From: Bifidobacterium breve | Lineage (GTDB): Bacteria; Actinomycetota; Acidimicrobiia; Acidimicrobiales; Ilumatobacteraceae | Direction of reading: 5' to 3' | Length of the DNA stretch: 48,997 nt | NCBI GenBank assembly: GCA_945893395.1 | Contig: CAMDEC010000005.1 | Span: 1-48,997, forward strand | Shown: piece by piece, positions 1-48,997 of the stretch | Numbering within the stretch: position 1 is the first letter of the stretch | Layout: every line of letters begins with the position of its first letter | Notes under the pieces: generated by a model | What the model was told of the DNA's origin: nothing | The model's input: only the letters and a program-made list of their open reading frames with translations | Databases searched by the model: none | Position numbers and translations under genes: made by a program

Positions 1-891
1 GACGCAATTATCGCGATTGGTGGTGGCAGTGCCATGGATGGCGGCAAGGCGATTTGTTTGACGGCGAATAATTCGATCGATCTTTGGGATTTTGAATTTG
101 AAAAACCAGCCCCGAAAATTGACCGTGGTTCTGAGTTTCCGAAACTGATAACAATCCCTACAACTGCTGGCACGGGGGCCGAGACCGAAAGCACCGGCAT
201 GGTTACTGATTCGAAAAAAGCGATGAAGTTTTGTGTGTGGCACCCAAATTTAAAACCATCGCTTGCGCTTCTCGACCCTGAATTAACAATCGGTTTGCCG
301 GCGAATCTAACTGCATGGACAGGGGTCGATGCAATGGTTCACGCAATTGAATCTTTTCTGGTGCCGGGTTTTAATCCGCTTTGTGATGGTTTGGCACTCG
401 AAGCGCTGGGTCTGATTTCAACTTGGTTGCCGATTGCCGTGGCCGAGCCGACAAATTTGACCGCGCGCGGAGGCATGCACGTGGGTTCGTGTTTGGCTGG
501 CATTTCGTTTCTGAAAGGTCTTGGCCTTGTTCACGCAATCTCGCACATGGTTGGTGCTGAGTACAACACACATCACGGTCTAACAAACGCGATCATTCTG
601 CCGGTGGTGTTGCGCTTTAATTTGCCCGGCATGCAAGACAAGGTGCAACGCATGGCCCAGGCGATGAATATGCCGGATCACTCGGTATCTGGTTTTATTA
701 ATTCGGTCGAAGCGATGCTCGACGAGATCAAGATTCCAAAGTCGTTAGGCGAAATCGGCGTGCCGGCAGATTGTGCAGAACGAATCGCCGGCAAAGCGCT
801 GAAAGATTCGGCGGCGCGTACGAATCCGCGTGCTGCAAGTTTGGCCGAGGTTCAGTCGCTGACTGAAACTGCGATTGCTAAAGCACGCTAA
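1..891 (+). CDS. Iron-containing alcohol dehydrogenase, 5'-truncated by window edge
   Basis: This is a group III, metal-dependent NAD(P)-linked alcohol dehydrogenase; the substrate cannot be told from sequence. The reading frame is open from base 1, so the start lies outside the window. The first residues DAIIAIGGGSAMDGGKA hold the family's GGGSxxDxxK nucleotide-binding motif, which normally sits near residue 95, so about 80–95 residues are missing. The metal ligands are visible as GVDAMVHAIESF (Asp and His) and the two histidines of GLGLVHAISHMVGAEYNTHHG. The motif PTTAGTGAETES is also typical. About 297 residues remain and they run to the normal C-terminus. The next gene, on the opposite strand, ends 11 bases downstream. 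The family is secure; a maleylacetate reductase or lactaldehyde reductase role cannot be excluded. Confidence 0.93.
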   Translation, partial: DAIIAIGGGSAMDGGKAICLTANNSIDLWDFEFEKPAPKIDRGSEFPKLITIPTTAGTGAETESTGMVTDSKKAMKFCVWHPNLKPSLALLDPELTIGLPANLTAWTGVDAMVHAIESFLVPGFNPLCDGLALEALGLISTWLPIAVAEPTNLTARGGMHVGSCLAGISFLKGLGLVHAISHMVGAEYNTHHGLTNAIILPVVLRFNLPGMQDKVQRMAQAMNMPDHSVSGFINSVEAMLDEIKIPKSLGEIGVPADCAERIAGKALKDSAARTNPRAASLAEVQSLTETAIAKAR

Positions 892-902
892 AAATCAACC
901 AA

Positions 903-1931
903 CTATTTCTTTTTGTAGCCGCTTGGACATTTTGGATTTGCGCCGGTCACTTTTTTGGTGGTCTTGCCTTTTACGCAAGTGATGGTTGTCTTTGTTGTTG
1001 CTTTCTTGCCGCCAGTGATTGCAACTTCAGCAGACGACTGTTTTATCGCAATCATGCCGCGCTTGATCGTATATGTAACATCACCAAGTGCTCCGGCAAC
1101 TGCGGTCGCATAATAAACACGAAACACATTCGTCGAGACTTCGTATCCAGTCGGGTCGAGGCGACGAAGATCAGAACCTGAAATCTTTTGCGGTTTTGCC
1201 CAAGTGAGACCATCGTTCGAGGTCGACATATAGAGTTTTTGCACGCCATCGCCGCAACCAGGGCCGTCGGCCATGACCATCACCCAGTCGCCATCTTTGG
1301 CACGCAGAACTTCGGTGTCGACATAGCCACCTTCAAGACGCCAACCTGCTTCTTTCGTGAACGAGATGCCGTCGCTTGAAATGTAACTCGCGACTTTCTC
1401 TGGACAGTTACTGCTCAGCGTCGGTGATTCGACTACATATAGACGCACTTTGCCGTCGGGTGTGACGACAGCATCGGGTACTCCCCACGCTTTAACATTT
1501 CGCGAGACGACAAGTTCTGCTGCGGCAACAGTTGATGTGCCAACTGCCGTGCATGCCGCCGTCAAACAAGCGGAAGAAGATACAGATTTTGTGGCAGCAT
1601 TTGGAGATTCGTCAACGAAGTAGGCGCGACGATTGCCATTGGGCAGTGTGATCGCCGTGAAGTCGTTACCTAAGCGCCCCGTAACGGGCACACTCGCACA
1701 CGCACCAGCGTCGGTGCAATCACTAACAATCACTCCGGCGAGACTCGGGTGCCAAAGTCGGTCGGCGTTGCCCGTGCGTTCAACGTGTGGCGAAGCACCT
1801 GTAAGATCAAGTGACACGGCGTCTTCGGTGAGCCCCCACTCGACGACTGCACTAGCTGTTGGCACCTGCGTGACGCCCCCGACAAGCGAAAACCCGAGTG
1901 CGATTGCGAGGAACGATTTTTTGATGCGCAT
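903..1931 (-). CDS. Secreted beta-propeller-like protein with Cys/Lys-rich C-terminal tail
   Basis: I recognise no enzyme family. The product begins with a clear signal peptide (MRIKKSFLAIALGFSLVGG, then ending near TASA). The body has repeated blocks such as YFVDESP, VRLYVVESP and KLYMSTSNDGLTWAKP, reminiscent of BNR/sialidase-like propeller strands. The last ~30 residues form a distinct tail rich in Thr and Lys with two cysteines (TCVKGKTTKKVTG, then PKCPSGYKKK). I recall this tail on many exported proteins of Acidimicrobiia, where it may be a surface-anchoring or sorting tag; that function is inference. I chose the ATG at 1931 over the ATG at 1937 because a GGAGG ribosome site directly abuts the upstream ATG and is 6 nt from the chosen one. 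The product has 342 residues. It diverges from the oxidoreductase gene that starts at 1991. Confidence 0.8.
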   Translation of the reverse strand: MRIKKSFLAIALGFSLVGGVTQVPTASAVVEWGLTEDAVSLDLTGASPHVERTGNADRLWHPSLAGVIVSDCTDAGACASVPVTGRLGNDFTAITLPNGNRRAYFVDESPNAATKSVSSSACLTAACTAVGTSTVAAAELVVSRNVKAWGVPDAVVTPDGKVRLYVVESPTLSSNCPEKVASYISSDGISFTKEAGWRLEGGYVDTEVLRAKDGDWVMVMADGPGCGDGVQKLYMSTSNDGLTWAKPQKISGSDLRRLDPTGYEVSTNVFRVYYATAVAGALGDVTYTIKRGMIAIKQSSAEVAITGGKKATTKTTITCVKGKTTKKVTGANPKCPSGYKKK

Positions 1932-1978
1932 GGTCATCCTCCAAAATTTGCAGTACGCCTTTGAGTAGATACTAGTTG

Positions 1979-1984
1979 TATTGT
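1979..1984 (+). promoter_or_regulatory. Candidate leaderless -10 element TATTGT
   Basis: TATTGT fits the actinobacterial TANNNT -10 form and ends exactly 6 nt before the ATG at 1991, which would place transcription start on the start codon. No Shine-Dalgarno sequence precedes that ATG. The same spacing recurs at several other genes in the window. Confidence 0.4.
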
Positions 1985-1990
1985 TTGACT

Positions 1991-2746
1991 ATGAAAATAG
2001 GTGTGCAACTTTGGCCACAGGCCACAAATATCAAAGAAATGCGTGCCGCGTGGCGCACGGCAGATGCAATGGGTGTCGACAGCATTTGGACTTGGGATCA
2101 TTTTTATCCGCTTTCGGGTGACCCAGAGGCGACACACTTTGAGTGCTATTCGTTGCTATCAGCGATGGCTGCTGACACATGTCATGCGCAGATTGGGGCG
2201 TTGGTTTCGTGTTTCACTTATCGCAATCCGCAATTGTTGGCCGATATGGCGCGCACGATCGACCACATCAGCGAAGGACGCTTCGTGCTCGGCGTCGGTT
2301 CGGGTTGGTTTGAACGCGACTACAAAGAATACGGATATCACTTCGGCACGGCGATCGAGCGATTGAAATTGCTCGAGGCTGGGTTGCCTGTGATTCAAGA
2401 GCGACTGGCGAAATTGAACCCGCAACCGGTGCGCGGAAAAATGCCGATCATGATTGGTGGTGGTGGCGAGAAAGTTACGCTGCGACTTGTTGCGCAATAC
2501 GCCGATCAATACAACTATTTTGGCCCACCAGAGAGTTACGGCAAGAAAATAAAGATCCTTGATGAATGGTGTGCGAAAGTCGGACGAAACTCGCGTGAAA
2601 TCGAACGCACAGTGGCGATTTATCCGAAAGAAGTTACGCCTGAAATTTTCGAACAATACAAACAGGTTGGCGCCGAGCATGTGATCTTGGCCTGCAGTGG
2701 TCCGTTTGATTTTGGTGATCTCGAAAAACTTTTAAGCTGGAAGTAA
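1991..2746 (+). CDS. Luciferase-like (LLM class) flavin/F420-dependent oxidoreductase
   Basis: A cytoplasmic TIM-barrel oxidoreductase of the bacterial luciferase-like superfamily that uses FMN or, more likely in Actinobacteria, coenzyme F420. It starts MKIGVQLWPQATN and continues with the typical strand/helix order: GVDSIWTWDHFYPL near residues 30–43, IGALVSCFTYRNPQLLADMARTID near 75–98, then RFVLGVGSGWFERDYKEYG and IMIGGGGEKVTLRLVAQYAD. The GxGxGWxxxEY block is the family hallmark. At 251 residues it is slightly short but complete. The ATG at 1991 is preferred over a TTG at 1976 because the family starts at MKIG and the -10-like element fits. The substrate is unknown and neighbours give no hint. 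Confidence 0.9.
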   Translation: MKIGVQLWPQATNIKEMRAAWRTADAMGVDSIWTWDHFYPLSGDPEATHFECYSLLSAMAADTCHAQIGALVSCFTYRNPQLLADMARTIDHISEGRFVLGVGSGWFERDYKEYGYHFGTAIERLKLLEAGLPVIQERLAKLNPQPVRGKMPIMIGGGGEKVTLRLVAQYADQYNYFGPPESYGKKIKILDEWCAKVGRNSREIERTVAIYPKEVTPEIFEQYKQVGAEHVILACSGPFDFGDLEKLLSWK

Positions 2747-2783
2747 TTCACCCCCGACGCGCTTAATGCGCGCGCTGACTAAT

Positions 2784-2789
2784 TAAACT
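2784..2789 (+). promoter_or_regulatory. Candidate leaderless -10 element TAAACT
   Basis: TAAACT (TANNNT) ends 6 nt before the ATG at 2796 and there is no ribosome binding site, suggesting a leaderless transcript. Just upstream, at about 2760–2776, is a short CGCGC-TTAAT-GCGCG inverted repeat with no T-run, too weak to call a terminator. Confidence 0.4.
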
Positions 2790-2795
2790 TGAACA

Positions 2796-4031
2796 ATGAA
2801 GCGCTTGCTGCCGTTCGTAATGTTGCAGGTTTCGAGCATCGCATCTGGCGTCGGCAACGGCATCGTGATGATCGCGGTGCCATGGCTCGTGCTAGATCGC
2901 ACGGGTTCGCCCGCCGCTGCAGGTTTGCTTGGCGCGCTTGTCAGTCTGCCCGGCATCGTGGTGTCGCCGTTCGTCGGCACGCTGATTGATCGCATCGGTC
3001 GACGCAAAGTTTCGATTTATGCAGATGTGCTTTCGGCCGTATCTGTGTTGTTGTTCGTCGTTGTCGACCGAGTTGGTTCGCTGACCTATGCATGGATCGC
3101 GGCGTTGGCTGTGCTCGGCGCCGTGTTTGATCCTGCGGGTCATACGGCGCGCAAGGCGCTGATCCCTAATGCTGCAAACGCGTCGTCAATCAAACTCGAA
3201 ACAGCGAATAGTCGCCACGAAGGTTTCTTCGCGGTGGGTTGGGCGATTGGCCCGGCAATCGGTGCGATGCTGATCAAATTTGTCGGACCAGTTGACGCAA
3301 TGTTCGCGACAAGTTTGTTGTTTCTTGTCGCTTCAATCAGCGTGATGTTGATGCGGGTTGTCGATGCGACCAACGAAACGCACGATGCAGACTCACCGCG
3401 TGAGAATTTTTGGCAAGCAACTATCGCTGGGTTTCGCGCGCTGCATGCCGATCGTGCGCTGTTTAGTTTGACGATAATTTTTATGTTCACCTCGGCTGTG
3501 TACATGCCAATCGAGATGGTGATTTTGCCGGTGCATTTTGAACGCCTCGGCGATGCCGGCGGTCTGGGTGCGACAATGACGGCGATGGCTGGCGGCATGG
3601 TGCTCGGTGCGTTTAGTTACGGCGTGATTGCTCGACGGTTTTCACGGTATACGATCTTGTGTGGAGTGATGATCGGTGTGGCTGTGACCGTTGTGCCAAT
3701 GGTGTGGTTGCCGTCGACTTTCGTTTTCGTGCTCGCCGGCTTTCTGATGGGCGCGATTTGGGGGCCGTTTAATCCTTTATGGAACACGCTGATTCAAAGT
3801 CGGGTGCCCACTGAAATGCAAGGCCGGGTTTATGGCGTGCAGATGTCGGCGCTTTACGCCGCCCCGCCGATCGGGCAAGTAGTCGTTGGCTTGGCGGTCG
3901 AAGGCTTTGGGCTGCAGCAAACTTTTGCCGTAATCGCTGTGCTATTCACTGTTGTCGCGTTGCTCACCCTCTCTCTGCCCGCCCTGCGCGACCTCTCTCG
4001 CAACACTGCGCAACCAACGACCGCGAACTAG
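2796..4031 (+). CDS. MFS transporter (drug:H+ antiporter / macrolide-efflux type)
   Basis: An integral membrane major facilitator protein of 411 residues with about 12 hydrophobic helices. The loop between helices 2 and 3 carries the MFS signature (GTLIDRIGRRKVSIYADVLS, residues about 62–81), and the middle loop is hydrophilic (VVDATNETHDADSPREN). The layout resembles MefA/Tet-V-like exporters (MFS_1/MFS_3), so efflux of a small hydrophobic compound is the best guess; the substrate is unknown. The start MKRLLPFVMLQV has no ribosome site and fits the leaderless pattern. Its stop codon (4029–4031) directly touches the stop codon of the convergent ABC exporter gene at 4032, leaving no room for an intergenic terminator. 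Confidence 0.88.
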   Translation: MKRLLPFVMLQVSSIASGVGNGIVMIAVPWLVLDRTGSPAAAGLLGALVSLPGIVVSPFVGTLIDRIGRRKVSIYADVLSAVSVLLFVVVDRVGSLTYAWIAALAVLGAVFDPAGHTARKALIPNAANASSIKLETANSRHEGFFAVGWAIGPAIGAMLIKFVGPVDAMFATSLLFLVASISVMLMRVVDATNETHDADSPRENFWQATIAGFRALHADRALFSLTIIFMFTSAVYMPIEMVILPVHFERLGDAGGLGATMTAMAGGMVLGAFSYGVIARRFSRYTILCGVMIGVAVTVVPMVWLPSTFVFVLAGFLMGAIWGPFNPLWNTLIQSRVPTEMQGRVYGVQMSALYAAPPIGQVVVGLAVEGFGLQQTFAVIAVLFTVVALLTLSLPALRDLSRNTAQPTTAN

Positions 4032-5798
4032 CTAGCCAGCCGTCTTTGTCAATTCTTCGAGCGTGCCCTCGCCGACGATCCTCGCATCCTCAATTTTGTA
4101 AACCCGATCACAATGTTGCACCGTTGACAAGCGGTGCGCCACGATCAAAATCGTTTTGAAGCCCTGCAGCGCGCGAATTGCGCTCATCACTTCGGTTTCT
4201 GTTTCAATGTCAAGACTGCTGGTTGCTTCGTCGAGCACCAAAACCTGCGGCTCGTGATACAGCGCGCGGGCGATGCCGATGCGCTGGCGCTGCCCACCCG
4301 AAACACGAGTACCACGTTCACCGACGATTGCATGCGTTTTGTCTCGCAATCCTTGAACAAACTCCCAAAGTTGCGCCGACTTTAGAGCGCGCTCGAGGGC
4401 ACCATCATCGATTTCGTTTTCAGCGATGCCGAAAGCCACATTGCGGCGAATCGTGTCGTCAGTGAGATAGATCGCTTGGGCCACGTAGCCAATCGTCGAC
4501 TGCCACTCGATGTTGTGCTCGTGCATGTTCACGCCGTCAACCAAAAGTTCGCCCGAGCTGGGTGGCAATAATCCGAGGATCACATCCACCAAGGTGCTTT
4601 TCCCCGCACCCGACGGCCCGATGAAGCCAACTGTTTCGCCCTTGCGCACAACAATGTTTACATTTCGCAAACTCGGCGCTGGTGTGTTGGCATAACTGAA
4701 TGTCAGATTTCGCATCTCAATCTTGTCGGTGAATACTGCCTGTGTCTTGACAATCTCGCTCTGTTTTTTGATGTATTCAAACTCGTTGTACAACGACTCC
4801 ACGGCGGGCAACGAATAGCGAATGTTGTTCACTAAACCAACTACTTTGTTAATTGACGGGACGAAACGCCAAGTTGCAACTACGAACAAACCCAGTAACG
4901 GAATGATTCTTTCTGGAGTGCGCCCTTGCCAAATCATCACCCAGATCACAACTATCAAACCGGTCATCGCCAACATTTCAGTCCACATCGGCACAGCAGC
5001 ACGTAAGATTCCCGACTTTAACTGGGCATCTTGCACTAGCAAATTTTGTTTTTCAAACTGAGTAGAAAAGTCATCTCCACGACTGAGCACTTGAACATCT
5101 TTTACTCCACCGAAACCCTGTAATAAAAATCTGGTGCGCGGTGGTTCTATCTTTTGTCGCAACTGCCCAAAATATTTCATCCGAGGCTTGGTTATTCGTG
5201 TATAAATCATCGTGCCGAAGATCAGCACAGACATAGTCGCAGTCGCAGCGACAGGCTCAGTGAAAAACATCAGACCGGCGACTGAACTACCAACCAAGAA
5301 TTCGGTCATCAATGCCATGAACCCCGAAATCAAACCGACTGTCATGCCAACTTCTTGCTGCACGACGTTTAGCAGTTCAGACGAATTGCGCTGCAAATGA
5401 AATGTATATGGGCGGCGCAAAAATGACTTAAAAAGCGTCGCTGCCAAATATTGCGACACAGCATTCGAAAACCGCGCTTGACGCCAACTCAAGAACAGTA
5501 CGTAGATGTTTTTGACCAAGAACGCCGCCCCCAGAAGGAGCACCGATGCACCGACCATGGTGCTAACCGACCGGATTCCGAGGCGATCAAAAATCGGCTG
5601 CAAAATCGAACTGCTACTACCAGTGCCACCCTTGCTAATGGTCGTCATTACGGGGATGACCAAGCCGATACCCAGGGCCTCAATAAACGTGCCCAACAAG
5701 ACCATCAGCATCAGCACCGGCATTGCCAGGCGCGATTTTCGCGGCAGCAGCGACCAGAGCATGCTGACAGTGCCGAGTTTCTTGGCTGGCGCGTTCAT
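4032..5798 (-). CDS. ABC exporter, permease fused to ATPase (PglK/MsbA-like)
   Basis: A half-transporter of 588 residues, expected to work as a homodimer in the cytoplasmic membrane. Residues about 25–330 form the six-helix transmembrane domain. The ATPase domain follows with Walker A GPSGAGKST (394–402), Q-loop glutamine 441, signature VSGGQ (499–503), Walker B VLVLDE (519–524) and H-loop His555. The stretch GERGTRVSGGQRQRIGIARALYH closely resembles lipid-linked oligosaccharide flippases of the PglK type, so export of a polyprenyl-linked glycan is plausible. No glycosyltransferases lie next to it. The start MNAPAKKLG has no obvious ribosome site; TAGTTT lies 9 nt upstream. Function by substrate is inference, the family is certain. 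Confidence 0.92.
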   Translation of the reverse strand: MNAPAKKLGTVSMLWSLLPRKSRLAMPVLMLMVLLGTFIEALGIGLVIPVMTTISKGGTGSSSSILQPIFDRLGIRSVSTMVGASVLLLGAAFLVKNIYVLFLSWRQARFSNAVSQYLAATLFKSFLRRPYTFHLQRNSSELLNVVQQEVGMTVGLISGFMALMTEFLVGSSVAGLMFFTEPVAATATMSVLIFGTMIYTRITKPRMKYFGQLRQKIEPPRTRFLLQGFGGVKDVQVLSRGDDFSTQFEKQNLLVQDAQLKSGILRAAVPMWTEMLAMTGLIVVIWVMIWQGRTPERIIPLLGLFVVATWRFVPSINKVVGLVNNIRYSLPAVESLYNEFEYIKKQSEIVKTQAVFTDKIEMRNLTFSYANTPAPSLRNVNIVVRKGETVGFIGPSGAGKSTLVDVILGLLPPSSGELLVDGVNMHEHNIEWQSTIGYVAQAIYLTDDTIRRNVAFGIAENEIDDGALERALKSAQLWEFVQGLRDKTHAIVGERGTRVSGGQRQRIGIARALYHEPQVLVLDEATSSLDIETETEVMSAIRALQGFKTILIVAHRLSTVQHCDRVYKIEDARIVGEGTLEELTKTAG

Positions 5799-5888
5799 CT
5801 AGCTACAAAACTATCGCAATAAGCACCAACAGCCGGCTAGGCGACCGATCTACGAGCAATGACCAGCGGGAACCTTATAAATGAAAGA

Positions 5889-5909
5889 GCCGCCGGATAA
5901 CCCGGCGGC
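5889..5909 (-). terminator. Rho-independent-like terminator of the small membrane protein gene
   Basis: A perfect 8-bp GC stem (GCCGCCGG, loop ATAAC, CCGGCGGC on the plus strand). Read on the minus strand it is followed by TCTTTCATTTATA, a T-rich tail. It lies about 70 bases after the stop of the minus-strand gene at 5982–6305 and before the ABC exporter gene, so it probably separates the two transcripts. Confidence 0.55.
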
Positions 5910-5918
5910 CCGATCACT

Positions 5919-5948
5919 AAAACGCGTAGAAAACGCGTAGAAAACGCG
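5919..5948. repeat. 11-bp tandem repeat (AAAACGCGTAG, 2.7 copies)
   Basis: Two exact copies of AAAACGCGTAG (5919–5929 and 5930–5940) plus a partial third (AAAACGCG, 5941–5948), followed by CGAATTCGAATTCG. It lies between the terminator-like hairpin and the stop codon of the small membrane protein gene, so within that gene's 3' untranslated region. No function is evident; each unit contains the palindrome ACGCGT. Confidence 0.8.
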
Positions 5949-5981
5949 AATTCGAATTCGTAAGTTGCGGAAAACCGCTGC

Positions 5982-6305
5982 TTACATTCGGAATCCCTTG
6001 CTAATCATTGAGATTACGGCATCCTTCATTGGAACCATGCCACAGATGATTGCGCCACTTGCAACGGTGCCCATCCAGCCATCCCAACCACTTAACTCGA
6101 TGCCCCAGTAGGTAAGCGGACTGTAATCAAGCACTGCCATCATCAAAATGCTGACGATGAGAGTCCAATTCGATCCAACCACTGGAATCTTTTTAATCAT
6201 TGCACCCAACCCGACGACGCCAAGAACCGAATCAACTACGGTCGTGACTGCGCCAAGCAGGATTGCTAACAGGACAAGTTGTCCAAATGCTGCCCAAAAG
6301 CCCAT
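5982..6305 (-). CDS. Small membrane protein of unknown family
   Basis: A 107-residue hydrophobic protein that I cannot place in a family. About three to four membrane segments are visible: residues 4–30 (AAFGQLVLLAILLGAVTTVV), 33–40 (GVVGLGAM), 46–60 (SNWTLIVSILMMAVL), and 80–95 (MGTVASGAIICGMVP). Charged residues are few. Expression signals are strong: AAAAAGGAG lies 7–8 nt before the ATG, a GCAGGA/TCCTGC hairpin sits just upstream, and a terminator-like hairpin follows. This suggests a monocistronic, well-translated transcript. The region upstream to the divergent HD-domain gene is about 200 bp. Confidence 0.7.
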   Translation of the reverse strand: MGFWAAFGQLVLLAILLGAVTTVVDSVLGVVGLGAMIKKIPVVGSNWTLIVSILMMAVLDYSPLTYWGIELSGWDGWMGTVASGAIICGMVPMKDAVISMISKGFRM

Positions 6306-6324
6306 ATCAATTTCTCCTTTTTCT

Positions 6325-6339
6325 GCAGGAGTTTCCTGC
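6325..6339 (-). other. Small hairpin in 5' leader, just upstream of a strong ribosome site
   Basis: GCAGGA-GTT-TCCTGC is a perfect 6-bp inverted repeat located directly before AAAAAGGAG of the small membrane protein gene on the minus strand. It could stabilise the leader or modulate access to the ribosome site. No riboswitch class is recognised. Confidence 0.35.
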
Positions 6340-6491
6340 TACAAAAAACTTAGGGATACGCAACACGCCAGGCGTGGATACCCGCCAAAAGGCTCAATTT
6401 ACGCCATTTGCTGTGACGCCAGACACGCGCGGCCCCAGGATCAGCATCGAGAAAATCACGTCCGCACAATGTCAAGTTCTCGGATCCGAAC

Positions 6492-6497
6492 TACTCT
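6492..6497 (+). promoter_or_regulatory. Candidate leaderless -10 element TACTCT
   Basis: TACTCT (TANNNT) ends 6 nt before the ATG at 6504 and no ribosome site is present. Elsewhere in this intergenic stretch (6340–6491) I see only a CACGC-CAG-GCGTG inverted repeat near 6366 and no gene. Confidence 0.4.
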
Positions 6498-6503
6498 CAA
6501 ACC

Positions 6504-7103
6504 ATGACACCTGATGCCTCAACCCAAGACAAAAACGACACGCGAGCGAAATTCACCTCGTTCGGCGAGTCGACCAAGGCCGACTGGGACAACATCATGG
6601 TGCAACTTCGAGTCACACAATCGCACGTGGCCGACAGGCTCATCGAACAACTCGAATACCTGCGCCACGACTTCGGCGGCTTTCCGGTCAATCGCCTCGA
6701 GCACTGCCTGCAGACTGCGACCCGCGCCGAACGCGACGGCCGCGACGAAGAATATATTCTGTGCGCTCTCGTGCACGACATCGGCGACAACCTCTCGCCC
6801 TACAACCACGCCGCAGTTGCCGCTGCGATTGTCGAGCCCGCGGTATCGAAAGCCAATCATTGGCTGGTCGCGCACCACGGCATTTTTCAGGGATACTTTT
6901 TTTGGCAACATATTGGATTAGACCCGAACGCACGCGACAACTACCGCGATAGTGAATACTTCGACTACACCGCCGAATTTTGCGCCAAGTATGACCAAGT
7001 TGCTTTTGACCCTGATTACAAGAGCGCACCGCTCGAACATTTTGAGCCGATTGTTCGCAAGTTCTTTGCCCCGCGCGATCGCACCAACGAAACTATTAAC
7101 TAG
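6504..7103 (+). CDS. HD-domain protein, PhnZ/MIOX-like
   Basis: A 199-residue soluble HD-superfamily protein. Metal ligands are visible: His67 (RLEHCLQTA), the HD pair His91-Asp92 (ALVHDIGD), and the His124-His125-Gly block (AHHGIFQGY). This arrangement resembles the HD proteins of phosphonate operons (PhnZ) and inositol oxygenase-like enzymes, some of which are di-iron oxygenases and not phosphohydrolases. Which chemistry applies here cannot be decided from sequence, and no phosphonate genes are nearby. The start ATG lacks a ribosome site and fits a leaderless transcript. The 3' end overlaps the convergent esterase gene by 8 bp. Confidence 0.82.
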   Translation: MTPDASTQDKNDTRAKFTSFGESTKADWDNIMVQLRVTQSHVADRLIEQLEYLRHDFGGFPVNRLEHCLQTATRAERDGRDEEYILCALVHDIGDNLSPYNHAAVAAAIVEPAVSKANHWLVAHHGIFQGYFFWQHIGLDPNARDNYRDSEYFDYTAEFCAKYDQVAFDPDYKSAPLEHFEPIVRKFFAPRDRTNETIN

Positions 7104-8007
7104 TACATGAACGCCGGACGGCGTCGGCAAGTTGGGCGATCGCCAAATAGCCGTCATCCAGCAAAATGCCATAATTCAAAAACGCATGAATCTGCCCGTG
7201 ATAGCGGACACAACTTGTCGGCACACCGAGTGCCGTTAGTTTCTGCGCATATTGCTCGCCCTCATCACATAGCGGATCATATTCGGCTGTAATCACCAAA
7301 GTCGGCGGCATCTTGGCTAACACCGCGTCGCTAGCCAACAACGGCGAAACCAACGGGTCATCAGCACTGCCTTTGCCGCCCGACAAATAGTGTCCAAAAA
7401 ACCAATCCATCGCGGCTGCAGTTAGCAACAAGCCCTCACGATTATTGCGATAACTCTCGGTGATACAACGCGCATCTGTAGCTGGATAAACAAGCAACTG
7501 CATTTTCAATGCAACACCCGAATGCTGAGCCACAAGCGTCGCCAAATTTCCGCCAGCCGAGTCGCCGCACACGACCATTCGACTCGCATCACAACCCAAC
7601 GATGCGGCGTTATCGCGCGCCCAACGAGTCGCAGCGATGCAATCTTCAAGCGGCGTCGGAAACGGAAACTCCGGCGCCATGCGATAATCAACACTCAACA
7701 CCGCCTGCCCCGACTGCACCGCGATTCGCCGACACACGTCGTCATGCGAGTCCAGCGTGCCGATCACCCATCCACCACCATGCATAAAAACACACAGCCC
7801 TAAATTTTTTTCGGCAGACGGCAGATACAAACGCGTCGGCACACCGCCCGCGTCGATATCGCGTCGCGAGAAAATCTCATAGTCACTGGGTCTGTAATAA
7901 CGCAACTGCATCTCACGCGCCTCAACGGGCGTCATCTTTTCGAGCGGCGGTTCAGGTCGCGAAGCGAGTAAGGCTAAAAAGTTTTGCGTCTGCAGATGCA
8001 ACGTCAT
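7096..8007 (-). CDS. Alpha/beta hydrolase, hormone-sensitive lipase (HSL) family esterase
   Basis: A 303-residue carboxylesterase of family IV. The oxyanion-hole motif HGGGW is at 76–80, the nucleophile elbow GDSAGGN places Ser150, and the acid and base appear in EYDPLCDEG and GQIHAFLNYG near the C-terminus. Short- to medium-chain acyl esters are usual substrates. No signal peptide is visible, so it should be cytoplasmic. Its ATG overlaps the stop of the upstream asparaginase gene by 4 nt (ATGA), so the two are probably co-translated. It converges on the HD-domain gene with an 8-bp overlap. Confidence 0.92.
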   Translation of the reverse strand: MTLHLQTQNFLALLASRPEPPLEKMTPVEAREMQLRYYRPSDYEIFSRRDIDAGGVPTRLYLPSAEKNLGLCVFMHGGGWVIGTLDSHDDVCRRIAVQSGQAVLSVDYRMAPEFPFPTPLEDCIAATRWARDNAASLGCDASRMVVCGDSAGGNLATLVAQHSGVALKMQLLVYPATDARCITESYRNNREGLLLTAAAMDWFFGHYLSGGKGSADDPLVSPLLASDAVLAKMPPTLVITAEYDPLCDEGEQYAQKLTALGVPTSCVRYHGQIHAFLNYGILLDDGYLAIAQLADAVRRSCTS

Positions 8008-8975
8008 ACTGTGAGCAGATTATCCAAAACCCGCACTTCACCTACAACCCGACCGTGCCCGAAAATCGGCGACGCAAACGCCCGCTCATCGACGCCCGAA
8101 ATATCAATACCCAACGCCGAAAGCGCCGCACGCATGACAGGTGGTCGCGCGCGATTTGCTCCGTCGGCAATCTTCAACGCGATCGCCCGACCGTCAGGTA
8201 GCGCTGCCGCATAAACACCTTCGGCACCGTCTTTGGCGACAAGACCCAAAATGCCCGCCATCAACAACGACACATCGCGTGTTGGTCCGCCCACCATTTG
8301 CGGATGCTCACGCATTGCGTCAGCAACCACCCGCGCAGGTGACCCAATATTTGACATTGCGACATTACGAAACCCTCGCGCCAAACCTGCAAGCGTCATC
8401 GCGTGCGCAGGTGCGCCACAACCGTCGACGACGATATTCGCGACTTCTTCACCGATCATCTCGGGCATCATCGCGGTTATCAATTTTTGCAATTCGTGAT
8501 CGCGATCTAAATAACTTTCATCTGTTGCCCAGCCGCAAGCAACGCAAGTTGCCAACATTCCAGAGTGTTTACCCGAGCAATTCATTTGCAGCGCCGTCGC
8601 CACACCGCCACCGCGCACGACTTCGCGCGCCGCATCATCATCAAGCGGCAAATCTTTGGTGTTGCGCAACGCTGTTTCGTCTAATCCGGCACTACCCAAA
8701 ATTTCGCGCGCAGCCTGCAAATGCTCGGGCCGACCATCGTGGCTGGCGCACACAAGTGCGAGCAAATTCGGCGGCAACTGCAAACCTGCCGCGACCATCG
8801 CGGTAGCGAGAAATGGCTTCGTCGACGACCGCGGAAAGATAATTGCCTGTGGCGACCCAACGCTAAAGGCAATTGACCCGTCGCGCTCTAGGCACACCAC
8901 GGCACCGTGGTGCCACGACTCTTGCACTCCATTACGCAATGTCATCGCGACTGGTTTGATATCAGACGCAAGCAT
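8004..8975 (-). CDS. L-asparaginase II (Rhizobium etli type)
   Basis: A 323-residue asparaginase of the thermolabile AnsA/ReAII family, unrelated to the classical bacterial type I/II enzymes. Family motifs are present: FPRSSTKPF (residues about 47–55), the VCASHDGRPEH block, MNCSGKHSGMLATC with conserved Cys/Lys, and VDGCGAPAHAM. It should hydrolyse asparagine to aspartate and ammonia in the cytosol. The gene is preceded by the DedA gene 9 bases upstream and followed by the esterase with a 4-nt overlap, suggesting one transcript dedA–asparaginase–esterase, although the functions have no obvious link. Confidence 0.9.
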   Translation of the reverse strand: MLASDIKPVAMTLRNGVQESWHHGAVVCLERDGSIAFSVGSPQAIIFPRSSTKPFLATAMVAAGLQLPPNLLALVCASHDGRPEHLQAAREILGSAGLDETALRNTKDLPLDDDAAREVVRGGGVATALQMNCSGKHSGMLATCVACGWATDESYLDRDHELQKLITAMMPEMIGEEVANIVVDGCGAPAHAMTLAGLARGFRNVAMSNIGSPARVVADAMREHPQMVGGPTRDVSLLMAGILGLVAKDGAEGVYAAALPDGRAIALKIADGANRARPPVMRAALSALGIDISGVDERAFASPIFGHGRVVGEVRVLDNLLTV

Positions 8976-8984
8976 TAATAACTT

Positions 8985-9647
8985 TTACGAGGTTATGCCG
9001 TTTTGACGGCGGCGATTCTTCACCCGTGAAACCACAAATCGCACGAGCAACATTAAAATTGCCACGATCACGAGCCACTGAAACACGCCGACATATTCAC
9101 CGACGCGCTCCCATTGATCGCCGAGCACGGCACCAGCGCCGATCAACGCAATGTTCCACACGGCACTGCCGATTGCCGTCAGCACGACAAAACTCGTCAA
9201 CTTCATTCGCCTGAAACCAGCAGGTATCGAAACGATTGAACGAATCAACGGCACACATCGACCGACCAAAACGGCGGCATTGGATCGCCGATCAAACCAC
9301 GCTTCGGCCCGCACGAGATCTGTGCTCTTGACACCAAACCACTTGCCGAACCGCTCGACAAAAGTTCGCAATCGCTCTGGCCCGATTGCCGCAGAAACAA
9401 AATAGAGAATCAACGCACCAACAACCGAGCCAACAGTCGCCGCGATCATCATGCCAACAACAGTCGTGTCGCTTTGCGTCAATTTGACAGCATCGGCACT
9501 TTGCTGGGCAACGAACCCAGCAAACGGCAAAACAATTTCCGACGGAATCGGCGGAAACACATTTTCAATTACAACCAACAACGCGACACCGAAATAGCCG
9601 AACTGATTAATTACATCTTGCACCCAGTTCGCCAAGTCACCCAACAT
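8985..9647 (-). CDS. DedA family membrane protein
   Basis: A 220-residue DedA/VTT-domain inner-membrane protein. Diagnostic motifs are ENVFPPIPSEIVLPFAGF (residues about 28–45) and VGRCVPLIRSIVSIPAGFRRM (about 127–147). Members are polyprenyl-phosphate or phospholipid scramblases/flippases (e.g. UptA, PetA types) needed for envelope homeostasis. Four to five hydrophobic segments are visible and the C-terminus is basic (SRVKNRRRQNG). The AGGGGGG ribosome site 6 nt before the ATG supports the start. It begins 34 bases after sdhB. Confidence 0.93.
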   Translation of the reverse strand: MLGDLANWVQDVINQFGYFGVALLVVIENVFPPIPSEIVLPFAGFVAQQSADAVKLTQSDTTVVGMMIAATVGSVVGALILYFVSAAIGPERLRTFVERFGKWFGVKSTDLVRAEAWFDRRSNAAVLVGRCVPLIRSIVSIPAGFRRMKLTSFVVLTAIGSAVWNIALIGAGAVLGDQWERVGEYVGVFQWLVIVAILMLLVRFVVSRVKNRRRQNGITS

Positions 9648-9678
9648 TTATTTCCCCCCTGTAATTACGAATCGCGCA

Positions 9679-9696
9679 ACTCAGCCGCGGCTGAGT
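9679..9696. repeat. Perfect 18-bp palindrome over the sdhB stop codon
   Basis: ACTCAGCCGCGGCTGAGT is fully palindromic and contains the sdhB stop codon (9681–9683). As RNA it can form a 7-bp stem with a CGCG loop. On the minus strand no T-run follows, so it is not a classical terminator; it may be a 3' stabiliser or attenuator between sdhB and dedA. Confidence 0.6.
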
Positions 9697-10454
9697 GCTT
9701 TGCGATTCTTGGACTTTGATTTTCTAAAATCAGAGTTCATCATCGCAATTACATCAAGCGAAATCTCTTTCGGGCACGCTGCCGAACATTCACCGTGATT
9801 CGTGCACGAACCGAATTGATCATCCATGGCGTGCACCATCGCCTCGGCACGCTTGTATCGCTCGCTTTGTCCTTGTGGCAAAACATTGAGATGCGAAATC
9901 TTGGCGCCAGCAAACAAACTCGCAGCGCCATTCGGGCACGCGGCGACGCACGCCCCACAACCAATGCAAGCAGCAGAATCCATTGCCGCATCAGCAACAG
10001 GTTTTGGCACGAGAATCAAATTCGCATCGGGCGCACCACCCGTCGGCGCGGTGATAAAGCCACCCGCTTCAATAATGCGATCAAACGAAGAGCGATCAAC
10101 CATCAAGTCTTTGATTATCGGAAACGCAGCCGCACGCCACGGCTCGATCACGATTTCGTCGCCGCTCTTGAATGTGCGCATATGCAATTGACAAGTCGTC
10201 GTCGCTCTTTGTGGACCATGTGCCCGCCCGTTGATCATCAACGAACAAGTGCCGCAAATTCCTTCACGACAATCGTGGTCAAAAACAACTGCTTCTTTGC
10301 CCTCGCCAATTAATCGCTCGTTCAATTGATCGAGCATCTCGAGAAACGACGCTTCGTCACTGACTTTTTCGACAACATGCGTCTCGAAATGCCCTGCGGC
10401 ATCGGGACCATCTTGACGCCAAACTTTTAGCTTGAGGTCGTTGATCAATTTCAC
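9681..10454 (-). CDS. sdhB: Succinate dehydrogenase iron-sulfur subunit
   Basis: Electron-transfer subunit of complex II, 257 residues. The N-terminal plant-type ferredoxin domain binds [2Fe-2S] with Cys62, Cys67, Cys70 ([10 protein letters not shown]) and Cys88. The C-terminal domain carries Cys163, Cys166, Cys169 and Cys173 ([14 protein letters not shown]) and Cys217, Cys223 and Cys227 ([14 protein letters not shown]) for the [4Fe-4S] and [3Fe-4S] clusters. It is the last gene of sdhCAB and overlaps sdhA by 4 nt. With the diheme-type SdhC it forms a type-B complex that reduces (or oxidises) menaquinone. The tail ([13 protein letters not shown]) is basic. Confidence 0.96.
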
Positions 10455-12373
10455 TTGTAACTCCTCGTGGCAAGTTGCGCGGTCTCAAAAACCAGTGACT
10501 CTTTGACCAAATCTGGGCTCATCGGATCACCAGTCGAGTTGTATGCCGAAACATGGCAGAAGTCTTGGTCGTTTCGCAGAGCCTCACCGTCATCGGTTTG
10601 ATACTCGCTACGAAAATGAGCACCACAGCTTTCTTCTCGATCAAGCGCATCGCGACACATCAACATGCCCAACTGAAAGAAATCGTCGACTCGCCCGGCT
10701 TTTTCAAGTGTTTGATTTACGCTTTCACCGGTGCCAGTCACACGCAGATCTTTTTTAAATTCGCTATAAAGCGCCGGCAACTCCGAGAGTGCTTTTTCAA
10801 GACCCTGTTGAGTGCGCTCCATACCGCAGTAGTCCCAAATAATTTTGCCCAGTTCGCGATGAAACCAATCTGGTGAGCGTGTGCCCTTGACATTCAGATA
10901 TCCGTTAAAACGCTCACGCGCCTCAGTTTCGGCTTGCACAAATGCCGGGTGGTCTGTTGTCGGTGCGGGCTTATTGAGCAATGGCGCAAGACCGTTGCTA
11001 ATCGTGTACGGCAACACAAAATAACCATCGGACAAACCTTGCATAAGAGCGCTCGCCCCAAGTCGATTTGCGCCGTGGTCAGAAAAATTTGCCTCGCCAG
11101 CGGCATACAAACCAGGAATCGTCGTTGCAAGTTCGTAGTCGACCCACAATCCGCCCATTGTGTAATGGGTCGCTGGATAAATTCGCATCGGAGTCGAGTA
11201 CGGATCTTCGCCAGCAATGCGCTCATACATCTGAAACAAGTTTCCATAGCGCTCTTGCACAACATCGCGACCTAGTCGCGCAATTGCCGCCGAAAAGTCG
11301 AGATTCACTCCATTTTTTAGCGGCCCAACGCCGTGGCCTTTATCGACAAGTCGCTTGGCTGCACGCGAAGAAACGTCTCGCGCCGCCAAGTTTCCATAAC
11401 TCGGATACAAACGCTCGAGATAATAATCGCGCTCGTCTTCGGGAATTTGTTCGGCGGGTCGTGCATCATCGGCATTTTTCGGCACCCAAACTCGTCCGTC
11501 ATTGCGCAATGACTCGCTCATCAGCGTCAGTTTCGACTGCGACTCGTCACTTTGAGGAATGCAAGTCGGGTGAATTTGTGTGAAGCACGGATTCGCAAAC
11601 ATCGCCCCGCGGCGATGCGCGCGCCACGCTGCAGTCACATTGCAATTCATCGCGTTCGTCGACAGAAAGTAAACATTGCCGTAACCACCAGTGGCCATGA
11701 CCACTGCGTGCGCCGCGTGCGAAGTGATTTCGCCTGTCAACAAATCGCGCACGACGATGCCGCTGCAGCGTCCGTCAACCTCGACAACGTCGACCAATTC
11801 GGAGCGATTGAACAAACGCACACCCCCGAGCCCAATCTGACGTGCTAACTGCTGGTACGCACCGAGCAACAACTGCTGACCAGTTTGTCCACGTGCATAA
11901 AAAGTTCGGCTGACTTGTGCGCCACCAAAACTGCGGTTGTCGAGCATGCCGCCGTACTCGCGGGCAAACGGCACGCCTTGGGCGACCATCTGGTCGATGA
12001 TGTCAACTGAAACTTGCGCCAAGCGATGCACATTGCTCTCGCGACTGCGAAAGTCGCCGCCCTTGATCGTGTCAACGAACAAACGATTGATGCTGTCACC
12101 ATCACCCTTATAGTTTTTGGCGGCGTTGATGCCACCTTGAGCGGCGATTGAGTGTGCCCGACGTGGCGAGTCATGAAACGTAAACGCATCGACTTGATAA
12201 CCAAGTTCGGCCAGTGTCGCCGCAGCCGACGCGCCGGCTAAGCCAGTGCCGACGACGATTACTTTGAACTTGCGCTTGTTGTTCGGGTTGACGAGTTTGG
12301 CGTCGGCTTTGTAGTTGTCCCACTTGTCGCGTAACTCACCAGCAGGAACCTTGGCGTTTAAAACTGTGCTCAT
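10451..12373 (-). CDS. sdhA: Succinate dehydrogenase flavoprotein subunit
   Basis: Catalytic flavoprotein of complex II, oxidising succinate to fumarate. The product has 640 residues. The FAD dinucleotide fold is GTGLAG (42–47), and [13 protein letters not shown] places the histidine for covalent FAD at about His74. The sequence [18 protein letters not shown] and [20 protein letters not shown] are substrate and flavin contacts typical of the family. The extended N-terminus and the motif spacing match the Bacillus/actinobacterial type-B branch. It lies 26 bases after sdhC and overlaps sdhB by 4 nt. Confidence 0.97.
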
Positions 12374-12399
12374 GATCGATCCACCACCAAACTAAACGA

Positions 12400-13173
12400 C
12401 TAGACCTTGACGATGCCCAAAAGCACCGCAATCGGAAACGAAACATTACCAACAACGACAATTGCGGCGAACGCCGTCGCAAACGTCCAACGCCAAGCAT
12501 TGAACCGCGGGTTGTTCCAGCCAAGTGATTGAAAAATGCTCCAAGCACCATGTCGTAGATGAATGCCGAGCAACAAGTTCGCAAGAATATAAAACGCGGC
12601 AACCGGCCATCGACTCAGACTTCTCACGATATTTTCATAAACCTCTGCACGCACGAACGTGCCTTCGGCGCCGACGGTGTTTACCACTCCAAAGGTCAGA
12701 TCCAAAAGATGCCAGGTCAAGAAACTTGCAACGATCATTCCGCTATATCGCATCGTGCGACTCGCAAAATTCGCAACTTCGTAATCTCGTGGCGATTGAT
12801 ATTTCACGGGTCGCGCTTGACGGTTCATCACCGTCAACGACCATGCCGCATGCAAGTGCAACACGAGCATCGCCAACAAACCGCCCCGAAAAATCCATAA
12901 CACCGCACCTTTCGGTGCAAGCGGATACAAAAGTTTCTTCAGGAACTCGGCATAACTGTTAATTTCTGCGGCGCCAAGATACATCTTTAAGTTGCCGAGC
13001 ATGTGAAAGAACACGAAACCCATCAAGGCGATACCAGAAATTGCCATGGCATATTTTTTGCCGACAGCGGTCGAATAAAGGTCGGCCAAAAACGATCTCT
13101 TTTTGCGGGACGAAAGCGCCGTACCCGTGACTGGTTCTCGCGAACGGCTCGGTCTTGTGATTGTTTGCGCCAT
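12400..13173 (-). CDS. sdhC: Succinate dehydrogenase cytochrome b556/b558 subunit (type B)
   Basis: Membrane anchor of complex II, 257 residues, with five hydrophobic helices (for example GISGIALMGFVFFHMLGNLKM region 41–62, LLAMLVLHLHAAWSLTV about 103–119, FYILANLLLGIHLRHG about 200–215). Histidines suited to ligate two hemes lie in FFHMLGN, LHLHAAW, TWHLLD and IHLRHGAWS. This single long subunit replaces the SdhC/SdhD pair of other bacteria. It is the first gene of sdhCAB; the region upstream (13174–13416) is shared with divergent hppA. The first ~35 residues are polar and basic and the start MAQTITRPSRS has no clear ribosome site. Confidence 0.93.
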   Translation of the reverse strand: MAQTITRPSRSREPVTGTALSSRKKRSFLADLYSTAVGKKYAMAISGIALMGFVFFHMLGNLKMYLGAAEINSYAEFLKKLLYPLAPKGAVLWIFRGGLLAMLVLHLHAAWSLTVMNRQARPVKYQSPRDYEVANFASRTMRYSGMIVASFLTWHLLDLTFGVVNTVGAEGTFVRAEVYENIVRSLSRWPVAAFYILANLLLGIHLRHGAWSIFQSLGWNNPRFNAWRWTFATAFAAIVVVGNVSFPIAVLLGIVKV

Positions 13174-13229
13174 AGATGTTTACTTCACGCTAGTAGTCGG
13201 CCCCCAACCGACCGACGTTTACGGCCTTC

Positions 13230-13251
13230 GAGACAGCGTGAACCGTGTCTC
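13230..13251. promoter_or_regulatory. Inverted repeat in the sdhC/hppA divergent region
   Basis: GAGACA and TGTCTC are perfect inverted 6-mers separated by 10 nt, located about 57 bp upstream of the sdhC start codon. The size and place suit a dimeric repressor or activator site for sdhCAB, but no regulator family is recognised and a chance repeat is possible. Confidence 0.3.
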
Positions 13252-13347
13252 ATTGAGCCCGAGAAGCAGCCCTAAAACACCGCATTTTTGGACCGTTTTT
13301 TGAGAGATCGCAAAACCGCGCATTCGCATTAGTCGCCCCAGATTCTT

Positions 13348-13353
13348 TATACT
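13348..13353 (+). promoter_or_regulatory. hppA: Candidate -10 TATACT of hppA
   Basis: TATACT matches the -10 consensus in 5 of 6 bases. The -35 is poor (TTCGCA, 13323–13328, 19-nt spacer). Transcription would start near 13360, giving a leader of about 57 nt that holds the hairpin at 13372–13393. Confidence 0.45.
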
Positions 13354-13371
13354 TTCCGAGACACATAACAC

Positions 13372-13393
13372 GGGTTAGCAACGTGGCTAACCC
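13372..13393 (+). other. hppA: Leader hairpin before the hppA ribosome site
   Basis: GGGTTAGC and GCTAACCC form a perfect 8-bp stem with loop AACGTG. It ends 10 nt before the GGAG ribosome site (13404–13407). It lacks a U-run, so it is not a terminator; it may stabilise the mRNA or act as an operator in DNA. Confidence 0.5.
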
Positions 13394-13416
13394 AAAAGAA
13401 ACTGGAGAAATATCAA

Positions 13417-15783
13417 GTGAGCGTACTAATTGCATCCGAAGGCGGCTGGCAAGACTTCACCCTCAAGGGTGGTGAGTGGCTCATTTTGTGGCTCTCCGGT
13501 GGATCAGCAGTTCTCGCGCTGCTCGTCGGCTGGTATCTGATGGTCAAGGTTCTGCAACAAGACGAAGGCACCGACAAGATGAAAGAAATCGCGGCGGCGA
13601 TTCAAGTTGGCGCGTGGGCATATTTGAAACGCCAGTTCCGCACAATCGGGATGATTCTCGTGCCCGTCGGCGCAGTCGTATTTTTAACCTCGGTGGCGAT
13701 CGACAAACCAGGTGGTGAGTCAGCGCTATCGTTTGTAAGTTCAGGTTTGTATCGCACAATCGCTTTTGTTCTCGGTTGCGTTGCTTCAGGATTAACCGGC
13801 TACATCGGCATGACACTCGCGACTCGTGGCAACGTGCGCACGGCTGCAGCGGCCAAGCGTGGTTCGATGAAGCAAGCATTGCAAGTTGCATTCCGCACAG
13901 GTGGCGTTGCCGGCATGTTCACCGTCGGTCTCGGTTTGCTCGGCGCGACAATCATCATCGCACTGTTTCAAAATACAAGTTCGGCAATGCTCATCGGTTT
14001 CGGCTTTGGCGGTTCACTTCTCGCATTGTTCTTGCGCGTCGGTGGCGGAATCTTCACCAAGGCGGCCGATGTCGGCGCCGACCTCGTCGGCAAAGTTGAA
14101 GCGGGCATCCCAGAAGACGACCCGCGCAACCCGGCAACAATTGCCGACAATGTCGGCGATAACGTCGGCGACTGTGCGGGTATGGCTGCTGACTTGTTCG
14201 AAAGTTACGAAGTTACTCTCGTTGCCTCGATCATTCTTGGTGTCGCCGCGTTCAACTCAATTAGTTTGAACCCAGCACTCGGTCTCGTCTTCCCACTTGC
14301 TGCACGCGCCATCGGCGTCGTCGCATCAATCGCCGGCGTTTTCGCCGTGCGCGCACGTGATGGCGAAACAAACGCATTGAAGCCAATCAATCGTGGCTTT
14401 CTCACCGCTGGCATCATCACCGTGATCGGCACGTACTTATTGGCTACTTATTATGTCGGCAACGACAAACTTGAGAAAACTGGTTTCACCAACACAGGTT
14501 GGCGTGTGTTCGGCGCCGTGCTCGTCGGATTAATTCTTGCTCAAGTCTTGAGCCGACTCACCGAATATTTCACCGGCACCGAATATGGCCCGGTAAAAGA
14601 AATCGCCGAAAGCACCGAGACTGGCCCGGCAACCGTCGTGCTCGCGGGCACTGCGTCGGGTCTCGAATCGTCGGTGTATGCAATTTTGTGCATCGCCGTC
14701 GCACTCGGCACAACAATCTGGATGGGTGGCGGAAACATTCAGTTCTCGCTCTATCTCGTCGCACTTTGCGGCATGGGCATGCTCGCCACAACCGGCGTAA
14801 TCGTGTCTGAAGATACTTTCGGCCCCGTTTCAGACAACGCCGCAGGCATCGCCGAAATGGCCGGCGAACTGCACGGCGAGACCGGCAAAATTCTGGTCAG
14901 CCTCGACGCAGTCGGCAACACAACCAAAGCCGTAACAAAAGGCTTCGCCATCGGTTCGGCTGTTATCGCGGCAGTTGCGTTGTTCGCTTCATACATCGAA
15001 ACAATCGCCGGCGAACTCGGCCTCAAGTACACCGAAGAGAACATCGGTGTATTCAAAAAATCAAAAGAGTTGATCGGCGAAAAGCTCGAAGGCTCAGATA
15101 TTTTCACTGCGGTTGAAACACAGATCAACGTCTCAGATGTAAAAACATTTATTGGTCTGCTGATTGGCGGATCGATTGCATTTATGTTCTCGGCACTCGC
15201 GATTCGCGCAGTCGGTCGCACCGCTGGCGTCGTCGTGCAAGAAGTTCGTAGCCAGTTTAAAGACGGCAAAATTATGGCTGGCACCAAACAACCTGACTAC
15301 GGCCCAGTCATCGACATCTGCACAGCGGCATCGTTGCGCGAACTCACAACGCCTGCTCTGCTTGCGGTGCTCACGCCGGTCATCGTCGGCTTTGGCATTG
15401 GTTATGCGGCACTCGGCGCGTTCTTGGCTGGTGTTATTTTGACTGGCCAGTTGATGGCCAATTATCTCAGCAACGCCGGTGGCGCATGGGACAACGCCAA
15501 GAAATACATCGAAGACGGTCATCACGGCGGCAAAGGCTCAAATGCCCACAAGGCAGCCGTGATCGGCGACACGGTTGGCGACCCATTCAAAGACACTGCT
15601 GGGCCTGCGCTCAACCCGTTGATCAAAGTTATGAACTTGGTCGCGCTTTTAATCTTGCCGGCAATCATCAACTTGAAAGACAACGACACTGCTCGCTTGA
15701 GCATCGCCGGTGTTTCACTCGTGATCTTGGTCATTTCAATCATGTTCTCGCGTCGCAAATCAGTCAGCATGGTTGCTGCTTAG
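13417..15783 (+). CDS. hppA: Membrane-bound proton-translocating pyrophosphatase, K+-independent type
   Basis: An integral membrane pump of 788 residues (about 16 helices) that couples PPi hydrolysis to H+ export across the cytoplasmic membrane. The PPi-binding block GADLVGKVEAGIPEDDPRNP lies at 220–239, followed by DNVGDNVGDCAGM (244–256), and the C-terminal counterpart (GDTVGDPFKDTAGP) is intact. The K+-dependence determinant reads GNTTKAVTKG at 500–509, with Lys504 and Thr507 where K+-dependent enzymes have Ala and Gly or Ala; established family knowledge then predicts a K+-independent H+ pump. Translation starts at GTG with GGAG 9 nt upstream. It diverges from sdhCAB and is followed by an SCP2 protein 19 bases later. 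Confidence 0.96.
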   Translation: MSVLIASEGGWQDFTLKGGEWLILWLSGGSAVLALLVGWYLMVKVLQQDEGTDKMKEIAAAIQVGAWAYLKRQFRTIGMILVPVGAVVFLTSVAIDKPGGESALSFVSSGLYRTIAFVLGCVASGLTGYIGMTLATRGNVRTAAAAKRGSMKQALQVAFRTGGVAGMFTVGLGLLGATIIIALFQNTSSAMLIGFGFGGSLLALFLRVGGGIFTKAADVGADLVGKVEAGIPEDDPRNPATIADNVGDNVGDCAGMAADLFESYEVTLVASIILGVAAFNSISLNPALGLVFPLAARAIGVVASIAGVFAVRARDGETNALKPINRGFLTAGIITVIGTYLLATYYVGNDKLEKTGFTNTGWRVFGAVLVGLILAQVLSRLTEYFTGTEYGPVKEIAESTETGPATVVLAGTASGLESSVYAILCIAVALGTTIWMGGGNIQFSLYLVALCGMGMLATTGVIVSEDTFGPVSDNAAGIAEMAGELHGETGKILVSLDAVGNTTKAVTKGFAIGSAVIAAVALFASYIETIAGELGLKYTEENIGVFKKSKELIGEKLEGSDIFTAVETQINVSDVKTFIGLLIGGSIAFMFSALAIRAVGRTAGVVVQEVRSQFKDGKIMAGTKQPDYGPVIDICTAASLRELTTPALLAVLTPVIVGFGIGYAALGAFLAGVILTGQLMANYLSNAGGAWDNAKKYIEDGHHGGKGSNAHKAAVIGDTVGDPFKDTAGPALNPLIKVMNLVALLILPAIINLKDNDTARLSIAGVSLVILVISIMFSRRKSVSMVAA

Positions 15784-15802
15784 TCGGCAGTTTTCACGAC
15801 TC

Positions 15803-16201
15803 ATGTCAGCCCGCGTTGACTATCTCAGCAACGAGTGGATTACAGTGGTCGCCGACAGCATCAATGCAAACAGCGAGATCATCGCCGTTGCGCGTGAGAA
15901 CTCTATCTCTGTCACGCAGATCGTCACCGGCACACCGCGCGGTGACGTCACATATCATCTCGAGTCGCGCGACGGCAAAATAAGTTTCGCCACTGGGCCG
16001 GCAAAAGTTTCAGATATTGCATTCACGCAAGACTGGGCAACTGCGGTAGGCGTCGCCACAGGCAAAATCAACGCCCAAGAAGCCTTCATCAGCGGCAAAA
16101 TTCGTTTCAAAGGCGACCACGAACGTGTGATTGCAACTCAGCCGTTATTTCTCGCGCTCGACGCCGTCTTTTCAGCCGTCAACGCCAACACGAATTTCTA
16201 A
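15803..16201 (+). CDS. SCP2 sterol-binding-domain protein
   Basis: A 132-residue single-domain protein of the sterol carrier protein 2 fold. Characteristic segments are [15 protein letters not shown] near the N-terminus and the C-terminal [20 protein letters not shown] plus SGKIRFKGD, which match the SCP2 lipid-binding core. Such proteins bind hydrophobic ligands such as fatty acyl chains; the ligand is unknown here. I chose the ATG at 15803, 19 bases after hppA, instead of an in-frame TTG inside hppA. It overlaps the convergent mdh gene by 4 nt. Confidence 0.85.
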
Positions 16202-17184
16202 ACGAGTCCCAGACTGCGCACTGCGTCGCGTTCGTCGATCAACTCGGCAACCGAAGCATCAATCATTTTGCGACTGAAGTCATTGATCGGCAAACCCTGC
16301 ACGATGCTGTATTCGCCGTTTGTGCATGTGCACGGAAACGACGAAATCAAACCCGCAGGCACGCCGTAACTGCCGTCTGAGGGCACCGACATACTGACCC
16401 AGTCGCCTGTCGGTGTGCCTTGCACCCAGTTGCGCACATGATCCATTGCCGCGGTGCCGGCCGACGCCGCCGATGACAAACCGCGCGCCTTGATAATCGC
16501 CGCGCCGCGTTTGGCAACAGTCGGAATAAATGTTTCACGCACCCAAGTTTCGTCGTTGACAACAGTCGCCGCGTTCTTGCCGTCAATTTCGCAGTTGTAA
16601 ATATCCGGATACTGCGACGCCGAGTGGTTTCCCCAAATCGTCATCTTCTTGATCGCCGTCACCGGCTTGCCAACTCGTTGTGCAAGTTGTGCCACCGCGC
16701 GGTTGTGATCGAGTCGCGTCATCGCCGTAAATTGCTTCGGGTCAATCTCGGACGCATTGCTCATCGCGATAAAAGCATTCGTGTTGGCCGGGTTGCCAAC
16801 GACCAGCACTTTGACATTCTTCTTGGCGTTCTTGGCGATTGCCCGACCCTGCGGTTTGAAGATGCCACCATTGGCCGTCAATAAATCTGCGCGCTCCATA
16901 CCGTCTTTGCGTGGCATCGCACCGATCAACAACGCAATGTCGGCGTCACCAAACGCGATATTGGCATCATCTGTGGTGATCACATCAACGAGTGGCGAGT
17001 ACGCGCAATCTTCAAGTTCCATTTTTACGCCGTTCAGCGCACCCAACGCCGGCGTCACTTCGAGCAATTGCAAAATTACCGGTATGTTTGTACCGAGCAT
17101 CTGCCCAGATGCAATGCGAAACAAAATTCCGTAGCCGATTTGCCCTGCGGCACCGGAAACTGTGATGCGAACTGGTGAAGTCAT
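16198..17184 (-). CDS. mdh: Malate dehydrogenase (NAD)
   Basis: TCA-cycle enzyme interconverting malate and oxaloacetate, 328 residues, of the LDH-like cytosolic-type MDH group. The nucleotide-binding loop is SGAAGQIGY (10–18). Substrate arginines are in [12 protein letters not shown] (Arg92 and Arg98, specific for oxaloacetate), the catalytic pair Asp159/Arg162 is in RLDHNRA, and the catalytic His187 is in WGNHS. Transcription may start close to the ATG, since TATGCT lies 9 nt upstream (17194–17199). The 3' end overlaps the SCP2 gene by 4 nt. Confidence 0.96.
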
Positions 17185-17208
17185 GGCGCAGTAAGCATAC
17201 GATAAAAT

Positions 17209-19119
17209 TTATGGCCGACCAATTGCTTGCATCATTAAATCGGCATAAATCTTTTGCCCTTCAGGCCGAATATGGATTTTGTCACTGTACAAGTACTCGG
17301 GGTGGGCCAAAGCAATTGAGTACCAATCCAAGATTTTGACATTTTCATATCGCAACGGCAACTCATTTATTCGTCGGTTATTCGTGTTTTGGCGCGCTTC
17401 GCTCGGCACATGCACGGTCACGAACAAAACCACTGGCACATCACGCAGCGGAACCATGATTTCATCCAAAGTTTTTTCGTCGACAGTATTGTTCGTCCCT
17501 AAATGAATGATCACCACCGACCCAAGACGATTTACTGACTTCATAAAATTCGCGATTTCAAGCGCCTGTCGATATGGTCGACTCTTCAAAGCGTCCACGG
17601 TGACGCCGCGTCGAGTTAAAACATTGGCTGCCCCCAACATCACCGAGTCACCAATCGCCAAAACATCGATCACCTGACCGTCAAGCGTGGTTGTTGCAGA
17701 CACGACTTGGCCCTCAATTGTCGTTGCCGTAACTGCGCTAGTTGCCTCGCTACCACCCAAGAAATCAACCGTGTTTCCTTCGTTGTCCGACAAGTTTTGC
17801 GCGATCTCATCGAGTTGCACCCGCGCAGTCGCCAAACTGACGACGCCAAACACCGGCAAAAGCGAAGCGAATGCCGCGAGCACGATGCGCCGCTGACGAC
17901 GCACAAGCTGCGCGCCAGCAACAGGCTGACGAAAGTCTTTCCACCAGCGTGATACAGCACCCTGGCGCACAGGTGTCTCGATATATCGATAACTCAACTC
18001 GGTCAACGCAAGTGCGAGCAATACCAAAACCACAAATTCATAGGCTGTCAAACCTTGACCCGCAAAGCGTCGATAAAACTGAAACACCGGCCAATGAAAT
18101 AGATAGAAGCCATACGAACGCCTGCCCAACCAAACCAAAACTGGGTTGCTCAAACTTCGCGCAAAAAATCTTGAACCCGGATGCACCGCGGCGGCAATGA
18201 CCGCCACGCTCGCAACATCAGTCAAGAAAAATCCGCCGCGAAACAGCAGGTCATAACCGACTGTTCCCTGATCGGTGCCCTCGGTTACAGTTTGAAATCG
18301 CCACGCCATCAACGCCAGTGCGACTAAACCGATAACGCCGATTACGTCAAAAAATTTGCTCGCCCCAGCCCGCGAACTTTGCAACAACCAGGGTCGCCAC
18401 CAAATCGCCAGTGCTGCACCGAGCAGCAAACCAGTTGAACGGGTGAATGTACCCAAAAATAAATAATCAACTCGCGAGACAGATTGTCCGAACAGGCTGG
18501 TGAACTGTTCTGGCGTGTCGGCAATCGTCGAGATCGTGCCCGTCTTGTAGACCACACCCATATAAACGGCAAGCGCAACTGCGAGGCCAAGGAACACCGC
18601 GCTCACAATTGGCAGACGTCGTTTGCCAAACCTGGCCACGACCAGCATCACGATTGGCCAGATCAAATAAAATTGTTCTTCAACCGCCAATGACCACAAA
18701 TGTCGCAACGGTACGAATTCGAAAGATGTGAAATAACTCGTGCCCACCCAAATCTGAAACCAGTTGAAGCCATAAAATAATGCCGCGACTACATCACCGC
18801 GCAAAGTGCCGAGAATATCCCGCTGAAAGATCGCGGCAAAAACCACCACACCCAAAACAACAACCCATAGCGCTGGCAACAAGCGTCGCGCCCGACGCAA
18901 CCAGAACTGTTTCAGGCTGACCGTGCCATTGGCCTCAGACTCGGCAAGTAACAACAGGGTGATCAGATAGCCGCTAATCACGAAGAACACTTCAACGCCA
19001 AGAAATCCACCCGGTAACCAGAGTTTGTTGGCGTGATAAACAATCACAGCCAAAACCGAGAGGGCACGAAGGCCGTCAAGCGACGGAATATATGTCAAAA
19101 GATCAGATCGTTTATTCAT
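17209..19119 (-). CDS. OafA/YrhL-type membrane acyltransferase with C-terminal SGNH domain
   Basis: A 636-residue membrane protein that probably O-acetylates a cell-surface glycan or peptidoglycan. The N-terminal acyltransferase-3 domain (about residues 8–390, ten or more helices) begins with YIPSLDGLRALSVLAVIVYH, in which His29 is the family's catalytic histidine. A periplasmic C-terminal SGNH hydrolase-like domain starts near 483, with the Ser motif AIGDSVMLG (Ser492), GTNN (about 542–545) and the Asp613/His616 pair in SDKIHIRPEG. All catalytic positions look intact. Such two-domain proteins transfer acetyl groups across the membrane. It begins 13 bases after the end of sucD, so it may be the last gene of the sucCD transcript. 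Confidence 0.9.
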   Translation of the reverse strand: MNKRSDLLTYIPSLDGLRALSVLAVIVYHANKLWLPGGFLGVEVFFVISGYLITLLLLAESEANGTVSLKQFWLRRARRLLPALWVVVLGVVVFAAIFQRDILGTLRGDVVAALFYGFNWFQIWVGTSYFTSFEFVPLRHLWSLAVEEQFYLIWPIVMLVVARFGKRRLPIVSAVFLGLAVALAVYMGVVYKTGTISTIADTPEQFTSLFGQSVSRVDYLFLGTFTRSTGLLLGAALAIWWRPWLLQSSRAGASKFFDVIGVIGLVALALMAWRFQTVTEGTDQGTVGYDLLFRGGFFLTDVASVAVIAAAVHPGSRFFARSLSNPVLVWLGRRSYGFYLFHWPVFQFYRRFAGQGLTAYEFVVLVLLALALTELSYRYIETPVRQGAVSRWWKDFRQPVAGAQLVRRQRRIVLAAFASLLPVFGVVSLATARVQLDEIAQNLSDNEGNTVDFLGGSEATSAVTATTIEGQVVSATTTLDGQVIDVLAIGDSVMLGAANVLTRRGVTVDALKSRPYRQALEIANFMKSVNRLGSVVIIHLGTNNTVDEKTLDEIMVPLRDVPVVLFVTVHVPSEARQNTNNRRINELPLRYENVKILDWYSIALAHPEYLYSDKIHIRPEGQKIYADLMMQAIGRP

Positions 19120-19132
19120 CGAACACTAAGTC

Positions 19133-20029
19133 TTACATTGATGCGATTATTTGTGCCATCAGCTCGCACGCTTCAGTCGGGTTCAAACCAACCTTGACAC
19201 CAGCACTATTCAAAGCATCCATCTTGCCTTGCGCCGTGCCTTTGCCTCCAGAAACGATCGCACCGGCATGTCCCATTTTTTTGCCGGCTGGTGCTGTGAC
19301 ACCTGCGATATAAGCGCTCATCGGTTTCGTCACATGGGTCATGATGAATTCGGCTGCCTCTTCTTCTGCTGCGCCACCAATTTCACCGATCATGATGATC
19401 GCATGCGTTTCAGGATCAGATTGAAATTCGGCCAAACAATCTACGAACGAGGTGCCGGGCACGGGGTCACCACCAATGCCGACGCAAGTCGACACACCGA
19501 TGTTGCGTTGTTTCAATTCGTACAGCGCCTGATAAGTCAGCGTGCCCGAGCGCGAAACGATGCCGACATTGGGGCCCTTTGCAGTTGGCAGCGCGGCGAT
19601 CTCGCCAGCCGTGATGCCGATATTGCACTTACCCGGGCTGATGATGCCAGGACAATTCGGCCCAAGCAATCGAGTCTTGGGAAAATCGCGTTGCAATGTT
19701 GCAAACACTCGCGCCTCGTCTTGTGCGGGCACACCTTCTGTAATGCAAACCACGAAACCAATGCCGGCTCGTGCGGCTTCAAGAATTGCTTCTGGTGCGG
19801 CCTTTGGTGGCACTGCAATGAACGAAGCAGTCGCACCTGTTGCAGCGACTGCGCTCTCAACCGTGTCGTAGATTTTGATTCCTTCGACATCTTGACCCGC
19901 TTTGCCCGGAGTTACACCAGCGACAACTTGCGTGCCATAGTCGCGATTGCGCAAACCATGAAACCGACCTTGCCCTCCCGTCAAACCCTGAACGAGTACC
20001 TTGGTTTTTTCGTTGACGAAAATCGCCAT
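19133..20029 (-). CDS. sucD: Succinyl-CoA ligase alpha subunit
   Basis: CoA-binding, phospho-histidine subunit of succinyl-CoA synthetase, 298 residues. The CoA-binding Rossmann domain holds VQGLTGGQGRFH (13–24) and GVTPGKAG (38–45). The ligase domain contains GPNCPGIISPGKCNIGI (123–139), GEIGGAAEEEAAEF and the phosphorylated histidine His254 in KMGHAGAIVSGGKGTAQGK. It makes succinate and ATP (or GTP) from succinyl-CoA in the TCA cycle. It follows sucC with a single-base gap, and GGGAAG precedes its ATG. Confidence 0.97.
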   Translation of the reverse strand: MAIFVNEKTKVLVQGLTGGQGRFHGLRNRDYGTQVVAGVTPGKAGQDVEGIKIYDTVESAVAATGATASFIAVPPKAAPEAILEAARAGIGFVVCITEGVPAQDEARVFATLQRDFPKTRLLGPNCPGIISPGKCNIGITAGEIAALPTAKGPNVGIVSRSGTLTYQALYELKQRNIGVSTCVGIGGDPVPGTSFVDCLAEFQSDPETHAIIMIGEIGGAAEEEAAEFIMTHVTKPMSAYIAGVTAPAGKKMGHAGAIVSGGKGTAQGKMDALNSAGVKVGLNPTEACELMAQIIASM

Positions 20030-20030
20030 G

Positions 20031-21182
20031 TTATTTCTTCCCTGCGATTTCGACTGCGCTGCGGGCAGCCTCGAGCATCGTCGATCGCGAAATTAATTGT
20101 GACTCGGCGATGCCGGCTGCGGCAATAATCGCTCGTCCTTCTGTCGCGTTTGTGCCGTCAAGTCGAATCACGATCGGCGCGCGCAACTTGACACGCTTAA
20201 TCACTTCGACGATGCCCTTGGCGACTTCATCACCTCGGGTGATGCCACCGAAAATATTGATGAAAATGCTCTTGACCTTTGCATCTGAGTTAATAACCTC
20301 AAGCGCCGCGGTCATCAACTCGGCGTTCGCGCCGCCACCGATATCCAAGAAGTTTGCCGCTTTCCCACCAACTTGATTGACGACGTCCAGCGTGCTCATC
20401 GCCAAACCAGCACCGTTGGCGATGATGCCAACCGAGCCGTCAAGACCGATGTACTGCAGATTTTTTTCACGCGCAAGACTCTCGCGCTCGTCTAGTTCTT
20501 CGGTGGCGCGATACTCGTCCCACTCGGGGTGACGAAACGCCGCGTTGTCATCGAGCGTGACCTTGGCGTCGAGGGCGTGCACCTCGCCATTTGGTTTCAA
20601 AATCAGCGGATTAATCTCTGCCAAGTCGCAATCACCCTTGGTGAAGCACTCGTAAAGTTTGACCAGCATCGCCGCCACACCGTCTTGAGCTTTTTCAGAA
20701 ATACGCGCATCGACCACGGCACGTTTTGCCGCATCAAGAGTTAGTCCTTCGACTGGGTTGACATGCAACTTGACTATCGCTGTTGGATCGACAACGGCCA
20801 CGTGTTCGATCTCAACGCCGCCCTGAGCCGAGAGCATCAACAGATGTCGCTTTGCCGAGCGGTCCAGTGTGAACGAAGCGTAATACTCTTCGGCGATATC
20901 AGAAGCGTGCTCAACCCACACGCGCTTAACGATGTGATTCTTGATGTTCATCCCCAAAATATTTTTCGCGTGCAACCGAACTTCGTCGGCGTTGTTCGCC
21001 AACTTGATGCCCCCGGCTTTGCCTCGACCGCCAACTTGCACTTGCGCTTTGATCACGACGGGATACTTCGCGAGTTCGGCTTGCGCAACCGCTTCGTCGA
21101 CGGTTAGCGCGACACCACCAGCAGAGACTGCAATGTCGTATCGCGCGAAATACTGTTTGCCCTGGTACTCAAATAAATCCAC
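20031..21182 (-). CDS. sucC: Succinyl-CoA ligase beta subunit
   Basis: Nucleotide-specificity subunit of succinyl-CoA synthetase, 383 residues. It opens with the ATP-grasp domain (MDLFEYQGKQYFARYDI, then VVIKAQVQVGGRGKAGGIKL at about 42–61) and ends with the ligase domain (GLDGSVGIIANGAGLAMSTLD, then IFINIFGGITRGDEVA). Translation starts at GTG with AGAGG 7 nt upstream. It lies 14 bases after the cobalamin-binding mutase subunit gene and immediately before sucD, so the three genes form one transcription unit. Confidence 0.97.
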   Translation of the reverse strand: MDLFEYQGKQYFARYDIAVSAGGVALTVDEAVAQAELAKYPVVIKAQVQVGGRGKAGGIKLANNADEVRLHAKNILGMNIKNHIVKRVWVEHASDIAEEYYASFTLDRSAKRHLLMLSAQGGVEIEHVAVVDPTAIVKLHVNPVEGLTLDAAKRAVVDARISEKAQDGVAAMLVKLYECFTKGDCDLAEINPLILKPNGEVHALDAKVTLDDNAAFRHPEWDEYRATEELDERESLAREKNLQYIGLDGSVGIIANGAGLAMSTLDVVNQVGGKAANFLDIGGGANAELMTAALEVINSDAKVKSIFINIFGGITRGDEVAKGIVEVIKRVKLRAPIVIRLDGTNATEGRAIIAAAGIAESQLISRSTMLEAARSAVEIAGKK

Positions 21183-21196
21183 TTACAAACCTCTGT

Positions 21197-21604
21197 TCAA
21201 TTTTCGTCGCGCGAGTCGAGCGCCAACTCTAACCACTTGGCTATATCTCCGAGCGAAGAGCCTGGTCCGAAAATTTTGCCAACACCCTGTTGTTTGAGCA
21301 CAGCAACGTCATCTTTGGGAATAACCCCGCCACCAAAAATCAAGATCTCGCCACGTTTACGATTTCGCAACTCTTCAATCACCCGAGGGAAAAGCGTCAG
21401 ATGAGCGCCCGACAACAGCGACAAACCCACGGCATCTGCGTCTTCTTGCAGCACCGTTTCGGCGATCTGCTCGGGCGTCTGGTGCAAACCCGTATAAATG
21501 ACCTCAAAACCGTGGTCGCGCAGCGCACGGGTAATCGTCTTGGCCCCACGGTCATGGCCATCAAGACCAGGCTTTGCGACGACTACGCGATAATTTCGTT
21601 TCAC
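21197..21604 (-). CDS. Cobalamin-binding small subunit of an acyl-CoA mutase (methylmalonyl-CoA mutase type)
   Basis: A 135-residue stand-alone B12-binding domain. The cobalamin motif DxHxxG is DGHDRG (residues 15–20), followed by SLLSGAHLTLFPRVIEEL and the nucleotide-tail loop FGGGVIPKDD, as in the C-terminal domain of methylmalonyl-CoA mutase and in split mutases such as HcmB. The substrate-binding large subunit is not in this window. The placement directly before sucC (14-base gap) supports methylmalonyl-CoA to succinyl-CoA conversion feeding the TCA cycle, but a hydroxyisobutyryl- or ethylmalonyl-type mutase is possible. The start codon is GTG. It diverges from the gene at 21624. Confidence 0.9.
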   Translation of the reverse strand: MKRNYRVVVAKPGLDGHDRGAKTITRALRDHGFEVIYTGLHQTPEQIAETVLQEDADAVGLSLLSGAHLTLFPRVIEELRNRKRGEILIFGGGVIPKDDVAVLKQQGVGKIFGPGSSLGDIAKWLELALDSRDEN

Positions 21605-21611
21605 GACTCAA

Positions 21612-21617
21612 TAACCT
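21612..21617 (+). promoter_or_regulatory. Candidate leaderless -10 element TAACCT
   Basis: TAACCT (TANNNT) ends 6 nt before the ATG at 21624. No ribosome site is present in the 19-bp divergent spacer. Confidence 0.4.
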
Positions 21618-21623
21618 TACGAC

Positions 21624-22103
21624 ATGCGCCGTATCGAATTCACATCGCCAATTAGTCGCGCAGTTGCACCAGTTGTCGGGGGCATTCTCGGGTTCGCGGT
21701 TTTGTTCGGTGTGACTTGGATTTTCGCGGGCATGGCCACCGACAATCGCCAACGCAACCCAGAAACAATCCCACAAACTTTCGAAATTGGTCGAGTTGAC
21801 GATATCGCAAAACTAGTCAGCGAAGGTGGCCCGATTCTTTATCCAGACTTGCGCGACTCAACCGGCAAAAGATCCATCGTGATCGATCACCTGGGCGACG
21901 ACCCGGCAAAAGGCTGGCAGGTTTATTACGCCTACCCCGCTGACCGCGATGAGACTTGCCTTGTTGAGCACATTCAAGACTCTCGAAATTTTACGGACTG
22001 CGAAGGTCGCACACTCGACGTCGAAGAGTTGCGGTTGCCGCTAGATGTACGACCAATTGTCGAAAATTTGAAAACTCTGTTGATCGATTTACGCGCCGAC
22101 TAA
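21624..22103 (+). CDS. Single-pass membrane protein of unknown function
   Basis: A 159-residue protein I do not recognise. One hydrophobic segment near residues 13–33 (VAPVVGGILGFAVLFGVTWIF) follows a short basic N-terminus, and the remaining ~125 residues are polar and probably outside the membrane. Features of the soluble part are IVIDHLGDDPAKGWQVYYAYPADRD and a two-cysteine segment (CLVEHIQDSRNFTDCEGRTL). The Cys…DCEGRTLD pattern recalls the end of Rieske domains, but no CxH ligand pairs exist, so I do not call it so. It has a leaderless-like promoter and converges on the helicase gene 23 bases away. Confidence 0.75.
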   Translation: MRRIEFTSPISRAVAPVVGGILGFAVLFGVTWIFAGMATDNRQRNPETIPQTFEIGRVDDIAKLVSEGGPILYPDLRDSTGKRSIVIDHLGDDPAKGWQVYYAYPADRDETCLVEHIQDSRNFTDCEGRTLDVEELRLPLDVRPIVENLKTLLIDLRAD

Positions 22104-22126
22104 AAATCTGCATGCCAACAATTTGA

Positions 22127-24349
22127 CTAATTGATTTTTTTGAGCGGTGCCCACGCCAGGGCTAAATGTTTTTTACCGTGATTTACGAACTCGATAGTTG
22201 CTTCTGTTGATTCACCAGAGCCACGAATGTTGATGATTACTCCCTCGCCAAACGACGGATGCTCGACATCGTCACCAACTTTCAACCCAGAGTTTGCGCC
22301 AGTCAGGTCGCCAACCGCTTCGCCTTCGCGACGATATTTTGGCACCGTCGCCCGAGTCCACTCGATTTTCTTTCCAGTATTCTGCTCGGGCCTTGGTCGA
22401 TAACTGCCACGACCCTCATCGGCGCCAGAATCAACGCTGCCTTCGCGTTGCAACAACTCGCCGGGAATTTCATCCAAGAAGCGTGACGGCGGGTTGTACT
22501 GCGACGAGCCATAAAGATTTCGGCTCCAGGCATGCGACAAGAACAATTTTTCTTTGGCTCGAGTGATGCCGACATACGCCAAGCGACGCTCTTCTTCGAG
22601 TTCACTCTGGTCGTTCAAGGCGCGACTATGGGGAAAGATGCCTTCTTCCATGCCAACGATAAACACGACAGGAAACTCGAGTCCCTTGGCTGAATGCAAA
22701 GTCATCAGCGTGACGTGATTGTCTGAGTCAATTTGATCGGTGTCGGCAACCAGCGCCACTTGCTCTAAAAATTCGTCGACTTGCGTGAACTCACTGGCGC
22801 TGCCGATCAGTTCTGCCAAGTTTTCATAACGACCGTCTGATTCGACTGTGCCTTCGGCTTGCAATTCGCTCAGATACCCGCTGGCCTCGAGCGCATGTCG
22901 CAAAACTGGCCCAGGACCCTGCCCTAAACGCGACTCGAGGTCGTCGATCAAAGCGACGAAACTAGCGATGCCCTTGGCTGCGGCGGCTCCGATGCCTGCT
23001 TCTGCGGTTCGACGCAGAGCAATCGCAAACGCAATCTGTTCTTTGTTGGCATAAGCATCAAGGCGGTCTACGGTTGTGTCGCCGATGCCACGCTTTGGCA
23101 CATTCAAAATTCGCTTCAGGCTGACTTCGTCAAGCGGGTTCGCCGCACAACGAATATACGCCAACGCATCTTTGATTTCGCGGCGGTCATAGAACCGAGT
23201 GCCACCAATAACTTTGTACGGCACACCCGCCTGCATCAGGCTCTCTTCCAAGATTCGACTCTGGGCGTTGGTGCGATAAAACACCGCCATCTCGCGCCAC
23301 TCGCGACCATCACTCTTTTTCATCTGCGCAAGTTGCGAGATCACCCAATTGGCTTCGTTGTATTCATCGTCGGCATAGAAGCGCACGACACGATCACCTT
23401 TACCAAGTTCGGTCCAGAGTTCTTTGGGTTTGCGTTCGGCGTTGTTGGTAATAACTGCATTTGCCGCATCCAAAATGGTTTGCGTGCTGCGATAGTTCTG
23501 CGCCAGAACCACAACCGTGACTTCAGGAAATGCCGTCTCGAACTGCAGAATATTTCTAAAATCTGCACCGCGAAAGCGATAGACCGATTGGTCGGTGTCG
23601 CCAACCACACAGACATTGTGATGCGCGTCTGCCAACATCATCACGATCGCGTTCTGCGCGATATTCGTGTCTTGATATTCGTCGATCAAAATATGTTCGA
23701 AGCGTTGTTGATATTGCGTCAAGACATCTTTGTGTTCGCGAAACAGTTTTACCGTGTTGATCAACAAGTCGTCAAAGTCCATCGCCCCGGCTTTTAACAA
23801 CCGCGATTGATATTCGGAATAAATCTCGGCGTATTTCGTGTCGAACACATTGTCGGCGCTGGACAACGCTTCGTCAGGGGAAATCAACTCGTTTTTCCAC
23901 AGGCTGATTCGGGCGTGCACACCTCGCGCCGGAAACCGCTTGGCGTCTAATCCGCGATCGCGAATGACATAACCGACCAAACGCTGTGCATCCGACTGAT
24001 CGTAAATTGAAAATGTTTTTGGATATCCGATCTGCTCGGCTTGCATCCGCAAAATTCGCACACACGCGGCATGAAACGTGCTGACCCACATGCGCTCGGC
24101 AACTTTGCCCACGAGTGCCTCGACTCGTTCGCGCATCTCACCAGCAGCCTTGTTGGTGAACGTGATTGCCAAAATTCGCATCGGGTGCGTGCCCTGACTA
24201 ATTAGATGCGCGACGCGATGCGTCAATACTCGCGTCTTGCCCGAACCCGCCCCCGCAACGACCAATAGCGGCCCGCTCGGGTGCAACACCGCGTCTTGCT
24301 GGTCGGGGTTGAGCGACGCAATGTCTAATGACTTTTTCTCTGACACCAC
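22127..24349 (-). CDS. pcrA: UvrD/PcrA-type superfamily 1 DNA helicase
   Basis: A 740-residue ATP-dependent 3'–5' DNA helicase used in repair and in clearing recombination or replication blocks. The Q-motif LNPDQQDAVLH is followed by Walker A AGAGSGKT (about 32–39), motif II ILIDEYQDTN, motif III GDTDQSVYRFRGAD, motif IV LAQNYRST and motif VI VGITRAKEKLFLSHAWSR. The last ~65 residues contain the small C-terminal Tudor-like RNA-polymerase-binding domain (GDDVEHPSFGEGVIINI), which favours PcrA over Rep. Translation begins at the first of two tandem GTGs, since a TAGTCT -10 element lies exactly 6 nt upstream. Confidence 0.95.
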   Translation of the reverse strand: MVSEKKSLDIASLNPDQQDAVLHPSGPLLVVAGAGSGKTRVLTHRVAHLISQGTHPMRILAITFTNKAAGEMRERVEALVGKVAERMWVSTFHAACVRILRMQAEQIGYPKTFSIYDQSDAQRLVGYVIRDRGLDAKRFPARGVHARISLWKNELISPDEALSSADNVFDTKYAEIYSEYQSRLLKAGAMDFDDLLINTVKLFREHKDVLTQYQQRFEHILIDEYQDTNIAQNAIVMMLADAHHNVCVVGDTDQSVYRFRGADFRNILQFETAFPEVTVVVLAQNYRSTQTILDAANAVITNNAERKPKELWTELGKGDRVVRFYADDEYNEANWVISQLAQMKKSDGREWREMAVFYRTNAQSRILEESLMQAGVPYKVIGGTRFYDRREIKDALAYIRCAANPLDEVSLKRILNVPKRGIGDTTVDRLDAYANKEQIAFAIALRRTAEAGIGAAAAKGIASFVALIDDLESRLGQGPGPVLRHALEASGYLSELQAEGTVESDGRYENLAELIGSASEFTQVDEFLEQVALVADTDQIDSDNHVTLMTLHSAKGLEFPVVFIVGMEEGIFPHSRALNDQSELEEERRLAYVGITRAKEKLFLSHAWSRNLYGSSQYNPPSRFLDEIPGELLQREGSVDSGADEGRGSYRPRPEQNTGKKIEWTRATVPKYRREGEAVGDLTGANSGLKVGDDVEHPSFGEGVIINIRGSGESTEATIEFVNHGKKHLALAWAPLKKIN

Positions 24350-24355
24350 CCCAGC

Positions 24356-24361
24356 AGACTA
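24356..24361 (-). promoter_or_regulatory. pcrA: Candidate leaderless -10 element TAGTCT
   Basis: Read on the minus strand, TAGTCT (TANNNT) ends 6 nt before the first of two tandem GTG codons of the helicase gene, which decides the start. No ribosome site precedes it. Confidence 0.4.
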
Positions 24362-24412
24362 GGCGCACCGTATGCGACTATTACGACGCTTCATGGGGCA
24401 GAATCTTGGTTC

Positions 24413-25150
24413 GTGAGTAGTAACAAAAAACTAATTATTTTGCTGCCGCCATCTGAAGGCAAAGCGTTGTCGGGCAAAACTGGCACAAAATTCGCAGAGT
24501 CGAGCGGCACTTTTGGCAAGTCGCTCGGCAAACTGCGCGCGACCGTTATTACGGCGTTACGCGATGCGCGCGGTGGTTCGCCAAAATTGCTTGGTGTTTC
24601 TGGTGCACATCTTGCGCGAGCCCAACAAGCAAACCTCGCTCTGCGCGGCGCAAAAACATTGCCCGCATCGCAACGCTACACAGGGGTCGTTTGGGATCAT
24701 CTTGATCTCAGTTCGTTGCCTCTCGCGCTACAAAAAATTGCCGACAAAAATATCGTCATCGTTTCTGGTTTGCTTGGTCTCGTCGCGGCTGGCGACCCCA
24801 CGCCCGACTATCGCTTAAAGATTGGTGCCAGTCTTGCACCAATGGGCAAACTTTCATCTTGGTGGCGGGATGAACTTTCGCGGGTGCTCAACAGATATTG
24901 CGCGGGCGCCGTCATAGTTGACTTGCTGCCCCAAGAACATTCAGCGGCATTTGTCGCCGACAAAAAAGCAATCAGTCGTTATCTGCATGTCGACTTGACC
25001 ACAAAATCAGGCACTGCTGGTGGCCACGACGCCAAAGCCGCCAAAGGTCGACTTGCGAGGCATCTATTGCTCAACCGAACTGATCCAATTAAAGCACTGA
25101 AGTCGTTTAAAGACCCTAAATTCAAGGTGCGAATCTTAGAGCAGTTTTGA
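24413..25150 (+). CDS. yaaA: YaaA-family peroxide stress / DNA-protecting protein
   Basis: A 245-residue member of the YaaA (DUF328) family, which in E. coli lowers intracellular free iron during H2O2 stress and has a DNA-binding fold. Family blocks are KLIILLPPSEGKA (residues 5–17), ASQRYTGVVWDHLDLSSLP (about 85–103), VIVSGLLGLVAAGDPTPDYRLK and RYLHVDLTTKSGTAGGHDAK. It starts at GTG with no strong ribosome site. The 3' end overlaps the convergent dienelactone hydrolase-like gene by 15 bp. The exact role in this organism is inferred from the family. Confidence 0.9.
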   Translation: MSSNKKLIILLPPSEGKALSGKTGTKFAESSGTFGKSLGKLRATVITALRDARGGSPKLLGVSGAHLARAQQANLALRGAKTLPASQRYTGVVWDHLDLSSLPLALQKIADKNIVIVSGLLGLVAAGDPTPDYRLKIGASLAPMGKLSSWWRDELSRVLNRYCAGAVIVDLLPQEHSAAFVADKKAISRYLHVDLTTKSGTAGGHDAKAAKGRLARHLLLNRTDPIKALKSFKDPKFKVRILEQF

Positions 25151-25864
25151 TTTCAAAAACTCGAGAACTCGCTGCACACCGAGTTCTTGACGCTGTTCGG
25201 TCAACACTGAGTGATCAGACTTTGAAGTCGAATCGAACTCGACGGCGATAAACGCATCGCCGAGCAACTCGTGTAACTCGGCAAAACGCGTGCCGACAAG
25301 GCGGTCACCTTTGTAGCGCAGACCCAAAACCTGACAGCCTGCCTCGGCTCTTTGCGCGATTCGGCGCGTGTCTTGTGGTGAGAGATTCAAATCTGCCGAG
25401 CGGTTTGCGCCCAACGCAAACGGCAAACTCGGCTGCGACAAAACTGGTGCCAACATAATGTCGTCGACCATCATGCCGAGCGCAAAACCACCGCTAAAGC
25501 ACATACCGACTGCCCCAACACCTTTGCCGCCAATTTCTGCATACAGATATTTCGCCAGTGCGCGCAACCATGAAATGATCGGTGATGTCTTATTTAAAGC
25601 CATCGTCGTGAATTCGCGCGAGATGCATACTTTTGTTGCTGAACTCGCCATATATTTGCCGCTCGGTGGATCGCCGAAGTTGCCGACCAATAGCGGCATC
25701 ACCACTGTGAAACCCGCGGCAACAACTTCATCCGCGAATTTTTCAACTGCTGGTGTAATACCAGGTATCTCGTGGACGATTATTACAACTGACCCAGATC
25801 CTTTGCGGAAAGTTTCATGGGTTACACCGTCATTCGAAAACTTTGAGTGCGACCATCCGTTCAT
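25136..25864 (-). CDS. Dienelactone hydrolase family protein
   Basis: A 242-residue alpha/beta hydrolase of the DLH type, presumably cytoplasmic. Glu32 in HEIPG and Cys122 in GMCFSGGF match the family's Glu-activated cysteine nucleophile, and the acid and base are likely in GDRLVGTRF and SDHSVLT. A central segment (TKVCISREFTTMAL) replaces the usual DLH cap sequence. True substrates are uncertain, since few family members act on dienelactone. A TAAGTT element 7 nt before the ATG suggests a leaderless transcript. Confidence 0.88.
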   Translation of the reverse strand: MNGWSHSKFSNDGVTHETFRKGSGSVVIIVHEIPGITPAVEKFADEVVAAGFTVVMPLLVGNFGDPPSGKYMASSATKVCISREFTTMALNKTSPIISWLRALAKYLYAEIGGKGVGAVGMCFSGGFALGMMVDDIMLAPVLSQPSLPFALGANRSADLNLSPQDTRRIAQRAEAGCQVLGLRYKGDRLVGTRFAELHELLGDAFIAVEFDSTSKSDHSVLTEQRQELGVQRVLEFLKSKLL

Positions 25865-25871
25865 CGCTACT

Positions 25872-25877
25872 AACTTA
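25872..25877 (-). promoter_or_regulatory. Candidate leaderless -10 element TAAGTT
   Basis: On the minus strand TAAGTT (TANNNT) ends 7 nt before the ATG of the dienelactone hydrolase-like gene. No ribosome site is seen. Confidence 0.35.
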
Positions 25878-25899
25878 CACGCAACTTATGCACCGAAAT

Positions 25900-27012
25900 T
25901 TATTTTGGTCGACCTACACCAGTCACTTTCGACCAACTCACGGCGTACACCTTGACGACATCGCCGGTGCGTGGCGACGCGATCATCTGCCCGTTACCTA
26001 GATACATGCCGACATGGCTGACTGGGTTTCGCGAGAAGATCAAGTCACCGGGTTGCGCCGCCCCAGTCGGAATTCTCGTCAGCGCCGAATACTGCGAACG
26101 CGACGATCTTGGAATACCCACGCCAGCTTTTGACCACGCATAAACCATTAGACCAGAACAATCGAACGCCACACCCGGTGAAAGCGCACCAAATTTATAG
26201 GTCACACCAAGTTGCGAGAGTGCTGCCTTCACTGCGGTGCCTGCAGCCGATGAAGGCGCAGGAATATTCGAATATTTAGTCTTCGTGAATTCTTTTGCTT
26301 GACGCACTGCTTCTTCGAGTGCCGCTTTGGCACGACGACTTTGCTCACCACGCAACAAATCACCAAGATCGCGCAATGCTTGTGCTTGTCGCGCCGTATA
26401 AACACTTGCGCTGGCTTCGGCAGCCGCTAGTCGCTTTTTGGCATAGTCGGCAATGCCACCTGCACGAGTGCGTTGAGATTCAAGTTGCTTGCGTTCGCGA
26501 GCAATGTCTTCAATCACACCTTGCAATGAGTCAAGACCGCTCACACCTGTGTTCAGTGCGACAGATGTCAGATAAGAACGACGCACCGCGTCAGACAGCG
26601 TGCCAGTCGAACTCAAGATGCTGGCCAAGCTATTTGAAACCGACCTACCAACGAAGGTTTTCAGCGCGACATTTTGTAATTGCGCCTGCATTGCGGCGAG
26701 TTCGATCTCTTTGGCTTTGATTCGGCCTTCGGTTGCGGCGACTTCTTTGTCCAATTCAATGCCGTCGTTGATTGCATCGGCGTAATCTTCAGCCAGCATG
26801 TCCATCTGCTCTTCGAGCCGATCTAATTCGTCAAGAATCGCCTCAACTTCACGCTGTTTCTGGTCGGATGTCTGCACCAGCCGATTAGCCCCAACTACGC
26901 CGTTGGCCCCAGCCGACGCAGGGGCCAACCCAATAACAAGGGAAACGCAACAGATGGCACCAGTTAGAGGTGACACCGTCCTACGAAAACGCCCATTGGC
27001 GCTGCGGGTCAT
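25900..27012 (-). CDS. Secreted NlpC/P60 peptidoglycan endopeptidase with coiled-coil
   Basis: A 370-residue cell-wall hydrolase of the RipA/RipC kind. An N-terminal export signal (hydrophobic core AICCVSLVIGLAPASA, residues 19–34) is followed by a long coiled-coil (about 48–245, with Glu/Lys/Ala heptads) that in such proteins restrains the active site or binds FtsEX. The C-terminal NlpC/P60 domain (about 258–370) has Cys285 in AFDCSGLMVYAW and His333 in PVSHVGMYLGNG. The third catalytic position, often His, Asn or Glu in MIxAP, appears to be Ala here (MIASPRTGD), a point worth checking by alignment. A TAGAAT element lies 9 nt before the ATG. Confidence 0.93.
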   Translation of the reverse strand: MTRSANGRFRRTVSPLTGAICCVSLVIGLAPASAGANGVVGANRLVQTSDQKQREVEAILDELDRLEEQMDMLAEDYADAINDGIELDKEVAATEGRIKAKEIELAAMQAQLQNVALKTFVGRSVSNSLASILSSTGTLSDAVRRSYLTSVALNTGVSGLDSLQGVIEDIARERKQLESQRTRAGGIADYAKKRLAAAEASASVYTARQAQALRDLGDLLRGEQSRRAKAALEEAVRQAKEFTKTKYSNIPAPSSAAGTAVKAALSQLGVTYKFGALSPGVAFDCSGLMVYAWSKAGVGIPRSSRSQYSALTRIPTGAAQPGDLIFSRNPVSHVGMYLGNGQMIASPRTGDVVKVYAVSWSKVTGVGRPK

Positions 27013-27286
27013 GATTCTTTTATTCTAACACCACTTCGAACCCCCAATTTCAGGCCCAAGCCGATAATTAAAGCCCGCTAACTCACCCACACAAAGGTCA
27101 CAACAGCATCGCAACATCTCGCAAAGACTAAGTCGTTGCAAGAACTCATCAACATCATCTCGTGCTTACGAAACCTTTAAAATGAAAGAATACACACTCC
27201 ACACCCAAAAAATATTCCTTGACTGACAAAAAATTGATAATGCAAAAAACGCTCAACTTAAAATGCCTTGTGGAGATATCCCTTCC
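27013..27286. other. Intergenic boundary between chromosomal backbone and AT-rich island
   Basis: This 274-bp stretch holds no convincing gene. The first part contains the TAGAAT -10 candidate (27022–27027, minus strand) for the NlpC/P60 gene. Base composition shifts to strongly AT-rich at about 27165, which I take as the left edge of the island. No tRNA and no clear copy of the guaA 3' end are seen here. Confidence 0.5.
27022..27027 (-). promoter_or_regulatory. Candidate -10 element TAGAAT of the NlpC/P60 gene
   Basis: TAGAAT on the minus strand matches the -10 consensus in 5 of 6 bases and ends 9 nt before the ATG, so the leader would be only about 2–3 nt. No -35 is convincing. Confidence 0.4.
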
Positions 27287-28867
27287 ATGAGTAATGGACA
27301 GAGAGAGAACAACGAACGCGACAACAAGCAAGAAAAAGTTCTAATTGTTGGCGTTAATAGTCAAATAGGAAATGCGCTTAAAAATTATCTCACTACAAAA
27401 AACATAACAGTATTTGGAACAACAAGGCAAAAAGAACATACAAATCCAAATACATACTACTTTGATTTAGAAAAACTAAATCTTGAAATATTTACAAACA
27501 AATTTTCTTCTGTCGTTGTTTGTGCCAGCACTAACAATATTGCGGAATGCGAAAAAGAACCACAAAAACATAGAATAATAAATGTTACTAATACAATTAA
27601 ACTCATTGAACATTTAGTTCAAAATAATAGCTTTGTGATTTATCTATCCTCAACTACTGTGTTTAACGGTCAAAAATCTTTCTGCGAATATAACGACAAA
27701 ACTTGTCCAAGAACCTTGTTTGGAAAATTCAAAACAGAAGTTGAAGAATACCTGACTACAAAATTAGGTCACAAATCCTGCATCTTACGTCTTACAAAAG
27801 TCATTACAAAAAATACTCCATTCATTAAACATTGGGAGAATGAAGCAAACGCTGGTAAAAGTATTAAAACTCTTACAAACATGTTTTTTTCGCCAGTCGA
27901 CATTGAAAATGTCGTCAATAGTATTGAACTTTTAATAACACAAAAACAAAATGGAATTTATCAATTAGGTGGCAGCGAAGAAATGTCATATACAGATTAT
28001 GCTAAAAAATATTTTCAAAATAATACGTCAGCACTTAAACTAATTACACCTGTAGATGAAGATACAAATCACAAAATTTCGTACAATTCGCTTAAAACAT
28101 ACCTTCCAAATTCGGGAGAAAAATACTTAGATTCTTCCATTATTTTTTCTGAACATAAAGACAAAGATTTAATTAATGAAATTCAAAAAGACATTTTAAA
28201 ATACTTTAATGAAGACGAAAAGTTTTACTTTAATTTGCCAATTGAAATTTATCGAGAACTAGTTAAAAACACTCAAGACCTTCTTAATGAAAAAGAATAT
28301 GCTAGAAAAATTTGTGAAAAATGCATACAAACAATCAAAAATTATATTAAAGAAGATAAATTTTTTATTCAAACCAATCTTTATCTAAGAGCCACAAGAC
28401 CAACTGCTGATAAAGAAACTGAATCGATTGGTTGGCATCGAGAAACGTTCTACGGGCCCAACATGGAAAAATCTGTTAATATTTGGACTCCAATTTTGGG
28501 TGTAAACGAAAAAAATACTTTGCGATTTATTCCAAACTCTCATAATATTTCTGAATCTGATATCATTGTTAATCAAATAAATGATGAAGCAACTATAAAA
28601 GGTTCAACTGGACAAAAAATTGGTTTTTTATATTCTCCAAAAATTATTGTTGGTGGAGTAGATTGGAATAAAGCCACTGCTATGAATGTGCCGAATTTTA
28701 ACAGTGCATTATTTCCCGGACTCCTAATACACGGTTCAGCTCAAAATTTCAGTCAAAACATTAGATTTTCCGTTGACTTTAGAATTCTTCCTTTTAGTGC
28801 GTATGACCCTGAGCAAGCGAAAAAAAATCATTTTGCTAGCGATAAGCCATACTTCGAGCTTTATTAA
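27287..28867 (+). CDS. Fusion of RmlD-like SDR domain and Fe(II)/2-oxoglutarate dioxygenase-like domain (island gene)
   Basis: The product has 526 residues. Residues about 17–260 form an extended-SDR domain like dTDP-4-dehydrorhamnose reductase: nucleotide motif GVNSQIG (22–28), YLSSTTVFNG, and a substrate-domain end (GIYQLGGSEEMSYTDYAKKY). The catalytic YxxxK reads FGKFK, so the tyrosine is Phe145 while Lys149 is kept, which argues against normal reductase activity. After a linker, residues about 310–526 resemble phytanoyl-CoA dioxygenase-like enzymes: H-x-E at His384/Glu386 (GWHRETFYG), distal His482 (LLIHGSAQNF) and Arg493 (IRFSVDF). A role in modifying a sugar or lipid surface compound is inference. 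Base use is unlike all neighbours (18 G+C in 60 at 28021–28080). GGAGA 10 nt upstream supports the ATG at 27287 over that at 27263. Confidence 0.85.
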   Translation: MSNGQRENNERDNKQEKVLIVGVNSQIGNALKNYLTTKNITVFGTTRQKEHTNPNTYYFDLEKLNLEIFTNKFSSVVVCASTNNIAECEKEPQKHRIINVTNTIKLIEHLVQNNSFVIYLSSTTVFNGQKSFCEYNDKTCPRTLFGKFKTEVEEYLTTKLGHKSCILRLTKVITKNTPFIKHWENEANAGKSIKTLTNMFFSPVDIENVVNSIELLITQKQNGIYQLGGSEEMSYTDYAKKYFQNNTSALKLITPVDEDTNHKISYNSLKTYLPNSGEKYLDSSIIFSEHKDKDLINEIQKDILKYFNEDEKFYFNLPIEIYRELVKNTQDLLNEKEYARKICEKCIQTIKNYIKEDKFFIQTNLYLRATRPTADKETESIGWHRETFYGPNMEKSVNIWTPILGVNEKNTLRFIPNSHNISESDIIVNQINDEATIKGSTGQKIGFLYSPKIIVGGVDWNKATAMNVPNFNSALFPGLLIHGSAQNFSQNIRFSVDFRILPFSAYDPEQAKKNHFASDKPYFELY

Positions 28868-28989
28868 ATCAACTCCATCGCTGCTCCGATAACACTTGGA
28901 CGTATATCAATGTACTGCTGTGCAGTTGACATATTCGCGTGTCCCGCAATTGCTATCAGTGTTCGCACCCCCACTCCGTTGTGGGAAAA
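28864..28989 (-). pseudogene. C-terminal remnant of a tyrosine recombinase / phage-type integrase
   Basis: The minus strand encodes 41 residues, beginning FSHNGVGVRTLIAIAGHAN and continuing MSTAQQYIDIRPSVIGAAM to ELI and a TAA stop. This is the exact form of the end of site-specific tyrosine recombinases: the conserved His of the GHANxST motif, the nucleophilic tyrosine in QQYID, and the closing AxxEL helix. The catalytic Arg…HxxR part is absent, because an in-frame TAA stands just upstream at 28990–28992 and beyond it no similarity is seen. The stop overlaps the stop of the convergent island gene. It lies 57 bases from the 3' end of guaA, as in integrase genes of guaA-inserted islands. It should be non-functional. 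Confidence 0.8.
28970..28983. repeat. Imperfect copy of the guaA 3' end (possible attachment-site relic)
   Basis: CCCACTCCGTTGTG here matches CCCACTCGATTGTG at 29052–29065 (last codons of guaA) in 12 of 14 positions and in the same orientation. It sits at the broken end of the integrase remnant. It may be an attachment-site relic or a chance match. Confidence 0.3.
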
Positions 28990-29019
28990 TTATAAATGTT
29001 TTGCGTGACGAAAAGTCAA
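28989..29019 (-). promoter_or_regulatory. Candidate promoter TTGACT-N19-TATAAT between guaA and the integrase remnant
   Basis: On the minus strand TTGACT (29014–29019) and a perfect TATAAT (28989–28994) are 19 nt apart and would read into the integrase remnant. The spacer is longer than ideal. It may be the former integrase promoter brought next to the truncated end by a deletion. Confidence 0.3.
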
Positions 29020-29046
29020 TAAAATCAACGCTAGAGCCTAAAGTTA

Positions 29047-30630
29047 CTACTCCCACTCGATTGTGCCGGGGGGTTTTGAAGTCACGTCGTAGACGACGCG
29101 GTTGACGCCGACAACTTCGTTGATCACCCGCGATGAAATTTTCTCCAGCAAGTCGTACGGCAAGCGCGCCCAATCTGCCGTCATCGCATCTTCACTGGTG
29201 ACAGCGCGCACGATTATTGGCCGACCGTAAGTGCGCTCGTCGCCCATCACGCCAACTGATCTGATATCGGCCAACACCGCGAACGCCTGCCAAATTTCGC
29301 GCTCAAGCCCAGCAGTCCGAACTTCTTCGCGCACGATCGCATCGGCGTTTTGCAAAATCAGTACCTTGTCGGGCGTAACTTCGCCGATAATCCGCACGCC
29401 CAAACCCGGCCCCGGAAACGGCTGTCGCCAAATAATCTCATCGGGCAAACCCAATTGCGAACCTAGCGTGCGCACTTCGTCTTTGAACAGTGCGCGCAAC
29501 GGTTCAACAAGTTTCAGCGTCATATCTTCTGGCAACCCACCAACATTGTGGTGACTCTTGATCACGCTCGCCGTGCCGTCTTGGCCGCCACTTTCGATCA
29601 CATCTGGATACAGCGTGCCCTGCACCAAAAATTTCGCATCCGTTAAACCGCCAGTGTTCTCTTCAAAAATTCGCACGAACAACTCGCCAATTGTTTTGCG
29701 CTTCGCCTCGGGTTCAGTGACACCAGCGAGACGCTCAAAAAAACGCGCACCAGCATCAACATGAATTAGTTCGATGCCCATAACGCGATGAAAAGTTTCA
29801 ACTATCTGCGCACTTTCATTTTTACGCATCAAACCAGTGTCTACATGTACACAGATAAGTTGCTTGCCAATCGCACGATGCACGAGTGCCGCCGCGACAG
29901 CAGAGTCGACACCGCCCGACAAACCACAAACAACACGCTCCTTACCAACTTGTTCGCGAATCGCTTTAACTTGCGTATCAATTATTGAATCCATTGTCCA
30001 GGTCGGCTTACAACCGGCGAGTTGATAAATAAATTGCTGCAAAACTTCTGTGCCCTGCTGCGTGTGCATCACTTCAGGATGAAATTGCACGCCCCAAATC
30101 TTTCGCGCCACACACTCGATTACGGCCATTGGTGCGTCTGGCGTCGCTGCGGTCGCCACAAAGCCTTCAGGCACCCGCGTGACGGCATCAAAGTGGCTCA
30201 TCCACACGCTGAGATCGCGTGATTGATCGACTATCGAATCAGCCAACAGTGTCGACTTTGCGCCAGTGATTCGTCGCATGATCGCCCGACCGTATTCGCC
30301 CTTGCTGCCGCGGGCAACTTCGCCGCCAAGTTGCTGGGCGATCAACTGCACGCCATAGCAAATTCCAAAAATTGGCACTCCTAGTTCGTAGATTGCAGCA
30401 TCAAGTTTCGGCGCGCCGTCAACATGCACACTTTTTGGTCCGCCCGACAAAATAATCGCCGCGGGTTTGCGCGCTCTCACTTCGGCTGCACTAATTGTGT
30501 GCGAAACAATCTCTGAATAAACCTTGGCTTCACGAACACGCCGCGCAATCAACTGTGCATATTGCGCCCCGAAATCAACCACCAAAACTACTTGTGATGG
30601 TTGTGTTGATTGTGCATTGTTGCTGTTCAT
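29047..30630 (-). CDS. guaA: GMP synthase (glutamine-hydrolysing)
   Basis: Converts XMP to GMP with glutamine and ATP, the last step of guanine nucleotide synthesis. From the ATG at 30630 the product has 527 residues; a TTG at 30645 is less likely. The class I amidotransferase domain has the nucleophile Cys91 (GICYGVQ) and WGVQFHPEV; the ATP-pyrophosphatase domain carries the PP-loop [16 protein letters not shown]; the dimerisation domain ends in the conserved PPGTIEWE. The 3' end, encoding that conserved tail, is a known integration site for genomic islands with tyrosine integrases, and an integrase remnant does lie 57 bases downstream. Confidence 0.97.
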
Positions 30631-30692
30631 GACGACGCCTAACAATAGTTGAAATGTGCCAAAACCTCACCCCGAGGTGGCACGATATACGG

Positions 30693-30992
30693 GTGAAACG
30701 AATCGCTTTGCTAACTGTTTTGGTCGCAACTTTCGTAACTTTTCAGACACCACTAGTCACAAGCGCAACGAGCCCCGACACAAGCATGCCTGCGGCGTAC
30801 GACCTCGAAAACGAGCCGTCCGAGTGCATCGGCTTTTTGCCTAAACCCGGTTGTGGTAAGAAACCCGAAGATGCCGGCGAACGCGGAGGCGCAATGCAAT
30901 ATCTCGTGTTTGCAATCATGATCGCTGGCCTAACAGTCGTCGGCATCGGCATCACGCGCGGTATCAAAAAACAACGGCCAACAAAACCATGA
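30693..30992 (+). CDS. Small exported membrane protein with ECIG…KPGCG motif
   Basis: A small protein (99 residues from GTG at 30693) with an N-terminal signal or membrane segment (ALLTVLVATFVTFQTPLV), a short extracytoplasmic part with two cysteines (SECIGFLPKPGCGKKPED), and a second membrane segment (YLVFAIMIAGLTVVGIGI) with a basic cytoplasmic tail. I recall similar CIG…PGCG proteins in Acidimicrobiia and other Actinobacteria; their function is unknown to me. It overlaps the following EamA gene by 4 nt (ATGA), so they are translated together. It diverges from guaA. The start is uncertain; a TTG/ATG farther upstream would put polar residues before the signal. Confidence 0.72.
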   Translation: MKRIALLTVLVATFVTFQTPLVTSATSPDTSMPAAYDLENEPSECIGFLPKPGCGKKPEDAGERGGAMQYLVFAIMIAGLTVVGIGITRGIKKQRPTKP

Positions 30993-31975
30993 AACTAAAA
31001 ATTCGCAATGCCGTCAACAGCAAACCGCGCATGTTCGGCGTGATCTTCGTGATCCTCGCCGGCGGCGGATACGGTACCGGCCCATGGTTCGCTCAAAATC
31101 TCGACCGCAACGGCGCCAACCCGATGGGGTTTTTGACCGCACGGTTCGTAATCTCGGCTGCGCTGTTGATTGCATTTCGCCTAGCACGAATGGGCATCAA
31201 GAATCTGCCCAACACGACAGATGCATTGAAAATTTTCTTTTTAGGCGCGTTCGGATTTTTCGTTTCGCCGTTGCTCTATTTCACCGCACTGCAAGACCTC
31301 GACTCAGGCCTCGTCGTCGTGATTTTTTACATCTACCCTGCGCTCGCCGTCATTCTTTCGTGGATGATCTATAAGCACAAACCAAACCTCGTGATCACAA
31401 TTTGTCTATTTACAACGCTGACTGGCGTATGGCTCACAGCGGGCCAAGTTGGTGACGGCAACACCGCCGGAGTCTTAATTACACTTTTCTCGGCAATCAG
31501 TCACGCCATTTATGTCGTAGCCGCCGGCAGCATCTCTAAAAAATCTGATCCGCTAACAATGTTGACAATTGCCCTCACCGGCGCAGCAACTGCATTTACA
31601 GTCGTGTCGCTGCTTGGCCCAAGTTCGCTTGACCCAGAGTTTCCGATCAATCAACAAGGCTGGCTGTTGGTCTTGGCAATGGCGTTCTTAATTACAATCG
31701 TTGCAACTGCATTATTTTTTGCCGGCATCAAACGCATCGGCCCTGGTGTCACTTCAATGGTCGAAACTTTTGAAGCGGTCGTCACGATATTTATCGGCGT
31801 TTTGTTCATGAGTGAAACCGTCACCGCAATTCAGATTCTCGGCACCGTCACCGTTCTCGGATCGATCGTCGCGATCGGTTTAGCCGAATCACGCGCCGAA
31901 ATCCGCAATAAATCGCAGTCGAGCAAGCACCATTACTCGCATAGTGGAACTGTGCTCGATCTGCCAATATCCTAG
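30989..31975 (+). CDS. EamA / DMT-family transporter
   Basis: A 328-residue drug/metabolite transporter superfamily protein with about ten hydrophobic helices arranged as two EamA repeats (about 15–150 and 160–305). Typical segments are FLTARFVISAALLI, GFFVSPLLYFTALQDLDSG, and in the second repeat LFSAISHAIYVVAAG with MVETFEAVVTIFIGVLFMSETVTAIQILG. Export of an amino acid or other metabolite is likely, with unknown substrate. The gene sits directly before the FMN riboswitch, but on the same strand and ahead of it, so it is not under that control. The C-terminal tail is polar. Confidence 0.9.
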   Translation: MKLKIRNAVNSKPRMFGVIFVILAGGGYGTGPWFAQNLDRNGANPMGFLTARFVISAALLIAFRLARMGIKNLPNTTDALKIFFLGAFGFFVSPLLYFTALQDLDSGLVVVIFYIYPALAVILSWMIYKHKPNLVITICLFTTLTGVWLTAGQVGDGNTAGVLITLFSAISHAIYVVAAGSISKKSDPLTMLTIALTGAATAFTVVSLLGPSSLDPEFPINQQGWLLVLAMAFLITIVATALFFAGIKRIGPGVTSMVETFEAVVTIFIGVLFMSETVTAIQILGTVTVLGSIVAIGLAESRAEIRNKSQSSKHHYSHSGTVLDLPIS

Positions 31976-32000
31976 AAACGTAATTAAAAACTAAATAGAA

Positions 32001-32123
32001 CTTCTTGCAGGGTTGGGTGAAATTCCCTATCGGCGGTTAAAGCCCGCGACTCTCTCGAGCAATCGTGAGACTGATCTGGTGTGACTCCAGGGCCGACGGT
32101 AAAGTCCGGATGGAAGCAAGAAG
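32001..32123 (+). ncRNA. FMN riboswitch (RFN element)
   Basis: The sequence follows the RFN consensus closely. P1 is a perfect 8-bp helix, CTTCTTGC (32001–32008) with GCAAGAAG (32116–32123). Between them are GGGTGAAATTCCC (32014–32026 region), the invariant CGGCGGTTAAAGCCCGCGA block, TCTGGTGTGACTCCAG, and GCCGACGGTAAAGTCCGGATGGAAG. It binds flavin mononucleotide and shuts off the ribD–ribBA–ribH genes that follow when FMN is plentiful. No classical terminator with a U-run follows, so regulation is probably translational. Confidence 0.95.
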
Positions 32124-32172
32124 CGGTTATACGCGTGCGCTTTATGCGTTGCGCGTCAAGCCGTTCGCTGAC

Positions 32173-32207
32173 CCTGCACGTCGTTCGCGAGAAGAAAGCG
32201 ATGCAGG
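32173..32207 (+). promoter_or_regulatory. ribD: Possible start-codon-sequestering helix below the FMN riboswitch
   Basis: CCTGCA (32173–32178) can pair with TGCAGG (32202–32207), which covers the last two bases of the ribD ATG (32201–32203) and the codons after it. A small TCG-TTCG-CGA hairpin lies inside the loop. This would be a translational expression platform; no folding calculation was possible. Confidence 0.4.
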
Positions 32208-33205
32208 TGAACGATCAACAGGCGATGCAAATTGCGATCAGTGCAGCAAGTCGCGCACGCCTGATATCGCGCCCGAACCCATGGGTCGGCGCAGTCGTTG
32301 TCACGCATACTGGCGAAATTTTTGAAGGATCAACCAGCCGCCCGGGCTCTGCACACGCCGAAATTAATGCTCTCACCAGCGCTGGCAAACTCGCGCGCGG
32401 CGCCACGATCTATTCGACGCTCGAACCGTGCAATCACACAGGTCGCACTGGTCCGTGCACCGAAGCGATAATTAGCGCCGGTATCGCACGGGTCGTCGTC
32501 GGCATCATGGACCCCGACGAGAAAGTTTCTGGTCGTGGCATCGCTCGCCTGCGTGAGGCAGGTATCAGCGTCGAAGTTGGCGTGCTTGCTGACGAAATTT
32601 CGTCGCAACTCAAGGCATATATTCATCATCGCAAAACAAAACGACCATTTGTGTTGTTAAAGATGGCGACAACTCTTGACGGCAGAACCGCCGCACCAGA
32701 CGGCACCAGCATGTGGATCACGGGCGAAACTGCACGCAAACGTGTGCAGCAACTTCGCGCCGAAAGCGACGCTGTGCTTGTCGGCGCCAACACTGTGCGC
32801 GTCGACGACCCACAATTAACTGTGCGCGATGTTCAAGGCGACTCGCCCCGACGCATCGTGCTCGGCGAGGTTTCAAAGTCAGCACGAGTCAACCCGTGCA
32901 CCCAATGGCGAGGCGAACTCGTCGATTTGCTCGACGAACTCGGCAGCCAAGATGTATTGCAACTACTCGTTGAAGGCGGACCAACCGTGGCTGCCGCATT
33001 TCACCGCGAGAATTTAATCAATCAATATGTTTTTCACCTCGCACCCGCACTGACTGGAGGCAACGACTCGTTGCCAGTTTTTGAAAGTCGTGGCATCTCG
33101 ACAATGTCGCAACTCTGGCGCGGAAAAATCGTGGCGTCACAGCAGCTCGGCGACGATCTTGAAATAATTCTCGAACCAAACTCAGCAAGTCAGGAGACGA
33201 AATAA
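32201..33205 (+). CDS. ribD: Bifunctional riboflavin deaminase/reductase
   Basis: Second and third steps of riboflavin synthesis from GTP: deamination of the pyrimidine and reduction of the ribosyl chain. The N-terminal deaminase (about 1–145) has zinc ligands His52 (SAHAEINAL), Cys77 and Cys86 (EPCNHTGRTGPC), with Glu54 as catalytic acid. The C-terminal reductase (about 147–334) shows KMATTLDGRTA, MWITGETARK and LLVEGGPTVAAAF. I place the start at the ATG 32201, since homologues begin a few residues before AMQIAI; longer frames would run into the riboswitch. At 334 residues it is slightly short, mainly in the middle of the reductase domain. Its stop overlaps the ribBA start (TAATG). Confidence 0.93.
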   Translation: MQVNDQQAMQIAISAASRARLISRPNPWVGAVVVTHTGEIFEGSTSRPGSAHAEINALTSAGKLARGATIYSTLEPCNHTGRTGPCTEAIISAGIARVVVGIMDPDEKVSGRGIARLREAGISVEVGVLADEISSQLKAYIHHRKTKRPFVLLKMATTLDGRTAAPDGTSMWITGETARKRVQQLRAESDAVLVGANTVRVDDPQLTVRDVQGDSPRRIVLGEVSKSARVNPCTQWRGELVDLLDELGSQDVLQLLVEGGPTVAAAFHRENLINQYVFHLAPALTGGNDSLPVFESRGISTMSQLWRGKIVASQQLGDDLEIILEPNSASQETK

Positions 33206-34476
33206 TGAACAAGTCAACAAAAAAGCAAACTAGTCAACCAGGTAATCAAACAACTGGTGACCCAGACTTCGCACCAATTGAAGACATCATCTCCGCCATC
33301 TCGCGTGGCGAACTCGTAATTATGGTTGACGACGAAGACCGCGAAAACGAAGGTGACTTGATCATGGCGGCCCAGTTTGCGACGCCCGAGAAGGTTGCCT
33401 TCATCGTGCGCCACACATCCGGCTTGATAGTCGCACCTCTGACGGGCGAACGCTGCGACGATCTGCGTCTGCCGCTGATGGTCGACAACAACACCGAAAG
33501 CCACCGCACTGCTTTCACGATTTCAGTCGACCTACTTGAGGGCACGACAACGGGCATCTCTGCGTCAGATCGCGCGGCTACATTGCGCGCACTTGCAGAT
33601 CCCAAAATTTCGCACAGCGCATTCGCCCGACCAGGACACATTTTTCCGTTGCGCGCCCGCGATGGCGGCGTGCTCAAGCGCGCCGGCCACACCGAGGCAT
33701 CGGTCGATCTTGCTCGCCTCGCGGGTTGCGAACCAGCTGGCATCATCTGTGAAATTCAAAACGACGACGGCACGATGTCGCGTCTTCCTGAGCTAAAGAA
33801 ATTCGCCAAACAACATTCGCTGTTGATTTCATCTATTGCACGTCTAATCGAATATCGCCGTCATCACGAACGACTCGTTGAGCGCATGGGCTCGGCAAAT
33901 GTGCCGACCGAGTGGGGCAACTTCGAATGCGTCGCGTATCGCAGCACGATTGACGGCATCGAACATTTGGCATTTGTGCTCGGCGATCTCACCACGCCAG
34001 AACCAGTTCTCACCCGCGTGCACAGCGAATGTCTGACGGGTGATGTGTTCGGCAGTCGGCGCTGCGACTGTGGCCCACAACTTGCGACCGCGATGCAGGC
34101 TGTGCAACAGCAAGGTCGCGGCGTCATCGTCTATTTACGTGGACACGAAGGTCGCGGCATCGGCATCGGTCACAAAATTCGCGCATATTCTTTACAAGAT
34201 GAGGGTCTCGACACGGTTGATGCCAACCTTCAACTCGGTTTGCCGGTCGACAGCCGCGAATATGGCATCGGCGCGCAAATTCTTGCCGATCTCGGCGCAC
34301 GCGAGTTGCGCCTGATGACGAACAATCCTGCAAAATACGGTGGCATCGCTGGCTACGGCTTGAGCGTCGTCGAACGAGTGCCGATCATCACAGCGAGCAC
34401 ACCCGAAAACTCTTCATATTTGGCAACCAAGCGTGATCGACTCGGTCACTTTTTCAACGAAATGGAGGCGAAATGA
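33205..34476 (+). CDS. ribBA: Bifunctional DHBP synthase / GTP cyclohydrolase II
   Basis: Supplies both precursors of riboflavin: 3,4-dihydroxy-2-butanone-4-phosphate from ribulose-5-phosphate and the pyrimidine from GTP. The product has 423 residues. The RibB domain carries the acidic loop DDEDRENEGD (42–51), HTSGLIVAP and RAGHTEASVDLARLAG (about 159–174). The RibA domain has zinc ligands Cys276, Cys287 and Cys289 (HSECLTGDVFGSRRCDCG), YLRGHEGRGIGIGHK, and LMTNNPAKYGG. AGGAG precedes the ATG by 8 nt. It overlaps ribD by one base and ribH by four, so the order ribD–ribBA–ribH leaves no room for ribE, usually found between the first two. Confidence 0.97.
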   Translation: MNKSTKKQTSQPGNQTTGDPDFAPIEDIISAISRGELVIMVDDEDRENEGDLIMAAQFATPEKVAFIVRHTSGLIVAPLTGERCDDLRLPLMVDNNTESHRTAFTISVDLLEGTTTGISASDRAATLRALADPKISHSAFARPGHIFPLRARDGGVLKRAGHTEASVDLARLAGCEPAGIICEIQNDDGTMSRLPELKKFAKQHSLLISSIARLIEYRRHHERLVERMGSANVPTEWGNFECVAYRSTIDGIEHLAFVLGDLTTPEPVLTRVHSECLTGDVFGSRRCDCGPQLATAMQAVQQQGRGVIVYLRGHEGRGIGIGHKIRAYSLQDEGLDTVDANLQLGLPVDSREYGIGAQILADLGARELRLMTNNPAKYGGIAGYGLSVVERVPIITASTPENSSYLATKRDRLGHFFNEMEAK

Positions 34477-34955
34477 AAACTTTTAGTTTCGACGCAACAA
34501 AAACAAACAACACGGCACTGCGTGTCGGCATCGTCTGCTCACGGTTCAACGAGTTCATTGTGCAAGCACTGCTCGACGGTGCACATCGTGGTCTCGAAAA
34601 ATGTGGTGTGGATGCAAACAACGTCGATGTGGCTTGGGTTCCAGGCGCATACGAAATTCCGGTTGCTGCGCGAGCAATGGCGCTTTCTGGTCGCTATGAA
34701 TTGTTAGTTGCACTCGGCGCAGTCATTCGTGGCGACACTGCACACTTTGAATATGTCGCTGGGCCGTGTGCCGATGGCATCGCCCGCGTGCAACTGGACA
34801 CCGGTTTGCCAATAGGTTTTGCCGTTCTGACGACCGAAAATATCGCCCAAGCCACCGAGCGTTCTGGCCCTGGGGCAGGCAACAAAGGCGAAGAGGCGGT
34901 AATCGGCGCGATCGAAACTTGGCACGTGTTGCAGTCAATTCGCACGCCAAAATAG
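34473..34955 (+). CDS. ribH: 6,7-dimethyl-8-ribityllumazine synthase
   Basis: Joins the DHBP and pyrimidine branches to make the riboflavin precursor lumazine; 160 residues, usual length, expected to form a 60-mer shell or pentamers. Active-site elements are VCSRFNEFIVQALLDG (residues about 21–36), VPGAYEIPVAARAM (56–69 region), ALGAVIRGDTAHFEYV with the catalytic histidine, and LTTENIAQATERSG. It overlaps ribBA by 4 nt and ends the FMN-riboswitch operon; 69 bases separate it from the next gene. Confidence 0.96.
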   Translation: MKTFSFDATKTNNTALRVGIVCSRFNEFIVQALLDGAHRGLEKCGVDANNVDVAWVPGAYEIPVAARAMALSGRYELLVALGAVIRGDTAHFEYVAGPCADGIARVQLDTGLPIGFAVLTTENIAQATERSGPGAGNKGEEAVIGAIETWHVLQSIRTPK

Positions 34956-35024
34956 TTCTCGGCGTACACATCTTCGTCTAACTCGGCGATCAAAACAAAC
35001 TGAGCGTCGCGAAACGGAGACCTA

Positions 35025-35549
35025 ATGGGCGTCGCCCTCTTTTCTCTCGTTGCAGTCTCGAGTGCCCTGACCGCCCTTTCTTCTCTCGCTGCAATTTCGC
35101 CACCAGACGTCAATCGCGATCTCGCATTCATCGAATCTGTCGTATTCCAAACCCCGATTCGCGAATTCGACCGATCGCGCTTCATGCTGCGCCGTCAATA
35201 CAGATGGTTTGACTGGTCAACAGATGGCTGTTCAGTGCCAATGGTCGGCGGCGAAGGGCGCTCTTTCAATTTTGCGAATGCATGTCGGCGTCATGACTTT
35301 GGCTATCGCAATCTCAAACTTCTCGATCAGCGCTACAACTGCAGCGATGCACCGCCCGGCACGGTGTGCGGTGTTTCTTCATGGAGATACGGACGCTTCT
35401 GGAACCCAACTCAGCGCCAACGCATCGACGAGCAGTTCAATCGCGACATGCTCGACAACTGCGCGTCTCGGGTGCGCTCATTTCGAGTGCGTTGCGAAGC
35501 ATGGGCATTCGCATATTTCAAAAGTGTGCGTGCGGTTGGCGGACCATAA
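35025..35549 (+). CDS. Secreted phospholipase A2-like protein
   Basis: A 174-residue exported protein of the prokaryotic phospholipase A2 family. A hydrophobic signal (GVALFSLVAVSSALTALSSLA) is followed by the calcium/active-site region: FDWSTDGCSVP (about 62–72) and the hallmark CxxHDxxY, CRRHDFGYRN, with His90 and Asp91. Six cysteines outside the signal would suit disulfides in the mature protein (DGC, NAC, YNC, TVC, DNC, VRC). A known bacterial relative is the Streptomyces secreted PLA2, which releases a fatty acid from the sn-2 position. The ribosome site GGAG lies 6 nt before the ATG. It follows the rib operon but is unlikely to share its function. Confidence 0.87.
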   Translation: MGVALFSLVAVSSALTALSSLAAISPPDVNRDLAFIESVVFQTPIREFDRSRFMLRRQYRWFDWSTDGCSVPMVGGEGRSFNFANACRRHDFGYRNLKLLDQRYNCSDAPPGTVCGVSSWRYGRFWNPTQRQRIDEQFNRDMLDNCASRVRSFRVRCEAWAFAYFKSVRAVGGP

Positions 35550-35559
35550 CTAATATTTG

Positions 35560-36225
35560 TTATTTATGCTTGATAGCCAACATCATCAATTGAAACAAAA
35601 TACGCGCGGTTGCACCCCAGATCGTCTCGTCATCTAGATAAAAAAAGTTGAGTTGAAACTCGCGGTCACTAAACACCCAATGTTCTTGGCTATATGTATC
35701 CAGGCGAATCAAGTCGAGCAGGGGCACGCTAAACACACGGTCAACTTCGCTATTTACGGCGCGCATAATCGGCGCACTTGAATAACTGGCAACTACAGGC
35801 ACGATATGCGAATTGCTGACAACCGTCGACATGCTGTTTAATTCGCCCACGATTCGAGCGTCATCTGGCGCCAATCCAATCTCTTCGTGCGTTTCTCGCA
35901 ACGCGGCAGCAATGACTGTTTCGCCAGATTCAAGTCGCCCACCCGGAAACGAAATCTCGCCCCGATGATTGTTCAATTCTTGCGAGCGCCTAGTGAGTAT
36001 CGCCTCAACACCGTGCACCGATTCAAATAGCCCCACCAGCACCGCCGACGGCCGAGCATTTTCAAGTGGTTGACGCAAGGTCTGATCGGGCTGAAACGCC
36101 CGCAACGCAGCAGTCACAGCCTCAAGCGATTGCAACGCGCTCGTATCAAGATTTACAAACGGATTGTGGTCAATCGTTCGAAAATTGTTCGGCCGCGGAA
36201 TGACCTGCGAGCCACCAACACGCAT
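35560..36225 (-). CDS. Nudix hydrolase, CoA-pyrophosphatase type
   Basis: A Nudix enzyme of 221 residues from the ATG at 36225. The Nudix box GRLESGETVIAAALRETHEE, then IGL, lies at about 96–118. Directly before it is the CoA-hydrolase signature LTRRSQELNNHRGEISFPGG (the UPF0035/NudL pattern), so cleavage of CoA or its derivatives to 4'-phosphopantetheine and 3',5'-ADP is the best prediction. I chose the ATG at 36225 over a GTG at 36255, because it lies 4 bases after the stop codon of the small upstream gene, giving a tidy two-gene unit. It converges on the phospholipase gene with a 10-base gap. Confidence 0.9.
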   Translation of the reverse strand: MRVGGSQVIPRPNNFRTIDHNPFVNLDTSALQSLEAVTAALRAFQPDQTLRQPLENARPSAVLVGLFESVHGVEAILTRRSQELNNHRGEISFPGGRLESGETVIAAALRETHEEIGLAPDDARIVGELNSMSTVVSNSHIVPVVASYSSAPIMRAVNSEVDRVFSVPLLDLIRLDTYSQEHWVFSDREFQLNFFYLDDETIWGATARILFQLMMLAIKHK

Positions 36226-36229
36226 CGTC

Positions 36230-36400
36230 TTATTTGGAAACTGGCGACCAACCACTGGCGACCAGTTCTTGTAGCACGGTTGCCATGCCGGCAGTTTTCA
36301 ACGAGGCCAATGTGCGACCAGGTTGCTCTTCCCCACGCTCCCATGACTCCCATGCGGCAATTAGTTTTTTTAGGTCTGGGGCTGGTGTTTCAAAGCTCAT
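36230..36400 (-). CDS. Small acidic conserved-looking protein, 56 residues
   Basis: A short gene of 57 codons including the stop that is easily missed. The product starts MSFETPAPDLKKLIAAWESW, continues ERGEEQPGRTLASLKTAGM and ends WSPVSK. The pattern of an amphipathic helix, then W-x-x-W-x-x-G-E-x-x-P-G-R-T-L-x-x-L-K-T, resembles small uncharacterised actinobacterial proteins I recall; this recollection is not verified. A TAGGCT -10-like element ends 6 nt before the ATG, the same leaderless layout as other genes here, and the Nudix ATG follows the stop by 4 bases. Function unknown. Confidence 0.62.
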   Translation of the reverse strand: MSFETPAPDLKKLIAAWESWERGEEQPGRTLASLKTAGMATVLQELVASGWSPVSK

Positions 36401-36406
36401 CGCCTC

Positions 36407-36412
36407 AGCCTA
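36407..36412 (-). promoter_or_regulatory. Candidate leaderless -10 element TAGGCT
   Basis: On the minus strand TAGGCT (TANNNT) ends 6 nt before the ATG of the 56-residue gene. It lies just before the end of the upstream membrane-protein gene, so the Nudix unit may have its own promoter. Confidence 0.35.
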
Positions 36413-36419
36413 CGGCGCT

Positions 36420-36770
36420 CTAACTCCGGCCAAAGACCTTCTTGGTGTAGTTCGTCGTCAGCGCAATCACAACAATCGCAATACCGACGCCAACCAAAGT
36501 CGTTTGCGTGGATTGATCTACATCCAATAAAAACGCACCAGCAAACAACGCCACAACAAACAGCCAGTCAATAATTCGATGCACGCTACGCGGAACAATC
36601 TTGTATGCGCTCAACGGACCATCAGCGACCGTCACATTAACCAATAACGCGATGCCATAAGCCGCAGTGATTAACGAGTGAGCAGACTGCGCGCTCATCA
36701 AAATGAGCGCAGCAGCGATCAGATATTCAACGATCTGATGTAACCAAAAACCTCTTTGTGAAGAAGCTAT
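36420..36770 (-). CDS. Small membrane protein after groEL, without a standard start codon
   Basis: The reading frame after the groEL stop encodes ASSQRGFWLHQIVEYLIAAA then LILMSAQSAHSLITAAYGIA, VNVTVADGPLSAYKIVPR and a final helix (IDWLFVVALFAGAFLL). I recall actinobacterial small membrane proteins starting with RGFW-HQ-VEY and having VxDGPLSAF, so the true protein almost certainly includes this N-terminus. Yet the only codons between the groEL TAA and RGFW are GCC ATA GCT TCT TCA CAA; ATA at 36770 is the only start-like codon. Standard starts (TTG 36701, ATG 36698) would cut off the first helix. The frame is the same as groEL's. About 116 residues and three helices; function unknown. Confidence 0.6.
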   Translation of the reverse strand: MASSQRGFWLHQIVEYLIAAALILMSAQSAHSLITAAYGIALLVNVTVADGPLSAYKIVPRSVHRIIDWLFVVALFAGAFLLDVDQSTQTTLVGVGIAIVVIALTTNYTKKVFGRS

Positions 36771-36773
36771 GGC

Positions 36774-38469
<1,696 letters not shown>

Positions 38470-38473
<4 letters not shown>

Positions 38474-38763
38474 TTAGCAACGATCGCAAGAACATCGCGA
38501 CTCGTAAGAATCAAAAGATCATCACCCTTGTGTGAAACTTCGGTGCCGCCGTACTTCGAATAAAGAACGACATCGCCAACCTTGATATCAAGTGGTGTGT
38601 GCTTGCCGGTGTCATCGCTCCAGCGACCTGGACCAACGGCAACAACAGTGCCCTCTTGTGGCTTCTCTTTGGCAGTGTCTGGAATTACGAGACCCGATGC
38701 AGTTGTCTTCTCGGCTTCGTTTGGCTTGACCACAATGCGGTCATCAAGTGGCTTTAGGTTCAT
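38470..38763 (-). CDS. groS: Co-chaperonin GroES (Hsp10)
   Basis: Lid of the GroEL chamber, 97 residues. It starts [18 protein letters not shown], has the mobile loop around residues 17–33 ([17 protein letters not shown]), then [11 protein letters not shown] and [15 protein letters not shown], all standard. AAGGA lies 6–8 nt before the ATG. It is the first gene of groESL and is preceded by a CIRCE operator overlapping a promoter. Confidence 0.98.
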
Positions 38764-38814
38764 ATCGGTTCCTTATTATCTCTAGGTTTTTCTGGGTCAA
38801 TTACGTTCGATTTT

Positions 38815-38844
38815 CAATTAGCACTCGAACCATGCGAGTGCCAA
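38815..38844 (-). promoter_or_regulatory. groS: groESL promoter overlapping CIRCE
   Basis: On the minus strand TTGGCA (38839–38844) and TAATTG (38815–38820) are separated by 18 nt and would start transcription about 45 nt before groES. Both hexamers fall within or against the CIRCE arms, so HrcA binding would block polymerase. The hexamers are imperfect. Confidence 0.5.
38818..38844. promoter_or_regulatory. CIRCE operator (HrcA-binding site)
   Basis: TTAGCACTC, 9 spacer bases, GAGTGCCAA. This matches the CIRCE consensus TTAGCACTC-N9-GAGTGCTAA with one changed base. It lies 55 bp before groES, between maf and groES, so groESL should be repressed by HrcA and induced on heat or folding stress. 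The hrcA gene is not in the window. Confidence 0.93.
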
Positions 38845-38878
38845 TGCTATTGACAAAGGGCTATTTTTCCAACCCAAA

Positions 38879-39511
38879 TCACTCGCCAGCCCTGCCCAGT
38901 TGCCCCAGATTCACCCCAATTCGCGCCAACCTCTCGGTCAACAGCCACACCGGCAAACCAATCACCGTTTCCATCTCGCCACGCACCTCGGCCACCAACG
39001 CCGCACCCTCACCCTGCACGGCATAAGCCCCGGCCTTGCCCATCGATTCGCCCGTCCCCAAATACCACTCGAGCAATTCGGGTGTGATCTCGCGCATCAT
39101 CACGCTTGCCGAGTCGTAGCCATTAGCGCTTCTTCCGTCGCACCGCACGCTAACTGCGGTGTGCACGCTGTGAGATTTTTTAGATAATTTCTGGATCATC
39201 CTGCGCGCCTCATCCAAGTCCCGCGGTTGGCCAAAGATTTCGCGATCCAACGCCACGGTCGTATCGGCAGCAATGACGATGCATTGTTGCTCGTGTCGCA
39301 ACGCCACTTTGTCGGCTTTAGCCGCGGCGATACGTTGCACATATTTGACCGGCTCTTCACCATCGTGAGGCGTCTCATCAATCTCTGGCGGGTCAATTTC
39401 AAAAACCAAACCAAGTTTTTCTAAAATCTCTTTTCGCCGCGGCGAGCGTGACGCCAAAACAATTCGACTCGTCACGGTGCGCAATTCGCTTCGCCGTGCA
39501 ACTTCAGCCAC
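38879..39511 (-). CDS. maf: Maf-family nucleoside triphosphate pyrophosphatase
   Basis: House-cleaning pyrophosphatase acting on dTTP/UTP or modified nucleotides. The product has up to 210 residues. Family blocks: RIVLASRSPRRKEILEKLGL (P-loop-like SxSPRR), PPEIDETPHDGEEP, and VIAADTTVALDREIFGQPRD, with the end GAYAVQGEGAALVAEVRGEMETVIGLP. The first ATG at 39511 (overlapping dus by 8 bp) adds a 14-residue tail; a GTG at 39475 gives the usual N-terminus, so the start is open. It is followed by the CIRCE-controlled groESL promoter. Confidence 0.94.
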   Translation of the reverse strand: MAEVARRSELRTVTSRIVLASRSPRRKEILEKLGLVFEIDPPEIDETPHDGEEPVKYVQRIAAAKADKVALRHEQQCIVIAADTTVALDREIFGQPRDLDEARRMIQKLSKKSHSVHTAVSVRCDGRSANGYDSASVMMREITPELLEWYLGTGESMGKAGAYAVQGEGAALVAEVRGEMETVIGLPVWLLTERLARIGVNLGQLGRAGE

Positions 39512-40652
39512 CGCTCATGTGCGTCAACGTGGCGTCATCAGGCGCGACGAGATCGTCAAGACTTTCTAAGAAGCCATGCGGCAACACAATGTTCACCGGC
39601 CCGTTGTGGTGACCACGCACGAATCTTTCACCACCAGCAACGATCGTCGCCTCTGGGTCGCATTGCTCGATCAACTGACACAAGTGTTCAATACTCGAAG
39701 TTTCACCAAACTGCCGACGCAGGTCGCCACCCACGGGGTATCCAGTCAAATACCAGCCCGCGTGTTTGCGAAACTCGCGAATGCCTCGGCCTGGCGGAAA
39801 ATGCGCTTCAAGTGCAATCGCGTGTCGCAACATCACTTCAAGCACCCAACCGAGTTTCGGCGTCGCAGAAATCTCCTCGCCGTTGAACATCGCCACCATG
39901 TCGCGAAACAACCACGGCTTGCCTAGACACCCACGACCGATTACGACACCGTCGCAGCCGGTAACGCGCATCATCTCGCGCGCATCGTTGGCTTCCCAAA
40001 TGTCGCCGTTACCCAAAACTGGTATGTCCGTCACGGCGTTTTTCAACTCGGTAATCGCCTCCCACCGCGCAAACGGTGCATAGTGCTGCTGGGCCGTGCG
40101 AGCATGCAACGCGATCGCCACGACGCCGGCATCTTGACAAATCAAACCAGTGTGAATATGGGTCAACAAATCGTCGTTCAAGCCGATTCGAAATTTGCAT
40201 GTGACTGGTATACCAAACGACCCAGCCGTTTTCACGGCGGCCGTGACGATCTCACGAAGCAAATTTTTCTTCAGCGGCACCGCCGCACCGCCGCCCCGCC
40301 GCGTCACTTTCGGGGCAGGGCAACCAAAATTCAAATCGATGTGATCCACCGCGTTGCGTCGACCCAGTTGCGTGATCGCATCGGCCATAATTTTCGGGTC
40401 GCTGCCATAAAGTTGCAAACTGCGAAAAGACTCATCGGGCCCAAACGCGATCATCGCCTCCGTTTTTGGGTTCTTATAAACCAACGCCGCGGCCATCACC
40501 ATCTCGTTGACATAGACGAGCCCAGGCGCAAACTCACGACACAGCGTGCGAAACGGCTGGTTCGTCACCCCCGCCATCGGCGCCAACACGACTGGTGGCC
40601 AGATGCTGCGCTCGCCAAGTTGCAACGGTTTTGCGGTCACGACTTCGTTCAT
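39504..40652 (-). CDS. dusB: tRNA-dihydrouridine synthase (DusB-like)
   Basis: FMN-dependent reduction of uridines in the tRNA D-loop. The product has 382 residues: a TIM-barrel domain (APMAGVTNQPFRTLCREF at 24–41; catalytic Cys111 in DLNFGCPAPKVTRRGGGAA; CKFRIGLND; VLGNGDIWEANDA; GVVIGRGCLGKPWLF) and a C-terminal helical tRNA-binding domain (REFRKHAGWYLTGYP). The central Cys and FMN contacts are intact. It overlaps tsaD by 4 nt and maf by 8 bp, so it belongs to the long housekeeping operon. Confidence 0.95.
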   Translation of the reverse strand: MNEVVTAKPLQLGERSIWPPVVLAPMAGVTNQPFRTLCREFAPGLVYVNEMVMAAALVYKNPKTEAMIAFGPDESFRSLQLYGSDPKIMADAITQLGRRNAVDHIDLNFGCPAPKVTRRGGGAAVPLKKNLLREIVTAAVKTAGSFGIPVTCKFRIGLNDDLLTHIHTGLICQDAGVVAIALHARTAQQHYAPFARWEAITELKNAVTDIPVLGNGDIWEANDAREMMRVTGCDGVVIGRGCLGKPWLFRDMVAMFNGEEISATPKLGWVLEVMLRHAIALEAHFPPGRGIREFRKHAGWYLTGYPVGGDLRRQFGETSSIEHLCQLIEQCDPEATIVAGGERFVRGHHNGPVNIVLPHGFLESLDDLVAPDDATLTHMSGG

Positions 40653-41695
40653 AAATTTGCCACGCTCAAACCCAAATTGGGATACACGCCTGCGTCGAGC
40701 GTCGACTCACCGGTCAATTGCAGGCGATGCCACCCTGCTGAAGCGATCATCGCCGCGTTGTCTGTGCACATTGCCAGTGATGGTAACACCAGATGAAAAT
40801 CTTTTTGCTCACACGCGCGCGCAGTCTCACTGCGCAACAACGAGTTCGCTGCAACACCGCCGCCAAGCGCAACCGTGCGTGCGCCGAGGTTTTCGGCAGC
40901 ACGCATTGTTTTGGCCACCAACACATCGACGACCGCGCGTTGAAACGACGCCACTATGTCTTTTGTTTTTGCACCTGAGTTTTTGCGGACATAGTTGATC
41001 ACCGCGGTTTTTAATCCGCTAAACGAAACATCAAGACCGTCGTTCAACATCGCCCGCGGAAAATCAATTGCTTTGGCATCACCGGTTTTTGCCAGCGCAT
41101 CAATCGCAGGTCCGCCCGGGTAACCCAAATCTAAAAACCGCGCAACTTTGTCGAATGCCTCGCCCGCAGCATCGTCGCGAGTTTGCCCGACGATTTGATA
41201 AACACCAGGCTTGCGCACTTCAACCAACATCGTGTTCCCACCCGAAACAAGCAACACCAACATCGGAAACTCGACATTCGGGTCGTCGAGCATCGCCGCA
41301 TAAAGATGCGCCTCCAGATGGTTGACACCAACAAACGGCACATCCAATGTCAACGCCAAAGATTTCGCCGCCGCCACGCCGACCAGCAATGCGCCAACCA
41401 AACCTGGCCCAACGGTTGCTGCCACCGCGTCAACGCGTTCAAAACTCAAACCAGATTTTGCAACGGCTTGGTCAATCACCGGCGTAATCGCCTCGAGGTG
41501 CGCGCGACTCGCGATCTCTGGCACCACGCCGCCAAAGCGGGCATGCACATCTAATTGCGACGCCACAACCGACGACAAAACATCGTTGCCACCCATTACA
41601 AGTGCCGCCGCCGTCTCATCACAACTTGTTTCGATGCCAAGCACGACCGTCGCACTGTCGATCTTGAGTTCACGCCTCACATTCGACCCGTTCAC
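40649..41695 (-). CDS. tsaD: tRNA N6-threonylcarbamoyladenosine transferase
   Basis: Catalytic subunit of the TsaBDE complex that makes t6A37 on ANN-decoding tRNAs. The product has 348 residues from GTG at 41695. ASKHA-fold motifs: GIETSCDETAAALV (about 20–33), VVPEIASRAHLEAI, and the metal-binding HLEAH in GVNHLEAHLYAAM; C-terminal ALGGGVAANSLLR. The partner genes tsaB and tsaE are upstream in the same operon. The first ~15 residues vary and are encoded partly by a 16-bp tandem duplication at the rimI/tsaD junction, so the true start may be one of the following GTG codons. Confidence 0.96.
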   Translation of the reverse strand: MNGSNVRRELKIDSATVVLGIETSCDETAAALVMGGNDVLSSVVASQLDVHARFGGVVPEIASRAHLEAITPVIDQAVAKSGLSFERVDAVAATVGPGLVGALLVGVAAAKSLALTLDVPFVGVNHLEAHLYAAMLDDPNVEFPMLVLLVSGGNTMLVEVRKPGVYQIVGQTRDDAAGEAFDKVARFLDLGYPGGPAIDALAKTGDAKAIDFPRAMLNDGLDVSFSGLKTAVINYVRKNSGAKTKDIVASFQRAVVDVLVAKTMRAAENLGARTVALGGGVAANSLLRSETARACEQKDFHLVLPSLAMCTDNAAMIASAGWHRLQLTGESTLDAGVYPNLGLSVANL

Positions 41696-41721
41696 ATTCG
41701 GTCCAGTTCACATTCGGTCCA
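41690..41721. repeat. Perfect 16-bp tandem duplication at the rimI/tsaD junction
   Basis: GTTCACATTCGGTCCA is repeated exactly (41690–41705 and 41706–41721), with a degenerate third match (CACATTCGACCC) just before. Read on the minus strand, one copy supplies the rimI stop codon (ATG TGA) and the other supplies the tsaD start (GTG AAC). A recent slippage duplication is likely. Confidence 0.85.
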
Positions 41722-42289
41722 GTTCGATTTTGCGCAACCGCTCGGAGAATTCTAGTTGCTGCACTCCGGCACACCACATCACAATGGCATCATCCCGATT
41801 CTCATAATATTTTTTGCGCACACCGGCCGGCACAAAACCAAAACGGCGATAAAGCAGTTGTGCCGCAACGTTGGTGTGTCGAACCTCGAGAGTCATCGCT
41901 TCACAACCGCGACGATTCGCTTCCCACGCGAGATCAAGCATCAATTCGGTCGCAATTCCGCGACTTCGCCACATCGGATGCACGGCCAAATTGGTCACAT
42001 GAGCATCATTTTCGACATACAGCAACCCGCCATAGCCGACAAGTTCGTCAGAGATGGTGCCAACCAAATAGTGGCGCTTCCCGGAGCGCACCTGTTCGAG
42101 TTCTTCGACAAAAACTTGGGCCGTCCATGGTCGCGGATAAACCTGCTGCTCAATTGGCATGATTTTACGAATATGTGCGCGACGCATCGGCACGATCACC
42201 AAGTTTTGCGACTGCTGACTAGTTTCAGCCAGCGAATCACCTTCGCGATCTTTTCCTTTCGCGCGTATGAACCGGTCTAAAATACTCAT
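41708..42289 (-). CDS. rimI: GNAT acetyltransferase, ribosomal protein S18 alanine N-acetyltransferase
   Basis: A 193-residue GNAT protein. The acetyl-CoA site is VHPMWRSRGIATELMLDLAW and the C-terminal part ends LLYRRFGFVPAGVRKKYYEN with the typical Tyr. The position between tsaB and tsaD is that of rimI in many bacteria, so acetylation of ribosomal protein S18 is the usual call; the N-terminal ~35 residues (LDRFIRAKGKDREGDSLAE) are an extra polar extension not seen in E. coli RimI. The ATG at 42289, overlapping tsaB by 4 nt, is preferred over an ATG farther inside tsaB. Confidence 0.9.
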   Translation of the reverse strand: MSILDRFIRAKGKDREGDSLAETSQQSQNLVIVPMRRAHIRKIMPIEQQVYPRPWTAQVFVEELEQVRSGKRHYLVGTISDELVGYGGLLYVENDAHVTNLAVHPMWRSRGIATELMLDLAWEANRRGCEAMTLEVRHTNVAAQLLYRRFGFVPAGVRKKYYENRDDAIVMWCAGVQQLEFSERLRKIELDRM

Positions 42290-42999
42290 GAATTCACCCG
42301 AGTGGCCCAATTAATTTCGGCGTCGGGTGCCCGCAAATAAAGCGCCTGCAATTCGGTTGCCGTCTGCCACTGTTCAACCAGAGCCAACTCGGCTGCGATT
42401 AGCGCGAGAACCGCCGCACTCGGCTGAGCAAGTTGTTCACTCGCCCATTCAATTGACAAGCCAGTGGTCTCGAGCATCTCGCTCAACTGCTGGCGATAAC
42501 GCAATGCACCGTTGCCGACGATCAATGCTTCTTGGCCACGGTCGATGATCTCGACGACACAATCACTGACGCTGCCAACTCGCGGCGGTTTAACTTCAAT
42601 GCTCGACCCAATGTCGTTGCGATACATCGCCCAATAAAGTTCGCCGCGTCGGGCATCAATGGTCGACAACACGACCCGTTGCGTGGTTGTCACCGAACGG
42701 GCCAAAATATCCAAACTTGAAACTCCAACAACTGGCACATCCAACACTTGGGCGATCGTTTTGGCCGAGGCAATGCCAACGCGCATGCCAGTGAACAAAC
42801 CCGGCCCAATATCCACGGCCATAACATCGATCTCGCGCATCGAGATATCTGCCTGTGCACAGACGCTTGAGATCATCGGTGCGAGCAATTCGGCGTGGCG
42901 CCGATCGCTCGTGACGTGGGCACTCGCCAACAACTGTTTCGAATTGTTGACTGCGACGCTCACGGCATCCGTAGATGTGTCAATCGCCAAAATAATCAT
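42286..42999 (-). CDS. tsaB: t6A synthesis protein TsaB
   Basis: Non-catalytic ASKHA-fold partner that dimerises with TsaD. The product has 237 residues. It opens MIILAIDTSTDAVSVAVNN and has DRRHAELLAPMI, VAVDIGPGLFTGMRVGIASAKT and a later VLSTIDARRGELYWAMYR, all family-typical. It is placed between tsaE (5-bp gap) and rimI (ATGA overlap). With tsaE and tsaD this window contains three of the four t6A genes; tsaC is absent here. Confidence 0.95.
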   Translation of the reverse strand: MIILAIDTSTDAVSVAVNNSKQLLASAHVTSDRRHAELLAPMISSVCAQADISMREIDVMAVDIGPGLFTGMRVGIASAKTIAQVLDVPVVGVSSLDILARSVTTTQRVVLSTIDARRGELYWAMYRNDIGSSIEVKPPRVGSVSDCVVEIIDRGQEALIVGNGALRYRQQLSEMLETTGLSIEWASEQLAQPSAAVLALIAAELALVEQWQTATELQALYLRAPDAEINWATRVNS

Positions 43000-43004
43000 C
43001 GGTC

Positions 43005-43505
43005 TCAGCCTCGCGCCAATACTTTGAAACTGGTGGATAATTCTTCGCTGAGTTTGTTAAATCGGCTCGCCCATTGGGCCCCACGCGCCCCAACAGTTAC
43101 CGTGCGCACCTCAGTATCGGCTGTTTCGACAGCATGCTCAAAGCGCAGCACCAAAGCATCGCCCAGTTCATCGCCGACTATGTCTCCCCATTCGACGGCG
43201 ATCACCCCGCCACTGTCTTGCAGTTCATCGAGTCCTAGATCTTCAAGCTCACCCGTTCGCTCAAGGCGATAAAGATCGGCGTGATGCAACGACATTCGCC
43301 CTGAACCGTAATTATGCAGCAAGTTAAATGTCGGCGAAGTAATCAAATCAGTCACACCAAGTGCGCGACCAAAACTCTGCGTAAATGTCGTCTTACCCGT
43401 ACCCATTTCGCCAGCCAAAACGATCATGTCGCGCGGTCGCACATGCGCGGCAACAATTTCTGCAAACTGCCGCGTATCTGTCAATGAGCCAAGCAAAAAC
43501 TTCAT
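43005..43505 (-). CDS. tsaE: t6A synthesis ATPase TsaE
   Basis: P-loop ATPase that resets the TsaBD complex. The product has 166 residues. Walker A GEMGTGKTTF is at 32–41, the switch-like SPTFNLLHNYGSG follows near 58–70, then the HADLYRLERTGELEDLG block and VIAVEWGDIVGDEL (Walker-B-like with the conserved Trp). The C-terminus has about 20 extra polar residues. It lies 5 bp after alr and 5 bp before tsaB. Confidence 0.95.
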   Translation of the reverse strand: MKFLLGSLTDTRQFAEIVAAHVRPRDMIVLAGEMGTGKTTFTQSFGRALGVTDLITSPTFNLLHNYGSGRMSLHHADLYRLERTGELEDLGLDELQDSGGVIAVEWGDIVGDELGDALVLRFEHAVETADTEVRTVTVGARGAQWASRFNKLSEELSTSFKVLARG

Positions 43506-43510
43506 TGCGA

Positions 43511-44644
43511 CTAAACCTTTTTTTCGATATATACGCGTGGCACGCGCGCGCTAATGCCACAAACAATCTCATAGCCGATCGTGTCGAGCCGGGTCGCAAT
43601 TTGGTTGGCAGCAATTTTCTCGCTGCCCTGCGTGCCAAGCAAAACTGCCTGGTCGCCGATTTTGACTTCTGCGTCAGCGCAGTTGACCATCAACTGATCC
43701 ATCGTCACAACACCAACAATCGGGCAACGCTTACCCGCGATCAATACTTCGCCCCCCACACTCCACAACCGACGTGGCACACCATCGGCATACCCGAGCG
43801 GCAGCGTGGCGATCGTGGCTGCGCTATCTAGTTTTTTTCGCAAACCGTATGAAACACCTTCGCCCGCATCAAGCCGTTGCACATGACTAACGCGAGCATG
43901 CAGCGACATCGCTGGTCGCAAACGACTTGCGACCGTTTCGGTTTCATTGCTCGGGGCAATGCCATAAATCGCGATGCCGACTCGCGCAATGTCGGTCGCA
44001 GCATTCAAATTTCGCAACATCGCCGCCGAATTTGACGTGTGCACATATTTTGGTCGCATTTTTTTGCGTTCAAGTTCGGCGACAAAGTCGTCGAATCGTC
44101 GTTGTTGCTTGGCAGTCTCGTCATGACTCGGCAAGTCAGCCGCCGCAAAGTGCGTGTAAACACCCTCTAGTTGCAACGATGGCAGCGCACGAATTTGCTC
44201 AACGCGAGCCATCGCGCTGGATACCGTCACGCCAACGCGGTGCATCCCCGTGTCAACTTTTAAATGCACCTTGCCAACAACCCCAAGACGTTTTGCGACG
44301 GCTGCATAACTATTTATCGTCGCAGGGTTATACACGGTTGCTATAACTTCATCGCCCAACATTTGTTCGAATGCAACTTCGGGTTGCTCGCTGACGATCA
44401 AAATCGGTGCAGCAATTTTTGCGACACGCAATTGATGCGCCTCGTCGGCCAGCGCCACGCACAAGCCGCTCGCGCCCGCACTTAACGCAGTTCGCGCAAC
44501 TTCTACCGCGCCGTGTCCATAGCCGTTTGCTTTCACCGTGGCCCACAATTGCGAGCGCCCAGCCTGTTGAACTATCTCAGCGACATTTTGATGAATCACG
44601 TCGAGGTCGACTTCAACCCACGCCCAGCGATTAATCGGATTCAT
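43511..44644 (-). CDS. alr: Alanine racemase
   Basis: PLP enzyme making D-alanine for peptidoglycan. The product has 377 residues: TIM-barrel domain with the PLP lysine Lys38 in TVKANGYGHG, HLKVDTGMHRVGV, and HTSNSAAML; C-terminal beta domain with the catalytic Tyr266 in GEGVSYGLRKKL and the block PLGYADGVPRRL. All catalytic residues are intact. It sits between acpS (15-bp gap) and tsaE (5 bp), a conserved actinobacterial order linking cell-wall precursors with tRNA modification. Confidence 0.97.
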   Translation of the reverse strand: MNPINRWAWVEVDLDVIHQNVAEIVQQAGRSQLWATVKANGYGHGAVEVARTALSAGASGLCVALADEAHQLRVAKIAAPILIVSEQPEVAFEQMLGDEVIATVYNPATINSYAAVAKRLGVVGKVHLKVDTGMHRVGVTVSSAMARVEQIRALPSLQLEGVYTHFAAADLPSHDETAKQQRRFDDFVAELERKKMRPKYVHTSNSAAMLRNLNAATDIARVGIAIYGIAPSNETETVASRLRPAMSLHARVSHVQRLDAGEGVSYGLRKKLDSAATIATLPLGYADGVPRRLWSVGGEVLIAGKRCPIVGVVTMDQLMVNCADAEVKIGDQAVLLGTQGSEKIAANQIATRLDTIGYEIVCGISARVPRVYIEKKV

Positions 44645-44659
44645 CGCCGAATTTATTGC

Positions 44660-45025
44660 TCAGTTACTCGCGACGACAGCCACAGCCATGTCATCGGTGT
44701 GCGAAAGCGAAACGAGCCAACTCTGCACACCTTGGGCTTGGGCAAGTTCAAGAGCTCGACCAGTCACGATCAATTCGGGCGCGCCAGTTTCAGAATTGCG
44801 GATTGAAACATCGTGCAAGTCAAAAGCCCCGAGCCCAACACCAAGTGCCTTCATCGTCGCCTCACGCGCGGCAAATCGCACGGCCAAACTTGGTGCACTA
44901 TCCACACGACCCGACAATGATTCAAGTTCGGCCAATGTAAAAACTCGCGTGCGCAAATTTGGCGTGCGGTCCAGTGCATCACGAAATCGTCGCACGCTGA
45001 CAGCATCAATACCCAGACCAATCAT
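44660..45025 (-). CDS. acpS: Holo-[acyl-carrier-protein] synthase
   Basis: Transfers 4'-phosphopantetheine from CoA to acyl carrier protein. The product has 121 residues. Mg/CoA ligands are Asp7 in IGLGIDAV and the Glu in RFAAREATMKALG (about 49–61); the C-terminus has WLVSLSHTDDMAVA. The ATG at 45025 is chosen because AAGGGAG lies 8 nt upstream and homologues begin MI-GID; a farther start at 45049 would lie inside glmS. Its ribosome site overlaps the end of the glmS gene. Confidence 0.95.
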   Translation of the reverse strand: MIGLGIDAVSVRRFRDALDRTPNLRTRVFTLAELESLSGRVDSAPSLAVRFAAREATMKALGVGLGAFDLHDVSIRNSETGAPELIVTGRALELAQAQGVQSWLVSLSHTDDMAVAVVASN

Positions 45026-45030
45026 CTGCG

Positions 45031-48000
45031 CTACTCCCTTGTTCGCCAATGATCAGCCATGTCGCTGATCGGCAAGATCAGCAAATCGGCAACCGACACC
45101 TCAGCCAATCGATCTTCCCTGAACGCACCTTCGGTTTCTGTCACCCAGTCGACAAGTCGGTCATAACGGCGGTCGTAACCTTGCAGCACCGCGCGCATCG
45201 CCGTGGCTGGCAGTCGATCCTGAAACATCACATGCAACAGCGTGATGCCCGTGGTCTGTCCGCCTTTTGTTTCTGGCACCATGATCACCGTGCGATTGTC
45301 GCTGCGGCCACGAGCCACAAGAACTTCTTGGTCGCTGGCAACCCGACGCTTGGTGCCCACTAGTTGCGAATTTCGATCGACTCGCGAGGTCAGATTCTTT
45401 GACATTCCACCGCGATCAATGATCGTGATTGTTGCCGCGCCACTGACGATGTCGCCTTCGATTTGATATCGAGTAAACCCGGTTACGGCACCCACTGCGG
45501 CGTCTAGGTCTGCCACGATCTTGAGCACCCGATATGAAAGTCGCTCACGCGCCACTCCCGCTTCAAGCAACGCCTTGACCAACTTGCGGTCAAACAAACC
45601 TTCGTCACTTCGCGAGATACCCACGGTCACGGTCTTTGCCTGATGCTTGATCGCATCAACGGGACGCGTCAATTCGTCAACGCCACGCGTCAGCGCACTC
45701 GTCAAATCGTCGAGCAACAGTTCTGGTGAGGCAATCTTGCCCGAACTGCGCTGATACGCCTGAACCGGGTCGCTCGCCAGCGTGTCACGCAACATCGTCA
45801 CGATTCGCACCGCCGTACTGGCTTCCAGGTTGCCGTCGTAGTTGCCAGTGGCCAATGCATCGGTAAATCGTGTCGCAGGTGCACCCAACTCGGTGCGAAT
45901 CTTTTCCAACAATTTGTTGGCGTCACCGCCACGCTCAACTGCGTGTTCAACAACTTCGCGCGCTTCACGCAACGGCCGCGCCAAAGCATCAATCGCCAGT
46001 GCCGCCTCGTAGCCGAACAAATGTCCGACCATCACGCTCAAAATAAACGACAGGCTCGTCTCGACATTCGGCACCAACAACACCGCGGCGGCGGCATCAA
46101 AGCGCGTCTGGCCCGCTGTCGCAACGACGATCGGCAAGGCCTTGTGCGCACGGTAAATCGCAATTTCTTTGGCCACGTCTGACGCCGTACCTTCGAGCAG
46201 CCCGGTTGCACACACAAAAATCAACGGTTCACAAGACAAGTCAATGTGTTTTTTGTCCTCGGTTGAGTCGCTCGAAATTGATTTATAACAAAGCTCGGAC
46301 AATTTAATCCGCACCTCTTGGGCCGCGATCAAATTCATGCCGTTGCCAACCACCGTCCAGTAGCGTCGCGATGACGCAAACTGTTTCGCCGCCGCCGCAA
46401 TCTCTGGTCGCGTCGCCAAAACTTCAACAAGCGCATCAGGTATCTTGCGCAAACCAGCCAAGAGCTCATGTCGCGCACGGTCAGAAGATTTACCAAGCGC
46501 TTTTGACAACGCACACGCATAAAGTGCGCCGGCTGCAACCTGCGCGTAAAATGCCTTGGTGCTGGCAACGCTCATCTCGACGTCGCGACCGTCAGATGTA
46601 TACATCACACCATCTGCTTTCGCCGCAAGCTCACTGCCACGACGATTGACGATCGCCAGAACACTCGCGCCGCGCGCCCGCGCCAAGTCAACGGTGCGAT
46701 TCGTGTCGGTTGTAGTGCCGCTTTGGCTTACCGCAACAACGAGCGTGTCGCTCATATCAAGTTGCAGACCAAAACCCGAAAGTTCACTGGCCAACAGCGC
46801 TTCGGCGCTCAAACCAATGCCAACCAATTCGTTCAGCAACTTGGCAAGTGCCTGACCAGCAACTGCCGCCGTTCCCTGGCCGATCACACGAACTTTTGTT
46901 ATTGTGCCCGACGCCAACCGATCACAAATTGATTGTGGCAAAACTCTTTCGCCCAGATCGGTTGCCAACACGCCGTTGTTTTCGACAATTCGCCCGCGAA
47001 TTGTTTTACGGAAACTTTCCGGCGCTTCGGCAATCTCTTTTGCCAAAAAATGTTTGTGCTCGCCGCGATTTATATCTCGTGTCGTTATCTCGGCAGTCAA
47101 AACTTTCTCAGCGGTCAAATCAATTCTGCGTCCGTCATACGCGACCAACTCGATACCAGATAATTCGCCGGCGTTGGCTGCCGAGAGGGCAACTACTTGA
47201 CCTCTGCTCGACGGATTATTTATGTCGGCGAGGGCCTCTCCATCCATGCGCACATAGTTGAGAGTCTCTTCGACCACGCCGTATGGTTCGCTGGCAACAA
47301 TGAATCGATCCTCGGCAAGACCAATGCACAATCCTTGACCACTGCCGTGCAGAGCCAGCAACAATTTATCCGGCTCAGTCGCACCCGCGACCGCAATCGC
47401 CACCGAACCCTCAAACTGGGCGACAGTTTCACGAAATGCGTCGGTCAAATTTTTTGTCGTGGCTAGTTTTCGTGAAACCAATGCAGGGATAACTTTTGCG
47501 TCGGTTGTTATCGGCCCCGCGACACGCAAACCATATTGCACTCGCAGGTCAGCATGGTTGTCAACATCACCGTTCAATGCCGCCACCAAATATGCGTCAT
47601 CATGCTTGCCTTCAAGTTCTTCGCTGTTCACGGGGTGCGCGTTGGGTTCAGAGATGATTCCGACGCTCGCCCACCTGGTGTGTGCCAACACTGCAACTTG
47701 CGCATTTGGTTGCGAGATGCAGAGCCGCAACAAAGCATCAGCCATCACGGCGTTGCGCATCACACGGGTATTGTCGCCAAGTTCGCCAATTTCTGCAGCG
47801 GCCTTATAAACAAACGACCACGCATTTTCGGTTATGCGCATCGCCCCAGACATGAACAATGCATCTTCGCGACGATTCGCCAATAGAGCTTTAACTTCTT
47901 TGTCAGTTGCCTTCAGACCGTGGCTCGATACGAGCACATGAATACCCGCCGAATCGCGACCGCGAACCTCGAGCCGATCCAAACCCGAGAACGCCTGCTG

Positions 48001-48441
48001 AATCGAAAAATATCCGCTGCGTGCCGAATCTGAAGCCCCTTGCCCCGCCAATGCGTCGACGAGTTTCGCCGTGCGAATTCGATCATGACGCAGTTCCCAA
48101 ATCGCGTCTTTGGCGCGAATTATTTCATCCAGTGCATGTTGCGAAGTTTCAGTCTGCAAACTTGCCGATTTCTCGACCGACTGTTCATAGGCGTCGACAA
48201 TCGCATCCAGTTGGTCAATTCGAGAGGTCATCGCCGCAATCAACTGATGGTTGTCGGCCATACACAACTGGCCGGCCTCGCCACGCAAAAGTTTGTCGGC
48301 GGTCGTCACGGCTTGGGCGAGTTGGTCAATGTCACTCTTGGTGCCAGCGTCTAAAGCGGCATCCAACAGAGCCAAGATCTCTTTGGCGGTTGGGGTGGCT
48401 CGTCGAGTCTTACGGCTCAACACGCAGATAATTCCGCACAT
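45031..48441 (-). CDS. glmS: Giant GlmS-like protein: interrupted glutaminase domain, two SIS domains, long C-terminal extension
   Basis: The product has 1136 residues, versus about 600 for glucosamine-6-phosphate synthase. It keeps the N-terminal nucleophile (MCGI, Cys2), but about 140 helical residues (11–150) separate it from the next motif GLDRLEVRGRDSAG (153–166). A second insertion precedes HTRWAS (254–259); NG (290–291) and Asp314 follow. SIS domain 1 (about 515–650) has VIGQGTAAVAGQ, SQSGTTTDT and SVASTKAF; SIS domain 2 (about 690–830) has VVGNGMNLIAAQEV with E709/K713/E716-like positions and His732. The C-terminal active-site Lys of GlmS seems replaced by Arg. Residues about 835–1136 match nothing I know. 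Gene position (glmM upstream, acpS downstream) supports a GlmS role. Confidence 0.85.
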   Translation of the reverse strand: MCGIICVLSRKTRRATPTAKEILALLDAALDAGTKSDIDQLAQAVTTADKLLRGEAGQLCMADNHQLIAAMTSRIDQLDAIVDAYEQSVEKSASLQTETSQHALDEIIRAKDAIWELRHDRIRTAKLVDALAGQGASDSARSGYFSIQQAFSGLDRLEVRGRDSAGIHVLVSSHGLKATDKEVKALLANRREDALFMSGAMRITENAWSFVYKAAAEIGELGDNTRVMRNAVMADALLRLCISQPNAQVAVLAHTRWASVGIISEPNAHPVNSEELEGKHDDAYLVAALNGDVDNHADLRVQYGLRVAGPITTDAKVIPALVSRKLATTKNLTDAFRETVAQFEGSVAIAVAGATEPDKLLLALHGSGQGLCIGLAEDRFIVASEPYGVVEETLNYVRMDGEALADINNPSSRGQVVALSAANAGELSGIELVAYDGRRIDLTAEKVLTAEITTRDINRGEHKHFLAKEIAEAPESFRKTIRGRIVENNGVLATDLGERVLPQSICDRLASGTITKVRVIGQGTAAVAGQALAKLLNELVGIGLSAEALLASELSGFGLQLDMSDTLVVAVSQSGTTTDTNRTVDLARARGASVLAIVNRRGSELAAKADGVMYTSDGRDVEMSVASTKAFYAQVAAGALYACALSKALGKSSDRARHELLAGLRKIPDALVEVLATRPEIAAAAKQFASSRRYWTVVGNGMNLIAAQEVRIKLSELCYKSISSDSTEDKKHIDLSCEPLIFVCATGLLEGTASDVAKEIAIYRAHKALPIVVATAGQTRFDAAAAVLLVPNVETSLSFILSVMVGHLFGYEAALAIDALARPLREAREVVEHAVERGGDANKLLEKIRTELGAPATRFTDALATGNYDGNLEASTAVRIVTMLRDTLASDPVQAYQRSSGKIASPELLLDDLTSALTRGVDELTRPVDAIKHQAKTVTVGISRSDEGLFDRKLVKALLEAGVARERLSYRVLKIVADLDAAVGAVTGFTRYQIEGDIVSGAATITIIDRGGMSKNLTSRVDRNSQLVGTKRRVASDQEVLVARGRSDNRTVIMVPETKGGQTTGITLLHVMFQDRLPATAMRAVLQGYDRRYDRLVDWVTETEGAFREDRLAEVSVADLLILPISDMADHWRTRE

Positions 48442-48448
48442 AATTTCT

Positions 48449-48454
48449 AGTCTA
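48449..48454 (-). promoter_or_regulatory. glmS: Candidate leaderless -10 element TAGACT
   Basis: On the minus strand TAGACT (TANNNT) ends 7 nt before the glmS ATG and no ribosome site is seen, so glmS may have its own promoter despite lying only 27 bp after glmM. Confidence 0.35.
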
Positions 48455-48468
48455 CTTTCGCATCGCTA

Positions 48469-48997
48469 TCAGCCGAGTCGCGCAGTTATCGCGTCGGCCA
48501 ATGTTGCAGCCACCGTCTCAGCCGTATCTTGTTGCGGTGCCTCAACCATAACCCGCACCATCGGCTCGGTTCCACTTGCACGCACCAAAACGCGACCGAC
48601 TCCTCCAAGGGATTTCTCGGCCATTGCGATCTCGTTTTTGAAAAGTTGATCTATGTCTTCAATTCGTCTGCTGACGCGAAGGTTGACCAACACCTGAGGA
48701 AAACTAGTCATTGCTTGACTGGCGATCTCGCTCAGCGATTTTTTTGAACCAACGATCAACGAAGCAAGTCTCAGCGCCGCAAGCAAACCATCGCCGGTTG
48801 TCGCCAAATCACGATAGATAATGTGTCCGCTTTGCTCGCCACCCAACGAAAGCGAACCATGTTCAAGGGCGATCAAAACCGATCTGTCACCGACCGGGGT
48901 CGTGACTACTTCAATCTCTGCTTGCTTCATCGCCTGGTGAAAGCCGATGTTGGTCATAACCGTCACGACAACTTTGTTGTTCCGCAAAGTTCCCTGC
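48469..48997 (-). CDS. glmM: Phosphoglucosamine mutase, N-terminal part outside window
   Basis: Converts glucosamine-6-phosphate to glucosamine-1-phosphate, the step after GlmS in UDP-GlcNAc synthesis. Only the last ~175 residues are in the window, and the frame is open to the edge. Visible are NNKVVVTVMTNIGFHQAM, the sugar-binding loop LGGEQSGHII, the TTGDGLLAALRLA block, and the phosphate-binding RASGTEPMVRVMVEA at the C-terminus. The active-site serine and Mg loop lie outside. Adjacent glmS makes the two genes a pathway pair. Confidence 0.95.
   Translation of the reverse strand, partial: QGTLRNNKVVVTVMTNIGFHQAMKQAEIEVVTTPVGDRSVLIALEHGSLSLGGEQSGHIIYRDLATTGDGLLAALRLASLIVGSKKSLSEIASQAMTSFPQVLVNLRVSRRIEDIDQLFKNEIAMAEKSLGGVGRVLVRASGTEPMVRVMVEAPQQDTAETVAATLADAITARLG

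Follow-up and report, generated by a model that had tools for sequence, protein, structure and literature searches.

The window, the whole stretch of 48,997 nucleotides analysed here, carries on its minus strand three adjoining genes, the central one of which encodes a long form of GlmS. Its open reading frame of 1136 amino acids occupies positions 45031..48441 and is read from 48441 down to 45031, with residues 1-1136 encoded from 48441 to 45034 and the stop codon at 45031-45033. The initial annotation had placed a GlmS-like protein of this length here, and the ORF has been found as described. The upstream neighbour (48469..48996, minus strand, from the ORF list) is cut by the window end; we take it, following that annotation and general knowledge, to be the 3' part of glmM. 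The downstream neighbour (44660..45049, minus strand, ORF list), whose listed start falls inside the 3' end of the long gene, is presumably acpS. The proximity of glmM pointed out in the initial annotation extends to the family, since 65 of the 74 long loci with room have a same-strand glmM match ending at most 600 nt upstream, and 70 of them have an acpS match no more than 600 nt downstream. The core of the long form is about 27% identical to E. coli GlmS, and the branch leading to canonical GlmS measures 2.5 substitutions per site. The window protein scores 275.4 bits with NCBIfam PRK00331 and 245.5 bits with TIGR01135, both under cut-off; the curated equivalog cut-off of the latter (418 bits) is an annotation rule and no biological definition.

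The glutaminase domain is opened by the initiator Met, the Cys2 nucleophile, aligned to Cys1 of E. coli, and the first glutaminase strand (E3-9 in the model), all within residues 1-9 (48415..48441). A first helical insert, module 1 (residues 10-137, 48031..48414, delimited by module lengths and model helices), separates this strand from the helix preceding the RGRDSAG motif. The remainder of the domain (residues 138-455, 47077..48030) contains RGRDSAG at 160-166, HTRW at 254, NG at 290 and D314, with about 50 additional residues between 166 and 254. Both spacings noticed earlier have thus held: Cys2, thought to lie about 140 residues from RGRDSAG, is 158 residues from Arg160 (25 in E. coli), and the second insertion before HTRWAS shows in the stretch between DSAG and HTRW, which measures 88 residues (39 in E. 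coli). SIS1 (residues 456-660, 46462..47076) carries SQSGTTTDT from 572 and STK from 627 and is matched by Pfam PF01380 with 61.4 bits over 517-642. SIS2 (residues 661-817, 45991..46461), whose borders like those of SIS1 are approximate, carries K713, E716, K731 and H732 as placed by sequence and structural alignment; Pfam detects SIS1 only, SIS2 falling within the NCBIfam match and the structural alignment.

About 319 residues follow SIS2, in agreement with the approximately 300 given before. The initial annotation regarded this extension as one domain of unknown nature; the extension is present, but it resolves into three parts. Helical module 2 (residues 818-922, 45676..45990, defined by the models and by module comparison) is inserted between SIS2 and the catalytic C-tail, ELTRPVDAIKHQAKTVTVGISR, which is displaced to residues 923-944 (45610..45675) according to sequence and structural alignments. 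Behind it lies module 3 (residues 945-1136, 45034..45609), a C-terminal domain of predicted PAS-like topology followed by C-terminal helices, as suggested by the model, Foldseek and VIA.

In canonical enzymes the C-tail is a free chain end which bears the Schiff-base lysine and folds over the sugar. All 33 canonical chains taken for comparison, and E. coli GlmS, end in VTVE (30 of the 33 are the best-scoring matches of the class and three are others, so that the uniformity may be overstated), and the long form continues for about 190 residues. The counterpart of Lys603 of E. coli is K936 (codon 45634..45636, checked), which lies in RPVDAIKHQAKTVTVGISR, a displaced version of the canonical terminal PRNLAKSVTVE. 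The Schiff-base lysine region had been sought in EAREVVE, about 100 residues too far upstream; K936 in both sequence and structural alignments rules out a loss of the catalytic lysine. The C-tail motif by itself was matched by 74 of 10000 shuffles. Structural alignments place the E. coli C-tail at the same site, the register varying by 0-3 residues between chains. The full-length model aligned with E. coli GlmS 1jxa (Z 43.4, rmsd 4.7, 597 residues) such that model residues 2..942 correspond to chain residues 1..608, and with 2vf4 such that 457..934 correspond to 243..601, in a register that agrees with the sequence alignment; the pLDDT of the C-tail in this model is below 50 at 937-945. It has been reported that a C-terminal His tag had little or no effect on human GFAT2 (PMC7948480), an observation that weighs against the reading favoured below.

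The conservation of catalytic residues was followed in 97 long sequences (77 aligned family members and 20 more divergent ones). Glu488, His504 and Lys603, which the initial annotation had singled out for comparison, correspond to E716, H732 and K936, each conserved in 97/97. The Cys nucleophile is kept in 96 sequences, the remaining row starting late, and the glutamine-binding and channel residues R73, W74, N98, G99 and D123 as well as S347, S349, T352 and K485 are each kept in all 97. The sugar-phosphate-binding SQSG.T motif and two SIS domains are present; S303 is replaced by Ala, as it is in 11 of 34 canonical sequences. Family-wide substitutions affect Y25, Y28, T76, H77, E351 and G500-P506. 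The proposed replacement of ELKHGPLAL by TEDKKHIDLS was therefore correct for the surrounding residues but not for Lys503/His504, retained as K731 and H732. Likewise the suspicion of a different chemistry or specificity gains from the family-wide changes around His504 and loses from the retention of the Schiff-base lysine; with its altered active-site surroundings the long form may differ in reaction or specificity. Judged by its sequence, the window protein is a divergent GlmS with its catalytic residues kept.

The architecture found in the window is shared by the 77 aligned family members and the 20 further ones and is for that reason more than a chance arrangement. The three extra modules, comprising about 128 helical residues, about 105 helical residues and about 190 residues, respectively, bear out the earlier suggestion of modules added to GlmS: all three occur in 97/97 long sequences and none in the 34 canonical ones. 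The span at module 1 is 95-148 amino acids in every long sequence and 1-11 in the canonical set. Positions conserved to at least 97% number 5 of 128 in module 1, 8 of 105 in module 2 and 23 of 192 in the C-terminal domain, where conserved basic positions include R991, R1020, K1031, R1050 and R1092. Module 1 of the window protein gave no Pfam match above cut-off and no significant PDB match, and the naming of modules 1 and 2 was dropped, their matches being weak ones to coiled coils or generic helical bundles. A viral structure library yielded no match at E <= 0.001, and no C-terminal domain was detected in plasmids or phages at E <= 0.01.

The predicted model of the C-terminal domain (pTM 0.59) has the PAS-like order of two strands (983-995 and 1004-1012), helices and three strands (1041-1044, 1051-1059 and 1062-1073). 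Domains of this topology often bind ligands. Foldseek returned nothing at E <= 0.001 for this domain; its first match was the large glutamate dehydrogenase 7jsr (E 2.5e-3, probability 0.99-1.00, TM 0.28-0.33 and rmsd 22 in the alignments), and the later ones were largely what we take, partly from general knowledge, to be CACHE, GAF and PAS/LOV sensor domains. With VIA the likeness to large glutamate dehydrogenase reached Z 8.7 (rmsd 4.9, 163 aligned residues), barely above the level which the tool calls "common". Profile homology to this enzyme was rejected, as hhalign values were not significant (P 0.069, or 0.36 with fewer sequences) and at the background set by two other module pairs (0.06 and 0.07). 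Pfam did not match the C-terminal domain of the window protein, and a weak profile likeness to the GTPase Der/EngA was taken as chance. On the predicted fold, the domain may be of PAS type and is a probable sensor.

Among 296 Acidimicrobiia genomes, the spread across the class being a point raised by the initial annotation, 136 (nearly half) encode the long form and 153 have a canonical glmS scoring over the cut-off; no genome has both, seven have neither, and an over-cutoff TIGR01135 match is found in 0/136 long-form genomes. The two forms are mutually exclusive in this sample, and sequence comparison indicates that the long form stands in for canonical GlmS across much of the class. Since the window protein lies below the GlmS cut-offs, and no match in those 136 genomes exceeds that of TIGR01135, annotation may wrongly suggest that long-form genomes have no glmS. 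The seven genomes with neither form, as defined by E-values, are G108, G166, G182, G186, G192, G197 and G273; canonical-looking matches below cut-off in G186 and G197 (6e-89 and 3e-105) probably represent broken canonical glmS genes. Marginal matches to the C-terminal profile in G182 and G566 (E 3e-4 and 5e-4) were excluded from the long-form count. G308 has the long form and, at a contig start, a canonical fragment of 236 amino acids below cut-off, the only such case in the class sample, and G366, from another class (6.5 Mb, 5% contamination), has both forms; both double occurrences are likely due to contamination. In the window genome, a fragmented assembly 82% complete, the long form is the sole GlmS-like gene found besides a fragment on contig C29 that is 99% identical to it, consistent with the earlier view of it as the only GlmS. 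Neither a canonical glmS elsewhere in this assembly nor a loss of catalytic residues, the two findings named beforehand as speaking against a GlmS role, was encountered.

That fragmented assembly and the near-identical piece on C29 could hint at a misassembly fusion or a decayed pseudogene; such an artefact is refuted by the invariant catalytic residues and by the 97 sequences built alike, which come from many assemblies, among them the single-contig genomes G062, G038, G063, G187, G276 and G287. A GlmS-like amidotransferase acting on another sugar phosphate, or using ammonia as its main donor, would fit the family-wide substitutions and the long branch to canonical GlmS, yet we consider it improbable: the catalytic and sugar-phosphate-binding residues checked are retained except S303, glmM lies in the neighbourhood, over-cutoff canonical GlmS is missing from all 136 long-form genomes and NagB had no match in 8 of 12 checked. 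With GlmS and NagB as the routes considered, those genomes therefore need another maker of glucosamine-6-phosphate, and the putative role of the long form as glucosamine-6-phosphate synthase is well supported.

We favour, with a probability of about 0.58, a sole glucosamine-6-phosphate synthase in which the C-tail lid is tethered to a probable sensor and serves allosteric control. From the arrangement of domains we infer that Cys2 would hydrolyse glutamine, that ammonia would move from the glutaminase domain to the SIS domains, and that E716, H732 and K936 would aminate and isomerise Fru6P in the fashion of E. coli GlmS. The C-tail is held on both sides, by the helical module before it and, via a short flexible linker, by the PAS-like domain after it. 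Module 1 sits one helix ahead of the glutaminase RGRDSAG loop, which in canonical enzymes touches the C-tail. A candidate ligand on the PAS-like domain could alter the ease of lid closure and so gate glutamine use and sugar amination. More specifically, and only tentatively on the basis of the model, a metabolite might pull the catalytic tail of this GlmS and control entry into peptidoglycan synthesis, the lid linking helical module and PAS-like sensor. We know of no control by pulling on the catalytic tail in any bacterial GlmS, and our searches of open-access papers showed neither such control nor a description of the long form.

The modules may instead be structural, serving to assemble larger oligomers or to hold partner enzymes such as GlmM in a complex and sensing no ligand, which appears rather unlikely. 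Their occurrence as all three or none in 131 sequences, like interlocking parts, would suit such a function, as would the helical nature of two of the three with their few invariant residues, the conserved glmM neighbour and the weak match to sensor-like folds; but the many highly conserved positions of the C-terminal domain, several of them basic, its often ligand-binding topology and the tether to the catalytic lid argue for control. Through GlmS, carbon and nitrogen are committed to cell-wall synthesis. The enzyme is also a studied antimicrobial target (PMC9272926). A clade in which the catalytic residues are kept but the C-tail is embedded between two modules would offer a natural experiment on the coupling between lid, ammonia channel and the two active sites.

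E. coli GlmS (TIGR01135, PDB 1jxa/2j6h) shares with the long form the order of the glutaminase domain and the two SIS domains, the catalytic residues and the kind of C-tail motif, but has about 608 amino acids instead of 1136, the three modules and internal C-tail being peculiar to the long form. From bacterial GlmS the long form also differs by scores below curated cut-offs and by the substitutions around the active site. SIS deaminases of the NagB-II type, which are devoid of a glutaminase domain, have SIS domains too and appear in lower VIA rows, and their NCBIfam model matches residues 503-719 with 71 bits; this is far under the cut-off of 430, and Z is about 30-32, compared with 43 for GlmS. 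Eukaryotic GFAT (PDB 6r4e) has the GlmS architecture and is described as being under allosteric UDP-GlcNAc control (PMC7000685); unlike the long form it has 687 amino acids in the PDB entry, and its C-loop consists of the last residues with no domain beyond. The large NAD-glutamate dehydrogenase of M. smegmatis (7jsr, PMC8175468) carries its PAS segment N-terminally among ACT domains and has no significant profile similarity to the C-terminal domain of the long form; its PAS and helical motif 1 nevertheless provide the best structural match (163 residues), and it too is an enzyme of nitrogen metabolism.

The open reading frame of 1136 codons runs from 48441 to 45031 of the window, on its minus strand, and encodes a protein with the N-terminus MCGI, as expected of an Ntn glutaminase. 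Pfam assigns its residues 250-385 to a glutamine amidotransferase domain and 517-642 to a single SIS domain. Its closest relative among PDB sequences is GlmS (E about 1e-35). The NCBIfam GlmS models gave 275 and 245 bits with the best stretch at 225-816, under both curated cut-offs (381 and 418 bits). The anatomy of this long form was deduced from alignment of 77 sequences (the window protein and those of 76 of the 80 loci, four broken or cut loci being left out) with E. coli GlmS. Glutaminase strand 1 (2-9) is followed by a helical insert (module 1, 10-137), the remaining glutaminase and SIS1; SIS2 ends at about 817 and precedes a second helical insert (module 2, 818-922). The segment ELTRPVDAIKHQAKTVTVGISR (923-944) was aligned to the E. 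coli chain end (...DQPRNLAKSVTVE) and corresponds to the catalytic C-tail, after which comes a C-terminal domain (module 3, 945-1136). The initial annotation had placed the Schiff-base lysine region at EAREVVE; this motif is the start of the inserted helical module, and the counterpart of E. coli Lys603 in the sequence alignment is K936.

In a wider set of 97 long sequences, which adds 20 divergent ones to the 77 (five of the 20 belong to other classes of the phylum), the residues K936, E716, H732, K713 and K731 are invariant, likewise the checked glutaminase residues; the catalytic Cys is present in 96, the remaining row beginning late. The predicted GlmS-type chemistry is a direct reading of these conserved residues, and the long form is very probably a glucosamine-6-phosphate synthase. 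Family-wide changes comprise Y25 to V, Y28 to R (Tyr35 presumably being the equivalent of E. coli Tyr28), T76 to S, H77 to V/I/M, E351 to T, and E-D-K-K-H-I-D for G-E-L-K-H-G-P (500-506) of E. coli. All three modules occur in 97/97 long sequences and in 0/34 canonical ones (standard GlmS of about 608 residues), with lengths of 95-148 aa for insert 1, 97-139 for insert 2 and 127-199 for the C-terminal domain, the shortest values including rows cut by contig ends. The core tree (596 columns) sets the 97 long sequences apart from 33 canonical ones and E. coli with support of 1.0 on a branch of 2.5 substitutions per site; having one outgroup from outside the phylum, it does not settle the direction or age of the split. 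The second glutaminase insertion contains a conserved stretch around YKAAAEIGELGDNT (residues 172-247, window 47701-47928; 14 of 76 positions conserved at 97% or more), and no similar motif was seen among the canonical GlmS compared.

A canonical-tail profile found its best place in the whole window protein at 923-944, with the same motif in 77/77 sequences. The motif likeness by itself is weak, since shuffling the C-terminal region gave as good a score in 74 of 10000 trials; the placement is carried by invariance and structure. The predicted full-length model (mean pLDDT 87.2, pTM 0.76, residues 937-945 below 50) was aligned by VIA over 2..942 with 1jxa 1..608 (Z 43.4, rmsd 4.7, 597 residues), and over 457..934 with 2vf4 243..601, where the register agrees with that from sequence. 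The structural alignment of the model thus sets the C-tail location, the exact register not being fixed by structure alone because the last aligned pairs vary between chains: they shift by one residue in 1jxa, 2j6h and 1moq, two in 7dnr and about three in some GFAT rows.

The C-terminal domain, modelled together with 815-944 (mean pLDDT 89.8, pTM 0.59), is predicted to contain in residues 983-1073 two strands, helices and three strands, the element order of a PAS domain. Foldseek returned no match to it at E <= 0.001; the top matches were to the large glutamate dehydrogenase (GDH) of M. smegmatis (7jsr; E 2.5e-3, probability 0.99-1.00, but TM 0.28-0.33 and rmsd 22), followed mostly by chemoreceptor, GAF, LOV and sensor-kinase domains. 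VIA aligned residues 952-1136 with 7jsr 174-361 (rmsd 4.9, 163 residues) at Z 8.7, little over the level which the tool calls common. That enzyme is described as having a PAS-type domain in its N-terminal segment, which together with ACT-like domains could serve as a metabolic sensor (PMC8175468). We infer that 7jsr 174-361 comprises this PAS domain together with helical motif 1. For two large GDHs from Acidimicrobiia, Pfam placed no model between those for ACT1 and helical motif 1. The predicted domain is labelled PAS-like rather than a PAS member because profile comparison with large GDH left homology unconfirmed: at P 0.069 this pair ranked first among the seven that include the domain, but pairs of other modules reached 0.06 and 0.07. 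Its basic residues R991, R1020, K1031, R1050 and R1092 are conserved at 97% or more. The large GDH catalytic domain was matched in just 9/40 genomes of the order (loci L196-L204), an order where the long GlmS occurs commonly.

The final residues of GFAT-1 are reported to lie over the sugar pocket, and tags at the chain ends to disturb activity (PMC7000685); for GFAT2 a C-terminal His tag is reported as tolerated (PMC7948480). In the long form the C-tail has a folded module on either side; it would act as a lid, whose closure the PAS-like domain is proposed to set according to a metabolite; as a guess, its conserved basic residues would suit an anionic ligand. The added modules are somewhat more probably regulatory than structural, and PAS-type ligand gating is put forward tentatively. 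For the whole reading, a GlmS with a tethered C-tail lid under allosteric control by a PAS-like domain, we estimate a probability of about 0.58. A review gives GlmS/GFAT subunits as 589-716 aa (PMC9272926), and no description of such a long GlmS with an embedded tail was found in the open-access papers searched. GlmS as a kind is already known; the long variant, its embedded tail and its substitution for canonical GlmS in a large part of the class Acidimicrobiia look new.

Among 296 Acidimicrobiia genomes 136 have the long form (called at E of 1.7e-101 or better), 153 an over-cutoff TIGR01135 match and 7 neither, and none has both over cut-off; one (G308) has, besides the long form, a canonical fragment of 236 aa where a contig begins. 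Five genomes of 93-98% completeness (G182, G273, G108, G166, G192) have no long form and no TIGR01135 match better than about 1e-34, which may reflect assembly gaps or another route. Of 61 genomes (the window's own and 60 relatives) 51 match at E < 1e-100 and were counted as long form. Seven reach no better than 1e-25 to 1e-45, and four of these (G040, G055, G057, G060) carry an over-cutoff canonical glmS; another genome yields a 26-residue piece at the end of a contig, and two lack any match. Apart from the long gene itself, the window's genome (assembly 82% complete) gave a single SIS or GATase_6 match, a 99%-identical fragment. This fragment duplicates residues 1-817 (contig C29:3-2453) and is probably strain variation within the assembly. 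In a sample of the phylum the C-terminal profile matches 41/396 genomes (39 strongly, 2 marginally); seven of the 39 fall outside Acidimicrobiia, one of them (G366, 5% contamination) having a canonical gene too. In 12 long-form genomes, selected because they are highly complete or consist of few contigs, NagB was over cut-off in one, just under in one, marginal in two and unmatched in eight, so that most of the 12 have no obvious other source of glucosamine-6-phosphate from Fru6P. A glucosamine kinase family, which might offer another route, has been described in Actinobacteria (PMC6520443).

Of the 74 long loci with enough flanking sequence, 65 have a same-strand glmM match whose end lies within 600 nt on the upstream side of the gene, and 70 have an acpS match that begins within 600 nt on its downstream side. 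Anywhere in the fetched stretches of the 80 long loci glmM was matched in 72, acpS in 71 and alr in 66; canonical loci, with flanks of about 1.5 kb or less, showed glmM in 25/33 and acpS in 15/33. This suggests that both forms often occupy the same genomic place, which is not proven genome by genome. Elsewhere in the window an FMN riboswitch (RF00050, 31999-32125, plus strand, 118 bits) lies just before or overlaps the open reading frame listed from 32081.
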